NCBI RefSeq assembly: GCF_001618955.1
Contig: NZ_LVYV01000053.1
Location: 1-64,000 of the forward strand
DNA: 64,000 nt
Origin: Tardiphaga robiniae
Lineage (GTDB): Bacteria; Pseudomonadota; Alphaproteobacteria; Rhizobiales; Xanthobacteraceae
Direction: 5' to 3'
Made by a program: the position numbers and the translations under genes. Shown one piece after another: positions 1-64,000 of this stretch. The notes below the pieces were generated by a model. That model saw nothing but the letters and a program-made list of their open reading frames with translations. It did not search any database and was not told where the DNA came from. Positions within the stretch are counted from its first letter, which is position 1, and each line of letters begins with the position of its first letter.

Positions 1-153
1 ACTGTTCGATCAGACAAAACAGGCGAGATGCCCATGCCGGGTTACGGCCGATCGGGCCTGGAATCTAACGGGCTATCTCCGCCTGCCGTCACTATGCGCG
101 TGACAGATCGACAGATACAGGAATCTCGACCTGTTCAGCGCAAAACACTTCGG

Positions 154-200
154 GATTCCGGGTTCGCGTCCGGCAAGTGCCGGCCGCGCCCCGGAATGAC
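154..200. repeat. Intergenic palindromic repeat, copy A
   Basis: The element runs from GATTCCGGGTTCGCG to GCCCCGGAATGAC, so its ends form an inverted repeat (ATTCCGGG/CCCGGAAT) around a GC-rich centre. Two related copies occur at 856-905 and 927-973. The first 226 bases hold no convincing gene; this repeat just downstream of the cytochrome c stop codon is the only structure seen there. Confidence 0.7.
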
Positions 201-226
201 ATCGTGCGGGGCGTGCCCGCGCGATG

Positions 227-826
227 TCACTTCACCCTTGCGAGGAAATACGCCAGCTCCACGATCTGCGCCTCGGAGATGGACTGCATCACATCGGCCA
301 TCGTCGCGTCATAGCCGTGGCGGGAGTTGTCCTTGTATTCGCGCATGGTCTTGGCGAGATAATCTTCGCGCTGATTGGCGATGCGCGGAATGTTGTCGCG
401 GCCGGAGAAATCTGCGTTGTGGCAACTATCGCAGCGGAATTGCGAGGTCAGCGCCTTGGCGGCCTGCATCCGCGCGGGATCGCTAGCGATCCCCTGGGGA
501 TCGCCCGCCTCCAGCGCCGCCGGCTTCGGCAGCGTGGCCAGATAATCCGAGAACAGGCGCAGGTCGTCATCGGTGAAATCCTTCACCATGTCGTTCATCG
601 GCTCCGCGACGCGGAGCTTCTCGCGAAACATGTAGATCTGGATCAGGGAATAAGCCGGCTGCTGCGCACCGAGCGACGGCGTGTTCTCGGTTTCGGAAAC
701 GCCCTTCTCGCCGTGACAGGCAAGGCACGGCGCGGCACGCTCGGTGATGGATTCGGCTGACAGGGACGATGTAGCGAGGCACGACAACGAGACGAGCGAG
801 AGGGCGATGACTGCAAACGGGCGCAT
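227..826 (-). CDS. Periplasmic dihaem cytochrome c (c4-like)
   Basis: The 199-residue protein has an N-terminal signal peptide (about residues 1-24, ending SSLSA) and two haem c attachment motifs, CLACH at 34-38 and CDSCH at 132-136. Each sits in its own half of roughly 90 residues, the arrangement of cytochrome c4-type electron carriers. Met-containing segments after each haem (PMNDM near 77-80, ATMADVM late in the second half) could supply axial ligands. It lies downstream of, and on the same strand as, the PQQ-type sugar dehydrogenase, so it may accept electrons from that enzyme. The partner assignment is inference from position; the cytochrome call is firm. About 156 bp carrying two palindromic repeats separate the two genes. 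Confidence 0.85.
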
Positions 827-855
827 CGGAGGCTTCTTTCTTTTGGACCTGGCTC

Positions 856-905
856 GTCATTCCGGGGCGCTGAAGCGACAACGTCGCGCAAGCGAACCCG
901 GAATC
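856..905. repeat. Intergenic palindromic repeat, copy B (inverted)
   Basis: This copy reads GTCATTCCGGGG to CGAACCCGGAATC, the reverse orientation of copies A and C. It lies between the sugar dehydrogenase and the cytochrome c start. Together with copy C it forms a head-to-head pair that could fold into a large stem in the transcript joining the two minus-strand genes. Confidence 0.65.
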
Positions 906-926
906 TCGATGTGAGTCACACTGCAA

Positions 927-973
927 GATTCCGGGTTCACGCGCGCGGAGATGCGCACGTGCCCCGGAATGAC
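927..973. repeat. Intergenic palindromic repeat, copy C
   Basis: The element reads GATTCCGGGTTCACG to GCCCCGGAATGAC and is the same family as copy A at 154-200. It ends 10 bp before the stop codon of the minus-strand sugar dehydrogenase. It may act as a transcript-end structure or processing site; that role is inferred from position only. Confidence 0.65.
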
Positions 974-982
974 AGTGCTTGG

Positions 983-2275
983 CTATTTCGCGCCCGCCAC
1001 CTTCTGCTTGCCATAGGTGATGCGATAGATCGCGCCGTTCCAGTCGTCGGAAACCAGCATCGATCCATCCTTCATCTGCAGCACGTCGACGGGGCGGCCG
1101 ACATATTTGTTATCCTCGATGAAGCCGGTGAGGAACGGCTCGACAGACTTTACCGTGCCATCCTTGTTCAGCTTCGCGACAACGACATCACCGCCGAGCT
1201 TCGTCGTCTTGTTCCAGGAGCCATGGCGCGCGATGAAGATCGCATCCTTGTAGGCCACCGGGAACATCCTGCCGGTGTAGAACCGCATGCCTAATGCCGC
1301 CGTATGCGAACCGAGCAGGCCGACCGGCGCGGTGTAGTCGGCGCAGGACTTGCCCCAGCCGAATTCCGGATCGAGGATATTGCCCTGCAGACAATATGGC
1401 GCGCCGAAGTCTTCACCCGCCTTGGTGACCCGGTTGAGTTCATCCTCGGGCACCGCTTCCGACATCCAGTCGCGGCCGTTGTCGGTGAAGTACATCTGCT
1501 TGGTGGTCGGATTCCAGTCGAAGCCGACGGTGTTGCGGACGCCCTTCACATAGACCTCGGCGCCGGTGCCATCGAGATTCATGCGGCGGATCTGGCCATG
1601 GGCCTCGTCATGCAGCACATTGTTGCCGGGCTGGCCGACCGGCACATAGAGCTTGTTGTCCGGCCCGATGCCGATGAACTTCCAGCCATGGGCTTCGTCC
1701 TTTGGCAGGTTGTCGTAGATCATCACCGGCTTCGGTGGATTTTCGAGATTGTCTTCGACCTTGTCGATCTTCGAGATCTTCGACAGTTCGGCGATGTAGA
1801 GCGTGCCGTCCTTGAAGGCGAGACCGTTCGGGCGATAGAGGCCGGAGGCCAGCACCTTCACCTGGCGCTTGCCGTCCTTGTTCATGATAGCATAGACCTT
1901 GTCGACGAGGCGCGAGCCCACAAAGACCGTGCCCTTGTCGCCTTCGCGCATCGAGCGCGCATTGGCCATGCCGGCGGCATAGACTTCGATGTTGAAGCCC
2001 GCGGGCACCTTCAGCTTCGCCGTCGGCAGCTTGTCGACGGCGGACGGAATCGGCGGCGGCGCGACCGGCGCGAGCTTGGCTGCTGCGGCGCCATCAGGAC
2101 GGCCGATCAGCGGCGAGCCGGGCGGCAGTGCCGGCGCGGCGGCAACGGCTGGCGCTGCTGCAGGTGCCGGTGTTGCAGGTGATGTATCGGATTGCTGGGC
2201 AAAGGCGCCGCTTGCAAAGACGCCGATGAACGCACTGGCAAGCAATGCCTGACGTGCGGACGTGTAAACACTCAT
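983..2275 (-). CDS. Secreted PQQ-type sugar (sorbosone/glucose) dehydrogenase family protein
   Basis: The ATG at 2275 is chosen because GGGGAGAG lies just upstream; an upstream in-frame extension lacks a signal peptide. The 430-residue product begins with a signal peptide (MSVYTSARQALLASAFIG, cleavage near AFAQ), then an Ala/Pro-rich linker of about 60 residues. A six-bladed beta-propeller domain of the soluble glucose/sorbosone dehydrogenase family follows. Typical family strings include KVPAGFNIEVYAAG near its start and ARHGSWN in the C-terminal third. The family uses periplasmic PQQ to oxidise aldoses. The downstream cytochrome c gene and the nearby pqq operon support a PQQ-dependent role. 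The substrate cannot be read from sequence. Confidence 0.8.
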   Translation of the reverse strand: MSVYTSARQALLASAFIGVFASGAFAQQSDTSPATPAPAAAPAVAAAPALPPGSPLIGRPDGAAAAKLAPVAPPPIPSAVDKLPTAKLKVPAGFNIEVYAAGMANARSMREGDKGTVFVGSRLVDKVYAIMNKDGKRQVKVLASGLYRPNGLAFKDGTLYIAELSKISKIDKVEDNLENPPKPVMIYDNLPKDEAHGWKFIGIGPDNKLYVPVGQPGNNVLHDEAHGQIRRMNLDGTGAEVYVKGVRNTVGFDWNPTTKQMYFTDNGRDWMSEAVPEDELNRVTKAGEDFGAPYCLQGNILDPEFGWGKSCADYTAPVGLLGSHTAALGMRFYTGRMFPVAYKDAIFIARHGSWNKTTKLGGDVVVAKLNKDGTVKSVEPFLTGFIEDNKYVGRPVDVLQMKDGSMLVSDDWNGAIYRITYGKQKVAGAK

Positions 2276-2441
2276 GGATCTCTCCCCTTTTTTACGGAAG
2301 CCTTCTTTGCTCGCAGCACATGAGATGCACCGCCCCCGAGGCTTTCCGGATCGCACTGTTGGATATTTTTATGGCGCTACGCAATCAAAACATGACGCGC
2401 GAGCAAGTCTACGCGGATTCCCGCAATCGACTTTCTCGTTT

Positions 2442-2511
2442 GAGCATCATCTCTCGACAAACGATCTCGTTTGTCGGCGAAAACCGGCATCCACTTTTCG
2501 GGATCATGCTC
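2442..2511. repeat. Dispersed rhizobial palindromic repeat (GATCATGCTC family)
   Basis: The outer ends are GAGCATCAT and ATGATCC-type sequence read in opposite directions, with an inner CGACAAA/TTTGTCG hairpin. The segment AACCGGCATCCACTTTTCGG is the recognisable core of a repeat found many times between genes in Bradyrhizobium relatives. It touches the stop codon of the minus-strand gene at 2511, so its hairpin would form at the 3' end of that transcript. Confidence 0.65.
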
Positions 2512-2768
2512 TAGTGCCGCGTCGCGGACTCGTCGGTGGCATCGAGCAGCGCTTCGGTGAACGGAAATTCGAGCACGATCTCGCCGTCCTTGTCCGTGAC
2601 TTCCAGCACCGCCTTGAGCAGATCGCTCGGCGTGCCCTCGGAGTGCAGCAATTGCAGGATCATCGACCGCGCCACATCCCAGGCATGATCGGGATTCCGC
2701 AGTTCCTCGCCTTCGGGATCGACCACCAACTCGTCGTTGATGCGTGTGTTGAAGAAATAAAGCGGCAT
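2511..2768 (-). CDS. Small DUF6894-type protein
   Basis: The start is placed at the ATG at 2768 because the family begins MPLYFFN; a longer frame upstream adds a low-complexity segment. The 85-residue protein has the family pattern of an N-terminal beta strand, a D-xx-G/E stretch (DELVVDPEGEEL), then an alpha-helix with A-W-DVARSMI and a final strand with DKDGEIVLEFPF. Proteins of this family are very common, often multicopy, in Bradyrhizobium-like genomes and have no established function. It is transcribed away from the pqq operon; 291 bp separate its start from pqqA. The family call rests on sequence recognition, and no role is proposed. Confidence 0.7.
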   Translation of the reverse strand: MPLYFFNTRINDELVVDPEGEELRNPDHAWDVARSMILQLLHSEGTPSDLLKAVLEVTDKDGEIVLEFPFTEALLDATDESATRH

Positions 2769-2893
2769 GGCAATTCTCTTGGCACTGGGCTTGGGCGCGG
2801 ACGCAGAATACCTCAGACCACGCGAATATCCCGGAAGATGCGGCGGGCTGAGTACGAATCGATGCCTTTCAACCAAAGGCCTTCGCTATCTAT

Positions 2894-2918
2894 GGAACGT
2901 TCTCGCCAATGCAATGTT
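2894..2918 (+). promoter_or_regulatory. Possible EcfG-type promoter upstream of pqqA
   Basis: GGAAC at 2894-2898 is followed after exactly 16 nt by TGTT at 2915-2918, one mismatch from the GGAAC-N16-CGTT general-stress promoter pattern. It points toward pqqA, whose ATG is 142 nt further on, so a long leader would be required. A housekeeping promoter elsewhere in 2919-3059 is equally possible. Confidence 0.3.
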
Positions 2919-3059
2919 GCAGCGCAATCGATTGTGCATTGCACGCATATTGTACCCCCACCGCTTCACATTGTGATGACGAAGTTGTTGGCGAACCTTT
3001 GAGCAGGGATTAGAGTTGTGGTTATGCAGTACCTGACTGCAGACAAGCGGGAGAGAGAT

Positions 3060-3140
3060 ATGGCCTGGAAAGCACCGAAGATCATCGAAGTTGCAGTCGG
3101 CATGGAAATCAACATGTACGCCTGCGCGGCGCGCAAGTAA
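3060..3140 (+). CDS. PQQ precursor peptide PqqA
   Basis: The 26-residue peptide starts at ATG 3060 behind a strong GGGAGAGAG Shine-Dalgarno sequence. It contains the conserved Glu16 and Tyr20 (E-INM-Y) that PqqE cross-links to begin pyrroloquinoline quinone synthesis. Its N-terminal half (MAWKAPKI) is the segment normally bound by the PqqD chaperone. The length is typical (23-29 residues). It is the first gene of pqqABCDE and is separated from pqqB by a hairpin with a T-run, which would let the peptide be made in excess over the enzymes. Confidence 0.95.
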   Translation: MAWKAPKIIEVAVGMEINMYACAARK

Positions 3141-3171
3141 GACGTGAGCTCAAGCTAAGATCTTAAGTTTT

Positions 3172-3211
3172 GGGGCGCCTTCGTCACTGATGGGCGCCCC
3201 GCGTCTTTTTA
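3172..3211 (+). terminator. Hairpin terminator or attenuator between pqqA and pqqB
   Basis: GGGGCGCC at 3172-3179 pairs perfectly with GGCGCCCC at 3193-3200 around a 13-nt loop. A short GCG and a run of five T follow (to about 3210). The hairpin lies in the 106-nt gap between the pqqA stop and the pqqB start. Because the downstream genes are in the same operon, it most likely gives partial termination so that pqqA transcript exceeds pqqBCDE. Confidence 0.75.
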
Positions 3212-3246
3212 CGAGACGCGAATTGGCCGGGATTCAGGGCGATCTC

Positions 3247-4176
3247 ATGTTGCGTGTTGTCGTTCTTGGAGCCGCGGCCGGCGGCGGTGTTCCGCAGTGG
3301 AATTGCGGATGCCGGATTTGTTGCGCGGCGCGCAGCGAGCGGCCCGAACTGCAAAGCGGCCAGGCCTCTATCGCGGTGTCCACCGACAATGCCAACTGGT
3401 TTCTGGTCAATGCCTCGCCGGACCTGCGGCAGCAGGTGACCGATACGCCCCAGCTTCATCCCCATCCGGAGCATCTGCGCCACTCGCCGATCGCCGGTGT
3501 GATCCTCACCAATGGCGAGGTCGATGCGGTGGCCGGGCTCTTGTCGATGCGCGAAGGTTCGCCATTTACAATCTATGCGCATATGCGTGTGCTGGCGATC
3601 CTGAAAGCCAACAGCATCTTCAACGTGCTCTCGGACAAAAACGTGCGCCGCGAAGCCATCGAGATTGATTCGTCTTTCGAACCGAAGCTGCAGGACGGCA
3701 CGCCATCCGGCCTCGAAGTGCTGCCCTTCACCGTGCCCGGCAAGAGCGCGTGGTATCTCGAAGGCCAGGCACATCCGGCCGGTGAGGATGGCGACGGCGA
3801 TACGCTGGGTCTGCGGATCGCCGAGAAGGCCACCGGCAAGCATTTCTATTTCATCGCCGCCTGCGCGCGGGTGACGCCCGAACTGAAAGCGCGCATAGCA
3901 GGCGCGCCGCTGGTGTTCTTCGATGGCACCGTCTGGCGCGACGACGAATTGATCGCCGCGGGATTGGACCACAAGACCGGACAGAGCATGGGGCATCTGT
4001 CGATGTCCGGCGCGCAGGGTGCAATCAGCGAACTGGCCGACGCCAGCATCGGCAGAAAATTCTTTCTGCACATCAACAATTCGAACCCGGCGCTGCTGCA
4101 CGATTCCACCGAGCGCGCCGCACTGACCACCGCCGGCTGGCAAATCCCCGGCAATGGCATGGAGATCACGCTGTGA
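3247..4176 (+). CDS. PQQ biosynthesis protein PqqB
   Basis: The start is set at ATG 3247 (MLRVVVLGAAAGGG), the normal PqqB N-terminus; an upstream in-frame ATG at 3190 falls inside the terminator hairpin. The 309-residue protein has the metallo-beta-lactamase fold of PqqB, with the early GxAAGGG(V)PQWNC motif and the metal-site Cys pair CGCRICC. The HLSMSG string near residue 257 is also typical. Its proposed role is hydroxylation of the cross-linked Glu-Tyr intermediate, with or before PqqC; this is known for the family rather than shown here. Its stop overlaps the GTG start of pqqC (GTGA), indicating translational coupling. Confidence 0.95.
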   Translation: MLRVVVLGAAAGGGVPQWNCGCRICCAARSERPELQSGQASIAVSTDNANWFLVNASPDLRQQVTDTPQLHPHPEHLRHSPIAGVILTNGEVDAVAGLLSMREGSPFTIYAHMRVLAILKANSIFNVLSDKNVRREAIEIDSSFEPKLQDGTPSGLEVLPFTVPGKSAWYLEGQAHPAGEDGDGDTLGLRIAEKATGKHFYFIAACARVTPELKARIAGAPLVFFDGTVWRDDELIAAGLDHKTGQSMGHLSMSGAQGAISELADASIGRKFFLHINNSNPALLHDSTERAALTTAGWQIPGNGMEITL

Positions 4177-4949
4177 CTGCGATCGGCGCCAACGCCATTT
4201 CCGCCTATTCGATTTCAGCAACAGTGCCGCTCGACAATGCCGCGCAACTGGAAGAGACGCTGCGGCATATCGGCGCGACGCGCTATCACAGCCTGCATCC
4301 GTTTCATAAATTGTTGCACGGCGGCAAGCTCAACAAGGGCCAGGTGCAGGCCTGGGCGCTGAACCGCTACTATTACCAGAGCACGATCCCGATCAAGGAC
4401 GCGGTCGTGATCTCGCGCTTCCGCGACCGCGCCACGCGGCAGGAATGGCGGCATCGCATCGAGGATCACGACGGTGATACCGGCGCAGAAGGCGGCATCG
4501 AGCGCTGGCGGAAGCTGACTGAAGGGCTCGGCCTCGACTCAGCCTATGTGGAATCCACCGAAGGTATCCTGCCAGCAACGCGCTTTGCCGTGGAGGCCTA
4601 TGTGCATTTCGTGCGCGACAGGACGCCACTCGAGGCCATCGCCTCGTCGCTCACGGAACTGTTCGCGCCGAACCTGCATGAGGAGCGCATTTCGGGGATG
4701 CTGAAGTATTATGACTTCGTCAATCCGGATATCATGAGCTATTTCAGCCGCCGCCTGACCCAGGCGCCCCGCGATGCCGGCTTCGCGCTGGATTACGTCA
4801 AGCAGCATGCCACCACGCCGGCCGAGCGCCGCGCGGTTTGCAATGCACTGATCTTCAAGACCAATGTGTTGTGGGTGCAGCTCGATGCGCTGTATCATGC
4901 CTATGTGGATGGCCACGTGCCGCCGGGCGCGTTCGTCCCGGCCAAGTAA
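4173..4949 (+). CDS. PqqC, pyrroloquinoline-quinone synthase
   Basis: PqqC carries out the final ring closure and eight-electron oxidation to PQQ. The 258-residue product starts at GTG 4173, overlapping the pqqB stop. Family landmarks are YHSLHPFHKLLHGG, the helix GQVQAWALNRYYYQ and ISRFRDRATRQEWRHRI-type active-site helices. The FAVEAYVHFV and LTELFAP segments are also typical of the haem-oxygenase-like fold. Length matches the family (about 250). pqqD starts 10 nt after its stop. Confidence 0.95.
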   Translation: MTAIGANAISAYSISATVPLDNAAQLEETLRHIGATRYHSLHPFHKLLHGGKLNKGQVQAWALNRYYYQSTIPIKDAVVISRFRDRATRQEWRHRIEDHDGDTGAEGGIERWRKLTEGLGLDSAYVESTEGILPATRFAVEAYVHFVRDRTPLEAIASSLTELFAPNLHEERISGMLKYYDFVNPDIMSYFSRRLTQAPRDAGFALDYVKQHATTPAERRAVCNALIFKTNVLWVQLDALYHAYVDGHVPPGAFVPAK

Positions 4950-4959
4950 GAAGGCAACG

Positions 4960-5280
4960 ATGACGGAGTTGCGCAGCAATCGTCGGATCAGTGTCAGCGA
5001 GGCCAGCAAGCCGATCTTGCCGCGCCACGCCAGGCTGAAGTTCGACGAGACGCGCCAGCGCTGGGTGATCCTGGCGCCGGAGCGCGTGCTGGCGCCGGAC
5101 GATATTGCCGTCGAAATCCTGCAGCTTTGCGATGGCGAACGTAACGTCGCCGATATCATCGACCTCCTGGTGGCCAAATATGCCGCGCCGCGCGACGATA
5201 TCGGCACCGATGTCGTGGCCATGCTGCAGGACCTCGCCGACAAGGGCTTTCTCACGCAAGCGCGGGAGAAGACAGCATGA
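4960..5280 (+). CDS. PqqD, PqqA peptide chaperone
   Basis: The ATG at 4960 gives a 106-residue protein with the winged-helix PqqD fold seen in RiPP recognition elements. Recognisable features are the RHARLKFDETRQRWVIL strand region and the helix AVEILQLCDGERNVADII, then LLVAKY and a C-terminal helix VVAMLQDLADKGFL. PqqD binds PqqA and presents it to PqqE. Its stop overlaps the pqqE ATG (ATGA at 5277-5280). An upstream in-frame extension that lies within pqqC is not homologous and was excluded. Confidence 0.93.
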   Translation: MTELRSNRRISVSEASKPILPRHARLKFDETRQRWVILAPERVLAPDDIAVEILQLCDGERNVADIIDLLVAKYAAPRDDIGTDVVAMLQDLADKGFLTQAREKTA

Positions 5281-6491
5281 GTCCTACGCTTACCGACGCC
5301 AGTCCCGTCTTCACCGATCCCGCCGACAGTCTCGCGATCATGGAGCGCACGCGCTCAACCGCAGAGACCTTCGGCATTCCCCTCGCCGTGCTGGCTGAAC
5401 TCACCCATCGCTGCCCGCTGCAATGTCCATACTGCTCCAATCCCGTGGAGCTCGACCGCGGCAGCACCGAGCTGACCACCGACGAATGGAAGAAGGTGCT
5501 CTCGGAGTTGGCCGAGATCGGCGTGTTGCAGATCCACTTCTCCGGCGGCGAACCGACCGCGCGCAAGGACATCGTCGAACTGGTGCAGCATGCGACGGAT
5601 GTGGGTCTGTATTCCAATCTCATCACCTCGGCGGTGCTGCTGACGCTCGACAAACTCTCCGCGCTCGCCGATGCGGGGCTATGCCATGTGCAGATCAGCT
5701 TCCAGGGCAATGAGCCCGTGGTGGCCGACCGCGTCGGCGGCTATCGCAATGGCCACGTGAAGAAGCTCGAAGTCGCCAAATGGACGCGCGAGCTCGACCT
5801 GCCGCTGACCGTGAATGCGGTGATGCATCGGCAGAACCTGCATCAGCTCGCCGATATCATCCAGATGGCCGTCGATCTCGATGCCGACCGGCTGGAGGTC
5901 GCGAATGTGCAATATTACGGTTGGGCGCTGAAGAACCGCGCCGCCCTGATGCCGACCATCGATCAGATCGACGAAACCAGCCGCATCGTCGAGGATGCGC
6001 AGGTGCGCCTGAAAGGCATTCTCGATATCGACTATGTCGTCCCGGACTATTACGCGCTGCGACCGAAGAAATGCATGGGCGGCTGGGGCCGGCAGTTCTT
6101 CAACATCTCTCCATCAGGCAAGATCCTGCCCTGCCATGCCGCCGAAACCATCACCGGGATGGAATTCGAATCCGTGCGCTCCAATCATTCGATCGCCTGG
6201 ATCTGGCAGAATTCCGAAGCCTTCAACCGCTATCGCGGGACCGGCTGGATGCCCGAGCCGTGCCAGAGCTGCGAATTCAAGGAAATCGACTTCGGCGGCT
6301 GCCGCTGCCAGGCCTTTGCGCTGACCGGTGATGCCGGCAATACCGATCCCGCCTGCACGCTGTCGCCCCGCCACGCCGAAATCTTCAAACTGGCCGAGAC
6401 GGAATCCACTGAGGGCCGTGACCGCTTCATCTATCGCAACTTCAAAGGCGGCACACTGGAGCCGGACGCGGACGACGTCCATGGCCGCTGA
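5277..6491 (+). CDS. PqqE, radical SAM PqqA glutamate-tyrosine cross-linking enzyme
   Basis: PqqE forms the carbon-carbon bond between Glu16 and Tyr20 of PqqA. The 404-residue protein carries the radical SAM cluster motif CPLQCPYC near residue 43-50 and HFSGGEP for SAM binding. The C-terminal SPASM region holds auxiliary-cluster cysteines (KKCMGGWG, PCHAAE, CQSCEF, GGCRCQ and PAC). The first about 21 residues precede the usual family start; an internal ATG at residue 22 is an alternative. It overlaps pqqD by 4 nt and the following peptidase gene by 11 nt. Confidence 0.95.
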   Translation: MSPTLTDASPVFTDPADSLAIMERTRSTAETFGIPLAVLAELTHRCPLQCPYCSNPVELDRGSTELTTDEWKKVLSELAEIGVLQIHFSGGEPTARKDIVELVQHATDVGLYSNLITSAVLLTLDKLSALADAGLCHVQISFQGNEPVVADRVGGYRNGHVKKLEVAKWTRELDLPLTVNAVMHRQNLHQLADIIQMAVDLDADRLEVANVQYYGWALKNRAALMPTIDQIDETSRIVEDAQVRLKGILDIDYVVPDYYALRPKKCMGGWGRQFFNISPSGKILPCHAAETITGMEFESVRSNHSIAWIWQNSEAFNRYRGTGWMPEPCQSCEFKEIDFGGCRCQAFALTGDAGNTDPACTLSPRHAEIFKLAETESTEGRDRFIYRNFKGGTLEPDADDVHGR

Positions 6492-7458
6492 TGTCCCCGC
6501 CCCGGCGAGCGCGGACCTGTTCGCGCCGCTGACCTCGGAACATCTCGATGTCGGCGACGGTCACGCAATCCATGTGGAGAGCGTCGGCCGCAGCGACGGC
6601 ATTCCCGCAGTCTATCTGCATGGCGGCCCCGGCTCCGGCTGCCAGCCCGATCACCGCCGGCTGTTCGATCCGCAGCGTTTTCACACCGTCTTGTTCGACC
6701 AGCGCGGCGCCGGCCGCAGCAAGCCGAAAGGACTGCGCGAGGCGAATACGCTGCCGCATCTGATTGCGGATATGGAAACGATCCGACAGACATTCGGCTT
6801 CGACAAATGGCTCGTGGTCGGCGGCTCCTGGGGGGCAACGCTGGCGCTCGCCTATGCGCAGGCGCATCCAGATCGCGTGACCGGCATCGTGCTGCGCGCA
6901 ACGTTTCTCGGCACGCGGGAAGAATTGCATGATGTCTTCAACGTCATGCTGCCGCGGCATTATCCCGGCCTGCATGGAGATTTTCTGAGCGCCCTTCCCG
7001 AAGCCGAGCGCGCCGATCCGCTGCCGAACTTCTATCGCCACATTCTCGATGCCGATCCGGCCGTGCATGTCCCGGCGATCCGCGCCTGGGGCGGCACCGA
7101 AGCCATCCTCTCGGAAATCGCGCCGAAGCGCGCGCGGCTCGACCGTGCCGAACTCGGCAACACCACGCGGCCGATGCCGGCCACGCCCGCAATGGAAGCG
7201 CATTACTTCAAGCACGACTGCTTCATGCGGCCGCAGCAGCTCATGGAAGACGCGGGCAAACTCACCGGCATTCCCGGCGTCATCATTCAGGGCCGTTACG
7301 ACTTCCTCTGCCCGCCCGCCACATCGCACGCCCTGGCCAGGCGCTGGACGGATGCCGAGGTGCGCATCGTTGAAGGCGCCGGTCACAGCCTGTATGACCC
7401 CGGCATGCGCGATGCGGTCATGAAGGCCATCGCCGACGTGGCGTCGAAATTGAAATAG
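6481..7458 (+). CDS. Prolyl iminopeptidase (S33 alpha/beta hydrolase) in the pqq operon
   Basis: The ATG at 6481 lies inside the last codons of pqqE in another frame, giving an 11-nt overlap. The 325-residue protein has the S33 prolyl iminopeptidase signature: HGGPGSGC oxyanion region and DQRGAGRSKP. The nucleophile motif GGSWGATLAL, an acidic residue in GRYDFLCPP and the His of GAGHSLYDPGM complete the pattern. The family removes N-terminal proline from peptides. Tight linkage to pqqE suggests a part in PqqA peptide processing or clean-up, but that is inference; known PqqA proteases are of other families. No signal peptide is seen, so it is cytoplasmic. Confidence 0.85.
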   Translation: MAADVPAPASADLFAPLTSEHLDVGDGHAIHVESVGRSDGIPAVYLHGGPGSGCQPDHRRLFDPQRFHTVLFDQRGAGRSKPKGLREANTLPHLIADMETIRQTFGFDKWLVVGGSWGATLALAYAQAHPDRVTGIVLRATFLGTREELHDVFNVMLPRHYPGLHGDFLSALPEAERADPLPNFYRHILDADPAVHVPAIRAWGGTEAILSEIAPKRARLDRAELGNTTRPMPATPAMEAHYFKHDCFMRPQQLMEDAGKLTGIPGVIIQGRYDFLCPPATSHALARRWTDAEVRIVEGAGHSLYDPGMRDAVMKAIADVASKLK

Positions 7459-7468
7459 GACTTCTGGA

Positions 7469-8137
7469 ATGCCGATCAAAGGCACGGGAATGTTAATGAC
7501 GTCGATGGATATCGACGCCAGCCATGAGCAGGAATTCAACGCGTGGTACGACCGCGAGCATCTCGCCGAGCGCGTCGCCATCGAGGGCTTCGTCGAGGCG
7601 AGGCGCTATGTGGCCGTGAACGCCAGGCCGAAATATCTCGGCCTGTATTCGACCAGGACCTTCGATGTGCTGGACAGCGACGCCTATCGCACGGCGCTGG
7701 CGAACCAGACCAAGTGGTCGCTGACCAATATCGGCCGCTTCCAGAACATGCTGCGTTCGGTGGCGCGGATCACTGTCAGCCGCGGTCAGGGCCGCGGCGC
7801 GGCGCTGGGACTGGTGCGCATCCGGCCACCCGCCGAAGGCGCTGACAAACTACGCAGCGCTATCGAAGCACAACTCGATCCTGGCGATATCAACGGCATC
7901 ATCTCGATGCATCTGATGGAGAGCGATCCCCGGTTGTCGAAGCCGCTGACCGACGATCCTGCCGCGCCCAATCCCGCCGCCCGCGACTGGTATGTGATGA
8001 TCGACGGCACGGATGTAGAGGCCGTCGCCTCGACCATGAAGGGCCGCTTCGATGCGGCCATCACGGCGGCAAAGGCGGAGCTGATTTCCGAGGGGACCTA
8101 CCGGCTGATGTGGGATCTCGCGAAGAGCGATCTTTAA
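7469..8137 (+). CDS. DUF4286-like conserved protein, likely two dimeric alpha-beta barrel repeats
   Basis: The 222-residue cytoplasmic protein starts at ATG 7469, ten nt after the peptidase gene, so it is probably the last gene of the pqq transcript. Its first half has the pattern MDIDASHEQEFNAWYDREHL ... GFVEARRY ... YLGLYSTRTFDVL, typical of EthD/DUF4286-type ferredoxin-like domains. A weaker second copy may follow (LGLVRIRPP ... WYVMIDGTDVEAV). These folds are found in small monooxygenases and lyases but also in proteins of no known role. No substrate or catalytic residue can be assigned. Confidence 0.6.
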   Translation: MPIKGTGMLMTSMDIDASHEQEFNAWYDREHLAERVAIEGFVEARRYVAVNARPKYLGLYSTRTFDVLDSDAYRTALANQTKWSLTNIGRFQNMLRSVARITVSRGQGRGAALGLVRIRPPAEGADKLRSAIEAQLDPGDINGIISMHLMESDPRLSKPLTDDPAAPNPAARDWYVMIDGTDVEAVASTMKGRFDAAITAAKAELISEGTYRLMWDLAKSDL

Positions 8138-8162
8138 AATCGTGAGCTAATGTTGCCTTCTC

Positions 8163-8211
8163 AACCTCTCCCCCGCTCTTTGCGGGGAGAGGTTGACCAG
8201 CGAAGCTGGTC
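8163..8211. repeat. Double hairpin intergenic repeat
   Basis: AACCTCTCCCC (8163-8173) pairs with GGGGAGAGGTT (8184-8194). A second perfect hairpin, GACCAGC-GAA-GCTGGTC at 8195-8211, follows directly. It lies in the 330-bp gene-free stretch 8138-8467, which also holds the repeat at 8323-8353 and no convincing gene. It probably marks the end of the pqq transcript. Confidence 0.7.
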
Positions 8212-8322
8212 GGGTGAGGAGCATGGCACGTCGAAGCTACACATTCATCGTCTCGGATCGGGCTCTCCATCGACCCGCATCTGCACGATGTTTTGGACCG
8301 TCGTGCCCTGCCCCTCACCCCA

Positions 8323-8353
8323 TCCCTCTCCCCGCGCAGAGCGGGGAGAGGGA
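8323..8353. repeat. Palindromic repeat, 13-bp stem
   Basis: TCCCTCTCCCCGC (8323-8335) and GCGGGGAGAGGGA (8341-8353) form a perfect 13-bp stem with a GCAGA loop. The same CTCTCCCC/GGGGAGAG core recurs at 8163-8194 and 47353-47375, indicating one dispersed family. Confidence 0.7.
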
Positions 8354-8467
8354 GCGCACCTACAGCGCCCCGCAGCTAGGACGCCGATCTCTCTTTGAAC
8401 GCATCCCGCTTCTGCCGCGACCAAGGTGAACTGGTCCGCAACGGGCCGCTTACCTTGCGAGACGTCG

Positions 8468-9100
8468 ATGACCATCCGTGTGCTGTCCCTTCTGGTTCTC
8501 ACCGCCACCCTGATCATCGGCAGCCCGCTGGCTCGTGCCGAGGACGAGCCGGCCAAGGTCGATGCGGTGAAGTCAGCCGAATTCAACAAGCGCATGTTTG
8601 CCGGCCCGCTGGGTCCGAAGCTGACCTATGCCTGCTTCGTCCGGCGCTATGACGCCGAGCATCTGGCGCGGCATCCCAAACAGAAGGTCAGCACCATGAA
8701 GCTGCTGGTCGTCGCCGGGCATCCGCCCGAAGAAAGCTATACGCCCTACTCGTTCCGGCTCGGGTTCAAATATCGCCATCGCAAAGGCGACTGGGATTCC
8801 AGCGGCTCTTGCGGCCAGATCCAGGATACCGACAAGGGCCAGGAGGTGAAGTTCGCATGCAGTGTCGATTGCGATGGCGGCGGCATCGCGATCGGCCTGG
8901 CCAAAGACATCGACGCAACGCTGGTGCGGGTCGAGCGGGTCCGCATCTGGCAGAACAGCAAGCCCGATGAAGAACCCGGCACCGATGCGCTCACCGGCGG
9001 CGAAGATGACAAGATTTTCCGGCTCGACCGTACGAGTCTAAAGGAATGTGAATCCTTGATCACGGACCGCAAGGAACTCGCGGCAATGCGCAGCAAGTGA
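8468..9100 (+). CDS. Secreted protein of unknown function
   Basis: The ATG at 8468 is preferred over an earlier in-frame start because it begins a clear signal peptide (MTIRVLSLLVLTATLIIG, cleavage near ARAED). The mature protein of about 188 residues has four or more cysteines (YACFV, GSCGQ, FACSVDCD, ECES), consistent with disulphides in the periplasm. No family was recognised. Its TGA overlaps a GTG of the next frame, and the following DsrE-like gene begins 29 nt further on, so the two are probably co-transcribed. Confidence 0.7.
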   Translation: MTIRVLSLLVLTATLIIGSPLARAEDEPAKVDAVKSAEFNKRMFAGPLGPKLTYACFVRRYDAEHLARHPKQKVSTMKLLVVAGHPPEESYTPYSFRLGFKYRHRKGDWDSSGSCGQIQDTDKGQEVKFACSVDCDGGGIAIGLAKDIDATLVRVERVRIWQNSKPDEEPGTDALTGGEDDKIFRLDRTSLKECESLITDRKELAAMRSK

Positions 9101-9129
9101 GCGTGATTGACGCCAAACCGGAGCAGGTC

Positions 9130-9582
9130 ATGAACCGACGCAGCCTCATCTGGACTGCCCTGTCCTCGATCGGAGCGGGAGCGTTCGCCTCGCGGGCCAA
9201 CGCGGCTGCGACTGATGCGACGACGCCCGCCAAGCTCAAGGTCGTCTACCACCTCGCCGATGCGGACCGGGTGAATTTCGCGCTCGGCAATATCCAGAAT
9301 CATGTCGACGGCGTCGGCGGCCCCGACAACGTTACCATTGCACTGGTCGTGCTTGGCCCGGCGCTGAAGTCATTTGCTCGGGCTTCCGCCAATCCCGACA
9401 TTACCGCGCGGGTTAGCAAATTCACCAAGGCCGGCCTGCAACTGGCCGCCTGCAGCAACACCATGAAGGCGCAGGATGTGACGCTGGACGGCCTGCTGCC
9501 GGGATTCACCATCGCCGACCGCGGAGGTGTGGTCCGGATCGCGGAGCTGCAGTCGCAGGGCTATCTCTACATTCGTCCGTGA
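9130..9582 (+). CDS. Exported DsrE/DsrF-like protein
   Basis: The start is set at ATG 9130, giving an N-terminus MNRRSLIWTALSSIGAGAFA with a twin-arginine-like pair and cleavage near ANAAA. A GTG at 9097 overlapping the previous stop is the alternative. The mature part matches the DsrE-like fold of periplasmic intracellular-sulfur-oxidation-like proteins. It shows KVVYHLADADRVNFALGNIQNH at the start, VTIALVVLGPALKSF for the central strand and LAACSNTMKAQ with a single Cys, and ends QSQGYLYIRP. Such proteins may handle sulfur or sense thiols, but the function of this group is not established. Confidence 0.7.
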   Translation: MNRRSLIWTALSSIGAGAFASRANAAATDATTPAKLKVVYHLADADRVNFALGNIQNHVDGVGGPDNVTIALVVLGPALKSFARASANPDITARVSKFTKAGLQLAACSNTMKAQDVTLDGLLPGFTIADRGGVVRIAELQSQGYLYIRP

Positions 9583-9687
9583 GCCCTCCCGGCGCATCGA
9601 ACCGACGCACAAAATTTGCACAATTGTCATGCCGCCGGGCCAATCTGGCGAACACGGAATTGCGATCCCGCGAGTGTGAGCCTGAAT

Positions 9688-9712
9688 GGAACCGTTCGGC
9701 TTGCCATGCGTA
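9688..9712 (+). promoter_or_regulatory. Possible EcfG-type promoter upstream of tal-pgi
   Basis: GGAAC at 9688-9692 is followed after 16 nt by CGTA at 9709-9712, a single mismatch from GGAAC-N16-CGTT. It points toward the tal-pgi ATG at 9800, leaving a leader of about 80 nt. It is weaker than the exact matches found at malQ, ku, the DUF3309 gene and the DUF1328 gene. Confidence 0.4.
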
Positions 9713-9799
9713 GGGGTTTGGGGCGATCATTGGAACCGGGCCGCGGAGCGTTGCGCGCGGCGATTGGCCTTTGGATAATTACGAACAGAACAAGGCATC

Positions 9800-12652
9800 A
9801 TGAATCCCGTCAAAGCACTCGAATCCCATGGTCAGGCCGTCTGGCTGGACTTCCTCGCCCGCGGCTTCGTCGCCAAGGGCGACCTGAAGAAGCTGATCGA
9901 CACCGATGCCGTGAAAGGCGTGACGTCGAATCCGGCGATCTTCGAGAAGGCGATCGGAAGTTCGGACGAATATGATGCCCCGATCGCGCAGGCCTTGAAG
10001 TCCGGCGACAAGTCGCCTGCCGACCTGTTCGAGTACATTGCGGTCGAGGACATCCAGCATGCCGCCGATGTGCTGAAGCCGGTTTACGACATGATGAAGG
10101 GCGACGATGGCTTCGTCAGCCTCGAAGTCTCGCCCTATCTCGCCAATGACACCAAGGGCACGGTCGCCGAGGCGGAGCGCCTGTGGTCGAGCGTGAAGCG
10201 CCCGAACCTGATGGTGAAAGTACCGGCGACGCCGGAGGGGCTGCCCGCGATCCAGCAGCTGATCGGCGAAGGCATCAGCATCAATGTCACGCTGCTGTTC
10301 GCGCAGAAGACCTATGTCGAGGTCGCGCAGGCCTATCTCAGCGGTCTGGAGAAATACGTTGCCGGCGGCGGCGACCCCTCGCATGTGGCGAGCGTCGCCT
10401 CGTTCTTTGTCAGCCGTATCGACGCACAGGTCGACAAGCAGCTCGACGACAGGATCGCCAAGGCCAATGATCCATCCGAAAAGGCGCGGCTCAAGGACTT
10501 GAAGGGCAAGGTGGCGATCGCCAATGCCAAGCTGGCCTATCAGGAATATCTGGAGCTGTTTGCCGGCCCGCGCTGGGAAAAACTGAAGGCAAAAGGCGCC
10601 AAGCCGCAGCGTCTGCTCTGGGCTTCGACAGGCGTGAAGAGCAAGGACTATCGCGATACGCTCTATGTGGAAGAGCTGATCGGCAAGAACACCGTCAATA
10701 CCGTGCCCCCTGCCACGCTGGACGCCTTCCGCGACCACGGCGAAGTGCGCGACAGCCTCGAAGAGAATGTCGAGGACGCGAAGAAGGTGCTGGCCGATCT
10801 CGCCAAGACCGGCATCTCGCTCGACGCGATCACAACCCATCTTGTCGAGGACGGCGTCAAGCTATTCGCCGACGCGGCCGACAAGCTCTATGGCGCCGTG
10901 GCGCACAAGCGCGCGACATCGCTTGGTGGTGGCATCGGCGCGCAGAAGCTGGCGCTGGGCGACGGCATCACGAAGAAGGTCGCAACCTCGACCGAAGAGT
11001 GGCGCAGTCAGGCAAAGATCCGCCGGCTCTGGCACAAAGACAAATCGGTCTGGACCGGATCGGATGAAGACAAATGGCTGGGCTGGCTGAACAGCGCCTT
11101 CGGCGAGAAGGCCAAGCTCGCCGACTACAACGACTTCGCCAATTGGGTGAAGGCGCAGGGATTCACCGATGCGGTCGTGCTCGGCATGGGCGGCTCCAGC
11201 CTCGGGCCGGAAGTGCTGGCGCAGACTTTTGCCAAGGTGTCGGGCTTCCCGAAGTTGCATGTGCTGGATTCCACCGATCCCGCACAGGTACGCGCCATGG
11301 GCGCCGCGGTGAAGATCGCGACCACGCTGTTCATCGTCTCCAGTAAGTCCGGCGGCACCACCGAGCCGAACGTGATGAAGAATTACTTCTTCGAGGAGGT
11401 GACCAAGGCGGTCGGCGCCGACAAGGCCGGCGGTCACTTCGTCGCCATCACCGATCCCGGCTCATCGCTGGAGAAGGTCGCGAAGACCCAAAAGTTTGCC
11501 CGCATCTTCCATGGTGATCCCACCATCGGCGGCCGCTACTCGGTGCTGTCGCCGTTCGGTCTGGTGCCGGCGGCTGCGGCCGGTGTGGATCTCGCCAAGC
11601 TGCTCGATCTCACGCTGTCGATGGTGCGCTCCTGCGGACCGGACGTGCCGCCCGCTGAAAATCCCGGCGTCCAGCTCGGACTCGCGATGGGCAATGCAGG
11701 CCTGGACGGCCGCGACAAGGTCACGATCCTGTCCTCAAAGAAAATCGCCGATTTCGGCGCATGGGCCGAACAGCTCATCGCCGAATCCACCGGCAAGGAC
11801 GGCAAGGGCCTGATCCCGATCGATGGCGAGACGCTGGGCGAACCCTCCGTCTATGGCACCGATCGCTTCTTCATCGATCTGCGCACATCGGGCGAAGACG
11901 ACAAGGGACATGACGACAAGCTCGACGCGCTTGAAAAGGCCGGCCATCCCGTTGCGCGCATCGTGATGCCGTCCATCGATCATCTCGGCCAGGAATTCTT
12001 CCGCTTCGAAATCGCGACGGCCGTCGCGGGATCGATTCTGGGCATCAACCCGTTCAACCAGCCGGATGTCGAGGCCGCCAAGATCAAGACGCGCGAGCTG
12101 ACGGAATCCTTCGAGAAGACCGGGGCGCTGCCGCCGGAGACGCCGGTGGTGTCGTCGAAAGAGGCCGATCTCTATACCGACGACAGCAACGCCGAACTGC
12201 TGAAGAAGGCCGGCGCCAATAGCGATCTGACCTCGTGGCTGAAGGCGCATTTCCGCCGCGTCACGCCCGGCGATTACGTCGCCCTGCTGGCTTATGTGGA
12301 ACGCGACGGCGCGCATATCGACACGCTGCAGCAGATGCGGATGGCGGTGCGCGACAAGAAGAAGGTCGCGACCTGCGCCGAATTCGGACCGCGCTTCCTG
12401 CATTCCACCGGGCAGGCCTACAAAGGCGGGCCGGATACCGGCGTGTTCCTGCAGATCACAGCGGACGATGCCAAGGATCTCGCCATCCCGGATTACCGCG
12501 CCTCGTTCGGTGTCATCAAGGCGGCACAGGCGCGTGGTGACTTCGGCGTACTCACGGATCGCAACCGCCGCGCCCTGCGTGTCCATCTCAAGGGCGATCT
12601 CAAGGCCGGACTTGCTGTTCTCGACAAGGCGATTACTGCCGCATTGAACTAA
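9800..12652 (+). CDS. Bifunctional transaldolase / phosphoglucose isomerase
   Basis: The 950-residue product fuses two enzymes. Residues about 1-370 are a transaldolase: early [14 protein letters not shown], Schiff-base Lys140 in [11 protein letters not shown], and LWASTGVK later. Residues about 400-950 are a phosphoglucose isomerase with [22 protein letters not shown] and a C-terminal GVFLQI region. Transaldolase moves dihydroxyacetone between sugar phosphates; the isomerase interconverts glucose-6-P and fructose-6-P. The fusion is known from Bradyrhizobium-like genomes. It heads a run of gnd, zwf, pgl and gntK, placing it in the pentose-phosphate/Entner-Doudoroff branch. A possible stress promoter lies 88 nt before the start. 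Confidence 0.93.
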
Positions 12653-12716
12653 ACGACGACTCGCATGGCCCGGACATTGCTTCGGCTCATGCGCAATTAA
12701 TAAAGGACATCACACA

Positions 12717-13745
12717 ATGCAGCTCGGGATGATCGGCCTCGGCCGAATGGGCGGAAATATTGTCCGCCGCCTGATGAAGAACGGTCACAGTGCCGTCGTC
12801 TACGACAAGGATGCCAAGGCCGTCAGCGGCCTCGCCTCCGAAGGTGCCACCGGCGGATCGTCGCTCGAAGATTTCGTCAAGAAGCTCGACAAGCCGCGCG
12901 CGGTCTGGGTGATGCTGCCCGCCGGCAAGATCACCGAAACCACCATCGATGCGCTGACCAGGCTGCTGGAGCCCGGCGACACCATCATCGATGGCGGCAA
13001 CACCTTCTGGCAGGACGACGTTCGCCGCGGCAAGGCGCTGAAGGAGAAGGGCCTGTATTACATCGACGTCGGCACCTCCGGCGGCGTCTGGGGGATTGAT
13101 CGCGGCTACTGCATGATGATCGGCGGCGACAAGACGGTCGTCGATCGCCTCGATCCGATCTTCAAGACACTGGCACCGGGCATCGGCGACATCCCGCGCA
13201 CGCCGGGCCGCGACAACAGCGATCCGCGCATCGAGAACGGCTATATCCATGCCGGCCCGGTCGGCGCCGGACACTTCGTCAAGATGGTTCATAACGGCAT
13301 CGAATACGGACTGATGCAGGCCTATGCCGAAGGCTTCGACATCATGAAGAACGCCAATATCGAGGCGCTGCCGGAAGCGCACCGCTTCGATTTGAATTTG
13401 CCTGACATCGCCGAAGTGTGGCGCCGCGGCAGCGTGATCCCGTCCTGGCTGCTTGATCTCACTTCCATGGCGCTCGCCAAGAACGAGACCCTCGACACTT
13501 ATTCGGGCTTCGTCGAGGATTCCGGCGAAGGCCGCTGGACGGTGAATGCCGCCATCGACGAGGCCGTCCCCGCTGAGGTTCTGACTGCTGCGCTGTTTGC
13601 GCGGTTTCGCTCGCGCAAGGAGCACACATTTGCAGAAAAGATTCTATCCGCGATGCGCGCCGGTTTCGGCGGCCACAAAGAGCCAGATCAGCATCCGGAT
13701 CCAAAACGGCAGGACGCGCCTGATATCATCAAACCAAAGGCGTAG
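12717..13745 (+). CDS. 6-phosphogluconate dehydrogenase, short GndA/YqeC type
   Basis: The enzyme oxidatively decarboxylates 6-phosphogluconate to ribulose-5-phosphate. The 342-residue protein has the N-terminal nucleotide-binding [11 protein letters not shown], the DGGNTFW motif, the substrate-binding GTSGGVWG and the catalytic Lys region [14 protein letters not shown]. It is shorter than the about 470-residue classical form and lacks its long C-terminal domain, as expected for the NAD-preferring short subgroup; cofactor preference here is inferred. It lies 64 nt after tal-pgi and 5 nt before zwf. Confidence 0.92.
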
Positions 13746-13750
13746 CCCGC

Positions 13751-15277
13751 ATGACCGAGATACAAGCTCCAGGCCCTGCCAAATCCAAGAAGAAGCCAGA
13801 CCCCTGCGCGTTCGTGATCTTCGGCGTCACCGGCGATCTCGCCCACCGGCTGGTCATCGCGGCGCTGTATAACCTGCAGGCGGCCGATCTTCTGCCGGAG
13901 AAATTCTGCGTCGTCGGCATCGCCCGCAAGGACATGACCGGCGCGGAACTCCGCGACGACCTGATGAAGGGCCTGAAGCAATATGCGACGCGCCCGGTCG
14001 ACGACGCCATCGCGCAGAAGCTGCTCAATTGTGTCACCTGCATCGAAGCCGATCCGGGCGAGCCGGAATCCTTCGATCGCATGCGCGAACAGCTCGACAA
14101 ACTCGAGGAAGCGCGCGGCACCGGGGGCAATCGCCTGTTCTATCTGGCAACGCCGCCGTCGGCCTTCGCGCCGATCGCGCGCCAGCTCGGCCGCACCGGC
14201 ATGCTGAAGGAGAATGGTTCGTGGCGTCGTCTTGTAGTCGAGAAGCCGTTCGGCACCGACCTCGCCTCCGCCAAGGCGCTGAACAACGAGCTGCTCGGCC
14301 TGATGAACGAGCAGCAGATCTACCGAATCGACCACTATCTCGGCAAGGAGACGGTGCAGAACATCCTGGTGCTGCGCTTTGCCAATGGCATGTTCGAGCC
14401 GATCTGGAATCGCAACCATATCGATCACGTGCAGATCACCGTGGACGAGAAACTTGGCGTCGGCCATCGCGGCTCGTTCTATGACGCCACCGGCGCGCTG
14501 CGCGACATGGTGCCGAACCATCTGTTCCAGCTGCTGTCGTTGGTAGCCATGGAGCCGCCCGCGCGTTTCGAGGCAAACGCGGTTCGCTCCGAGAAGGCTG
14601 ACGTTCTCGCTGCCATCACCACGCAAACCGAAGAGGAAGCGCTGAAGAATTCGGTACGCGCGCAATATGTCACCGGCCATGTGAGCGACGACGATATCGG
14701 CGACTATCTCAAAACGAAAGACGTCAAGGAGGGCAGCACCACCGAGACCTATGCAGCGATGAAGCTGTCGATCGACAACTGGCGCTGGGCCGGCGTTCCC
14801 TTTTATCTGCGCACCGGCAAGGCACTCGGCATCAAGCGCACCGAAGTGGCGATCAAGTTCAAGCAGGCGCCATTCGCGATGTTCCGCGACATGTCGGTGG
14901 AAAGCCTCGCGGAGAACTTCCTCGTCATCGCCGTGGAGCCGAATGAAGGCATCTCGCTGAAGTTCAATACCAAGGTGCCCGGCCCTGCCGTGGAGATCGA
15001 CGGCGTCGAGATGAAGTTCCGCTACAAGGACTACTTCCAGGCCGCGCCGGCGACGGGCTACGAGACGCTGATCTATGACTGCATGATCGGCGACAACATC
15101 CTGTTCCAGCGCGCCGACAGCGTGGAAGCCGGCTGGCGCGCCGTGCAGCCGTTCCTCGATGCCTGGAAGAAGGCCGGCAAGGATGGGCTGAAGACCTACA
15201 ACGCCGGCAGCGAAGGTCCCGAAGAAGCCAACGACCTGCTCAAGCGCGATGGTCGTAGCTGGCGCGTGCTGAGCTGA
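13751..15277 (+). CDS. Glucose-6-phosphate 1-dehydrogenase
   Basis: The first oxidative step of the pentose-phosphate pathway (glucose-6-P to 6-phosphogluconolactone). The 508-residue protein has the N-terminal dinucleotide site FVIFGVTGDLAHR and VVEKPFGTDLASA. The substrate-binding signature is RIDHYLGKETVQN, and IDNWRWAGVPFYLRTGKAL is present. Length is normal. It sits between gnd (5-nt gap) and pgl (4-nt gap), so the three are clearly co-translated. Confidence 0.96.
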   Translation: MTEIQAPGPAKSKKKPDPCAFVIFGVTGDLAHRLVIAALYNLQAADLLPEKFCVVGIARKDMTGAELRDDLMKGLKQYATRPVDDAIAQKLLNCVTCIEADPGEPESFDRMREQLDKLEEARGTGGNRLFYLATPPSAFAPIARQLGRTGMLKENGSWRRLVVEKPFGTDLASAKALNNELLGLMNEQQIYRIDHYLGKETVQNILVLRFANGMFEPIWNRNHIDHVQITVDEKLGVGHRGSFYDATGALRDMVPNHLFQLLSLVAMEPPARFEANAVRSEKADVLAAITTQTEEEALKNSVRAQYVTGHVSDDDIGDYLKTKDVKEGSTTETYAAMKLSIDNWRWAGVPFYLRTGKALGIKRTEVAIKFKQAPFAMFRDMSVESLAENFLVIAVEPNEGISLKFNTKVPGPAVEIDGVEMKFRYKDYFQAAPATGYETLIYDCMIGDNILFQRADSVEAGWRAVQPFLDAWKKAGKDGLKTYNAGSEGPEEANDLLKRDGRSWRVLS

Positions 15278-15281
15278 CGCC

Positions 15282-16022
15282 ATGACAGCGCCCAATCGCC
15301 ATATCGTCGTGGTCGAAGATGCGGTGGCGCTCGCCGAGGCCGCAGCCGACCGGCTGATCGAGCGCATCGAAGCCAATCCCGGCCGCATCGCCATCTGCAT
15401 GACCGGCGGATCGAGCCCGAAGCGGCTCTATGAACTGCTCGCCACCGAACCCTATCGCAGCGAAATCCCCTGGGATCGCGTGCACTGGTTCATCGGCGAC
15501 GACCGCTTCGTGCCGTCAGGCGATCCGCTCAACAACATGACCATGGCGCGAACTGCGTTTCTGGATGCATGCGCACCGCTTGCGAATGTGCACCCGATCA
15601 AGACCGACGTGGCCAATCCGGATGAAGCCGCGGCGCTCTATGCGCGCGAGCTGCAGTCTTTCTACGGCACCGACAAGCTCGATAAAGCCAAACCGCTGTT
15701 CGATCTGGTGTTGCTCGGCGTCGGCCCCGACGGCCATGTGGCGTCGCTGTTTCCCGGCTATCCCGCCATCGAAGTCAAGGATCGCTGGGTCGTCGGCGTG
15801 CCCGAAGCGCATGTGAAGCCGTTCGTGCCGCGCGTCAGCCTGACGCAGCCGGCGCTGGCCTCATGCCGCGAGATGCTGTTCCTGATGAGCGGCGAGGACA
15901 AGCGCGCGATCCTGACGCGCGTGCTAAAGGGCCAGGATCTGCCAGCCAACCGCGCGAGGTCGGACGGCGAAACCGTGTGGCTGTGCGACAAGGCCGCCCT
16001 GCCGGACGACGCGCGTGGCTGA
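15282..16022 (+). CDS. 6-phosphogluconolactonase
   Basis: The enzyme hydrolyses the lactone made by Zwf. The 246-residue protein shows the NagB/DevB-type fold with CMTGGSSPKRLYELLA, WDRVHWFIGDDRFVP and the active-site region LLGVGPDGHVASLFPG. Its TGA at 16020-16022 overlaps the GTG start of gntK by 8 nt. Length is typical for the family. Confidence 0.94.
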   Translation: MTAPNRHIVVVEDAVALAEAAADRLIERIEANPGRIAICMTGGSSPKRLYELLATEPYRSEIPWDRVHWFIGDDRFVPSGDPLNNMTMARTAFLDACAPLANVHPIKTDVANPDEAAALYARELQSFYGTDKLDKAKPLFDLVLLGVGPDGHVASLFPGYPAIEVKDRWVVGVPEAHVKPFVPRVSLTQPALASCREMLFLMSGEDKRAILTRVLKGQDLPANRARSDGETVWLCDKAALPDDARG

Positions 16023-16542
16023 CACCGTGCCCAAGACTCTGGCACCCAAGGCTCTGGTGGTGATGGGCGTCTCCAGCTCGGGCAAGAGCACGATCGCGAA
16101 GACGCTTGCTGAACGCCTCGGCTGGCGCTTCGCCGATGGTGACGATTTTCACCCGAAGGCGAATATCGAGAAGCAGCGCGCCGGCCAGCCGCTCACCGAC
16201 GACGATCGCTGGCCCTGGCTGCAGAGCATTGCCGACGAGATCGATCGCGCCATCGCGTCCGGCGAGAAAATCGTGGTTGCCTGTTCTGCGCTCAAGCGCG
16301 CCTATCGTGATCTGCTGTTGCACGGCCGCGACGACATTCGCATCGTCTATCTCAACGGCTCCAAGGAGTTGATCGCCAAACGCATGGCGGCACGAAAGAA
16401 TCATTTCATGCCGCCGACGCTGCTCGACAGCCAGTTCAAGACGCTCGAAGTCCCTGGCCCAGACGAACGCCCGATGACAGTATCCATCGACGACGATGTC
16501 GACGGCATCGTCTCCGCCATCATCAAACAACTGCCGGCCTGA
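16015..16542 (+). CDS. Gluconokinase
   Basis: The enzyme phosphorylates gluconate to 6-phosphogluconate, feeding Gnd or the Entner-Doudoroff route. The 175-residue P-loop kinase begins at GTG 16015 inside pgl. It carries Walker A GVSSSGKST, the substrate region FADGDDFHPKANIEKQRAG and CSALKRAYRDLL, followed by VYLNGSKELI. Its presence allows use of gluconate that a periplasmic PQQ dehydrogenase upstream could produce, though the substrate of that enzyme is not proven. Confidence 0.92.
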   Translation: MADTVPKTLAPKALVVMGVSSSGKSTIAKTLAERLGWRFADGDDFHPKANIEKQRAGQPLTDDDRWPWLQSIADEIDRAIASGEKIVVACSALKRAYRDLLLHGRDDIRIVYLNGSKELIAKRMAARKNHFMPPTLLDSQFKTLEVPGPDERPMTVSIDDDVDGIVSAIIKQLPA

Positions 16543-16553
16543 AGGATCAGACC

Positions 16554-17366
16554 ATGACCAAGATCGCTCTCGTGGTGTCCGATGTCGATGGCACGCTGGT
16601 CACCCACGACAAACGCCTCACCGACACGGCCAAGGCGGCCGCGAAGAAACTGGAAGACGCCGGCATCGGTTTCACCATCACGTCGAGCCGCCCGCCCGTC
16701 GGCATGCGCTTCCTGGTAAAGCCGCTGGGGATCACGCTGCCGATCGGCCCGTTCAACGGCAGCTCAATGGTGGACGGCGACCTCAACCCCATCGTGCAGC
16801 ACCTGATCCCGGAATCCGCCACCAAGCGCGCCATTGAAGTGTTGGAAGACCACGGCGTCGATATCTGGATTTTCACCAATGACGAATGGGTGATCAAACG
16901 CGACGACGGCAAATATGTGCCGCATGAGCGCGACACCATCCAGCATGAGGCCGTGATGGTGGATGACTTCTCGCCCTATCTCGCCAAGGCCTGCAAGATC
17001 GTCGGTGCGAGCGCCGACTTCCCGCTGCTGGAACGCTGCGAGGGCGTCATGCAGAAGGCGCTGGGCGATACGGCTGTCGCGGTACGCTCGCAGAACTATT
17101 ATCTCGATATCACGCCGCCCAATCAGAACAAGGGCACCTTCGTGCAGGCGATGGCGCAGCGGTTGGGCATCTCCCTTGAGGCCATCGCCACCATCGGCGA
17201 CATGCGCAACGACCTGCCGATGTTCAAGGTGTCGGGCATGTCGATCGCCATGGGCAATGCGAGCGACGATGTGAAATCGCAGGCGACGGATGTGACATCG
17301 TCGAATGAAGCGGAAGGCTTTGCGGGAGCGGTGGAGATGATTTTGAAAAGGAATGCGGGCGGCTGA
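16554..17366 (+). CDS. HAD-superfamily sugar phosphatase (Cof type)
   Basis: The 270-residue protein starts 11 nt after gntK. It has the HAD motif I DVDGTL with both catalytic aspartates, motif II TSSRP, and motif III/IV ATIGDMRNDLPMF followed by GIAMGN-like MSIAMGNA. An inserted type-IIB cap lies in the middle. The family dephosphorylates sugar phosphates and other small phosphoesters in the cytoplasm. Operon position suggests a role with hexose or gluconate phosphates, but the substrate is not readable. Confidence 0.85.
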   Translation: MTKIALVVSDVDGTLVTHDKRLTDTAKAAAKKLEDAGIGFTITSSRPPVGMRFLVKPLGITLPIGPFNGSSMVDGDLNPIVQHLIPESATKRAIEVLEDHGVDIWIFTNDEWVIKRDDGKYVPHERDTIQHEAVMVDDFSPYLAKACKIVGASADFPLLERCEGVMQKALGDTAVAVRSQNYYLDITPPNQNKGTFVQAMAQRLGISLEAIATIGDMRNDLPMFKVSGMSIAMGNASDDVKSQATDVTSSNEAEGFAGAVEMILKRNAGG

Positions 17367-17389
17367 CGCGCAGGCGCAATGGCCTCCCT

Positions 17390-17510
17390 CCCCCTTGCGG
17401 GGAGGGTCGGCCGAGCGAAGCGGAGGCCGGGGTGGGGGTGCCACAAGCGACGGCGCTTGTGGCACCCCCACCCGACCGGCCTTCGGCCGGCCACCCTCCC
17501 CGCAAGGGGG
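17390..17510. repeat. Large nested palindrome between convergent genes
   Basis: An outer perfect 18-bp inverted repeat, CCCCCTTGCGGGGAGGGT at 17390-17407 and its complement at 17493-17510, encloses a second one. The inner 20-bp stem is GGGTGGGGGTGCCACAAGCG at 17430-17449 with its complement at 17454-17473, closed by an ACGG loop. It fills most of the 172-bp gap between the convergent HAD and GH15 genes and would serve as a transcript end in both directions. Confidence 0.85.
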
Positions 17511-17538
17511 GATAAGAAAGAGCGCCCTCGCCTCAGCC

Positions 17539-19359
17539 CTACTTCGCCCGCTCCACCTTCTTCTCCTGCGGACGCTTGGCGCTCGCCAGATTATGCGCCA
17601 CGGCGATCAGCGCGATATGGGTCAGCGCCTGCGGGAAGTTGCCGGTCTGGCGTTTGACGCCGCTGTCATATTCTTCCGCAAGCAGGCCGACATCATTGGC
17701 GATCGCAACGACGCGATTGAACAGCTCTTCTGCCTTGGCGATCTCGCCCATCTTTATATAGGCCTCGGCCAGCCACAGGCTGCAGGCGAGGAACGCCCCC
17801 TCGGCGGGCTGCACCTCGCCGGTGACCTCGCGCGGATCGTGGCGCAGTACGAAGCCGTCGCGTATCAGATATTTCTCGACCGCTGCAATCGTGCCCTTCA
17901 CGCGAGGATCGTCGGCCGGAAGAAAACCCAGAGCCGGCAGCAACAGGATCGCGCCATCGAGCACGTCCGCGCCATAGGATTCCACGAAGGTGTTTTCGCG
18001 GGGATCGAACCCTTTCTCGCAGACGTCGCGATGAATCTCCTTGCGCAGCGCCTTCCACGTGTCGATAGGGCCTTCGAGATTGAAGCTCTCGGCGCTTTTG
18101 ATGGCGCGGTCGAACGCAACCCAGCAGCCGACTTTCGAGAGCACATAGTGCTTGCCGGGGCCGCGGCGCTCCCAGATGCCGTGATCGGGCTTATTCCAGA
18201 CCGAGGCGAGATGTTCGAGGATCACGCATTCGACCGCCCAGGTGTCACCATCGAGTTCTAGTTTGGCGACGCGGGTCTGATGGAAGGCATCGATCAGTTC
18301 GCCATAGACGTCGAGCTGCAATTGCGCATGCGCGGCATTGCCGACGCGCACCGGCAGCGCGCCGCCATAGCCGGGCAACCAATCGGCCTCCCATTCGAGC
18401 AGGCGGCGCTGGCCCATGATGCCATACATGATCTGCATCTCGGCCGGTGCGCCGGCGACAGCGCGCAGCAGCCAGCGATGCCAGGCGCGCGCCTCATCGG
18501 TGTAGCCGCTGTTCATCAGCACCAGCAGCGTGAGGGTGGCATCACGCAGCCAGCAGAAACGATAGTCCCAGTTTCTGGAGCCACCGAGCTTTTCGGGCAG
18601 CGACGTGGTCGGCGCCGCGACGATGCCGCCGGACGGCGCATAGATCAGCGCCTTCAGCGTGATCAGCGAGCGCATCACGAGATCGCGGTGCTCGCCTTTA
18701 TAGGTGCAGCGGCTGCTCCATTCCTTCCAGAATTCTTCGGTGTCCTTTAGTGCCTCGTCGACATTGATCGGCGCAGGCACTTTCAGATGCGAGGGCCCAT
18801 AGGTCAGCACGAACGGGACGCTGTCGCCCTGCTTGACTTCGAATTTCGCGACGGTCGTGAGGTTCTCGCCATGGGTCTCGATGGGCGTGTGCAGCACGGT
18901 CATGTCAGGCCCGCAAATCGCCAGCACTCCGCCGTCCTTGTCGCGCTTCACCCAAGGGATGGCCGCGCCAAATCCGAAGCGGATGATCAGCTCCATCCGG
19001 ACCGTCACCGTGCCGCGATCGCCGCGGACGATGCGCACCACATCGGAGGCGGCGCCGCGCGGCGGCATGAAGTCGATCAGCGTGATAGCGCCGTCGTCCG
19101 TCTCCAGCGTGGTTTCCAGAATGAGGGAGTCGCCGCGATAGCGCCGTTTGCACGCCTTGATCGGAGCGTCGGGCGTGATTTGCCAGCGGCCGTGATCCTT
19201 GGTGCCGAGCAGCGCGGTGAAGCATGCGTCGGAATCGAAGGCCGGCCAGCACAGCCAGTCGATCGATCCGTTGCGGTTGACGAGAGCGGCGGTCTCACAA
19301 TCGCCGATCAGCGCGTAATCTTCGATATTGCTGTACAATGTCTTTCCGCCACCTGACAA
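17539..19359 (-). CDS. GH15-family glucoamylase/trehalase-like enzyme
   Basis: The 606-residue protein has the GH15 pattern: N-terminal IEDYALIGDCETAALV and GSIDWLCWPAFDSDACF. Central catalytic-domain strings are GGSRNWDYRFCWLRDATLTL, a GIWERRG catalytic-acid motif and SKVGCWVAFDRA. EGAFLACSLWLAEA lies near the C-terminus. Family members are bacterial glucoamylases or trehalases. The start is uncertain: TTG 19359 gives the longest product, while TTG 19338 has AGGTGG ten nt upstream. It begins 3 nt after malQ ends, so the two form one operon. Neighbouring trehalose and glucan genes support a role in glucan or trehalose hydrolysis. Confidence 0.85.
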   Translation of the reverse strand: MSGGGKTLYSNIEDYALIGDCETAALVNRNGSIDWLCWPAFDSDACFTALLGTKDHGRWQITPDAPIKACKRRYRGDSLILETTLETDDGAITLIDFMPPRGAASDVVRIVRGDRGTVTVRMELIIRFGFGAAIPWVKRDKDGGVLAICGPDMTVLHTPIETHGENLTTVAKFEVKQGDSVPFVLTYGPSHLKVPAPINVDEALKDTEEFWKEWSSRCTYKGEHRDLVMRSLITLKALIYAPSGGIVAAPTTSLPEKLGGSRNWDYRFCWLRDATLTLLVLMNSGYTDEARAWHRWLLRAVAGAPAEMQIMYGIMGQRRLLEWEADWLPGYGGALPVRVGNAAHAQLQLDVYGELIDAFHQTRVAKLELDGDTWAVECVILEHLASVWNKPDHGIWERRGPGKHYVLSKVGCWVAFDRAIKSAESFNLEGPIDTWKALRKEIHRDVCEKGFDPRENTFVESYGADVLDGAILLLPALGFLPADDPRVKGTIAAVEKYLIRDGFVLRHDPREVTGEVQPAEGAFLACSLWLAEAYIKMGEIAKAEELFNRVVAIANDVGLLAEEYDSGVKRQTGNFPQALTHIALIAVAHNLASAKRPQEKKVERAK

Positions 19360-19362
19360 AAT

Positions 19363-21315
19363 TTACGTCAATGCGGACGAACTCCTGTCCGCGGTTGCAA
19401 TGTGCAGCGCGTCACGATCGATCGAAGTGGCCATCGTCTCCACCGTGGCGGGCAGCCGCTGCCGCCAGTTCGGGTGCTCATTGATGGTACCGGGAATATT
19501 CGGCTGATCGATCACACCCAACAGGTCTTCCAACGCGACGGCCAGCAAACGGGTCCGCGTGCGCGCGAGAAAGTGAGCGACGGCGTAGAAGTCTTCGGTA
19601 TTGATGCCCTGCGCCCGCAGCGCCTCGCCGAGCATCTGCAGCGCGTAACGGCGGGCATCGTCGCTCTCGCCGGGATCGATGCCCAGCGAGCGCTTCAGCT
19701 GCAGATCGTACAGGCTCCGCCAGCCGGCATAGGTCGGCAGATCGTGGGTATTGAAGGTTACCAGCGCATTCGGCTGGTAATAATCAACGCCGCGGAAGGC
19801 ATAGCGTTCATCACGCTCGAACATCATGACCAGATACGACCATATGCCCCACGATGCGAGATGATCGCGGAAGCCGTCTGGCACGGTACCTAGGTCCTCG
19901 CCGATCACCACGCAGCGATTGGCGACGCTCTCCTGCGCCGTCACAGCCAGCAGTGCTTCCAGCGGCATCTTCACATAGGCACCATTGTCGGCGTCATAAC
20001 CATGCGGCACGACGTAGAGGCGATTGAGGCCGAGCACGTGATCTAGCCTGACGGCGCCGGCATAGCGCATCGACGCGCGCAGCATGTCCTTGAACGGTGC
20101 AAAGCCCTGCACTTCCAGTCCTGCGGCATTGAAACCGGCCAGGCCCCAGTTCTGTCCGGCAGGCTGCAGCGCGTCCGGCGGCGCGCCGACGGAGAGATGA
20201 CGCGAGATCGCAATCTGTTCGTTCCAGGCATCGAAGCCGCCTGATTGTACGCCGACGGCGACGTCGAGATAGAGGCCGACAGGCATGCCGAGCTTAGTCG
20301 TTAGATCGAAACAAGCCTTGAGCTGCAGGTCGGCATTCCACTGCACATATTCGATATAGGTGACTTCCTTGCCGTCCGGTCCGGCGCGGAAGGCGTCACA
20401 GGTCGCGTCATCGGGCAGCAGCCATTCCGACGGCCAGTCCCACCACGCGGTCTGGTGCTGATGGCGCAGCACTTCGAAACAGGCAAAGCGTGTCAACAGC
20501 GGCGCACGCTCGGCGCGGAAGGCGGCGAAGGCCTTCTGACGCCCGGATGTCGGATCGGCATAGAAAGCCTCGAAGGCCGCGCGCATGCCCTTCGACTTCG
20601 CCGCGGCGATATCAGGGTAATCGACGAACTTGCTGTCGCGCAGCCTCGACAGCGTGTCGCCGCTGTCATTGGCCGCATATTCGGGCAACGCCTCGACATC
20701 GATATAGAGCGGATTGAGAAACAGCCGGCTGTTCGGCGAATACGGGCTGCATTCGGCCGGCCGGTCGTCGAACAGCGCATGCAGCGGATTGAGCCCGACA
20801 CCGCCGGCGCCCATACTGGCGGCCAGTTTGATCAGGTCCTGCAGATCGGTGAAGTCGCCAATGCCCCAGTTGCGCTCCGAACGCACCCCATAGAGCTGTA
20901 CGGCGAGAATCCAGGACCGATCGAATTCGCCGGGGAATGCCTTGGACGGTGCCACGATGAACGGCGCTTCGTCGGGGAATTTCTTGGCGTCGATCAGCCT
21001 GAGCCTGTGCACGCCGGCCGGCAGATCCCGCGGCCAGGTAATCTCGCGCCCCTCCGTCGTTCCCTCGGCGATAACCTTAACCCCGTCGAGGATTTTCCAG
21101 CTCAGGGGAAACGTGGCAGCCTCATTGAGGACCGTGCGGGCCCCCTCTCCGGCCCGGACCACAACCGGACTCTCCACAAAACGGTGCGGCGTGCGCACCG
21201 GCATCGCGTCCAGAATGAGCTTAAGGGCGGCTTCGCCTGTGGTGTGCCACTGGCCCTGACCGTCGTGAAAACCGGTCTGGATTCCCAGTTCGGCAGCTTT
21301 GGTGAAAAGGTCCAT
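19363..21315 (-). CDS. 4-alpha-glucanotransferase (GH77, MalQ)
   Basis: MalQ transfers maltodextrin segments between acceptor glucans and releases glucose. The 650-residue product shows GH77 landmarks: SWILAVQLYGVRSERNWGIGDFTDL, GVGLNPLHALF and SPYSPNSRLFLNP. YIDVEALPEY, AVRLDHVLGLNRLYVVP (nucleophile Asp), IGEDLGTVPDGFR (acid Glu) and NTHDLPTYAGWR follow. It is transcribed with the GH15 gene, divergently from glgE, from a region holding an exact EcfG-type promoter. MalQ can recycle short maltodextrins left by GlgX and TreY action. Confidence 0.93.
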   Translation of the reverse strand: MDLFTKAAELGIQTGFHDGQGQWHTTGEAALKLILDAMPVRTPHRFVESPVVVRAGEGARTVLNEAATFPLSWKILDGVKVIAEGTTEGREITWPRDLPAGVHRLRLIDAKKFPDEAPFIVAPSKAFPGEFDRSWILAVQLYGVRSERNWGIGDFTDLQDLIKLAASMGAGGVGLNPLHALFDDRPAECSPYSPNSRLFLNPLYIDVEALPEYAANDSGDTLSRLRDSKFVDYPDIAAAKSKGMRAAFEAFYADPTSGRQKAFAAFRAERAPLLTRFACFEVLRHQHQTAWWDWPSEWLLPDDATCDAFRAGPDGKEVTYIEYVQWNADLQLKACFDLTTKLGMPVGLYLDVAVGVQSGGFDAWNEQIAISRHLSVGAPPDALQPAGQNWGLAGFNAAGLEVQGFAPFKDMLRASMRYAGAVRLDHVLGLNRLYVVPHGYDADNGAYVKMPLEALLAVTAQESVANRCVVIGEDLGTVPDGFRDHLASWGIWSYLVMMFERDERYAFRGVDYYQPNALVTFNTHDLPTYAGWRSLYDLQLKRSLGIDPGESDDARRYALQMLGEALRAQGINTEDFYAVAHFLARTRTRLLAVALEDLLGVIDQPNIPGTINEHPNWRQRLPATVETMATSIDRDALHIATADRSSSALT

Positions 21316-21392
21316 TCGGCACGCTGTTTGCAGAGCAACAATCGAAAGTTGCTGGGAAATTTCTGAATTTGCGGAAGAGGATAGCCGATTTC

Positions 21393-21417
21393 AACGCGTC
21401 GATCTAAGCTGAGTTCC
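21393..21417 (-). promoter_or_regulatory. EcfG-type stress promoter for malQ-GH15
   Basis: On the minus strand GGAAC (21417-21413) is followed after exactly 16 nt by CGTT (21396-21393), a full match to the alphaproteobacterial EcfG consensus. The -10 element lies 78 nt upstream of the malQ ATG at 21315. The -35 box is 4 nt from an oppositely directed GGAAC box for glgE. Confidence 0.75.
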
Positions 21418-21421
21418 ATGG

Positions 21422-21447
21422 GGAACCAAACCCCTGTCACGGGGCTT
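21422..21447 (+). promoter_or_regulatory. Possible EcfG-type promoter for glgE operon
   Basis: GGAAC at 21422-21426 is followed after 17 nt by GCTT (21444-21447), an imperfect match to CGTT. It is back-to-back with the exact malQ promoter (GTTCC-ATGG-GGAAC) and about 70 nt upstream of the glgE start. The symmetry supports coordinated control of both arms of the block, but the -10 box is weak. Confidence 0.45.
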
Positions 21448-21516
21448 TGTATATGATCGCACCGTCTCTTTTTGAAAAATCGAACAGGGACGACACCTCA
21501 TGTTGATGGCATCACC

Positions 21517-23469
21517 GTGAACAAAACATCCCAAATCGTGGACACCGCCGGCATCGGCGCGGCCTTCCATATCGAAAACATCTACCCGATCATCGACGCC
21601 GGCCGTTTCCCGGTCAAACGCATCGTGGGCGAGCCGATCGCTGTCTATGCCGACCTGTACCGCGATGGTCACGAGATCATCGCCGCAGCGGTTGTCTGGC
21701 GCCGCGAGCAGGACCGCGAGTGGAATCGGGTCCCCATGACGCTGGAAGTCAACGACCGCTGGGGCGGCTCATTCACCCCCGATGGCATCGGCCGCTATGT
21801 GTATGCGATCGAGGCCTGGACCGACGAATTCGCGACCTGGCGCCACGGCTTCGAGCTGAAGCTGAAGGCCGGACAGGATGTCACGCTGGATGCGCTGGAA
21901 GGCGCCGGCCTGATGACCAAGGCGCAGAATGGAGGGCCCGAGGCTTCGGCGCTCATCCTCAAACAATGCGAGAATTTTCTGCAGACCGGCGACAATGAGC
22001 CACTGCTGTCACCTGAACTGCGCACCGCCATGGCCGAAGCGCAGTTGCGCCCGGACCTGACGCGCTCGCCGCTGCTGCCGCTGATGATCGACCGCACCCG
22101 TGCCCGCAACGGCGCGTGGTACGAGATGGTGCCGCGCAGCCAGAGCACGGTGCCCGGCCAGCACGGTACCTTCCGCGACTGTATCGCTAGGCTGCCTGAC
22201 GTGCAGGCCATGGGCTTCGACGTGCTGTATTTCACGCCAATCCACCCCATCGGCAAGACCAACCGCAAGGGCAAGAACAATTCACTGACCTCCGAGCCCG
22301 GCGATGTCGGCAGCCCCTATGCCATTGGCGGCGCCGAGGGCGGCCATGACGCGATTCATCCTGAACTCGGTACCATGGAAGATTTCCATGCGCTGATCGC
22401 TGCGTGCAAGGAACACGGTCTGGAAGTGGCTATCGACGTCGCCGTGCAGTGCTCGCCGGATCATCCGTGGGTCAAGGAGCATCCGGACTGGTTCAAGCGC
22501 CGGCCGGACGGTTCGATGAAATATGCCGAGAACCCGCCGAAGAAATACGAAGACATCCACAATCCCGACTTCGACTGCGAGGACGCGGGATCGCTGTGGA
22601 ACGCGCTCCGCGACATGCTGCTGTTCTGGTGCGATCAGGGCGTGAAGATCTTTCGCATTGACAATCCGCACACCAAGCCGCTGCGGTTCTGGGAATGGGC
22701 GATCCATGAGGTGCAGATCAGGCATCCGGACGCGCTGTTTCTGGCGGAGGCCTTCACGCGTCCGAAGCTGATGAAGGGCCTCGCCAAGCTCGGCTTCTCG
22801 CAATCTTACACTTACTTTACGTGGCGGACGCAGAAGTGGGAGATCGAACAATATCTCAACGAGCTGTGCGGCTATCCCGAGCGCGAATTCTATCGCCCGA
22901 ACTTCTTCGTCAACACGCCGGACATCCTGCCCTATCACCTGCAATCCGGCGAAGCCTGGATGTTCAAGGCGCGGGTGGCACTGGCGGCCGCGCTGTCGTC
23001 GACCTATGGCATCTATAACGGTTTCGAATTGCTCGAACACGAGGCCATCCCGGGCAAGGAGGAATATCTGAACTCGGAGAAATACGAGATCAGGACCCGT
23101 GACTGGAACGCGCCGGGCAATATCAAGCCCTACATCACCGCGCTCAATCACGCGCGCCGCGCCAACTCGGCGCTGCAGCAGACATCGAACCTGCGCTTCA
23201 TGCCGGTCGACAACGACAACATCATCGGCTTCGTCAAGGAGTCGGTGGATGGCACCAACACCGTTGCCGGCGCCATCGCGCTGTCGCGCGATCCCTATGA
23301 ATTCTGGCTGCCGATCGACACGCAAGTCACAGTCGATGACGAAAAGCGCAACGTCGCCGCCGTCGAGAACATCATTACCGGCGAGCGCCATGGCGTCGAA
23401 TGGGGCGGCATCCGCCTGCGTCTCGATCCCCAGCGCGATCCCGCCATCTTCTTCCGTTGCCTCGCCTGA
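21517..23469 (+). CDS. GlgE, alpha-1,4-glucan:maltose-1-phosphate maltosyltransferase
   Basis: GlgE extends alpha-glucan chains with maltosyl units from maltose-1-phosphate. The GTG at 21517 (VNKTSQIVD) is chosen; a TTG at 21472 would add 15 residues. The 650-residue protein has the GlgE N-terminal beta domain ([19 protein letters not shown]) and a GH13 barrel. Barrel landmarks are [43 protein letters not shown] (nucleophile Asp) and [10 protein letters not shown] (acid Glu). A six-codon frame (ATG 21500, MLMASP) ends in a TGA overlapping the GTG start and could couple its translation. treS-mak follows after 10 nt. Confidence 0.93.
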
Positions 23470-23479
23470 AAGCGTTGAC

Positions 23480-26775
<3,296 letters not shown>

Positions 26776-26779
<4 letters not shown>

Positions 26780-28917
26780 CCAATTTGCCCGCGGAGGCCT
26801 ACGCAATCGTCGAAGGCCGCCACTCCGATCCATTTCACTATCTCGGCCCCCACAAGGAAGCCGACAAGACGGTCGTGCGTGCTTTCCTGCCGGAAGCTGT
26901 GAAGGTCGATGCCATTGATGATCACGGTGCGACGACCGCGTTGGAGCGTGTGCATGATGCCGGGCTGTTTGTCGGTGCGCTGGCCAACGGCTCAACCAAA
27001 TATCAACTGCGGGCGCGTTATGGCGACAGGTCCATCGATCTTGAGGACCCTTATCGCTTTCCGCCAATCCTGACCGAATTCGATCTCTATCTGCTCGGTG
27101 AAGGCACCCATCAGCGGCTCTATGACAAGCTCGGCGCCCATCCGATGGTGCTTGAAGGCGTCAGCGGCGTCGGATTTGTGGTGCTCGCCCCGAATGCAAA
27201 ACGCGTCAGCGTGGTCGGCGATTTCAACTTCTGGGATGCGCGCCGCCACCCGATGCGCGTGCGCGGCGCCGGCTACTGGGAGCTGTTCGTTCCCGGTGCC
27301 ACGCCCGGCGATCACTACAAGTTCGACATTATCGGCCCGCATGGTCAGTTGACGCAGAAATCCGACCCGATGGCCTTCGCCGCCGAACTGCGGCCCTCCA
27401 CGGCATCGATCGTGCTCGACGAAACCAGGATCCCGCATCCGCGCCCTGCCCCAGATCACATCAATGCGCTGAACAGGCCGATGTCGATCTATGAGGTGCA
27501 TCTGGGTTCGTGGCGCCGCAAGGGCGACAATGACTGGCTGACCTATCGCGACCTCGCGGAGACGCTGCCGCGCTATGCTCGCGATCTCGGCTTCACCCAT
27601 GTGGAATTCCTGCCGGTCAATGAGCATCCGTTCGACGGCTCGTGGGGCTATCAGCCGACCGGCATGTATGCGCCGACCAGCCGCTTCGGTACGCCGGCAG
27701 AATTCGCATGGCTGATCGACGCCTGTCATGCCGAGGGGCTCGGCGTGCTGCTCGACTGGGTGCCCGGGCACTTCCCGGACGATCCGCACGGCCTCGGTAA
27801 TTTCGACGGCACGGCCCTTTATGAACATGCCAATCCGCTGCAGGGCCGGCACATGGACTGGGGCACCCTGATCTACAATTACGGCCGGACGGAAGTGGTG
27901 AACTTCCTCGTCTCCAACGCGCTGTTCTGGCTTGAGCGCTACAACGTGGACGGACTCCGCGTCGATGCCGTCGCCTCGATGCTGTATCTCGATTACAGCC
28001 GCGAAGCCGGCGCCTGGATTCCGAACAAATATGGTGGCCGCGAGAATATCGAGGCCGTCAGCTTCCTGCGCCGCTTCAACACCGAAGTCTTCGCCAAATT
28101 TCCGAATGCTACCACTGCAGCGGAGGAATCCACTGCATGGCCGCAGGTGTCGCGCCCCGTCGATTTCGGTGGGCTCGGCTTCGGCTACAAGTGGAACATG
28201 GGCTGGATGCATGACACGCTGAATTACATCAGCAAGGATCCAATCTATCGCAAGTACCAGCACAACGACATTCTGTTCGGGCTGCAATACGCCTTCTCGG
28301 AAAATTTCGTGTTGCCGCTATCGCATGACGAAGTCGTGCACGGCAAAAAATCGATCCTCGGCCGCATGCCCGGCGACGACTGGCAGCGGTTCGCCAATCT
28401 GCGTGCGTATTACGGCTTCATGTTCGGACATCCCGGCAAGAAGCTGATGTTCATGGGCTGCGAATTCGCCCAGGAGCGTGAATGGAATCACGACAGGTCG
28501 CTGGACTGGCACCTGCTGGAGCAGGACAAGCATGCTGGCATTCATTCGCTGATCCGCGATCTCAACGAGCTGTATCGCAACCAGCCGGCACTACATGAAC
28601 TCGATTGCGATCCCGCCGGCTTCGAATGGATGATCACCGACGACGCCGGCAACAACGTGTTTGCGTGGCTGCGCAAGGGCGCCAACCCGCGCACGCAGTG
28701 CCTCGTGGTCGTGAACTTCTCGCCGAACGTCTATCATGATTACTGCGTTCGCGTGCCGTTCACCGGCACCTGGCGCGAGGTGTTGAATTCCGACGCCGCG
28801 CATTATGGCGGCAGCAATGTCGGCAATTCGGGCGAAGTCATTGCCAAGGGGCTTGTCCCCGAACTCAGTCTGACCCTTCCACCGCTCGCCGCACTTTTTC
28901 TCGTACCGGAATTCTAG
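26776..28917 (+). CDS. 1,4-alpha-glucan branching enzyme GlgB
   Basis: GlgB adds alpha-1,6 branches to glucan made by GlgE. The 713-residue protein has an N-terminal CBM48 region (DPFHYLGPH) and a second beta domain ([21 protein letters not shown]). Its GH13 barrel shows [49 protein letters not shown] (nucleophile Asp), [13 protein letters not shown] (acid Glu) and [10 protein letters not shown]. Length is typical. The ATG overlaps the treS-mak stop and glgX begins 3 nt after its TAG. Confidence 0.95.
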
Positions 28918-28920
28918 AGC

Positions 28921-30999
28921 ATGAGACTATCCGCCGGCATGCCCTCCCGCCTCGGCGCAAGCTGGGACGGACGGGGGACCAACTTTGCCTTGTTCTCTGC
29001 GAACGCTACCAAGGTCGAACTATGTCTGTTCGACAGCCAGGGGCGGCGCGAGCTCGAGCGCATCGAACTGCCGGAGTATAACGAGCACGTCTTTCACGGC
29101 TATCTCAACGATGTCTCGCCGGGCCAGCTCTATGGCTATCGCGTGCACGGGCCCTATGAACCGGAGCATGGGCACCGCTTCAATGCGCACAAGCTGCTGC
29201 TCGACCCCTATGCCAAGAAGCTGGCCGGGCGTCTCGTTTGGAGCGATGCACATTTCGGCTATCGCACCGGCTCGTCGCGCGAGGACCTGTCCTTCGACCG
29301 CCGCGATAATGCGCGCGGCATGCCGAAGGCCGTGGTGGTCGACGAGACCTTCAACTGGGGTCGCAAGGAAGCGCGCCCCAGTATACCCTGGGAAGACACC
29401 ATCATCTATGAGGCTCATGTCAAAGGCCTGACGCAGATACGCAAGGATGTTCCTCCGGGGCTGCGCGGGACCTATCGCGGACTGTCGTCGCCGTCGATGA
29501 TCGAGCATCTCAAACGGCTTGGCGTTACCACCATCGAGCTGCTGCCGGTGCACAGCTTTGTCGATGACCGCCGGCTGGTGGAAATGAAGCTGGTGAATTA
29601 CTGGGGTTACAACACCCTCTCCTTCTTCGCCCCGGAAGCGCGCTACGGCACCGACAATCCGCTCGATGCGTTCCGCACGACGGTCGCGCGGCTGCATGAC
29701 GCGGGCATCGAGGTGATGCTCGACGTGGTCTATAACCACACCGCCGAAGGCAATCATCTCGGCCCGACGCTGAGCTATCGCGGCATCGACAACGCCTCCT
29801 ATTACTGGCTGATGCCGGACAATCCACGATTCTATGACGACTTCACGGGCTGTGGCAGCTCGATGAACCTTACGCATCCGCGCGTGTTGCAGATGGTGAT
29901 GGATTCATTGCGCTACTGGGTCGAGGTGTGTCACGTGGATGGCTTTCGTTTCGACCTTGCAACCACGCTGGCCCGCGGGCCGAATGGCTTCGATCGCAAT
30001 AGCGGCTTCCTCACCGCCATCCGGCAGGACCCTGTCCTCGCGAACGTCAAAATGGTCGCCGAGCCCTGGGATCTCGGCATGGGCGGCTACCAGGTCGGCG
30101 CATTTCCGTCGCAGTGGTCGGAATGGAACGACAAATATCGCAGCGCCATGCGCCGCTACTGGAGCGGCGAAGGCTCGCTGATCGGCGAAGTGTCCAGCCG
30201 CATGACAGGTTCGTCAGACGTGTTCAACCATGACGGCCGCAAGCAGCGCGCCGGGATCAACCACGTCACCGTGCATGACGGTTTCCCGCTTGCCGACCTC
30301 TTTGCCTATAACGAGAAGCACAACGAGGCCAATGGCGAGGACAATCGCGATGGCTCCTCGGATAACCTCAGCAACAATTTCGGCGTCGAGGGCCCGACCG
30401 ACGATCCCGAGCTGCTAGCGCTGCGCCGACAGCTGCGCAAGAACCAGCTCGCCTGTCTGTTCCTCGCGCAGGGCGTGCCGCTCCTGCTGGCCGGCGATGA
30501 GGTCGGCAACACGCAGGGCGGCAACAACAATACCTATTGTCAGGACAATGAAATCGGCTGGGTCGGATGGGACAATCTTGGCGACAAGGACGACGATCTC
30601 ACCGACTTCATCGGTCATATGGCGCAGCTACGACAGCGCTTTCCGCAGATCACCACCCAGCGCTGGCTCGACGGCCGCCGCACCGATGGCAGCTATGGCG
30701 TGCTGTGGCTGACGCCCTCGGCCGACGAGATGACTGAGACGGACTGGGCGTTTCCCGACGGCCGTTTCCTCTCCTATGTACTTAGCGCTTCCGGCGACAA
30801 CACCAATCCGATCTTCATCGTACTGAACGCTGCGCCCGAGGGCATTCCGTTCAAGCTGCCGAAGATGCTGGAATACAAGAACTGGCGGCAGGTGCTGAAC
30901 ACCGCCGACGAAAAGCTTTCCATCGCGATCCTGCCCCCCGGTAGCGACATCGATGCGCCGCCGCGCTCGGTGCTTGCCTTTGCGGGGACGCCAGCATGA
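28921..30999 (+). CDS. Glycogen debranching enzyme GlgX (TreX-type isoamylase)
   Basis: The enzyme cleaves alpha-1,6 branches to yield linear chains for TreY. The 692-residue protein begins with a CBM48 domain (PSRLGASWDGRGTNFALFSAN). GH13_11 motifs follow: DVVYNHTAEGNHLGPTLSYRG, DGFRFDLATTLARGPNGF (nucleophile Asp), MVAEPWDLGMGGYQVG (acid Glu) and NHVTVHDGFPLADL. GDEVGNTQGGNNNTYCQDNE and GWVGWD are characteristic of GlgX/TreX. It is followed by treZ with an ATGA overlap, the usual treX-treZ-treY association. Confidence 0.94.
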   Translation: MRLSAGMPSRLGASWDGRGTNFALFSANATKVELCLFDSQGRRELERIELPEYNEHVFHGYLNDVSPGQLYGYRVHGPYEPEHGHRFNAHKLLLDPYAKKLAGRLVWSDAHFGYRTGSSREDLSFDRRDNARGMPKAVVVDETFNWGRKEARPSIPWEDTIIYEAHVKGLTQIRKDVPPGLRGTYRGLSSPSMIEHLKRLGVTTIELLPVHSFVDDRRLVEMKLVNYWGYNTLSFFAPEARYGTDNPLDAFRTTVARLHDAGIEVMLDVVYNHTAEGNHLGPTLSYRGIDNASYYWLMPDNPRFYDDFTGCGSSMNLTHPRVLQMVMDSLRYWVEVCHVDGFRFDLATTLARGPNGFDRNSGFLTAIRQDPVLANVKMVAEPWDLGMGGYQVGAFPSQWSEWNDKYRSAMRRYWSGEGSLIGEVSSRMTGSSDVFNHDGRKQRAGINHVTVHDGFPLADLFAYNEKHNEANGEDNRDGSSDNLSNNFGVEGPTDDPELLALRRQLRKNQLACLFLAQGVPLLLAGDEVGNTQGGNNNTYCQDNEIGWVGWDNLGDKDDDLTDFIGHMAQLRQRFPQITTQRWLDGRRTDGSYGVLWLTPSADEMTETDWAFPDGRFLSYVLSASGDNTNPIFIVLNAAPEGIPFKLPKMLEYKNWRQVLNTADEKLSIAILPPGSDIDAPPRSVLAFAGTPA

Positions 31000-32762
31000 G
31001 CGCTCATTCGTTCGGACCACGGCTGACTGAGAAAGGCGCGATCTTCCGCCTCTGGGCGCCGGCTGCGCAACGCGTCGACGTGGTGCTTAGCGATCAATCC
31101 CATCCCTTAAAGCCTAGCGATGACGGCTGGTTTATCGCGGAGGTCGCAGGTGTCGAGGCTGGCGACACCTATCGCTTCAGGATCGACGACAAGACCGACG
31201 TGCCCGACCCGGGCGCACGCTTTCAACCGAACGACATCGCCGGCCCGTCGCAAGTCATCGATCACAGGACATATGCGTGGCGCGCGGCGGACTGGCGCGG
31301 GCGGCCGTGGGAAGAGACCGTTCTGATCGAGACGCATATCGGCACCTACACGCCGGAAGGCACCTACCGCGCCATGATCGACAGGCTCGATCATCTCGTC
31401 GCCACAGGGATCACCGCACTCGAACTGATGCCGCTCGCCGATTTTGCCGGCAAGCGCAACTGGGGCTATGACGGCGTATTGTGGTACGCGCCGGATGCGA
31501 TGTTCGGCCGCCCGGAGGACCTGAAGGCCTTGATCGACGAAGCGCATCTGCGCGGGCTGATGATGTTTCTCGACGTCGTCTACAATCACTTCGGGCCGGA
31601 AGGGAATTATCTCGGCCTCTATGCGCCGGACTTCTTCGGCGGCGCCGACACACCATGGGGTTCGGCGATCGACTATCGTCTGCCTGAAGTCCGCGCTTAT
31701 GCCATCGAGAACGCCGTGGCATGGCTGCGCGACTATTGTTTCGACGGACTGCGGCTCGACGCCGTTCACGCCATCGTCGAACAGGGCGAGATCCCGATGC
31801 TGCATGAGCTGAGCCGCGAAGTCGGCAAGCTCGCCGCCGATACCGGCCGGCACATCCATCTCGTTCTGGAAAACGACGACAACCGTGCCACACTGCTCGA
31901 TCCCGCCACCAACCCGCCGCGCGGCAAATATCGCGCGCAGTGGAACGACGACTATCATCACGCCTGGCACGTGCTTCTGACCGGCGAGGATAGAGGTTAT
32001 TACAGCGACTACGCGCAAAACCCACTCGATCATATCGTGCATGCGCTCGGCTCCGGATTCGCCTATCAGGGACAACCCTCAGCGCATCGCGCGGGCGCTG
32101 AACGCGGCGAACCATCAGGCGAACTCGCACCGGCGGCCTTCGTGAATTTCCTGCAGAACCACGACCAGATCGGCAATCGCGCGCTTGGCGATCGGCTGGA
32201 GACCTTGGCCAGGCCCGAGGCCATCGAAGCTGCGCTGACCGTTACATTGCTGGCGCCGATGGTGCCAATGCTGTTTCAGGGCGAGGAATGGGGCTCGAAA
32301 GTGCCATTCCCGTTTTTCTGCGATTTCGAAGGCGATCTCGCCAATGCCGTGCGCAATGGCCGCAAGAAGGAATTCGCCAGCGCCTACGAAAAGTATGGCG
32401 ACGAGATTCCCGATCCGCTGGACGAGAGCTCCTTCCGCTCGGCCTTCGTGGATTGGGGCAATCGCGAAACGACCACGGGTAAGAAGCGGTTGACGCTAGT
32501 CCGTGAGCTGCTCGCATTGCGCAAGCAGCATATCGTGCCGCGCCTCGCTGGCGCACGGTTCGGCCAGGCTGAGGCGAGTGACGACGGTTTGCTCACGGCC
32601 TTCTGGAAGATGGGTGACGACAGCAGGCTGCATCTCACGGCCAATCTTTCCGACAAGGCCATCAACGCAGCTCCGCCGAGCACAGGCACGACAATCTGGG
32701 GCAACACCAGCACCGGCGTGGGGACGCCGTGGTCCGTCATATGGCGGATCGGAGACAGATAA
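30996..32762 (+). CDS. Malto-oligosyltrehalose trehalohydrolase TreZ
   Basis: TreZ releases trehalose from maltooligosyltrehalose made by TreY. The 588-residue protein has an N-terminal CBM48 region (GAIFRLWAPAAQRVDVVLSD) and a GH13_10 barrel. Landmarks are ETHIGTYTPEGTYRAMIDRL, ELMPLADFAGKRNWGYDGV, FLDVVYNHFGPEGNYL, DGLRLDAVHAIVEQG (nucleophile Asp), HLVLENDDN (acid Glu) and NFLQNHDQIGNRALGDR. Its TAA shares bases with the treY ATG (TAATG), and it overlaps glgX by 4 nt. Confidence 0.95.
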   Translation: MSAHSFGPRLTEKGAIFRLWAPAAQRVDVVLSDQSHPLKPSDDGWFIAEVAGVEAGDTYRFRIDDKTDVPDPGARFQPNDIAGPSQVIDHRTYAWRAADWRGRPWEETVLIETHIGTYTPEGTYRAMIDRLDHLVATGITALELMPLADFAGKRNWGYDGVLWYAPDAMFGRPEDLKALIDEAHLRGLMMFLDVVYNHFGPEGNYLGLYAPDFFGGADTPWGSAIDYRLPEVRAYAIENAVAWLRDYCFDGLRLDAVHAIVEQGEIPMLHELSREVGKLAADTGRHIHLVLENDDNRATLLDPATNPPRGKYRAQWNDDYHHAWHVLLTGEDRGYYSDYAQNPLDHIVHALGSGFAYQGQPSAHRAGAERGEPSGELAPAAFVNFLQNHDQIGNRALGDRLETLARPEAIEAALTVTLLAPMVPMLFQGEEWGSKVPFPFFCDFEGDLANAVRNGRKKEFASAYEKYGDEIPDPLDESSFRSAFVDWGNRETTTGKKRLTLVRELLALRKQHIVPRLAGARFGQAEASDDGLLTAFWKMGDDSRLHLTANLSDKAINAAPPSTGTTIWGNTSTGVGTPWSVIWRIGDR

Positions 32763-35554
32763 TGGCGCCAGCGATTCCCATCGCGACCTACCGTATTCAA
32801 CTCACTAAGGATTTCGATTTCGATGCCACCGCGGGCATCGTGCCCTATCTGAAAGCGCTCGGCATCACCCATCTCTATGCCTCGCCATTCATGAAATCGC
32901 GCGCGGGCTCGACCCATGGCTATGACATTGTCGATCACACCAAGCTCAATCCGGAGCTGGGCGGCGAAGACGGCTTCGAGCGCTTGAGTGCCGCGCTGAA
33001 GGCCAACGATATCGGCCTGATCCTCGACTTTGTGCCCAATCATGTGGGTGTGCATTTCGCTGACAATCCGTGGTGGCTCGACGTGCTGGAATGGGGACAG
33101 GCCTCGCCGCACGCCGTCTCCTTCGACATCGATTGGGACACCCTGCCCTATCGCGCACGCAGGGGTGTGCTGCTGCCGATCATCGGCAGCTCGTATGGCC
33201 AGGCGCTGGACAATGGCGAGATCGAGCTGAAATACGACGCCGAGGAAGGCAGCTTCTCGGCCTGGTATTTCGAACATCGGCTGCCGATCGCACCGGAGCG
33301 CTATAGCGAGATGCTACGCACCATCGTCAAGGAAGCCGATGCCGGCAACACGCCAGCCGGCCGGGCAATCCTGACACTGGCGGCCAAGCACAAGGGCCTC
33401 CGCCATCCCAACCGGCGGCAAGCACCAGCCTTCAAGCAGCAGCTGGCGTCGATCGACGGCACTGCCGAGGTTATCACGCGCGGCCTCGACGCCTATCGCG
33501 CCGGGCTGGATCGGCCCGCCCAGATTCAGGCCATGCACATGCTGCTGGAGCGCCAGCACTACAAGCTTGGCCAATGGCGTCTTGCTTCGAGCGAGATCAA
33601 CTACCGCCGCTTCTTCGACGTCAATACGCTGGCTGGTCTGCGTATCGAGGACGCCGATACGTTCGAGGCGATCCATTCGCTGGTCAAACGGCTGATTGCC
33701 GAAGACAAGCTGCAGGGGTTGCGGCTGGACCACATCGACGGCCTTCACGATCCCTCGCAATATTTCCAACGGCTGCGCCGGCTGATCCGCGAGGCGCATG
33801 GCAACAGTACCAAACCGTTCTATGTCGTAGTGGAGAAGATTCTCGGCGAGCACGAGAAGCTGGTGCCTTTCGCCGGCGTGCATGGCACCACCGGCTATGA
33901 ATGGCTCAATGTGATCACGCAGGTACTGGTCGAAGAAAAAGGCCTAGAACCACTGGGCGAAACTTGGCGACAGGTGAGCAACGTCTCGCCGAAATTCGAA
34001 CCGCAACTGGTGGAAGCCAAGCGCCGCGTGCTCGATACGCTGCTGCTCAGCGAATTCACCGTGCTGACGCGTCTGCTGGCACGGATCGCCAACGGACATT
34101 ATTCGACGCGCGATTTCTCTGCCGACACGCTGCGTCAGGCTTTCGAACTCTACGTGCTGCATTTCCCGGTCTATCGCACCTATCTCTCCACCGCCGGTCC
34201 ATCTGCCCTAGACCGGCAACTGATCGCCACGACCATCGAGAAGGCTCGCGCCGACTGGTTCGCTGCCGACGAAGGCTTGTTCGACTTCCTGCGCGACGCT
34301 CTGACGCTGGACCTGCTGAAGCCCGGCCGCCCCGCGCATAGCAAGCCGCGGGTGCGACGCTTTGCATTGAAGGTACAGCAGTTCACCGGGCCGACGATGG
34401 CGAAGTCGCTCGAAGACACTGCTTTCTATCGCTATCATCGCCTGCTGGCGTTCAACGAAGTCGGCGGCGAGCCGGCAGCGGAAGCGATACCTGTCGCCAC
34501 GTTCCACGAGATAATGGTCGCGCGCGCGCGCGAGCGGCCGCATGGCATGACCTCGACCGCCACTCACGACACCAAGCGTGGCGAGGATGCCCGCGCGCGT
34601 TTGCTGGCGCTGGCCGAAATGCCCGGTGAATGGGCCAGTACGGTCAGTCGCTGGAAGGTGCTGAACGCGCCGCATCTGGTGGTCTACGGCGAGATGCGCG
34701 CGCCCTCCGCGGCGTTTGAGTATATGTTGTACCAGGCGCTTATCGGCGCCTGGCCGCTCGGCGGGCAGGACAATTCCTTCCTCGAACGCATGCAGGCCTA
34801 TGCGCTGAAGGCGGCGCGCGAGGGCAAGCAGGAAACGAGCTGGCTCAACCCGAACGACGCCTATGAGAAGGGTCTGCGCACGTTTCTGGAGCGCATTCTC
34901 GACCCGGCCCAGTCGCCGGAATTTCTTGCAGCGCTTGAGACCTTTGCCAAACGCACATCGCTGATCGGCGCATTGAATTCACTCAGCCAGATCACGCTGA
35001 AAGCGACCATTCCCGGCATGCCGGACTTCTATCAGGGCACCGAATTCTGGGATTTCTCGCTGGTCGATCCCGATAACCGCCGCCCGGTGGATTTCGCCGA
35101 ACGCGCGAAAGTGCTGGAGATACTGCAGCAGCCGGATTGGGCAGCGCTGGCGCAACACTGGGATGATGGCCACATCAAGCTCGCCTGGACGCGCGAGCTG
35201 TTGAAACACCGCACCGAGATGGCAGCCGTCTTCACCGATGGCGATTACGAACCACTTGAAGTGACCGGACCTCATGCCGCGCACATCATCGCCTTTGCTC
35301 GGCGGCATCAGCGCGACGCGGCGATCGTCGTGATCCCGCGCGCCTTTTTCGAAGCGACGCAAGGCGGGCGGCATTGGCCGGAGGCAACGGCCTTCGACGC
35401 GACAGTGATCGCGCCCGGCTACATCGTTGAAGGTTCTCCGCCAAAGAACGGTGCGAGCGAGCTTTCCGTTGCCAAACTCTTCAGGCAGATTCCGATGGCG
35501 ATCGTAAAGGCACATGCCGCGCCGAAACGCTTTCGTTCGACGCGTTTGCGATAG
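32762..35554 (+). CDS. Malto-oligosyltrehalose synthase TreY
   Basis: TreY converts the reducing-end alpha-1,4 bond of maltodextrin into an alpha,alpha-1,1 trehalose bond. ATG 32762 gives MAPAIPIATYRIQL, the usual family start, and 930 residues. Motifs are LYASPFMKSRAGSTHGYDIVDH, ILDFVPNHVGVHFADNPWW, LQGLRLDHIDGLHDP (nucleophile Asp), YVVVEKILGEHEKL (acid Glu) and TSTATHDTKRGEDARARL. PGMPDFYQGTEFWDFSLVDPDNRRPVD is the typical C-terminal core. It ends the plus-strand operon. The 230 bp that follow hold no convincing gene; a weak GCGAGT/ACTCGC hairpin is present at 35671-35696. Confidence 0.95.
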   Translation: MAPAIPIATYRIQLTKDFDFDATAGIVPYLKALGITHLYASPFMKSRAGSTHGYDIVDHTKLNPELGGEDGFERLSAALKANDIGLILDFVPNHVGVHFADNPWWLDVLEWGQASPHAVSFDIDWDTLPYRARRGVLLPIIGSSYGQALDNGEIELKYDAEEGSFSAWYFEHRLPIAPERYSEMLRTIVKEADAGNTPAGRAILTLAAKHKGLRHPNRRQAPAFKQQLASIDGTAEVITRGLDAYRAGLDRPAQIQAMHMLLERQHYKLGQWRLASSEINYRRFFDVNTLAGLRIEDADTFEAIHSLVKRLIAEDKLQGLRLDHIDGLHDPSQYFQRLRRLIREAHGNSTKPFYVVVEKILGEHEKLVPFAGVHGTTGYEWLNVITQVLVEEKGLEPLGETWRQVSNVSPKFEPQLVEAKRRVLDTLLLSEFTVLTRLLARIANGHYSTRDFSADTLRQAFELYVLHFPVYRTYLSTAGPSALDRQLIATTIEKARADWFAADEGLFDFLRDALTLDLLKPGRPAHSKPRVRRFALKVQQFTGPTMAKSLEDTAFYRYHRLLAFNEVGGEPAAEAIPVATFHEIMVARARERPHGMTSTATHDTKRGEDARARLLALAEMPGEWASTVSRWKVLNAPHLVVYGEMRAPSAAFEYMLYQALIGAWPLGGQDNSFLERMQAYALKAAREGKQETSWLNPNDAYEKGLRTFLERILDPAQSPEFLAALETFAKRTSLIGALNSLSQITLKATIPGMPDFYQGTEFWDFSLVDPDNRRPVDFAERAKVLEILQQPDWAALAQHWDDGHIKLAWTRELLKHRTEMAAVFTDGDYEPLEVTGPHAAHIIAFARRHQRDAAIVVIPRAFFEATQGGRHWPEATAFDATVIAPGYIVEGSPPKNGASELSVAKLFRQIPMAIVKAHAAPKRFRSTRLR

Positions 35555-35784
35555 CACACACGACAAGGCCGCCCGGGATCAACGGCCGGACGGCCTGGCG
35601 GATATCGTGCCGACTCGAGAAAGGTCGGTTCCCTTCCTCCGCGTGCTCAAAGCTTTTCATCAAATTATTTGCGAGTGGTTTACGATCAAACTCGCGTGCG
35701 CCGCACTATCGCAGGATATTTTTATGCTGCACTGCAGCAGGCATTGAAGATGTGTGAGATTCTCTGCACGCCCCAATCGCCGCT

Positions 35785-36096
35785 TCAACTCTTTTTCGTG
35801 AGCAGCAGATTTCCGCGCGATTTGATCGCTGCCTGCGCCACTTCGGCGAAGCGCTGCAGCAACCAGGGCAGCACCACTTCAACGGTGACATGATCCTCGG
35901 CCACATCGACATGACCGGACGCCGCCTGCCCCATGGCACGGACGCGGAAGATCATCCGGTCGCCGTCCCAGCGCTCCTCGTCAACTTTCAACATTGGTAC
36001 ATTAGTTGCTGCGCGTGTCAGTCCTGTCTTGAGCCGGCGCGCAGCTTCCTCGCGGCCGAGCCTGTGCGGAATGGAAACGACGAGCGGTGCAGACAT
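35785..36096 (-). CDS. Polyhydroxyalkanoic acid system family protein
   Basis: The 103-residue protein matches the small PHA-granule-region family: N-terminal VVSIPHRLGREEAARRLKTGL, central VDEERWDGDRMIFRVRAMGQAASGHVDV and a C-terminal VEVVLPWLLQRFAEVAQAAI. The family is encoded near PHA genes in some proteobacteria but its activity is not defined; no other PHA gene is in this window. It is divergent from the DUF3309 gene; no stress promoter match was found on its own strand. Confidence 0.8.
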   Translation of the reverse strand: MSAPLVVSIPHRLGREEAARRLKTGLTRAATNVPMLKVDEERWDGDRMIFRVRAMGQAASGHVDVAEDHVTVEVVLPWLLQRFAEVAQAAIKSRGNLLLTKKS

Positions 36097-36173
36097 CTCA
36101 TGATCCTTTGTTAGTTAAGGTCGATGTAAGCGCGAAATCGTCCAACGGTAGTCGTAATGAAGGTTTCAACCCT

Positions 36174-36198
36174 GGAACCTTGCGGGCGCCTGCGCGTT
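36174..36198 (+). promoter_or_regulatory. EcfG-type stress promoter for DUF3309 gene
   Basis: GGAAC at 36174-36178 is followed after exactly 16 nt by CGTT at 36195-36198, a full match to the EcfG consensus. It lies 53 nt upstream of the ATG at 36252 on the same strand. Confidence 0.75.
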
Positions 36199-36251
36199 TT
36201 TACCGCATGAAGGCAGCCGGCTCGTCCGTCTGCCAGGCTGAGGAGACATTC

Positions 36252-36416
36252 ATGTCCATTGGTACGATTATTCTGATCATCCTGATTATCGCCTTGCTTG
36301 GTGGTTTCAGCGGTATCGGCGGCGGTCCGTTCTACGGCACCGGCTATTACGGCGGCGGCGGTCTCGGCCTCATCGTGGTGATCCTGCTGATCCTCCTGCT
36401 GCTTGGTAAGCTGTAA
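36252..36416 (+). CDS. Small membrane protein, DUF3309 type
   Basis: The start is ATG 36252, with AGGAGA at 36241-36246. The 54-residue protein is two hydrophobic segments (MSIGTIILIILIIALLGG and GLGLIVVILLILLLLGKL) joined by a Gly/Tyr/Pro-rich turn. This is the layout of DUF3309 proteins, which are widespread in alphaproteobacteria. No function is known. An exact EcfG-type promoter upstream suggests induction in general stress. The longer frame starting at 36087 is rejected because it would read through the promoter. Confidence 0.8.
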   Translation: MSIGTIILIILIIALLGGFSGIGGGPFYGTGYYGGGGLGLIVVILLILLLLGKL

Positions 36417-36436
36417 GAGCGAATATTGATTTCAAG

Positions 36437-36466
36437 GCGCGCGATCCGGAAGGGTCGCGCGCTTTT
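36437..36466 (+). terminator. Terminator after the DUF3309 gene
   Basis: GCGCGCGA (36437-36444) pairs with TCGCGCGC (36455-36462) over a 10-nt loop and is followed by TTTT. It starts 20 nt after the DUF3309 stop. Confidence 0.75.
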
Positions 36467-36480
36467 CCATGCACGTACGC

Positions 36481-36522
36481 TCTCACCGTCATCACCCGCG
36501 AAAGCGAGTAATGACGGTGAGA
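36481..36522 (-). terminator. Hairpin at the 3' end of ligD
   Basis: TCTCACCGTCAT (36481-36492) and ATGACGGTGAGA (36511-36522) form a perfect 12-bp stem with an 18-nt loop, directly beyond the ligD stop codon. No strong T-run follows on the minus strand, so it may act as a transcript-end stabiliser. Confidence 0.55.
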
Positions 36523-36523
36523 G

Positions 36524-39259
36524 TCATTTCATTTTCCCGATCGCCGCCTTGATCGACGACGCGGCATCCTCGTAACCCGCCCACGCCTTGCTCTTCGCCA
36601 GTAGCGCCGGGACGCTCCGCACGGTGAAATTCTTCGGATCCAGATCTTTACGCAGCTGTGACCATGTCAGCGGCATCGACACCGTGGCACCCTTACGCGC
36701 CCGCGGCGACAGCACCGAGACCGCGGTCGACATCCGGTCATTGCGCAGATAATCGAGGAAAATCTTTCCACCACGCAGCTTCTTCGACATGTTGAGCAGG
36801 TAGCGCTCAGGGTCGTCGCTGGCCATCTGCTGGCATACGGCCTGCGCAAAAGTCTTCGCCGTCTTCCAGTCGACCTTGTCCTTCGCACCATACAGCAGCG
36901 GCGCCACCACATGCAGGCCCTTGCCGCCGGTCGTCTTGCAGAAACTCTCCATGCCAAGGCTCGAGAGCCGTTCGCGCATCTCGCGTGCCGCATCCATGAC
37001 GGCAATGAACTCCACATCAGGCGCCGGGTCGAGATCGAACACCAGACGCCCCGGTGTATCCGGAGCATCAGGCGCGCAATTCCACGGATGCAGTTCGAGC
37101 CCGCCGATCTGCGCTACGGCCGCAAGACCCTCGACGCGATCGATCTGCAGGTAAGGCTTGCGGTCGCCGGAGACTTTCACCAGTTCGAGCAGGTTCGATG
37201 TCCCCGGCATTGCGTGGCGTTGGAAGAACTGCTGCCCGTCGATGCCGTCGGGTGCGCGCACGATCGAACACGGGCGGCCCTTGAGATAGTCCATCATCCA
37301 GTTGCCGACGGTTTCGAAATACGCCGCGAGATCGCGTTTGGTGACCGGCTCGCCATCGCCAGCATCCGGCCATAGCTCCTTGTCGGGTTTGGAAATCGAT
37401 ACGCCCATGACAACGGCATTGCCTGCCGCAGCTTTTGCGGGCGCGGCTTTTCTTGCGGAGCTTTTGGCAGTCTTCTTCGCGCCACGCTTCGGTGTCGGCT
37501 CAGCAAGTTCGGTCTTCTTGGGAGTTTCGGCCTCGACCTCATCGGCCGGCTTGTCCTGCCGCAGCCCCTTGAACGACGCCTGACGGACCATGCCGGCGCC
37601 GGTAAAGCCTGCGAATTCGATCTCGGCCACCAGTTCGGGCTTGAGCCAATGCACGTCCCGGCCACCCGGTGGCGTCTCCTTGCCGCCGAACGGGCTGGTC
37701 TTCGCCGCCGCTTTCTTCAATGCCGGCATGATGCGCGTGACCTTGTCCTGGCCGAAACCAGTGCCGACCACGCCGACATAAGCGAGATGACCGCCTCTGT
37801 TGACGCCGACCATCAGCGAGCGGAATTTGCCGTTGGTGGTCTTCCATGCGCCAACCACAACCTCGTGGCCCGCGCGGCATTTGGCCTTGGTCCAGTTTTG
37901 CGAGCGGCCGGACACATAGGGCGCCGACAGCTTCTTGGAGACGATGCCTTCCAGTGACAGTTTGCACGCCGACTGCAGGATGGCGTCGCCGCCCGTCTCG
38001 AAATGATCGACGTAACGGATCAGGCCTTCCTTGCGGCGACCACGGGCCTTGTCGAGCAGCGCCTTCAATCGCTCCTTGCGCTCGCCGAGCGGCAGCTTCC
38101 GCAGGTCTTCGCCTTCGGCGAACAGAAGGTCGAACACGAAAAAAATGAGCGTATCGGTCTCGCCATCCGACAGCGCCGCCTGCAGCGCCGCGAAATCCGG
38201 CGCGCCGTGGGCATCGAGGCCGACAATCTCGCCATCGACGATCGCATCCGGCAGGCCGGTGGCCTCCCTGGCGATGGCCTGAAACTTCTCCGTCCAGTCG
38301 AGCCCCTTGCGTGTCTTCAGCGTGGCCGCACCGTCTTCGACGCGGATCTGCACGCGATAGCCGTCGAACTTGATCTCATGCGCCCAGCCATCCGCGGAGG
38401 GCGGCCGATCCACGATGGTGCAAAGTTGAGGTGCCACGAAGCCGGGTATCTTTGCGACCTTGACCGGCTTCACGGAGGTTTTGGCTACCTTCTTTGTCAC
38501 GGCGCTCTTTGCTGCAATCTTCTTGGTCGCACGCTTGCCGACATCCGCCTTGGTCTTCACACCCTTCTTCGCACGCGCATCAGCAGCACTCCCCTCGCTG
38601 GAATCCCACACCGCATCCGGCTTGATCTTCGCCGTCTTAACAATCATGAACGGCTTCGGCGCCTTGCCTTTTCCTGACGCGATGGCACTCATGCTGCGGC
38701 CAGACGCCACTGACTTATCATCGTCGAGGGTAGTGTTGGCCTTGCCCTCCCTCACAAACTCATCGCGATGCTTGATCAGCAACCAGTTGGTGCGCTTGCC
38801 GCCATTGCGGTCATGCTTCATGCGCACCAGCACAAAGCCGCCATGCAGCTTCTCGCCGTCCAAAGTGAATTTCAGATCGCCTTGCTTGAAGCCCTTTTCC
38901 GGGTCGTCACTCTCCCAATAGCCGCGGTCCCACAGCTGCACCGTGCCGCCGCCATATTGCCCTTTGGGGATGGTGCCTTCGAAATCGCCGTAGTCGAGCG
39001 GATGGTCCTCTACCTCGACAGCGAGGCGCTTGTCGGCGGGGTCCATCGATGGCCCGCGAGTCACGGCCCAGGACTTGAAGACGCCGTCCATCTCCAGCCG
39101 CAAGTCGTAATGCAGCCGCGTGGCATCGTGTTTCTGGATCACGAAGCGGCGACGCTTCGCCGGCGCGACCACGATCTGACCGGAGGGCTCATTGGTGAGC
39201 GCGAAATCACGTTTCCGGCGGTAAATCGATAGCTGCTTGTCGGCCACACCGTCCCCCAC
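36524..39259 (-). CDS. ATP-dependent DNA ligase D (LigD), phosphoesterase-ligase-polymerase
   Basis: LigD seals double-strand breaks in bacterial non-homologous end joining with Ku. The 911-residue protein has the domain order 3'-phosphoesterase (about 30-190; [38 protein letters not shown]), ATP ligase, then polymerase. In the ligase the catalytic Lys is at about 296 ([10 protein letters not shown]). The polymerase (about 640-900) has the metal-binding DLDPAPDV and [11 protein letters not shown]. Ala/Lys-rich linkers (about 225-265 and 590-630) join them. The start is a GTG at 39259, with another GTG four codons later. It is divergent from ku, sharing a 131-bp region with overlapping EcfG-type promoters. 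Confidence 0.95.
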
Positions 39260-39287
39260 TCAACGCATTGGGCGCATGATCCGGCCC

Positions 39288-39312
39288 GGAACTAAAACCG
39301 ACAACTGCCGTT
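39288..39312 (+). promoter_or_regulatory. EcfG-type stress promoter for ku
   Basis: GGAAC at 39288-39292 is followed after exactly 16 nt by CGTT at 39309-39312, a full consensus match. The ku ATG is 78 nt downstream. It overlaps an oppositely directed promoter for ligD (39296-39320). Confidence 0.75.
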
Positions 39313-39320
39313 GAAGTTCC
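39296..39320 (-). promoter_or_regulatory. EcfG-type stress promoter for ligD
   Basis: On the minus strand GGAAC (39320-39316) is followed after 16 nt by GGTT (39299-39296), one mismatch from CGTT. The ligD GTG at 39259 lies 36 nt beyond the -10 box. The two promoters face each other and overlap, so polymerase could bind only one at a time. Confidence 0.6.
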
Positions 39321-39390
39321 TGGAAATCCGCGCAGGCGCAATACTTTGCGGCCTGTGCGGTTTATTTGTAGATCGAGTTGGAGGACGAGT

Positions 39391-40278
39391 ATGGCCCCGC
39401 CCCGCGCCTATTGGAAAGGCTCTCTCAAGCTGTCGCTCGTCACCTGCCCGGTGGTGCTGTATCCGGCCGCGACCTCGGTCGAGAAAACAAAATTCCACAT
39501 GATCAACCGCGAGACCGGCAACCGGCTGAAACAGCAGATGGTGGATGCCGAGACCGGCGACATCGTGGAGAAGGAGCAGAAGGGCCGTGGCTACGAGATC
39601 AGCAAGGGCGAATATGTCGAGATTGAGAAGGAAGAGCTCGAGGCCGTGCAGATCGAGAGCAATCACACCATCGATATCGATAATTTCGTGCCGCGCGACG
39701 AGATTGATCGACGTTATCTGAACAACCCCTATTACATCGCGCCCGACGGCAAGGCCGGCGCCGATGCGTTCGCCGTGATCCGCGATGCCATGAAGGACAA
39801 GGATCGCGTGGCGCTGGCGCGCATCGTGCTCACCAATCGCGAACACATCATCGCCATCGAGCCGCTCGGAAAGGGCCTGCTCGGTACTACGCTGCGCTTT
39901 CCTTATGAGGTGCGCGACGAAGAGGATTATTTCGACGATATCAAGTCGCCGAAGATCTCCAAGGACATGATCGACCTTGCGGTGCATATCCTCGACAGCA
40001 AGGCGTCGCATTTCGATCCCAGCAAGTTCAAGGATGAATATGAGACAGCGCTGAAGACGCTGGTGAAGCGCAAGGCTGCAGGCAAGCCGGTGAAGGTCGT
40101 CGAGAAGGAGGAGAAGCCGGACAACGTCATCAACCTGATGGATGCGCTGAAGGCGAGCCTCAAGGGTGGCAAGGGCAAGTCGACCAAACGCGCTTCGTCG
40201 TCACGACCACATGTGGCGCGCAAGCGTCCGGCCAAGAAGGCTGCGCGGTCATCGGCGCGACATCGCAAGGCAAGCTGA
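39391..40278 (+). CDS. Ku protein, non-homologous end joining
   Basis: Ku binds broken DNA ends as a ring-shaped homodimer and recruits LigD. The ATG at 39391 behind GGAGGA gives MAPPRAYWKGSLKLSLVTCPVVLYPA, the standard bacterial Ku start, and 295 residues. The core beta-barrel region (DAETGDIVEKEQKGRGYEI, FVPRDEIDRRYLNNPYYIAPDG, ALARIVLTNREHIIAI) is complete. A Lys/Arg-rich tail (last about 40 residues) may add DNA contacts. A small secreted-protein gene begins 4 nt after its stop. Confidence 0.95.
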   Translation: MAPPRAYWKGSLKLSLVTCPVVLYPAATSVEKTKFHMINRETGNRLKQQMVDAETGDIVEKEQKGRGYEISKGEYVEIEKEELEAVQIESNHTIDIDNFVPRDEIDRRYLNNPYYIAPDGKAGADAFAVIRDAMKDKDRVALARIVLTNREHIIAIEPLGKGLLGTTLRFPYEVRDEEDYFDDIKSPKISKDMIDLAVHILDSKASHFDPSKFKDEYETALKTLVKRKAAGKPVKVVEKEEKPDNVINLMDALKASLKGGKGKSTKRASSSRPHVARKRPAKKAARSSARHRKAS

Positions 40279-40282
40279 GAGC

Positions 40283-40534
40283 ATGAAGGTTTTGGGAATG
40301 ATCATAGGCGTCGCGTTGATGACGACCGAGGCAGCGCAGGCACAGCAACTGCAGACACGGGAATGCAACGCCTCGAATATCGCCTTCGTCGCCGAAGCCA
40401 TCGCAAAAATGGCCGATGGCAAGCAAAAGAAGACCGCTTCCGACGAAATCGGCCTGGCCAGCGAAGCAATGGTGGAGGGCAAGGACGATGAATGCAAGGA
40501 CCACCTGCTGAAGGCGACCCTACAGACAAAGTGA
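40283..40534 (+). CDS. Small secreted protein of unknown function
   Basis: The ATG at 40283 lies 4 nt after ku, suggesting co-transcription. The 83-residue protein has a signal peptide (MKVLGMIIGVALMTTEAAQA) and a mature part of about 63 residues, Lys- and Glu-rich with two Cys (RECNAS, DECKDH), likely forming one disulphide. No family was recognised and no link to DNA repair can be read. Confidence 0.6.
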   Translation: MKVLGMIIGVALMTTEAAQAQQLQTRECNASNIAFVAEAIAKMADGKQKKTASDEIGLASEAMVEGKDDECKDHLLKATLQTK

Positions 40535-40563
40535 CCTGCAGGTCACCGTCGATCTGACTGAGA

Positions 40564-40839
40564 TCAAGACTTCTTCTTCGAGGTCTTTCTGGATTTCCTC
40601 GTCTTCTTCGTAGTTTTCTTAGCTGCCTTCTTGGCCGCGGTTTTCTTCTTCACCGTCTTTTTCTTCGGCGCCTTCGGCACTTTCTTGCCCTCGGCGCGAG
40701 CTTCGGACAGGCCGATGGCGATCGCCTGTTTGCGGCTGGTCACCTTCTTTTTCGAACGACCACTTCTCAGCGTGCCGGCCTTCGCCTTCTTCACCGCTCG
40801 CGCGACCTCCGCGGCGGCCTTCTTGGAATATTTCGCCAT
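40564..40839 (-). CDS. Lys-rich DUF6496-type DNA-binding-like protein
   Basis: The 91-residue protein opens with a short domain (KYSKKAAAEVARAVKKAKAG, then TLRSGRSKKKVTSRKQAIAIGLSEARAEGKKV) that matches DUF6496 proteins. A tail of about 40 residues made almost wholly of Lys, Ala, Thr and Ser follows, resembling histone-H1-like chromatin proteins. Charge alone predicts nucleic-acid binding. It sits next to ku and ligD and has a degenerate EcfG-type promoter, suggesting a stress role; both points are inference. Confidence 0.75.
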   Translation of the reverse strand: MAKYSKKAAAEVARAVKKAKAGTLRSGRSKKKVTSRKQAIAIGLSEARAEGKKVPKAPKKKTVKKKTAAKKAAKKTTKKTRKSRKTSKKKS

Positions 40840-40868
40840 TCCATGCTCCCGTTATGATCGAAAAGTTC

Positions 40869-40893
40869 AATCGTCATCATCGGCGATCGTTCC
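40869..40893 (-). promoter_or_regulatory. Degenerate EcfG-type promoter for the Lys-rich protein
   Basis: On the minus strand GGAAC (40893-40889) is followed after 16 nt by GATT (40872-40869), two mismatches from CGTT. The spacing to the ATG at 40839 (about 30 nt) resembles that at the DUF1328 gene. Confidence 0.3.
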
Positions 40894-40990
40894 GGGTGGG
40901 TGATGTACGAACGGACGCACTTATGAAATCCCTATAACGCGGTACCGCCGCTCATCTCGTTTTCAAACGGGCGGCCGATCATCTTGCAGA

Positions 40991-41008
40991 CATTCGCTCA
41001 AGCGAATG
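40991..41008. promoter_or_regulatory. Perfect short palindrome before a hypothetical gene
   Basis: CATTCGCTCAAGCGAATG is an 8-bp inverted repeat with a 2-nt centre, 16 nt upstream of a GTG start. It may be a protein-binding site; nothing else supports this. Confidence 0.3.
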
Positions 41009-41023
41009 AACTGGAGACTGCAA

Positions 41024-41293
41024 GTGATCACCATCGAACCTCCCTCGTGTAGCTCATCCCTCGTTTTCATCGGCAAGAACTGCCGCGGCCAGTGGGTCGC
41101 GCAAGAGCAAAACGGCCTGTTCGGCGGTCTGTTCGTCAGTCGCGCGAATGCCGTGCGCTACGCGCTGTTCGAGAACGGTCATCGCCCCGAAGCTATCATC
41201 GAGATGGCGGGCCTCATCGAACTCGATATGAACGCCCTGCCTTTCACGGCAGCAACCCGTGTCGAACTGTCACAACAACGGCGTGTCGCCTGA
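41024..41293 (+). CDS. Conserved-looking small protein of unknown function
   Basis: GTG 41024 is preferred because GGAG lies 7 nt upstream; ATG 41006 would add six residues but sits in a palindrome. The 89-residue product is soluble, with SSSLVFIGKNCRGQWVAQEQNGLFGGLFVSRANAVRYALFENGH as its ordered-looking core and no signal peptide. No family was recognised. It ends 9 nt before the DapA-like gene, so they may be co-transcribed. Confidence 0.5.
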   Translation: MITIEPPSCSSSLVFIGKNCRGQWVAQEQNGLFGGLFVSRANAVRYALFENGHRPEAIIEMAGLIELDMNALPFTAATRVELSQQRRVA

Positions 41294-41302
41294 GCTTCGC
41301 GC

Positions 41303-42277
41303 ATGTCCACAGTTGCTCTTCGGGCTCATGCCCTCCCGCAAGCTCATGCCTCCCATCACGCCAACGACTGGCTGCACGGCATCATCGCTGATGTGCCGAC
41401 GCCGTTCGACGCGCATGGCACGCTCGATCTTCTCACTTTCGCGCGGTTGTGCGAGCGACAGGTCTACGCCGGCGCTGGTGCCATCGTCGTCGGCGCGACC
41501 ACCGGCGAAGCCGACACGCTCACCTCGAACGAGCGCATCACGCTGATCCGGACTGCCGCCGGCGTCGCCCGCGGACGCATCCACGTCATTGCCGGCGCGG
41601 GATCGAACTGCACCAGCCGCGCCATTGAATCGACGCGGCTGGCATGGGCCGCCGGCGCCGATGCCGTCATGTCGGTCGTGCCGTATTACAACCGCCCGAC
41701 GGCAAGTGGCATCGCAGCGCATTTCCGCGCGATCCTGGAGGCGACATTGCTGCCGGTCATCGTGCACGACGCCCCCGCGCGTTGCGCACGTGCGCTGGCG
41801 GACGACACGCTGCTCGGTCTCGCCGCTTCGCCAAGGCTGATCGGCCTGCGCGACGACACCGGCGACGCCGGCCGCCTGGCGCGCTTGCGGCCGCTGCTGC
41901 CGGCGGGTTTCCGGATGCTGACAGGACAGGACGCCGCGGCATTGCCTTATCTGCTGCTCGGTGGCGATGGCGTGGTCTCGGCGATGGCCAATGTGGCGCC
42001 ACAGCTCTGCCGCGGCATGTATTACGCGGCCCGCCAGGGATGCCCCCGCTATGCGACGACCATCTCCGACATGCTGGCGCCACTCGCAGAAGCCCTGCCG
42101 CCGGATCAGGTCGCATCGGCGGTGAAATTTGCATTGAGCTTGCGGGGATTGGGGAATGCCGCCGTCCGCCTGCCGCTGACGGAGCTCACCGAGACCGAGC
42201 AGCAGCAGGTCTATTCCGCGATGGAAGCGATCTGGGCGCAGCCTGACGACGCGCCGCCCCTGCGCCGCGCCCGCTAG
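41303..42277 (+). CDS. DapA-fold protein lacking the Schiff-base lysine and catalytic tyrosine
   Basis: The 324-residue protein has the DHDPS/NAL (class I aldolase) barrel: GIIADVPTPFDAHGTLD, the ATTGEA motif with both Thr (66-67), and VVPYYNRPTASG. However, the position of E. coli DapA Tyr133 (YNVPSRTG) is His155 in VIVHDAPAR, and the Schiff-base Lys161 (GIKEATG) is Arg183 in GLRDDTGD. The spacing between the two sites (28 residues) is identical, so the alignment is secure. Ordinary aldolase or lyase chemistry is unlikely; a regulatory or altered-chemistry role is possible. An extra N-terminal segment of about 22 residues precedes the barrel. Its stop shares CTAG with a convergent small gene. 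Confidence 0.8.
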   Translation: MSTVALRAHALPQAHASHHANDWLHGIIADVPTPFDAHGTLDLLTFARLCERQVYAGAGAIVVGATTGEADTLTSNERITLIRTAAGVARGRIHVIAGAGSNCTSRAIESTRLAWAAGADAVMSVVPYYNRPTASGIAAHFRAILEATLLPVIVHDAPARCARALADDTLLGLAASPRLIGLRDDTGDAGRLARLRPLLPAGFRMLTGQDAAALPYLLLGGDGVVSAMANVAPQLCRGMYYAARQGCPRYATTISDMLAPLAEALPPDQVASAVKFALSLRGLGNAAVRLPLTELTETEQQQVYSAMEAIWAQPDDAPPLRRAR

Positions 42278-42462
42278 GATTGCGGACGCGCCCGTTCGTT
42301 CTTCTCACGACATTTCGGGCCGGGTCCGCGCATATAATGCGCGGCCGGCCGATAGACGGCAGGTCCAATGACGAAACGCCATAGCCGGGCGAGGATGCCC
42401 GGCATGATGGTCGCATAGGTGGCGATGCGCGCGAACAGCGCTGCAGAACGGTCTTCCCTCAT
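42274..42462 (-). CDS. Small hypothetical protein, second of an ATGA-coupled pair
   Basis: The 62-residue frame starts with ATGA overlapping the stop of the preceding gene (42459-42462), which favours a real translated gene. It has one moderately hydrophobic stretch (ATIMPGILARLWRFVIGPAVY) and a basic C-terminus. No family was recognised. Its TAG at 42276-42274 overlaps the convergent DapA-like stop. Confidence 0.45.
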   Translation of the reverse strand: MREDRSAALFARIATYATIMPGILARLWRFVIGPAVYRPAAHYMRGPGPKCREKNERARPQS

Positions 42463-42755
42463 GGCACGCTCCGGCGATCCGGAAGCACCGGCGTATCGGC
42501 GGCGCGCACACGGACGCGCGCCAGTTCACGCCGCGCGCGGCGCATCTTGTCGGCCACCAGGGCCATGTGGATGGCGGCGAAGAAGCCCTTGATGTGGTTA
42601 CGCGTCAGCCTGATGGCTACGCAGAGCCGTTTCCACTGGACATCGCCCGAGTGATGGACGATCGGCGGCTGATTGCGGCTGATGAGATAGGAGCGATAGG
42701 CGCTGTCAGCCGAGAAATCGTGCAGCTGCGTATCGCGATTATAGAACATCGTCAT
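42459..42755 (-). CDS. Small basic hypothetical protein
   Basis: The start is placed at ATG 42755 (MTMFYNRDTQ); an upstream ATG adds seven residues. The 98-residue protein is Arg-rich and soluble, with a central helix-like region (HIKGFFAAIHMALVADKMRRARREL). No family was recognised. It is translationally coupled to the next 62-residue frame. The 146 bp upstream hold no recognised promoter. Confidence 0.55.
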   Translation of the reverse strand: MTMFYNRDTQLHDFSADSAYRSYLISRNQPPIVHHSGDVQWKRLCVAIRLTRNHIKGFFAAIHMALVADKMRRARRELARVRVRAADTPVLPDRRSVP

Positions 42756-42901
42756 GGTCGTTGTCCGTCTTCTCAACTCCCTGGCGCATGAGCGCGTCGG
42801 GATGATGAGAAGATGCGGACATCGCCATATGAAATCGAGACGAGCAGCCGCGCTCGTTCATAAGCGCGGCATATAGATCAGGCTGGTGCCCAACAGGAAT
42901 A

Positions 42902-43165
42902 TCAGCTTTTGGCCATGCAGTCTTCGATGTAGAACCAGCGGTCGTCGCCGGCGAGACCCTTGACCTTGACGTCCTTGCGGCAAGCCTTGAGCTTGCCCTT
43001 GTTGGCGCTCCACTTCGCCTTCATGTCCTTCAGACTCTGCTTGTTCAGCTTCATCTTGGCGGGCGCAGCAGGGGTTGCCGGCGTCGCAGGCGCCTGTGCC
43101 GAAGCAACGCCCATTGAAGTCACAACGAACAGTGCGGCCACGAGGCCCGTAGTGATGCGTGTCAT
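42902..43165 (-). CDS. Small exported PsiF-like protein
   Basis: The 87-residue protein has a signal peptide (MTRITTGLVAALFVVTSMGVASA), an Ala/Pro linker, then one repeat resembling the PsiF motif (LKACRKDVKVKGLAGDDRWFYIEDCM). The two Cys spaced 22 residues apart are a PsiF hallmark. PsiF is a phosphate-starvation protein of unknown activity in enterics; the link here is by motif only. It is monocistronic and lies downstream of the MFS gene on the same strand. Confidence 0.6.
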   Translation of the reverse strand: MTRITTGLVAALFVVTSMGVASAQAPATPATPAAPAKMKLNKQSLKDMKAKWSANKGKLKACRKDVKVKGLAGDDRWFYIEDCMAKS

Positions 43166-43252
43166 CGTTATCCCCGAATGTGCTTGTTTTGAAGATTGTT
43201 CGTCAGATGTGAAACGGGACCGGAAGCTTGCGCTGCCGATCCCGCGCAGGTT

Positions 43253-44911
43253 TTACTGGAAGATGCGCACGGCGCTCTGCAGCGTCAGCCAGACGCCCCA
43301 GCACAGCGGGATTCCGACGAAAGCCCAGAAGGCGATGGCGCTGCCATCGAAACCGCCCTTGCCGATCCCGTAGGAACCACCACTGGCCGATGCCGCAGCA
43401 GCACCCTTGGCCTGTAGTGCTGCGACTTCCTCCGGCTTCATGAACCAATGCGGCGCCAGCGGCCTCACCAGCATGTTGCAGATCAGGCCGAGCACCAGCA
43501 TGCCGGCGAGGATATACATCGTGAAATCGTAGACCTGCGCCCGCGGCACGCCGGCGGCGATCTGGAATTCACGGATGTAGTTCACCACCACCGGACCGAC
43601 GATGCCCGCCGTCGCCCAGGCCGTCAGCAGCCGGCCGTGGATCGCGCCGACGAACTGGGTGCCGAAGATGTCGGCGAGATAGGCAGGGATCGTGGCGAAA
43701 CCGCCGCCATACATCGAGAGGATGACGGCGAAGGCCGCGACGAACAGAACCTTGCTGCCCATCGCCGCGAAGGTCGGCACCAGCGCATACATGATGATGC
43801 CGAGGATGAAGAACGTGTAGTAGGTGTTCTTGCGGCCGATCTTGTCCGACAAAGACGCCCAGAAGAACCGGCCGGCGATGTTGAACAGCGAGATCAGGCC
43901 GGCGAAACCGGCGGCAATGCCGGCGATCGTGGTCTTCTGTGCAGCCGAGAGCTGGCTGAAGGAGAGGTCAGGCGCACCGATCAGCTTGCCGGCGAAGATT
44001 TCTTGCAGCATGGGCGATGCCATGCCGATGACGCCGATGCCGGCGGACACATTCAAGCAGAGCACGCCCCAGATCAGCCAGAACTGCTTGGTCTTGTGCG
44101 CATTGTCGAGATGCACGTGGCCGGTGGTGATCATCGCATTCGCCGTAGCCGGCGGGGTCCAGCCTTCCGGCTTCCAGTTCGGTGGCGTGATGCGATAGGA
44201 GAACGCACCAATGGTCATGAACACGAAGTAGATGACGCCCATGGCCAGGAAGGTCTGCCAGACGCCGACATCGGTTGGGGTCTTGAAATAGTTCATCAAG
44301 AGGTTAGCGAGCGGCGAGCCGATCATCGCGCCGCCGCCGAAGCCCATGATCGCCATGCCTGTCGCCATGCCGCGACGATCCGGGAACCACTTCACCAGCG
44401 TCGATACCGGCGAGATGTAGCCGAGACCGAGACCGATGCCGCCGATCACGCCGGAGCCGATCCACAGCAGCCAGAGCTGATGCGTGTAGACGCCGATCGA
44501 ACCGAGCACGAGACCACCGCACCAGCACATCGCCGAGACGAAGCCGGCCTTGCGCGGACCGACGCGCTCGAGCCAGCCACCCCAGATCGCGGCGGAGACG
44601 CCCAGCAGCACGAAGAACAGCGTGTACATCCAGCCGAGGCTGGCGACCTTCCAGTTGCAGGTCGTGGTGAAGAGTTCGGTGGCGAGGCTCATGCCGTCGC
44701 ACACTTCTTTCGAGGCAGGTGTCGTGATCGCCTGCGACAGCGGCAGCCAGAACACGCTGAAGCCGTAGGCCATACCGATGCAGAGATGGATACACAGCGC
44801 AGCAGGTGGAACCAGCCACCGGTTGAAGCCGGCGGTCGCAATGATGCGTTCGCGTTCCAGCAATCCTGGCTTGGTGCCAGACAGTGTTCCGGCGTTGCCC
44901 ACACTTGTCAT
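43253..44911 (-). CDS. OFA-type MFS transporter (oxalate/formate antiporter family)
   Basis: ATG 44911 is preceded by GGGGAG, and the frame upstream is not homologous. The 552-residue inner-membrane protein has about 12 transmembrane segments. MFS signature loops include RVGPRKAGFVSAM after TM2 and SDKIGRKNTYYTF between domains. The N-terminal ILCIHLCIGMAYGFSVFWLPL-like stretch and VSTLVKWFPDRRGMATG are typical of the OFA family. An enlarged loop after TM1 contains two Cys (EVCDG, TTCNW). OFA proteins exchange organic anions such as oxalate and formate; the substrate here is unknown. No oxalate catabolic gene is nearby. Confidence 0.85.
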   Translation of the reverse strand: MTSVGNAGTLSGTKPGLLERERIIATAGFNRWLVPPAALCIHLCIGMAYGFSVFWLPLSQAITTPASKEVCDGMSLATELFTTTCNWKVASLGWMYTLFFVLLGVSAAIWGGWLERVGPRKAGFVSAMCWCGGLVLGSIGVYTHQLWLLWIGSGVIGGIGLGLGYISPVSTLVKWFPDRRGMATGMAIMGFGGGAMIGSPLANLLMNYFKTPTDVGVWQTFLAMGVIYFVFMTIGAFSYRITPPNWKPEGWTPPATANAMITTGHVHLDNAHKTKQFWLIWGVLCLNVSAGIGVIGMASPMLQEIFAGKLIGAPDLSFSQLSAAQKTTIAGIAAGFAGLISLFNIAGRFFWASLSDKIGRKNTYYTFFILGIIMYALVPTFAAMGSKVLFVAAFAVILSMYGGGFATIPAYLADIFGTQFVGAIHGRLLTAWATAGIVGPVVVNYIREFQIAAGVPRAQVYDFTMYILAGMLVLGLICNMLVRPLAPHWFMKPEEVAALQAKGAAAASASGGSYGIGKGGFDGSAIAFWAFVGIPLCWGVWLTLQSAVRIFQ

Positions 44912-45111
44912 GAAAGTTCTCCCCTGCAGCCGACCCTTCTGAGCCGGTCTACGATTTGAAAAAGTCGCTTCGTCAATTCCCCTGCGGCGCGCGGACAAAG
45001 ATTCACGCGCACTCGCACTTTGGAACAGGGCCAGAAGCGACCGCGGGAGTCGATAGTCCAAAGGTATCAGGAGCGTAAATTTCTCAATGATTTCCACTGC
45101 ATCGCAGCAAC

Positions 45112-45360
45112 TCAATCGCGATTTGCAATCGCAGCATTTCGTTTTTCGATGAAGAAAACGATCACGTCACCGCTGCGTTCGGAGGCTTCGATCTGATCGC
45201 CGCTTTGTTGGATCAACGCAGGGATGTCGACCACTGCGAGGGGGTCCGTGCAGTGGACTTCGAGCCGATCACCCACCGACAGTGCCTTCATCGCCTTGCG
45301 CGTCATCAGCGCCGGCAACGGGCATTTCAATCCGGTCAGGTCGAGCTTGGTCACGGGCAT
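45112..45360 (-). CDS. TusA/SirA-family sulfurtransferase
   Basis: The 82-residue protein has the family motif [19 protein letters not shown] with the persulfide-carrying Cys13 in CPLP, and a second-half strand [20 protein letters not shown]. TusA-type proteins relay sulfur to tRNA thiolation, molybdopterin synthesis or thiosulfate metabolism. It is divergent from mobA, which suggests but does not prove a molybdenum-cofactor role. Confidence 0.85.
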
Positions 45361-45424
45361 CGCGCGATTCCACTTGGTGCAACTGCGTTATATCGGGCTG
45401 ACGTCAAATGTCATATGCAGCGGT

Positions 45425-46063
45425 ATGGCGATGACGAACACATATCCGGCCACTCCGGGCGTGCTTCTCGCGGGCGGTCTCGCGCGCCGGATGGGCGGCG
45501 GCGACAAGCCGATGCGTGAGATTGGCGGCACGACGATCTTGGCCCGCGTGATCGCGCGCATCGCACCGCAATGCGACGGACTGGTGCTGAACGCCAATGG
45601 GGATCCTGCGCGGTTCGCGTCCTTTGCCCTGCCGGTGATTGCCGACGACGTTGCGGATTTCCCCGGCCCCCTTGCCGGCATTCTCGCAGGCCGGGAATGG
45701 ACGGCCGCCAACCGACCGGACGTCACGTGGATGCTGAGTGCCGCCGGCGATTGCCCGTTCCTGCCGCGCGATCTCGTCTCGCGTTTACATCACGCCCGCA
45801 TCGCGGAGAATGCGCAGCTTGCCGTCGCGTCATCGGCCGGACAGTCGCATCCCGTCATCGGACTGTGGGACGTCGCCCTGCGTCACGAGCTGCGCGATGC
45901 ACTCGTCAATGAAGGTATCCGCAAGGTCGGACGCTGGACGGCACGCTATCGCCTCGCCACCGTGGAGTGGCCAGCCGATCCCGTCGATCCATTCTTCAAT
46001 ACCAATACGATGGACGACATCGCCGAAGCCGAGCGGCTTGCATTGCTCGACGACCGGGGCTGA
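45425..46063 (+). CDS. Molybdenum cofactor guanylyltransferase MobA
   Basis: MobA attaches GMP to Mo-molybdopterin. The start is ATG 45425 or 45431; the former is used and gives 212 residues. Motifs are [19 protein letters not shown] (nucleotide-binding loop), [30 protein letters not shown] and [11 protein letters not shown], all typical. The C-terminal region ends [17 protein letters not shown] is used by DMSO-reductase-type enzymes, whereas the hydroxylase at 51.7-54.5 kb would need MPT or MCD, so the two genes need not be linked functionally. Confidence 0.92.
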
Positions 46064-46118
46064 CCTAAGCTCACTTCCATCACGCGGCCGAAGTGTCGCG
46101 ACATATGGGAGAAACTTT

Positions 46119-47327
46119 ATGCGCGGTACTTCGCTGTCCGTGATCTCTGGTCTTGCATTCGCATTCCTCGCCTCAACCGCCTCGGCGCAGATTTCCGACG
46201 ACGTCGTCAAAATCGGCGTGCTTACCGACATGAACGGCCCGGCCTCGACGCCATCCGGCCAGGGCTCGGTGACCGCCGCGCAAATGGCCGTGGATGATTT
46301 CGGCGGCACCGTGCTGGGCAAGCCGATCAGCATCATCATCGGCGATCATCAGTTGAAGCCCGATATCGGCGCCAGTCTCGCGCGGCGCTGGTATGATGTC
46401 GATCAAGTCGACATTATCGTCGACGTGCCGGTGTCTGCCGTTGGCCTTGCCGTTCAGAACGTCGCCAACGATCGCAAGAGACTGTTCATCACCCATTCGA
46501 CCGGCGCCGCGGACTTCCACGGCAAATTCTGCTCGCCCTATACGATGCAATGGGTATTCGACACCCGCGCGCTCGCCGTCGGCACCGCGCAGGAAGTGGT
46601 GAAGCGCGGCGGCGACAGCTGGTTCTTCATCACCGACGACTTTGCCTTCGGCCATGCGCTGGAGCGCGACGCATCTGCCGTCGTCACCAAGACCGGCGGA
46701 AAGGTGATCGGCTCAGTGCGCCCGCCGTTCGGCGCGTCGGACCTCTCGTCCTTCGTATTGCAGGCGCAGGCCTCAAAGGCCAAGATCATCGGCATTGCCG
46801 GTGGACCGCCGAACAACATCAACGAGATCAAGACCGCCGGCGAATTCGGCGTGTTCAAGGGCGGTCAGCAGATGGCCGCGCTGCTGGCGCTGATCACCGA
46901 CATCGACTCGCTGGGCCTGCAGACCGCACAGGGCCTGCTGCTGACGACCGCTTTCTACTGGGACATGGACGACAAGACCCGCGCCTGGTCGAAGCGCTTT
47001 TTCGAGAAGACCAAGCGGATGCCCACCATGTGGCAGGCTGGTGTCTATTCCTCCACCATGGTTTATCTCAATGCCGTCAAGGAAGCCGGCACCGACGAAC
47101 CGCTGAAGGTCGCTGCCAAGATGCGCGAGAAGCCGATCGAGGATTTCTTCGCGCGCAACGGCAAATTGCGCGAGGACGGCTTGATGGTGCACGACCTGAT
47201 GCTGGTACAGGTCAAGTCGCCCGAGGAATCGAAATATCCGTGGGACTACTACAAGATCCTCGCAAAGATTTCCGGCGAGGAAGCATTTGGACCGCCAGAC
47301 CCGGCTTGTGCATTGGGGAAGAAGTAG
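46119..47327 (+). CDS. Branched-chain-amino-acid-type ABC substrate-binding protein (orphan)
   Basis: ATG 46119 behind GGGAGA gives a 402-residue protein with signal peptide MRGTSLSVISGLAFAFLASTASA. The mature part has the LivJ/LivK-type Leu-Ile-Val binding fold: KIGVLTDMNGPASTPSGQGSVTAAQMAVDDFGG and ITDDFAFGHALERDASAVV. YSSTMVYLNAVKEAG and YPWDYYKILAKI near the C-terminus are common in the aromatic/aliphatic-acid subgroup. No permease or ATPase of this transporter class is in the window, so the ligand and partners are unknown. Confidence 0.85.
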   Translation: MRGTSLSVISGLAFAFLASTASAQISDDVVKIGVLTDMNGPASTPSGQGSVTAAQMAVDDFGGTVLGKPISIIIGDHQLKPDIGASLARRWYDVDQVDIIVDVPVSAVGLAVQNVANDRKRLFITHSTGAADFHGKFCSPYTMQWVFDTRALAVGTAQEVVKRGGDSWFFITDDFAFGHALERDASAVVTKTGGKVIGSVRPPFGASDLSSFVLQAQASKAKIIGIAGGPPNNINEIKTAGEFGVFKGGQQMAALLALITDIDSLGLQTAQGLLLTTAFYWDMDDKTRAWSKRFFEKTKRMPTMWQAGVYSSTMVYLNAVKEAGTDEPLKVAAKMREKPIEDFFARNGKLREDGLMVHDLMLVQVKSPEESKYPWDYYKILAKISGEEAFGPPDPACALGKK

Positions 47328-47350
47328 AAGGCACACAGATGTCTCTGATC

Positions 47351-47512
47351 TTCCCTCTCCCCTTGTGGGAGAGGGTGCCGGAGCGCAGCGAAGGCGGGAG
47401 AGGGTAGCAGCCAAGCGCGGTGCCTGTGGTGCCCCCTCTCCCGTCTGCGCGCCTTTCGGCGCGCATCCACCCTCTCCCACCTGCGAAGCTTCGCTTCGCG
47501 GGGGAGAGGGAA
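47351..47512. repeat. Composite palindromic repeat between convergent genes
   Basis: CCCTCTCCC (47353-47361) pairs with GGGAGAGGG (47367-47375). A GCGCGCC/GGCGCGC hairpin lies near 47448-47465 and a GCGAAGC/GCTTCGC-rich hairpin near 47482-47498; the outer ends share GAGAGGG/CCCTCTC. It fills the gap between the convergent binding-protein genes and shares its core with the repeats at 8163-8353. Confidence 0.7.
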
Positions 47513-47532
47513 AGCAAGAGAGCTTCACTACG

Positions 47533-48507
47533 CTACTTCACCAACCCAATTTCCCGATAATACTTCAGCACGCCCGGATGAATCAGCGCCACATCAGGTG
47601 CTGACGCCATCGTATTCGATGCTGTCGTCTCCTTCGCCTGCGCCAGCCGCGCGCCGAGCGTGGCCTCGGCGCCATGCAGCGTTTTCGCCAGCCGATAGGC
47701 GACCTCATCCGGCAGCGTTTCGCGCGCCAGGATGTAGCTCCACGAGCCCACCGACGCGATCGGCACCGGCTGGTTCGGATAGCTGTTGGCGCCCACCAGC
47801 ATCGGCTTGAGGAAGGTGTGCTTGGCACGGATCTGCGCGATCTCCGCCGCACCGGGCGCAATGAAGCGCGCGCCGCCGGGGCTTTCGCTCATCGCCTTGA
47901 AGCCGGGCCAGCCCAATCCTGCGCCCCATAATGCGGCGACACGGCCGTCCTGCACCATCGCCGGACCGTCGCCGGCGCGGTCGAGATAGACCGCCTGAAA
48001 ATCCTTGTCCTGATCGAGGCCGATCCCGTCCAACACATAGCGCGACAGGAACACGAGGCCGGAGCCTTTCGCACCGAAGGCGATCGGCTTGCCGACAAGA
48101 TCGCGAATCGTCCTGTAAGGACTGTCGGCGCGCACCACAAACATGCCGGGATTGGAATAGAGCGCGGTGATGATCCTCAGCTTCGTCGGCGCCCGGCCGA
48201 TGCCCTTGAACGCCTCATAAGCGGGCTCGCCGGCCACCAAAGCGAGATCGAGCTGGCCGGCTTCGAGCAACGGGATGTTCTCGGTCGAGCCTTTTGTATT
48301 GCGCGTCACGAGCGTCAGCGACGGATCAGCCTTGTTCATCACCTCGGCAAAGGCGTCGCCATAGAGCGGGAAGCCGCCGCCGGGCGTCGCCGTGCCGAGG
48401 CTAAGACTAAGACCTGGCGTGGTGGTCGACATCGGTTTGGCTCCCTCCTGCGCAGTGGCCGTCGTGACAGTCAGGAATGCTGCGCAAACAAGCGGCATCA
48501 TTTTCAT
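47533..48507 (-). CDS. TAXI-family TRAP solute-binding protein (orphan)
   Basis: ATG 48507 gives a 324-residue protein with signal peptide MKMMPLVCAAFLTVTTATA. The TAXI pattern is present: LSLGTATPGGGFPLYGDAFAEVMNK, TKGSTENIPLLEAGQLDLALV, and KPIAFGAKGSGLVFLSRYVLDGIGLDQ. A VAALWGAGLGWPGF stretch and TFLKPMLVGANSYPNQP follow. TAXI proteins bind small organic acids or amino acids for a fused DctM-type permease. None is encoded here. The GH-like repeat separates its stop from the ABC binding protein gene. Confidence 0.88.
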   Translation of the reverse strand: MKMMPLVCAAFLTVTTATAQEGAKPMSTTTPGLSLSLGTATPGGGFPLYGDAFAEVMNKADPSLTLVTRNTKGSTENIPLLEAGQLDLALVAGEPAYEAFKGIGRAPTKLRIITALYSNPGMFVVRADSPYRTIRDLVGKPIAFGAKGSGLVFLSRYVLDGIGLDQDKDFQAVYLDRAGDGPAMVQDGRVAALWGAGLGWPGFKAMSESPGGARFIAPGAAEIAQIRAKHTFLKPMLVGANSYPNQPVPIASVGSWSYILARETLPDEVAYRLAKTLHGAEATLGARLAQAKETTASNTMASAPDVALIHPGVLKYYREIGLVK

Positions 48508-48654
48508 GGGCACCTCGACGTCGATCAGCCTGCATCGTTCGACCAAGCTTGTAGGCAAAATCCGAATTCTATGAAAGCATGGAGGTAACGGGTGGCAAGC
48601 CCGATCGAACGACGTCGCGCATCAGCGCTGCGATTTTCATGTCTGGGAGGAACT

Positions 48655-49632
48655 ATGATCGCTTTTCTGCGTGCTGCTGTGCTGTGTCTCGTCGGCCTCG
48701 CGAGCCTTACCACGACGACCCTCCCCGCCTCTGCCGCCGGTTATCCGGATCGCCCCGTGCGCTGGTTGATCGGCTTCGCTGCCGGCGGCCCTGTCGATAT
48801 CGTGGCGCGCATCATGGCGCAGTGGCTGTCGGATCATTTCGGCCAGCAATTCGTCGTGGAAAACCGCGCTGGATCGGGCGGCAATCTGGCCGCCGCCGCG
48901 GCCGTGACCTCGGCGCCGGATGGCTACACGCTGTTGTTCGTCGCGCCGAACAACGCGATCTCGGCCTCACTCTACAAGAAGCTGCCTTACGATTTCATCC
49001 GCGACACCGTGCCGGTCGCCAGCATCATGCAGCTCACCAATATGCTGGTGGTGTCGAATGGCATGCCCGTGAAAACGGTCCAGGAGTTCATCGACTACTG
49101 CAAGGCCAATCCGGGCAAGATCTCCTATGCGTCGTCGGGCAATGGCACCTCGGTGCATATGTCAGCCGAATTGTTCAAGGCGATGACCAAATGCGACATG
49201 ATCCACGTGCCCTATCGCGGCTCGGCGATCGCCTTTCCCGACATCATCTCCAACAAGGTGCAGTTGATCTTCGACAACCTGCCCACGGCGCTCGAACAGT
49301 CGCGGGGCGGCACCGTCCGCGCGCTCGGCGTCACCTCGCCGCAGCGCTGGCCCATCGTGCCGGATGTCCCGGCCATTGCCGAGACGGTGCCAGGCTTCGA
49401 GTCCATCGGCTTCTACGGCATCTCCGCGCCGAAGGGCACGCCGCCGGAGGTCATCGCCACCCTCAACAAGGCCGTGGGCGAAGCGCTGAAGGATCCGAAG
49501 CTGATCGCACGGCTCGCCGAGACCGGCGGCGTGCCGAAGCCGATGACGCCCGAGGAATTCGGCAAGCTCATTGCCGCCGAAACCGAGAAATGGCGCAAGG
49601 TGGTGGAATTCGCCGGCGTGTCAGTCGACTGA
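48655..49632 (+). CDS. TctC/Bug-family tripartite tricarboxylate transporter binding protein (orphan)
   Basis: ATG 48655 behind GGGAGG gives 325 residues with a signal peptide (MIAFLRAAVLCLVGLASL, cleavage near ASAAG). Bug-family landmarks are YPDRPVRWLIGFAAGGPVDIVARIMA, VVENRAGSGGNLAAAAAV, and VHMSAELFKAMTKCDMIHVPYRGS. KGTPPEVIATLNKAVGEAL near the C-terminus is also typical. It binds carboxylates in the periplasm; TctA/TctB membrane subunits are absent here. It is divergent from the TAXI gene over a 147-bp region. Confidence 0.9.
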   Translation: MIAFLRAAVLCLVGLASLTTTTLPASAAGYPDRPVRWLIGFAAGGPVDIVARIMAQWLSDHFGQQFVVENRAGSGGNLAAAAAVTSAPDGYTLLFVAPNNAISASLYKKLPYDFIRDTVPVASIMQLTNMLVVSNGMPVKTVQEFIDYCKANPGKISYASSGNGTSVHMSAELFKAMTKCDMIHVPYRGSAIAFPDIISNKVQLIFDNLPTALEQSRGGTVRALGVTSPQRWPIVPDVPAIAETVPGFESIGFYGISAPKGTPPEVIATLNKAVGEALKDPKLIARLAETGGVPKPMTPEEFGKLIAAETEKWRKVVEFAGVSVD

Positions 49633-49662
49633 GCCAGGGCCGATTGATGCAGGGCGCCTGAC

Positions 49663-49875
49663 CTAGACGCTCACCGCGACCATGGCGGGCAGCAGCTCAG
49701 AACTGCTGACCGCCCCGGCGACCAGATAGGCGAAGCCCAGCAAAGCCAGGAAGCCGAGGAAGAACAGCCCAAAGAGGATGATCGAGAGCTTCTTGGCGAA
49801 AGCCGAGATGTTGGTGAGGCCGAGACCGCCGGCAATCAGGGAAATGATCAGACAGATGACAGCCCAGCGAAACAC
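49663..49875 (-). CDS. Small membrane protein DUF1328
   Basis: The GTG at 49875, with GGAGG 6 nt upstream, gives a 70-residue protein with two transmembrane segments (FRWAVICLIISLIAGGLGL and LSIILFGLFFLGFLALLGF). The start FRWAVI-x-LIISLIAGGLG is the DUF1328 signature. Proteins of this group are stress-associated in some bacteria but have no defined function. An exact EcfG-type promoter ends 33 nt before the start. Confidence 0.85.
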   Translation of the reverse strand: MFRWAVICLIISLIAGGLGLTNISAFAKKLSIILFGLFFLGFLALLGFAYLVAGAVSSSELLPAMVAVSV

Positions 49876-49907
49876 CCGCGCCTCCCTACATTGAAATTGC
49901 GCAGACA

Positions 49908-49932
49908 AACGCCACCGCCCAGCCAAAGTTCC
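49908..49932 (-). promoter_or_regulatory. EcfG-type stress promoter for DUF1328 gene
   Basis: On the minus strand GGAAC (49932-49928), 16 nt, then CGTT (49911-49908) is a full consensus match. The DUF1328 GTG at 49875 follows after 32 nt. Confidence 0.8.
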
Positions 49933-50025
49933 GCCCCGGGAACGCGGCATTGCCCACAGGCGATGGCCGATATAAGGAATGCCTGCACCGCCGTCCCCGG
50001 TTCTCAGACCCGCTGGACGCCGGCG

Positions 50026-50101
50026 GGGCCTGTAGCTCAATGGTTAGAGCCGACCGCTCATAACGGTCTGGTTGCAGGTTCGAGTCCTGCCGGGCCCACC
50101 A
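50026..50101 (+). tRNA. tRNA with CAU anticodon, probably tRNA-Ile2
   Basis: The 76-nt gene folds as a cloverleaf: acceptor GGGCCTG (50026-50032) pairs with CGGGCCC, D stem GCTC/GAGC, anticodon stem GACCG/CGGTC around loop CTCATAA (anticodon CAT), and T stem GCAGG/CCTGC with loop TTCGAGT. CCA is encoded. CAU can be Met or lysidine-modified Ile2; the short D loop AATGGTTA resembles Ile2 rather than elongator Met, so Ile is preferred. TilS-type recognition cannot be judged here. Confidence 0.9.
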
Positions 50102-50203
50102 CTCTTGTGGAATAATGTACGGACTACGAAAGAACGACTCGATATGGCCAACTCGGTGCATATGTCCGAGTGGGCGGCCAAGCACGATATCGACATGGAA
50201 CGG

Positions 50204-50461
50204 TCATCGGGTCCCGCCGGCTGATATCAGCTGTTCAAACTCCTCCATTGTCTCCACCGGCAGGTGAACCCTCTCCTCATCCATATGATCGGGACGCGTG
50301 AACGCACCGCCGGTATCGAACCGGACAACGTCGAGCGGATGCGTCCGCAATCCTTCCCCCACCCGCGGCTCCGAGCGTCGATCGCGACAACGTATTCGAC
50401 GAGCTCCGGATGGAGCGTCCGCCGGCGCTTCTTTTTTGGCGACTTTCGGTTTTGTAGACAT
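50204..50461 (-). CDS. Short hypothetical frame in the decayed region
   Basis: The 85-residue frame (MSTKPKVAKKEAPADAP at its start, ending METMEEFEQ-like acidic residues LPVETMEEFEQLISAGG) looks protein-like but matches no known family. It overlaps the tail of the PaaX-like remnant in another frame: that remnant contains ELVEYVVAIDAR and this one EPRVGEGLRTHPLDVVRFDTGG, which could be two halves of one gene split by a frameshift. It is therefore kept only as a weak coding call. Confidence 0.35.
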   Translation of the reverse strand: MSTKPKVAKKEAPADAPSGARRIRCRDRRSEPRVGEGLRTHPLDVVRFDTGGAFTRPDHMDEERVHLPVETMEEFEQLISAGGTR

Positions 50462-50730
50462 GCGCCACAGCAGACGCGAAACGCTCCCGCCCGCTTGAGG
50501 CCAACCTTCTCGCGATCAAGCCAGCCATCTGCTGCGAGTCGGGACATCGCGGTGCGCACCACGCTGCCATCGATCTCCAGCATCTCCAGAAATGCCAGCA
50601 ATGTGCCGAGCCACACCGATCCGCCACGCGGCAAGATCGCGTCGCCATAGAAGGTAATGATCAGTGAGCCGGTGCGTGAGGGTTCTCGCTTGAATCGGCT
50701 GATAATGCGAAATAGCGGATGCTGCGACAT
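50227..50730 (-). pseudogene. Truncated PaaX-like transcriptional repressor remnant
   Basis: From ATG 50730 the first about 60 residues match the N-terminal winged-helix of PaaX: PSRTGSLIITFYGDAILPRGGSVWLGTLLAFLEMLEIDGSVVRTAMSRLAADGWL. The family continues for over 200 more residues, including the conserved linker and C-terminal domain. Here similarity ends after DREKVGLKRAGAFRV and the frame runs into basic low-complexity sequence. PaaX represses phenylacetate degradation genes; this copy cannot be functional. It lies downstream of the tRNA in a stretch (50102-50962) with no other sound gene. Confidence 0.65.
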
Positions 50731-50962
50731 GACGCATCCGTAAAACATTGCGGCGCGATCACCAACCCGCCGCCCCCTGCATTTTGATCGATAGTATGAG
50801 ATCCTCCGTGTACCGGCAGCCCGCCGCAAATATCTGGATCCCACGAAATGCTGGAGTTTTGTCCAGGTTTAACTGCCATGGCCAGTTTCCCATCGGTCGG
50901 CTTTGCGCCAGAAGCGGTCGTCGCAAGACTGCTCTGACCCAGCGCCGCCGTTCCGTCTCGAC

Positions 50963-51709
50963 CTAACGAGGCGCAACGAAACCTAAAAACGCAATCATCA
51001 TCTCGGTGGCGTGCCGGCGCCGCTGAGCTCTCCAGGACGGCGACGAAAGGTTAGTGCCGAACAAATGCGACAAGGTCGGCGCGTTGGAAATGTGGACATA
51101 GCTCATCGCTACCATGCTGACGTAAAGTTGAAGCGGATCGATGCCGCGCCGAAAGACCCCCTCCTTTTCACCTCGTGAAAGCACTTCCTTGATCGCCAGC
51201 AACAGTGGCGATGACAGCGTCGAGACGCGTTTAGACCGCGTCAGGAATTTCGCGCCAAGAAGGTTTTCGCTGGCGAGAATCCGAATGAAGAGCGGATTCG
51301 CCGCGAAATGGCTGTAGGTAAAATCAAAGAGCTTTATCATGGCCTCCAGCGGCGCCATGTTGTTCAGCTTGAGCCGCTGTTCCTGCACGCGGATATCGTT
51401 GAACACGGTTTCCAGCACCCGGATATACAGCGCATCCTTGCTGCCGAAGTAGTGATAGAGCATGCGCATATTGGCATCGGCGCCGCGGGCGATGGCATCG
51501 ATCCGCGCGCCGGCATAGCCGTTCTCGGCAAATTCGGCGATCGCCGATTGCAGGATGCGTTCGGCGGTGGCCGCGGCATCGCGCGGCCGTTGCGCCGGCT
51601 TGGCCGGGCGCCCCCGCGCCGGTGCCGGCTTGGCGGCAACCGCCGTCTTGCGGTCCTTCGGTTGTGTCGCTGGCTTGGCCATCCGTCGCGTCTTCCCCAG
51701 AGCCGTCAT
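50963..51709 (-). CDS. TetR/AcrR-family regulator linked to the molybdenum hydroxylase
   Basis: The 248-residue protein has an N-terminal Lys/Ala/Pro-rich tail (about 45 residues), then a TetR HTH: ERILQSAIAEFAENGYAGARIDAIARGADANMRMLYHYFGSKDALY. A longer helical C-terminal ligand-binding domain follows. ATG 51709 overlaps the stop of the hydroxylase gene (ATGA), so it is the last gene of that operon. It may autoregulate the operon and the divergent catabolic genes; a palindrome at 55410-55440 is a possible operator. Ligand unknown. Confidence 0.88.
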   Translation of the reverse strand: MTALGKTRRMAKPATQPKDRKTAVAAKPAPARGRPAKPAQRPRDAAATAERILQSAIAEFAENGYAGARIDAIARGADANMRMLYHYFGSKDALYIRVLETVFNDIRVQEQRLKLNNMAPLEAMIKLFDFTYSHFAANPLFIRILASENLLGAKFLTRSKRVSTLSSPLLLAIKEVLSRGEKEGVFRRGIDPLQLYVSMVAMSYVHISNAPTLSHLFGTNLSSPSWRAQRRRHATEMMIAFLGFVAPR

Positions 51710-54486
51710 TCGGCGTGGTCTTTCTTCAGGGCCTCAAGGGCTGCCAGCACCTTGTCCGGCGATAGTGGCAACGAGGTGATGCGGACGCCGACAGCGTCCT
51801 CTAGCGCATTTGCAATGGCACTGGCTACGCCGAGAATGCCGGCCTCGCCCACGCCCTTTGCGCCCAGCGGCCCGTGCGCCAGCCCCTGTTCGAGCGTCAC
51901 CGATTCAAAGATCGCCGGAACGTCCGACATGACAGGCACCCGGTATTGTTGCGGGGTCATGCTGACCAGGCGGGCGCCATCAAATACGAGTTGCTCGAAC
52001 AGTGCCTGACCCAGTCCCTGGATGGCGCCGCCTTCGATCTGGCCGCGCACCGCCTCGGGGACCAGGGCTCGTCCCGCGTCCGCGATCGACACCAGCTTGA
52101 GCACAGTGATCTTGCCGGTCTCGGTGTCGACCTCGATTTCGGCGGCGACCCAGTTCGGCATCCAGTAAACAATCGGGGCATTGAGCGCGGCGGCGGAATC
52201 CACCTCGACCTTGAATTCGCCGTCGCCGGAAAACTCCGCGCCCATGCCGCCGTAGTAGCCGCGCATCAGCACCACCAGCGGCGTGGCGGTGTTGCCGCGG
52301 ACGACTTGGCCTTCGACAAGATCGAGTTCCTCCTTGGGGCAACCGAGTTGCCCGGCGGCGAAGGTCAAAACCTTGTCGCGCACCTCTACCGAGGCGCGCC
52401 GGATCGCTTCGCCGGTGACTGCCGTCGCCGAACTGGCGTGGGTGCCCTGGTCGAAGGCGGTCTGGTCGGTGTCGATCGCCGCCCGCGCGATCCGCTCCGG
52501 ATCGAGCTTCAGCACCTCGGCCACGATGCGGCGGAACGCTTCGGTCGCGCCCTGCCCCATGTCGACCGTCGCGCAGTTGATGATCGCGCTGCCGTCGGCG
52601 GTGACCTTGACGCGGGCCTGGGCGAACCGGCCCTGGCCGCCGCCATCCTTGAAGCCAATCGACAACCCCTTGCCGCGCGACAGATGCCGCCTGCCCGGTG
52701 GCGCGCGGCTACCCCAATCAATCTTTTGCGCGGCCAGCTCCAGTCCCGCGACGAGATCGCAATCGATGGTACTGTCGCCTGCGCGATAGGGCTCGCCGGG
52801 CGACAGGAGATTGCGGCGCCGAATCTCGAACGGGTCAATGCCGAGCCGGCGCGCGATCATGTCGACCTGGCTCTCCGACGCCCACGATGCCTGGGTACCG
52901 CCGAAGCCGCGAAACGAGCCCGCCGGCACGGTGTTGGTGCGGACGGCGATCGCCCTGCTGTCGAGCGCCTGCCAGCGATAAGGACCGCCGATGCGATAGC
53001 CTACCTTGTCGGCAACCAGCGGACTGGCATCAGCATAAGCGCCACCATCCAGCACGATGTCGGAACGGCGGGCGAGGAAATCGCCGTCCCGCGATACGGC
53101 GGTTTCCAACCGCAACGTCGCCGAATGCTGCGACAGCGATGCAAAACCTTCATCCATTGTCTGCGTCAGCCGCATGGGCTTGTTGATCTTCAGCGCCAGC
53201 AGCACGACCAGCGGTTCGATCTTGCAATAGCTCTTGGCGCCGAAGCCGCCGCCGATCGGCAGCGTGCGGACCCGCACCGCGTGCTCGGGCAGGCTGCAGA
53301 TCTCCGCTATTTCCTGGCGCAGCAGGAAGGGATCCTGGTTGCACGACCACACCTCGACGCCATCGCCAAGCGGACGCGCGGCGGTCACCGATGGCTCGAG
53401 GTGGACATGCGCCATCCGCGAGAACGCGAAGTCGTCGGTGAAAACGTGATCGGCCGCGGCAAAGGCGGCATCGAGATCGCCGAGCCGGTGATGAAATTCA
53501 TACAGCACATTCGGTGCGTGCTCCATCGCGGTGGTCACGCTGACGCCGTGTGCCGGAATGCCGCCGCGGCTTGGCGTCTCGAACAGCAATGGCGCGCCGG
53601 TGGCCATCGCCTCGTCGGGCGTCGCGACTGCGACGAGCACGTCGTATGATACGGCGATCAGCGACAGCGCCCGGATCGCGGTGGCCGCGTCCACCGCAGC
53701 CACGGCGGCGACGGGTTCGCCGACGTGCCGCACACGGTCGATCGCGAGCAGCGGCTGGTCCTTGATCCACAATCCGTAGGTATGGACCGGGAGCCTGCGC
53801 AGGTCGTCGCCGGTGACGATGGCCAGCACGCCCTCCAGCGCCAGCGCCGGTGCCACATCGATCGCCACGATGCGCGCATGCGGATGCGGGCTGCGAAGGA
53901 GCTTGATCTCGGCGCCACCGGCTGTCGGCGTATCGACGAGAAAGAATGCTTGGCCGGTCACCTTGGCGGTTTCCTCCGGGCGCCAGCGCCGGCCATCAGG
54001 CGCTGCCCGACCCTTCATCGCGATGGCCCTGACGACGGCTTCCTCGATCACCTGATAGCCGGTGCAGCGGCAGACATTCGCGCTCATCCAATTGCGGATC
54101 TGCTCGCGGCTGGGTTCCGGATGGCGTTGCAGCAGGGCTTCAGCGAGCAGGATCATGCCGGGGGTACACATGCCGCACTGGAATGCGTGAGCCTCGACAA
54201 AGGCGCGCTGCATCGCGCTCGGCGCCGCGCCGGCCGGCTGCAACCCCTGCACTGTGGTGACGTTACTACCCGCCACCGTGTCGACCAGCGTGCTGCAAGA
54301 CGTCACCGGCAGGCCGTCGACCAGCACGGTGCAGGCGCCACAGACGCCATGGTCGCAGGCGACGCGTACGCCGCTGCGCGCGCAGCTTTGCGACAGCGCG
54401 TCGGACAGCACGCGCGGCGCGCCTCTGGCGAGCGTCACTTGCTCGCCGTCGAGCGTAAAGGACAGCGTAGTCTCGGTAATGCTCAC
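51706..54486 (-). CDS. Molybdopterin hydroxylase with fused [2Fe-2S] domain (xanthine dehydrogenase family)
   Basis: The GTG at 54486 overlaps the previous stop and is preceded by GGAGG. The 926-residue protein fuses the small iron-sulfur subunit with the large molybdenum subunit. The first about 150 residues hold ferredoxin cysteines (ACDHGVCGACTVLVDG) and the second cluster (CGMCTPGM, CRCTGYQ). From about 165 to 926 is the Mo domain with GEPVAAVAAVD, LPIGGGFGAKSYCKIEP, the RGFGGTQ loop and the catalytic Glu in GAKGVGEAGILG. Such enzymes hydroxylate N-heterocycles, aldehydes or purines with water as oxygen source. The fused layout is less common than separate subunits. The substrate is not readable. 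Confidence 0.9.
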   Translation of the reverse strand: MSITETTLSFTLDGEQVTLARGAPRVLSDALSQSCARSGVRVACDHGVCGACTVLVDGLPVTSCSTLVDTVAGSNVTTVQGLQPAGAAPSAMQRAFVEAHAFQCGMCTPGMILLAEALLQRHPEPSREQIRNWMSANVCRCTGYQVIEEAVVRAIAMKGRAAPDGRRWRPEETAKVTGQAFFLVDTPTAGGAEIKLLRSPHPHARIVAIDVAPALALEGVLAIVTGDDLRRLPVHTYGLWIKDQPLLAIDRVRHVGEPVAAVAAVDAATAIRALSLIAVSYDVLVAVATPDEAMATGAPLLFETPSRGGIPAHGVSVTTAMEHAPNVLYEFHHRLGDLDAAFAAADHVFTDDFAFSRMAHVHLEPSVTAARPLGDGVEVWSCNQDPFLLRQEIAEICSLPEHAVRVRTLPIGGGFGAKSYCKIEPLVVLLALKINKPMRLTQTMDEGFASLSQHSATLRLETAVSRDGDFLARRSDIVLDGGAYADASPLVADKVGYRIGGPYRWQALDSRAIAVRTNTVPAGSFRGFGGTQASWASESQVDMIARRLGIDPFEIRRRNLLSPGEPYRAGDSTIDCDLVAGLELAAQKIDWGSRAPPGRRHLSRGKGLSIGFKDGGGQGRFAQARVKVTADGSAIINCATVDMGQGATEAFRRIVAEVLKLDPERIARAAIDTDQTAFDQGTHASSATAVTGEAIRRASVEVRDKVLTFAAGQLGCPKEELDLVEGQVVRGNTATPLVVLMRGYYGGMGAEFSGDGEFKVEVDSAAALNAPIVYWMPNWVAAEIEVDTETGKITVLKLVSIADAGRALVPEAVRGQIEGGAIQGLGQALFEQLVFDGARLVSMTPQQYRVPVMSDVPAIFESVTLEQGLAHGPLGAKGVGEAGILGVASAIANALEDAVGVRITSLPLSPDKVLAALEALKKDHAE

Positions 54487-55367
54487 GCGGCGACCTCCCG
54501 GATCAGGCGGGACAGCAGAACCGACGCCACGGTCTCGCGATAGTTCGCGACCCCGAACCACGGCACCGTCGGCTCCGGCATCTGCCGGACCGCGCTCCGC
54601 GCCGTGCCGTCGGCTTGCGCATGCAGCTCAGACAATGCGACGCCGGCAACTGGCAGGTCGCAGGCGAACGGCCATCGATGGCACCCACCTATCACCGCGC
54701 ACGCGCTCACCACCGCACCGCCGGCGCAATCAATGCGCAGCGCCACCGTCAGGATCGGCCGCAGGCTGCGATCATAGAGAAGCCGCCGCGTCGTCCCCGC
54801 CATCGGCAGAGGCACGCGCAGTTTCTCGACCAGGCCGCCGCGCTCGAAAAATGAATCCGCGGCCTCGCCGAACTTCCGCACCGCGATCATGTCGCCGCGA
54901 GAATCGCGTGTCGAATACACCATGGACGCGCCGAGCGCCGACAGCAGCACGGCGCCTTCGTAGCCGGACATCAGCGCGAGCAGATTGCCCGCCACCGTCC
55001 CCTGCATCCGAATCCGGATATTCGCGATCCGCTCCCAGCATCGCGCGAGATCGGGAAGCCATGCGAGCAGCACGTCACTGTTCGCCACGGCATCATGGCG
55101 GGCGCCCGCGCCGACCTCGATCGCGTCGCGCTGCGGCGACAGGCGGATGGCATCGATATCGGCGACGCCGCCGAGGAGCACCAATGCCGGGGGTGCCAAT
55201 CCATCCTTCATGCGGTTGACGACATCGATCCCACCGGCCATCGCCATCGCCCCCGGCTCGCGGGCAAGCATCCCGCGCGCCTCATCGAGGTCACGGGGAC
55301 GAAGCAACAGGAAATCGGGAATTCGGCTGCGCGATCGATGACTGGCGACATATGAAGAGTGTGACAT
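54483..55367 (-). CDS. FAD-binding subunit of the molybdenum hydroxylase
   Basis: The ATG at 55367 gives 294 residues of the CoxM/XdhB-type FAD subunit: PDFLLLRPRDLDEARGMLAR, AGGIDVVNRMKDGLAP (FAD pyrophosphate region), IEVGAGARHDAV, and the second FAD motif IRMQGTVAGNLLALMSG. It passes electrons from the iron-sulfur clusters to an acceptor. It is the first gene of the minus-strand operon with the Mo subunit and TetR, and is divergent from the Asp/Glu-racemase-fold gene. Confidence 0.88.
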   Translation of the reverse strand: MSHSSYVASHRSRSRIPDFLLLRPRDLDEARGMLAREPGAMAMAGGIDVVNRMKDGLAPPALVLLGGVADIDAIRLSPQRDAIEVGAGARHDAVANSDVLLAWLPDLARCWERIANIRIRMQGTVAGNLLALMSGYEGAVLLSALGASMVYSTRDSRGDMIAVRKFGEAADSFFERGGLVEKLRVPLPMAGTTRRLLYDRSLRPILTVALRIDCAGGAVVSACAVIGGCHRWPFACDLPVAGVALSELHAQADGTARSAVRQMPEPTVPWFGVANYRETVASVLLSRLIREVAA

Positions 55368-55409
55368 GGCTTCCAATAATGTGGGCCGTTCCCAGTTTCG
55401 GCACCGGAC

Positions 55410-55440
55410 TTGCAAAGACGTTTGCACCCTCCTTGCAAAG
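55410..55440. promoter_or_regulatory. Candidate TetR operator in the divergent region
   Basis: TGCAAAGACGTTTGCA at 55411-55426 is a perfect 6-bp inverted repeat with a 4-nt spacer. A second TTGCAAAG copy lies at 55433-55440, directly repeating 55410-55417. It sits in the 100-bp gap between the divergent hydroxylase operon and the racemase-fold gene, where a regulator of both would bind. Confidence 0.5.
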
Positions 55441-55467
55441 GGCCTGCCAACACAGAAGGCTTGCGTA

Positions 55468-56214
55468 ATGACAGACAGACTTGGCTACCGTCTCAAGATC
55501 GGAATCGTAATTCCATCGACCAACACGACGGTGCAGCCGGAGACCGACGGAATGCGTCCGACCGGCGTCACCAATCACATCGGGCGCATTCATATTCCCG
55601 ATCTGCCGCTCGGCAATGATGCGGAGTTCGAAACCATGGTCGACGCCATCGGTCCCGATCTCTATCCTTGCATCGACCGCGTGATGACCTGCAAGCCGAC
55701 GCATCTGGTGATGGGGATGTCGATCCCGACATTCTGGGGCGGCAAGGCCGGCAGCGAGCGGTTGCTCGTCCGTCTCGAAGAGCGCGCGAAAGTGCCGGTC
55801 ACCATGGGCTCCGCAGCATGTATTGCAGCGTTGAAGTGCTTTCCGGCCGTCAAACGCATCGGCCTTCTGACACCCTATCAACCGGTCGGCGACGCCAACG
55901 TAGCGCGCTATTTCAGCGACCATGGATACGAGATCGCCGCGGTGCATAGTTTGAAACGACCGAGCGAAGTGCAGATCGCCCACGCCACCGAGCTCGACAT
56001 CATCGACGGGTTCAAGACGCTTGCGGCAATCGGCGTGGACGCCATCGTTCAGGCCGGGACGGATCTCGCGGCGATCGATCTTGCCGCTGAAGCCGAGCGA
56101 TGGCTTGGCATTCCCGTGATTGCGATCAACGCCGCCACTTACTGGCGCGCGCTTCGCCGCAGTGGAATCGACGATCGCATGGACCACTGCGGTTCTCTTC
56201 TCGCACTTCACTAG
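55468..56214 (+). CDS. Asp/Glu racemase-fold protein (maleate isomerase-like) lacking catalytic cysteines
   Basis: ATG 55468 gives 248 residues of the Asp/Glu racemase / maleate cis-trans isomerase fold: GIVIPSTNTTVQPETDGMRP, HIGRIHIPDLPLG, KRIGLLTPYQPVGDANV and IPVIAINAATYWRALRRSGI. The two positions where maleate isomerases have catalytic Cys carry other residues: VMGMSIPTFWGG (about 81-92) and VQAGTDL (194-200). The five Cys present are elsewhere (68, 75, 118, 124, 241). Its chemistry is therefore uncertain. It is the first divergent gene facing the hydroxylase operon; the next gene lies 275 bp away, in a gap where no gene was seen. Confidence 0.75.
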   Translation: MTDRLGYRLKIGIVIPSTNTTVQPETDGMRPTGVTNHIGRIHIPDLPLGNDAEFETMVDAIGPDLYPCIDRVMTCKPTHLVMGMSIPTFWGGKAGSERLLVRLEERAKVPVTMGSAACIAALKCFPAVKRIGLLTPYQPVGDANVARYFSDHGYEIAAVHSLKRPSEVQIAHATELDIIDGFKTLAAIGVDAIVQAGTDLAAIDLAAEAERWLGIPVIAINAATYWRALRRSGIDDRMDHCGSLLALH

Positions 56215-56489
56215 TCGTCGCGGCGCTGTTTGCACAAGGTTCGTCCATCCGACGAGAAAAACGCGTGTCCCATAAGCAGAAACGCTGCAAAGCCCCCTCA
56301 TCCGCTCGTGCCAACGCTTTCTCCGCACACCGCCCTTCACCACAAAATCCAACGATCATAGAGAGTTATCGTCATGCTCCATCTTCCCGGTGCCGTCAGG
56401 ACCTGCTGCATAAGTAAGCATGTTATGCGTACATACCAGACCCCGTTGACCTCCCTCGCTCGACAGGCCCTGCAGCAGGAACCAGCGCA

Positions 56490-56957
56490 ATGACCAGAAA
56501 CGCCGAAGCACAACTCCGCGCCCTGGGCCTTGAACTGCCACCGGTGCCACCGGCGCGAGGCGCGTTCAAACCGTATTCGCGATCGGGGTCGCTTATCTTT
56601 CTCGCCGGCCAGATCTGCGAGTGGAACGGCGAGGTCCGCTTCGCCGGGCAGGTCGGGGTGATGCATGATCTGCCGACCGGACAGAAGGCCGCGCAACTGT
56701 GCGCGTTAAATCTGTTGGCTTCGCTGAGCCTTGCGCTCGATGGCGAGCTTGACCGCGTAGTTTGCTGCCACCGGCTAGGCGGCTTCGTTTGCGCGCAACC
56801 CGGCTATCCCGATGTCCCCAAGGTCGTGAACGGCGCTTCCGATTTGATGTTTGCCGTATTCGGCGAGCGCGGTCGCCATGCGCGCACGGCCGTCGGCGTC
56901 GCCACGCTTCCCGCCGGAGCCAGCGTCGAGGTTGATGGAATCTTCGAAGTGTCCTGA
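56490..56957 (+). CDS. RidA/YjgF-family protein
   Basis: The 155-residue protein has the RidA-like trimer fold: FKPYSRSGSLIFLAGQICEWNGEVRFAGQVG, an AAQLCALNLLASL helix, VVCCHRLGGFVCAQPGYPDVPKVVNGASDL and the C-terminal RTAVGVATLPAGASVEVDGIFEV. The Arg of the RTAVGV motif that binds substrate carboxylate in RidA is kept. This subgroup (YjgF-like 1) differs from RutC in sequence. RidA deaminates reactive enamines or imines, which would arise in breakdown of N-heterocycles. The ABC importer begins 111 nt further on. Confidence 0.85.
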   Translation: MTRNAEAQLRALGLELPPVPPARGAFKPYSRSGSLIFLAGQICEWNGEVRFAGQVGVMHDLPTGQKAAQLCALNLLASLSLALDGELDRVVCCHRLGGFVCAQPGYPDVPKVVNGASDLMFAVFGERGRHARTAVGVATLPAGASVEVDGIFEVS

Positions 56958-57068
56958 CACCAAAATGAGCACGCGTCCAACTGGCACGTTTCTCGCTAGA
57001 GATCGTTCAGCCGTAAGTAAGCGTCTTCTGCATTCAAATCGTGCACTCACCCAGAAAGCAGTTCAGTC

Positions 57069-58199
57069 ATGACCGATGATACGCGCCATCCTACCTCCCT
57101 CCCGCATACCGGCCTTACCCGACGCTCGGCGCTTAAGGCCGCCGCCGGGCTCGCCGTTGCCGGCGCCACGACACGTTTAGCAGCGCCGGCACTCGCGCAG
57201 GCCGCTCGGCCCGTCAAGCTGACGCTGCCGTGGCTGGCCAACGGCTCGACGCTGTTCACTTACGTCGCCAAGAACCAGGGCTTCTTCAAGAAGCGCGGCA
57301 TCGACATCACGATCAGCCGCGGCTTCGGCTCGGTGGCAGCCGCTCAAGCGGTCGGCGCCGGCGAGTTCGATTTCGGCTTTATCTTCGCCGGCGGTACCAT
57401 TCTCGGCGCCGCCCGCGGCCTTCCGCTAGTAGCGGTATCGACGCTTGGCTACGACGCGACGATGGGTATCGCCCTGCGCGGCGACAGCCCAATCAAGACG
57501 GCGAAGGATTTGCAGGGCAAGAAGATCGGCACCGTGCCGACCTCCGCGGAGTCGCCGTACTGGCCTGCGTTCGCGCGCAAGGCCGGGATCGATACCGGTG
57601 CCGTCACCATGGTCCAGATGGACAACCGGGTGCTTGAGCAGAGCCTGGTCAACAAGCAGGTCGATGCCATCACCGCGATCGGCACGTCCAGCATCCCCGT
57701 GATCATGGCCATGAAGGAGCCATGCCGTTTCATGCTGTGGAGCACGGCGGGCATCACGCTCTATGCCGGCCAAGTGGTGACGCGGCAGGATGTGTTCGCC
57801 AAGGACAAGGAACTGTGTCGCGCCGTCAACGACGCGCTGACGGAGGGATTGGCCTACGCGCTGAAGGATCCGGAAGCCGGCGTCGATATCTTCCTCAAGG
57901 AAATTCCGGAAATGGGCATCACCGCGGGCGGGAAGGAAAACGCCAGAATCTCGCAGGGTTTAATGCACTACACCGTAATTTCGAAAGAAGCCGAAACGCA
58001 GTCGATCGGCTATACCGACATGGCGAAGGCCAGCGAAATGGTCGACATGGTGATGGAATTCGGCGCGCCGAAGGATGCCAAGAAGCCGGTGGTCAGCGAG
58101 TTGTTCACCAACGAGCTGGTGGGTTCGGTGAAGTTCTCGCCGGAGGAATGGGCGAAGGTGAAGAAGAACGTCGCCGAATACGCCGCGATCCTCGGCTGA
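57069..58199 (+). CDS. NMT1/SsuA-type ABC substrate-binding protein
   Basis: The 376-residue protein has a twin-arginine-like signal (GLTRRSALKAAAGLAVAGATT) with cleavage near ALAQA. The mature NMT1/THI5-like fold shows LPWLANGSTLFTYVAKNQGFFKKRGIDITIS, a SAESPYWPAFARKAGI helix and an EFDFGFIFAGG early loop. Such proteins bind thiamine precursors, taurine, nitrate or pyrimidine-like ligands. It is followed by its ATPase (4-nt gap) and permease, so this is the binding unit of a complete importer. Clustering with rutB-like genes suggests a heterocyclic or ureido ligand. Confidence 0.88.
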   Translation: MTDDTRHPTSLPHTGLTRRSALKAAAGLAVAGATTRLAAPALAQAARPVKLTLPWLANGSTLFTYVAKNQGFFKKRGIDITISRGFGSVAAAQAVGAGEFDFGFIFAGGTILGAARGLPLVAVSTLGYDATMGIALRGDSPIKTAKDLQGKKIGTVPTSAESPYWPAFARKAGIDTGAVTMVQMDNRVLEQSLVNKQVDAITAIGTSSIPVIMAMKEPCRFMLWSTAGITLYAGQVVTRQDVFAKDKELCRAVNDALTEGLAYALKDPEAGVDIFLKEIPEMGITAGGKENARISQGLMHYTVISKEAETQSIGYTDMAKASEMVDMVMEFGAPKDAKKPVVSELFTNELVGSVKFSPEEWAKVKKNVAEYAAILG

Positions 58200-58203
58200 T
58201 CGC

Positions 58204-58988
<785 letters not shown>

Positions 58989-58992
<4 letters not shown>

Positions 58993-59840
58993 ACGGGATT
59001 GTAAACAATTCAGATCTGGCGCCGACGAGCGCGGCTTCCGCGCGGGCACCCCTGCCGGCGCCGAGTCGGCCGTCGCGCCTCGGCGTGCTGCGCGGGCAGG
59101 CCCGCTTGGTCGTGCTGCCGGTCATCGCCGCGGCGCTGGTGATCACGGGCTGGGAAGCCGTGGTCCGCATCAAGCAGATCCCCAACACGCTGCTGCCCGC
59201 GCCGTCCGCGGTGGCGATCCGTCTGACGGAGACGTTGCCGTTTCTGCTCGGCCAGGCCGTGCCGACGACGCTGGAAACCATCGCCAGCTTTCTGATCTCG
59301 ATGGTGCTCGGTATCAGCCTCGCGGTGCTGATCTGCAAGTCGCGGCTGATGCGCGACGCGCTGTATCCGAACATCGTGCTGTTCCAGTTGATTCCGAAGA
59401 TCGCGCTGGCGCCGCTGTTCATCGTCTGGCTCGGCATTGGCAGCACGTCGCGCATCACCTTCGGCGTGTTCATCTCGTTCTTTCCGGTGGTGGTAGCGAC
59501 GCTGACCGGCCTGATGTCGGTCGACCGCGACCTGCTGCGGCTGTGCAAGGCCGTCGGCGCGGACGAGTCGCGGATCTATGCCAAGGTCCGGTTTCCCGCG
59601 GCCGTGCCGCATCTGTTTTCCGGACTGAAGATCGCCATCACCTTCGCCATGATCGGCGTCATCGTCGGCGAATTCATCACCGCGCAGGCCGGGCTCGGCT
59701 ACATGATCCTGTTCGCGGCCTCGCAGGCCGAGATGACGCTGATCTTCGCGTCGATTGTCGTGCTCTGCGTGATCGGTCTCGTTCTCTACGGGATTATCGT
59801 CATGGCCGAAGCCCTGGCGCTCAAGAAGTATGGAGCCTGA
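58989..59840 (+). CDS. ABC transporter permease (SsuC/TauC type)
   Basis: GTG 58989 overlaps the ATPase stop. The 283-residue inner-membrane protein has about six transmembrane segments. The EAA-loop region reads CKAVGADESRIYAKVRFPAAVPHLFSGLKIAI. Other family strings are PKIALAPLFIVWLGIGSTSRI and FAMIGVIVGEFI. A hydrophilic N-terminus of about 40 residues precedes TM1. It completes a three-gene importer and is followed after 3 nt by rutB. Confidence 0.92.
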
Positions 59841-59843
59841 TCG

Positions 59844-60569
59844 ATGGACTCATCCAGCCCGGCCATCGTCCTGTCGCACGCCGCGGATGCCGTGACGATC
59901 ACGGCTGAACCGGAGAGCCTGACCATCGGCCTGGCGACCACGGCGCTGGTCGTGGTCGACATGCAGAATGCCTATCTGTCCAAGAGCGGCTATCTCGACC
60001 GCGTCGGTTTCGACGTCTCGACCAGTGCGCCGGTGATCGACAAGGCGGCAGCCGTTCTGGCGGCCGCGCGCGGTGCCGGCATGTTCGTCATCCATCTGCA
60101 GAACGGCTTCGACGCGCTGCAGACAGAAGCCGGCGGGCCGACGTCACCTGTCTGGCACAAGTCGAACGCGCTGAAATACATGCGCGCCAATCCGGCCGAG
60201 CGCGGCAAACTGATCACCCATGGCACCTGGGACCATGACTTCGTCGAGCCGATGCGCCCCGTCGCGGGCGAGGCGGTGATTGCCAAGGCGCGCTACAGCG
60301 GCTTTGCCGGCACCCACCTCGAACAACTGTTGCGTGCGCGCGGCATCACCACCATCGTGCTGGTCGGCGTCAACACCAATGTCTGCGTCGAAGCCACCCT
60401 GCGCGATGCCTATCATCGCGAATTCTTCGCGCTGATGCTTCCGGACGCCACCTTGCAGGCCGGATCCAATTCGATCTTCGAGGCAACGGTGTTCAATGTC
60501 ACTCGCTTCTTCGGCTGGGTGACCTCAAGCGAAAAAATGATTGCCGCACTGGCGGCCTTACCCAAATGA
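59844..60569 (+). CDS. RutB-like ureidoacrylate amidohydrolase (isochorismatase family)
   Basis: The 241-residue protein has the cysteine-hydrolase triad Asp39 (VVVDMQNAY), Lys148 (IAKARYSGF) and Cys181 (NTNVCVEATLRD). Beyond the triad it shares long RutB-specific strings: GYLDRVGFDVST, QNGFDALQTEAGGPTSPVWHKSNAL, and RFFGWVTSSE. RutB cleaves ureidoacrylate (or its peracid) to release ammonia and CO2 in uracil breakdown. No RutA, RutE or RutF is within reach, so the physiological substrate may be another carbamoyl or ureido compound. It overlaps the next gene by ATGA. Confidence 0.85.
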   Translation: MDSSSPAIVLSHAADAVTITAEPESLTIGLATTALVVVDMQNAYLSKSGYLDRVGFDVSTSAPVIDKAAAVLAAARGAGMFVIHLQNGFDALQTEAGGPTSPVWHKSNALKYMRANPAERGKLITHGTWDHDFVEPMRPVAGEAVIAKARYSGFAGTHLEQLLRARGITTIVLVGVNTNVCVEATLRDAYHREFFALMLPDATLQAGSNSIFEATVFNVTRFFGWVTSSEKMIAALAALPK

Positions 60570-61369
60570 GCATGACAATGCCGGATTTTCTCGATCGTCC
60601 CGACGGGCGCCTGGCCTACGAGGTCAATGGCAGCGGCCCGCCGCTGTTGCTGGTAACGGGGCTGGGCGGATCGCGGCGCTACTGGGCGAACGTGGTTCCG
60701 GCGCTGGCGCACGAATTCACCGTGATCACCCACGACCACATGGGCATCGGCGACAGCCAGGGCAACCGCATCGCGCACACGGTGGAAGCCCTGACCGATG
60801 ACGTCGTGGCGCTGATGGACCACCTCGGACTTCCGCGGGCCAACCTGCTCGGTCATTCGACCGGCGCCGCCGTCGGTCAGATCCTGGCCCAGGATCATCC
60901 ACAGCGGTTGCTCAAGCTGGTGCTATCTGCCGGATGGGCCGGTCCAGATCCTTATTTTGAACTGTGCTTCGAAGCCCGAAAATCACTGTTGCTGGGATCT
61001 GGCATCGCCGCCTACCAGCGCTCCTCCGCCATATTCCTGTACCCGCCGTCCTGGATCAGCGCGGATGCCGCGCGTCTTGAAGCGTTGCTGGCCGGCTTCA
61101 TCGCGTCGACGCCCCCGGCCGATGTGCTTGCCGCCCGCATCGACATGATCATGGCGTTTAACCGCCGCGCGCGCCGGCAGGAGATCGCCGCACCGACCCT
61201 GGTGATCTGCGCCGCAGACGACCAGTTGACGCCGATGCATCTTTCCGAGGAGCTTGCCGCCGGCATCCCGCAATCACGGCTGGTGCGCCTCGCCTGGGGC
61301 GGCCATGCCTCATCGCAGACCGCTCCGGAAGACTTTCTGAACGCTGTGCTCGAGTTCTTGCGAACTTGA
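60566..61369 (+). CDS. RutD-like alpha/beta hydrolase
   Basis: The 267-residue alpha/beta hydrolase has nucleophile Ser98 (LLGHSTGA), Asp219 (ICAADDQLTP) and His247 (WGGHASS). LVTGLGGSRRYW near the oxyanion hole and SSAIFLYPPSWIS in the cap resemble RutD, which speeds hydrolysis of aminoacrylate to malonic semialdehyde. NicD, the N-formylmaleamate deformylase, has a similar fold and is the main alternative. ATG overlaps the rutB stop. It ends 100 bp before the convergent tcuB stop. Confidence 0.78.
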   Translation: MSMTMPDFLDRPDGRLAYEVNGSGPPLLLVTGLGGSRRYWANVVPALAHEFTVITHDHMGIGDSQGNRIAHTVEALTDDVVALMDHLGLPRANLLGHSTGAAVGQILAQDHPQRLLKLVLSAGWAGPDPYFELCFEARKSLLLGSGIAAYQRSSAIFLYPPSWISADAARLEALLAGFIASTPPADVLAARIDMIMAFNRRARRQEIAAPTLVICAADDQLTPMHLSEELAAGIPQSRLVRLAWGGHASSQTAPEDFLNAVLEFLRT

Positions 61370-61469
61370 TTGACATTCTCGATCCGAAAAACGCGGTCGC
61401 AAGGGATCCCAACGATTGGCGGCTTTGCGCCAGCAGCTGACATTCAGTGAGCATGTTCAGGGATGCTGC

Positions 61470-62681
61470 CTACTCGCCCCCGAGCCCCAGCCGGTTCGGC
61501 ATCCGCTTCTCGACATTGAATTTCAAAAGCGCGGCAGACCGAAAGATGCCGTGGGCGAACTTGCCGTAAGGCAATGTCAGGAACAGCGCCATCACGGTGC
61601 CGAGATGGATCGCAAGCCATAGCGCCATGAAGCGCGTGTCGCGCAGCAGTAGCAGCGCAAAGCCGGTGGCGCTGACCAGCAGCAGCAGCATGATGAAGCC
61701 GCGGTCCATGGCATTCTGCTTGCTGTCGGCGCGTAGCGCATCGCGCTTGAGATTGAGCCACAGCAGTCCGATCGGACCGATGATGAGACCGATGCCGCCG
61801 AGCGAGCCGAGAATGACAGGTGCGCTGGTGAAGGCGTAGGGCGCGTGGAGATTCCACAGATAGTGATACAGCGTCGCCACGCAGGTTGCCGCGAAGCACA
61901 ACAGGAATCCGCACAGCGTGAAATGGTGGAAGCGCCGTCGCCACAGCGTAAAATTATCATCTCCTTCGTTGCAACCGTCGCCATGCCCACCGCCGAGATA
62001 GCGCATCCGCGCCACGTCAGTGATGGCTTCGGCCACAGCCGGCATCCGCGCTCTGGCGGCCGCGGCGATATCGGCGGGATTGCCGTCTTTGGTCGGCGAC
62101 ACCTCGCGCCAGAATTTGACCACGCCGATCGCGAGCGCCAGCATCGCGAACAGGAACACGACGCCGAACAGCAGCGCCAAGAAGTTGTGCGGGAAGATCG
62201 CGTAGAAATTCCCGGCCAACGGTTCGTGGATCAAGCGGCCGTTCATCGCGATCGCCAGGATCATGAACAGCGCGAGACCGCCCGAGAGCGCGAAGGCGAC
62301 CGTCAGTCCGGCGCGCTCATAGAGACGACCGAAAGCGCGCGGCCACGCATAGTCCTGATAAGTGCGCACGCGCACCTTGGCCATCGCCTGCGGGACATTG
62401 ACTGCAAATTCATGCGGCGGCGCATATTGGCAAGCGTAAAGGCAGGAACCGCAGTTATGACAGAGATTCGCAAGGTAATGCGTATCGGCCTTTTTGAATT
62501 CGAGCCGCCGCGTCATCGCCGGGAACACCGCGCAAAATCCCTCGCAATAACGGCACGCGTTGCAGATCTGCATGACGCGTGCGATCTCGGCCTCGCCGGC
62601 GGTGAGCGCATCGGCGAAACTGACGCCGCCCTCGCAGGCGCCGCCGGCGACGGGCGCTTCCAGATCAGTGACCGGCGGCAT
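61470..62681 (-). CDS. TcuB, iron-sulfur membrane protein re-oxidising TcuA
   Basis: The ATG at 62681, behind GAGGAG, lies 17 nt inside the end of tcuA. The 403-residue protein starts with two [4Fe-4S] sets ([12 protein letters not shown] and [14 protein letters not shown]) and continues with about six transmembrane segments typical of CitB/TcuB (for example [21 protein letters not shown], and [24 protein letters not shown]). TcuB passes electrons from reduced TcuA flavin to the quinone pool during tricarballylate oxidation to cis-aconitate. The family is also called CitB. A TctC-type carboxylate binding protein is 12 kb away and may be unrelated. Confidence 0.9.
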
Positions 62682-64000
62682 AGTCGAGCTCCTCGTGGAA
62701 TGTGGGATGGCGATGCCCAGCGCTCGCCGCGGCATTGACGCCGGCGATGCGGCCGAACGCCGTGCCGATGCTCATGCCGACGCCGGCGGTGTAGCCCTTG
62801 CCGAGCACATTGCCGGCGACCATCTCGCCGGCGGCAAACAGATTGGTGCTGGCGACGTCGTTGAAGCGGCAGGCCGCCGTGGCATCGGTCTTCATGCCGA
62901 GATAGGTGAAGGTGATGCCGGGCTTGAGCGGATAGGCATAGAATGGCGGCGTGTCGATCACACGGGCCCAGTGGGTCTTGGCCGGGGTGAGGCCGTCGGT
63001 GCGGCAATCGTCGAGCGCGGTGTGATCGAAGGTACCGGGACGGCAGGCCGCGTTATACGCCGACAGGGTCTCCATGAAGACCCCAGGATCGACGCCGATC
63101 TTCACCGCGAGTTCATCCAGCGTATTGGCCTTGGTGCCGTCGAACACCGGCGGCATAAAGCGGCCGATCGCCTTCTGGTCGATGATCGACCATGCGGTCT
63201 GACCGGGCTGCTGGGCGACGAGGCGGCCCCAGATCGCATAGCGCTTCGGCCAGAAATCCTCGCCCTCGTCATAGAAGCGCCTGGCCTCGCGATTGACGAC
63301 GACGCCGAGCGAGACGCAATCGATCCGCGTGCAGATGCCGCCATCATAGAGCGGCGCGCGCGCATCGATGGCGACGCAATGCGCCTGCGTGGGATCGCCG
63401 ATGGTATCGGCGCCGGCATCGATCATGAACTTCAGCAACACACCCTGATTGAAGCGGGTGCCGCGGATCAGGAAGTTCTCCGCGGTCCATTCACCGCGCT
63501 CGTTCTGCCCCCAGGCCTCGCGCTGCCATTCCAGATTCGATTCGAAGCCACCGCAGCCGAGCACGCAACTTTTTGCGGTGATGCGCTCGCCACTCTCGGT
63601 GATCGCGGCGACAAACGCGCCATCCTTCAGCTTGAGACTCTTCACAGGCATATCGTAGCGGATCGCGATACCCAGCGCCTCGGCGCTGCGATAATACGCA
63701 TTCACCAGCGCCTTGCCGCCCCCCATGAAGAACGCATTGGTGCGCGCCACATGCAGCGCGCCCGACAAAGGCGGCTGGAAATGCACGCCGTGCTTGCTCA
63801 TCCATGGCCGGCAGCGCGACGAGTGCCGGATCACCATCCGCGCCAGTGGCTCGTCAGTCATGCCGCCTGTGACCTTCAAGAGGTCCTGCCAATACTCTTC
63901 CTCGGGATAGGCTTCGACCAGCACGTCCTGCGGTTCGTCATGCATGCAACGCAGATTGCGCACATGCATGGAATTGCCGCCGCGCCATTCCTTCGGCGCG
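62665..64000 (-). CDS. TcuA, FAD-dependent tricarballylate dehydrogenase (5' end beyond window)
   Basis: The frame stays open to the window edge, reading [15 protein letters not shown] before the first internal ATG at 63969, so the FAD Rossmann start lies outside. The visible about 445 residues match TcuA: RGGN-x-x-H-x-RNLRC, [52 protein letters not shown] and the FAD-site end [30 protein letters not shown]. The family belongs to the fumarate reductase flavoprotein group. It overlaps tcuB by 17 nt. The full protein is usually about 465-470 residues. Confidence 0.9.

What the first reader, a model, noticed from the sequence alone, without database searches (positions are those of the whole stretch)
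50963..61369. Hybrid catabolic cluster: molybdenum hydroxylase with RutB/RutD-like hydrolases and an NMT1-type importer
Seen: a fused Mo hydroxylase, its FAD subunit and a TetR are divergent from a racemase-fold gene, RidA, a complete ABC importer, a RutB-like and a RutD-like hydrolase. Known: RutB and RutD act on ureidoacrylate and aminoacrylate in uracil breakdown opened by RutA; nicotinate degradation uses a Mo hydroxylase, an alpha/beta hydrolase (NicD), an isochorismatase (NicF) and a maleate isomerase (NicE). This cluster takes pieces of both but shows no RutA, RutF, NicC or NicX. Inference: it degrades an N-heterocycle or ureido compound by a route not matching either, with Mo hydroxylation in place of the oxygenase step.
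Basis: partly seen in the sequence, partly recalled or inferred. Interest (0 to 1): 0.85.

Follow-up and report, generated by a model that had tools for sequence, protein, structure and literature searches.

The report
Rut-like catabolic cluster without RutA
A bacterium carries a compact ten-gene set that joins a molybdenum enzyme to proteins resembling the second half of the known uracil-breakdown pathway; a few relatives carry it too, some without the usual ring-opening enzyme, so it probably degrades another ring-shaped nitrogen compound that is not yet identified.

Summary
Window 50963-61369 encodes a FAD subunit, a fused Fe-S/Mo hydroxylase and a TetR, divergent from a racemase-fold protein (Rac), a Rid protein, an NMT1-type ABC importer, and RutB-like and RutD-like hydrolases. 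Both arms recur together in four other genomes (two complete, one lacking the RutD-like gene, one cut by a contig end) with different flanks, and an operator-like palindrome lies between the arms. Two carriers have no RutA over the family cut-off; one of them also has no NicX homologue. So it is one inherited module, independent of RutA and NicX. The 'nicotinate' half fails: Rac lacks both maleate-isomerase cysteines, and the hydrolases are far closer to RutB/RutD than to NicF/NicD. RutB' keeps RutB's catalytic and signature residues but forms its own clade below the family cut-off; RutD' has a serine nucleophile that the six canonical-type RutDs seen lack. Best model: Mo hydroxylation and ring opening of a pyrimidine- or ureide-type heterocycle, then Rut-like decarbamoylation and enamine hydrolysis. 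Substrate and ring-opening step are inferred. New variant of a known kind; not found described in my literature searches.

The parts
50963..51709 (-). TetR-family regulator, last gene of the left arm
   Evidence: TetR_N + TetR_C_29; best NCBIfam match RutR, 48.8 bits against a cut-off of 368; 72% identical in Aquabacter
51706..54486 (-). Fused [2Fe-2S]/molybdopterin hydroxylase (926 aa from the conserved start)
   Evidence: Fer2_2, MoCoBD_1, MoCoBD_2; catalytic-Glu motif GVGE present, and that Glu and eight Fe-S region Cys are invariant in the three-row alignment A2; 97/67/66% identical in G001/G035/G262
54483..55367 (-). FAD subunit of the Mo hydroxylase
   Evidence: FAD_binding_5; less conserved than the Mo subunit (44% in G035, 37% in G262)
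55421..55439 (.). Operator-like perfect palindrome TTTGCA-N7-TGCAAA between the divergent arms
   Evidence: Only match in the window at up to 1 mismatch, 0.09 expected; TTGCA and TGCAA half-sites aligned in all five genomes
55468..56214 (+). Rac: Asp/Glu-racemase / maleate-isomerase fold protein without the catalytic cysteines
   Evidence: Amdase Pfam; AF2 mean pLDDT 94.5; best fold match 2xed maleate isomerase, TM 0.87; catalytic Cys columns hold no Cys
56490..56957 (+). Rid-family protein (PF14588), not RutC
   Evidence: YjgF_endoribonc; no RutC-model match; Arg132 invariant in five orthologues
57069..58199 (+). NMT1/THI5-like ABC substrate-binding protein
   Evidence: NMT1; solved relatives include THI5, THI13 and the pyrimidine-precursor-binding protein 3ix1 at E 1e-6 to 1e-9, best hit an unassigned solute-binding protein 4nmy
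58204..58992 (+). ABC importer ATPase
   Evidence: ABC_tran; 82-98% identical in G035/G011/G001
58989..59840 (+). ABC importer permease
   Evidence: BPD_transp_1; 75-99% identical in G035/G011/G001
59844..60569 (+). RutB': RutB-like isochorismatase-fold amidohydrolase
   Evidence: RutB model 281.9 bits, below cut-off; Asp/Lys/Cys and the HKSNALK and RYSGF signatures kept; separate clade, support 100/99.7
60566..61369 (+). RutD': RutD-like alpha/beta hydrolase with a Ser nucleophile (GHSTG)
   Evidence: RutD model 226.1 bits, just below cut-off; GHSTG against GHA-G in six canonical-type RutDs

Best explanation
The ten genes form one regulated, horizontally moving catabolic module that imports and mineralises an N-heterocyclic compound of the pyrimidine/ureide type by a route that needs neither RutA nor NicX. 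Inferred order: (1) the NMT1-type ABC importer brings the compound in; (2) the Mo hydroxylase (FAD + Fe-S/Mo chains) adds an oxygen from water next to a ring nitrogen; (3) the ring opens, with the cysteine-less racemase-fold protein Rac as the best candidate for the ring-opening, tautomerising or decarboxylating step; (4) RutB' removes the carbamoyl group of the resulting ureidoacrylate-like acid; (5) Rid' and RutD' turn the enamine or amide into aldehyde or acid and ammonia; (6) the TetR protein represses both arms from an operator between them. Shown here: the gene set, co-inheritance, kept catalytic residues of RutB', the Ser nucleophile of RutD', loss of the Rac cysteines, existence without RutA or NicX. 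Inferred: the compound, steps 2, 3 and 5, and the TetR-operator link.
For: Co-inheritance of both arms in four other genomes with different flanks. Carriers without RutA over cut-off (G011, G035) and without NicX homologue (G035). RutB' keeps the Asp and Cys that were mutated in deposited RutB structures, and the EAGGP-SP-WHKSNALK stretch shared with most canonical-type RutB rows but not with the NicF or the BiuH-like relative aligned beside it. RutB' is 49-53% and RutD' 36-41% identical to the canonical-type rows; NicF gave no match to RutB' and NicD matched RutD' only over 101 residues. Binding-protein relatives include pyrimidine-precursor binders, and the canonical rut operon of the window genome also has an NMT1-type binding protein (others in the family by resemblance). 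Operator-like palindrome between the arms. Rac family beside a hydroxylating flavoenzyme in 18 of 39 loci, or with a Mo hydroxylase in the locus in 6 of 39.
Against: No gene with a demonstrated ring-opening activity is present; Rac's reaction is unknown. RutB' and RutD' miss the equivalog cut-offs. One carrier (G011) has no RutD-like gene in the unit, and Rac also occurs without the other genes even at 72-73% identity (L032, L033); Caballeronia keeps Rac-Rid-TetR with a broken Rac and no Mo subunit match at E <= 1e-100 in its genome. Fold families such as isochorismatase and alpha/beta hydrolase change substrate easily. The palindrome was picked after looking; 9 of 100 shuffles of the window hold at least one match at up to 1 mismatch, and the perfect form was found in only two of the five genomes.
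Confidence: 0.5

Rival explanations
1. A second uracil/thymine pathway: a rut copy that borrows RutA from elsewhere, with the Mo hydroxylase acting on an upstream base such as a hydroxypyrimidine.
For: In the window genome the canonical rut operon also lacks an adjacent RutA, and an orphan RutA exists (699 bits); G001 and G262 also have RutA over cut-off.
Against: Aquabacter (G035, 99% complete) has the full cluster and no RutA match at E <= 1e-3, and G011 (one contig) has none over cut-off. The window genome already has an over-cut-off RutB and RutD, and RutB' is a separate clade.
Confidence: 0.15
2. Oxidative pyrimidine route (recalled from the literature): Mo uracil dehydrogenase makes barbiturate, which is opened by a barbiturase; RutB' then acts on the acylurea.
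For: A Mo hydroxylase heads the module. Barbiturase/cyanuric-acid-hydrolase family proteins (PF09663) exist in G011 and G035, the two carriers without RutA over cut-off.
Against: PF09663 has no match in 3 of 5 carriers (G000, G001, G262), and no such protein was recognised in any cluster. The G035 copy lies at the edge of a locus with a 32% RutB relative, which rather suggests cyanuric acid or biuret use.
Confidence: 0.1
3. A nicotinate-like pyridine route: Mo hydroxylase, an NicD-type hydrolase, an NicF-type amidase and a maleate isomerase.
For: Same fold families as the nic enzymes; Rac has the maleate-isomerase fold; window Mo chain 37% identical to the Mo chain of the nic cluster of G001.
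Against: Rac lacks both catalytic Cys. The hydrolases match RutB/RutD and not NicF/NicD. No NicX homologue in G035 at E <= 1e-10.
Confidence: 0.07
4. A route to another ureido or cyclic-amide compound (purine fragment, substituted imidazolone or hydantoin) in which RutB' removes a carbamoyl group from a vinylic or aromatic ureide; pyrimidines are not involved.
For: RutB' clade has QNGF where the canonical-type rows read QNGW, or show another QNG motif match in L012 and L019, perhaps a different pocket. A sister cluster (L088) with a 52% Mo chain and NMT1-type importer carries a cyclic-amidohydrolase-family enzyme and, in the stretch seen, no RutB'.
Against: No purine- or hydantoin-specific enzyme recognised in the unit; ergothioneine (thiohydantoin) genes lie beside it only in the G001 locus among those seen.
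Confidence: 0.18

Closest known systems
Rut pathway (rutABCDEFG, uracil catabolism)
   Same: RutB-like and RutD-like hydrolases, a Rid protein, a divergent TetR-family regulator, and an NMT1-type importer as in the rut operon of the window genome
   Different: No RutA in the unit, none over cut-off in two carrier genomes; Rid is not RutC; RutD' has GHSTG, not GHA-G; a Mo hydroxylase and Rac are added; RutB and RutD cut-offs not met
Nicotinate pathway (Mo hydroxylase, NicC, NicX, NicD, NicF, NicE)
   Same: Mo hydroxylase, alpha/beta hydrolase, isochorismatase-fold enzyme and maleate-isomerase fold
   Different: No NicC or NicX in the unit; hydrolases are Rut-type; Rac has no catalytic cysteines
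Xanthine-oxidase family Mo hydroxylases (aldehyde oxidoreductase, 4-hydroxybenzoyl-CoA reductase, 6-hydroxypseudooxynicotine dehydrogenase)
   Same: Domain order, Fe-S and Mo domains, catalytic Glu motif
   Different: No curated equivalog reached (best 430.5 of 994.55 bits); substrate unknown
Maleate cis-trans isomerase / arylmalonate decarboxylase
   Same: Fold (TM 0.87 to 2xed; profile E 1.7e-31)
   Different: The second catalytic Cys column is an invariant Gly (197) and the first (positions 83-84) holds no Cys

Membership tests
Rut pathway | RutA ring-opening monooxygenase present in the carrier | tested here: not met
   Over cut-off in 3 of 5 carrier genomes (G000, G001, G262), not in G011 or G035; not seen in the unit
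Rut pathway | RutB at equivalog level | tested here: not met
   281.9 of 377.95 bits; separate clade
Rut pathway | RutB catalytic Asp, Lys and Cys | tested here: met
   Aligned; deposited D-to-N and C-to-S variants of RutB mark Asp and Cys; the Lys by analogy with the BiuH triad
Rut pathway | RutC 3-aminoacrylate deaminase | tested here: not met
   The Rid protein does not match the RutC model at E <= 0.001, while the genome's own RutC scores 231.6 bits against a cut-off of 169.1; deaminase activity itself not testable
Rut pathway | RutD at equivalog level | tested here: not met
   226.1 of 238.5 bits, with a different nucleophile motif
Nicotinate pathway | NicX ring-cleaving dioxygenase | tested here: not met
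   No homologue at E <= 1e-10 in G035; only a 34% match on another contig in the window genome
Nicotinate pathway | Maleate isomerase with two catalytic cysteines | tested here: not met
Nicotinate pathway | NicF-type maleamate amidase and NicD-type deformylase | tested here: not met
   RutB' gives no match to the NicF of the G001 nic cluster and RutD' only a partial one to its NicD; NicF and NicD there are named by position beside a confirmed NicX
Xanthine-oxidase family Mo hydroxylase | Fe-S and MoCo domains, catalytic Glu, FAD subunit | tested here: met
Oxidative (barbiturate) pyrimidine pathway | Barbiturase family (PF09663) in carriers | tested here: not met
   Matches in 2 of 5 carriers only
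Rid deaminases | Active-site Arg | tested here: inconclusive
   Arg132 is invariant in five orthologues; its match to RidA Arg105 is by motif from memory, not aligned here

The most novel reading that the evidence does not exclude
A RutA-independent aerobic pathway that opens a pyrimidine-type ring by Mo hydroxylation followed by a cysteine-less maleate-isomerase-fold enzyme, Rac, acting as a new kind of ring-opening or tautomerising enzyme, and that hands a substituted ureidoacrylate to RutB'. The Rac family (39 loci found, 18 beside a flavin monooxygenase) would then be a widespread unrecognised enzyme family that works after an aromatic hydroxylation.
Probability: 0.25. Interest if true: 0.75.

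Novelty: new variant of a known kind. Interest (0 to 1): 0.5.

Why it matters
Oxygen-dependent uracil breakdown of the Rut type is defined by RutA. A co-inherited set that keeps RutB- and RutD-like enzymes but replaces the front end with a Mo hydroxylase and a cysteine-less isomerase-fold protein points to a further route for N-heterocycles and makes it testable in environmental bacteria. It also shows two annotation traps: a maleate-isomerase fold without the catalytic cysteines, and RutD-like proteins with and without a serine nucleophile.

Tried and rejected
Rejected or weakened: (a) a nicotinate half (Rac cysteines, hydrolase comparison, NicX search); (b) an ergothioneine link: in G001 genes scoring above the ErtD, thiohydantoin desulfurase and thiourocanate hydratase cut-offs lie tail to tail with TetR, but I saw no such genes in the gene calls of the window beyond 30 kb or of L030, and L031 is short; (c) TcuB/TcuA-like genes at 61470-63969 as part of the unit: convergent, and no match to them listed in L067 or L030; (d) the barbiturate route.

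Weak or null steps: a RutB tree with distant rows, had an extremely long branch and no starred set holding the window row, so I rebuilt it from the 19 rows over 200 bits. The long operator pattern found nothing, not even the known place, because I had written it wrongly. The Rid search in 397 genomes of the order was unspecific: 201 of 397 match at E <= 1e-40; of 12 high-scoring neighbourhoods fetched only G262 is seen to hold the cluster, and part of the printed gene table was cut. Literature searches gave no description of this gene set; most subscription papers are not in that library. Papers seen: passages only of PMC5806882, PMC8113886 and PMC4996985; all others as search listings. In the Rac motif table L046 and L056 were left out, L059 was entered as two halves, and stops were to be shown as X (none was reported). 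The Foldseek list was read to its 50 best rows of 1489.

Full report
What is there. The left arm reads FAD subunit, Fe-S/Mo fusion, TetR on the minus strand; the right arm reads Rac, Rid, binding protein, ATPase, permease, RutB', RutD' on the plus strand. Neighbours overlap by 4 bases at four junctions, as expected of operons. The window belongs to the same genus as G001, whose contig matches the named record Tardiphaga sp. P9-11 by length and content, so I call it Tardiphaga-like; that is an inference.

One unit. A RutB-model search of 61 genomes found RutB'-type hits (275-299 bits) in four: the window genome, G001 and G011 of the same genus (3 of 18 genomes listed as own or same genus) and G035 of the same family. 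The fetched neighbourhoods show the whole cluster in G001 (93-99% identity) and in G035, Aquabacter sp. P-9 (44-82%), and everything except the RutD-like gene in G011, where a second importer and a second isochorismatase-fold gene follow RutB'. A scan of one genome per species for Rac found 39 loci; three hold the cluster (L030 and L067, which are G035 and G001, and L031, Acuticoccus mangrovi, cut by the contig end inside the ATPase), one holds Rac-Rid-TetR only (L059, Caballeronia, Rac broken), and 35 hold Rac without a recognised set of the rest. The scan used two peptide patterns and may miss members. The genes outside TetR and outside RutD' differ between the window, L067 and L030. The unit is therefore compact, sporadic and inherited as a block, probably by transfer (inference).

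Common control. Between the divergent starts (FAD at 55367, Rac at 55468) lies TTTGCACCCTCCTTGCAAA, the only match in the window to the palindrome TTTGCA-N7-TGCAAA at up to one mismatch; 0.09 matches are expected, and 9 of 100 shuffles hold one or more. I chose the pattern after seeing the region. Its half-sites are aligned in all five genomes, the perfect form was found only in the window and L067. A TetR operator serving both arms is likely but untested.

Independent of RutA and NicX. RutA is over its cut-off in G000, G001 and G262, below it in G011 (best 77 bits), and has no match at E <= 1e-3 in G035. A NicX homologue is missing in G035 at E <= 1e-10; in G000, G011 and G262 only 32-35% relatives exist elsewhere, and G001 has a true nic cluster elsewhere. 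Against over-reading this: in the window genome the canonical rut operon (SBP, RutB 420.6 bits, RutC, permease, RutD, ATPase) has no RutA beside it, and RutA is an orphan on another contig. Absence next door is normal here; absence in the whole genome is the better argument.

The hydrolases are Rut-type but distinct. RutB' shares with RutB the Asp and Cys that were mutated in deposited RutB structures, a Lys, and the EAGGP-SP-WHKSNALK and RYSGF stretches. In a 19-row tree the four cluster RutB' rows form one side of a branch with support 100/99.7, with a Roseomonas plasmid copy as neighbour (97/94) and 14 other rows opposite. The Roseomonas copy has none of the other cluster genes in its 26.7-kb stretch as annotated. 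The cluster rows and the Roseomonas row read QNGF, where most canonical-type rows read QNGW. RutD' is 36-41% identical to canonical-type RutDs and reads GHSTG; the six canonical-type RutDs seen read GHA-G (own, L014, L015, L083, second copy in L020; the E. coli RutD structure 3v48). The RutD-like genes inside the operons of L020 and L021 also read GHSTG. A nic cluster in G001 (L090), whose dioxygenase matches solved 2,5-dihydroxypyridine dioxygenase at 7.7e-81, gave reference NicF and NicD, named by position: NicF gives no match to RutB', and NicD matches RutD' over 101 residues only.

Rac is not a maleate isomerase. The model (pLDDT 94.5) is closest to maleate isomerase 2xed (TM 0.87, 20% identity). 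In the profile alignment the second catalytic Cys of maleate isomerase and the Cys of arylmalonate decarboxylase fall on Gly197, invariant in all 32 rows; the first falls at positions 83-84, where none of the rows that cover it has Cys. Two Mumia rows have a Cys one position before Gly197. What Rac does is unknown. In 18 of 39 Rac loci a flavin monooxygenase of one family lies within 1.5 kb, mostly within 50 bases; in 6 of 39 a Mo hydroxylase is in the locus, three of these being the cluster itself. None of the 53 other loci held then (many short, five of them carrying the cluster's own Rac) shows that monooxygenase at the same threshold. This suggests that Rac-family proteins act after an aromatic hydroxylation.

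Sister arrangements. Acuticoccus carries a second system (L088) with a 52% Mo chain, separate Fe-S and FAD subunits, 44-66% identical importer parts, an alpha/beta hydrolase and a cyclic-amidohydrolase-family enzyme. L032 joins a 72% Rac to relatives of that alpha/beta hydrolase (51%) and amidohydrolase (56%), though its Mo chain is only 28% identical to that of L088, so the triangle is loose. It still points to C-N bond hydrolysis after ring hydroxylation.

Model and confidence. I commit to a module for a pyrimidine- or ureide-type N-heterocycle: Mo hydroxylation, ring opening possibly by Rac, decarbamoylation by RutB', enamine or amide hydrolysis by Rid' and RutD' (0.5 overall). RutC is a 3-aminoacrylate deaminase and RutD's role was left open (passages of PMC8113886), so the split of work between Rid' and RutD' is open too. 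Rivals: RutA-borrowing pyrimidine route 0.15, barbiturate 0.10, nicotinate-like 0.07, other ureides 0.18.

Novelty. Each part belongs to a known family, but the combination is not described in the papers that my searches reached (open-licence library only). I rate it a new variant of a known kind. It is more than ordinary annotation because it is conserved, lives without RutA, and holds a cysteine-less member of a well-known fold; it is less than a breakthrough because substrate and chemistry are unknown.

Noticed in passing
L023, L082, L083; G035, G011, G013, G017, G023: Canonical rut genes are split or RutA-less in this family: an orphan RutA in the window genome, and RutB operons in genomes with no RutA over cut-off. 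What opens uracil there is unclear.
   Followed up: partly
L019, L020, L021: RutB-Rid-permease-RutD-ATPase operons with a GHSTG-type RutD, and a second GHA-G RutD copy nearby.
   Followed up: partly
39 loci, L030-L068: Cysteine-less maleate-isomerase-fold family, beside a flavin monooxygenase in 18 of 39 loci.
   Followed up: partly
L071, L072, L073, L024: Another recurring operon with a TetR relative (44-52%), an isochorismatase-fold hydrolase and a Rid protein; in L071-L073 also a BMP-type (nucleoside-like, by eye) ABC importer.
   Followed up: no
L088:8000-19137: Sister Mo hydroxylase / NMT1 importer / amidohydrolase cluster in Acuticoccus mangrovi, with a Rieske-like protein and an SDR by eye.
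   Followed up: partly
L067:406-4616: Genes above cut-off for hydantoin-5-propionate amidohydrolase, thiohydantoin desulfurase and thiourocanate hydratase (ergothioneine use) beside the cluster in Tardiphaga sp. P9-11.
   Followed up: partly
window 61470-63969: TcuB/TcuA-like pair (name by eye, no family search run) convergent with RutD'.
   Followed up: no
L059:3089-3804: The Rac match is split into two frames in Caballeronia, beside intact-looking Rid and TetR and a BMP-type importer by eye.
   Followed up: no
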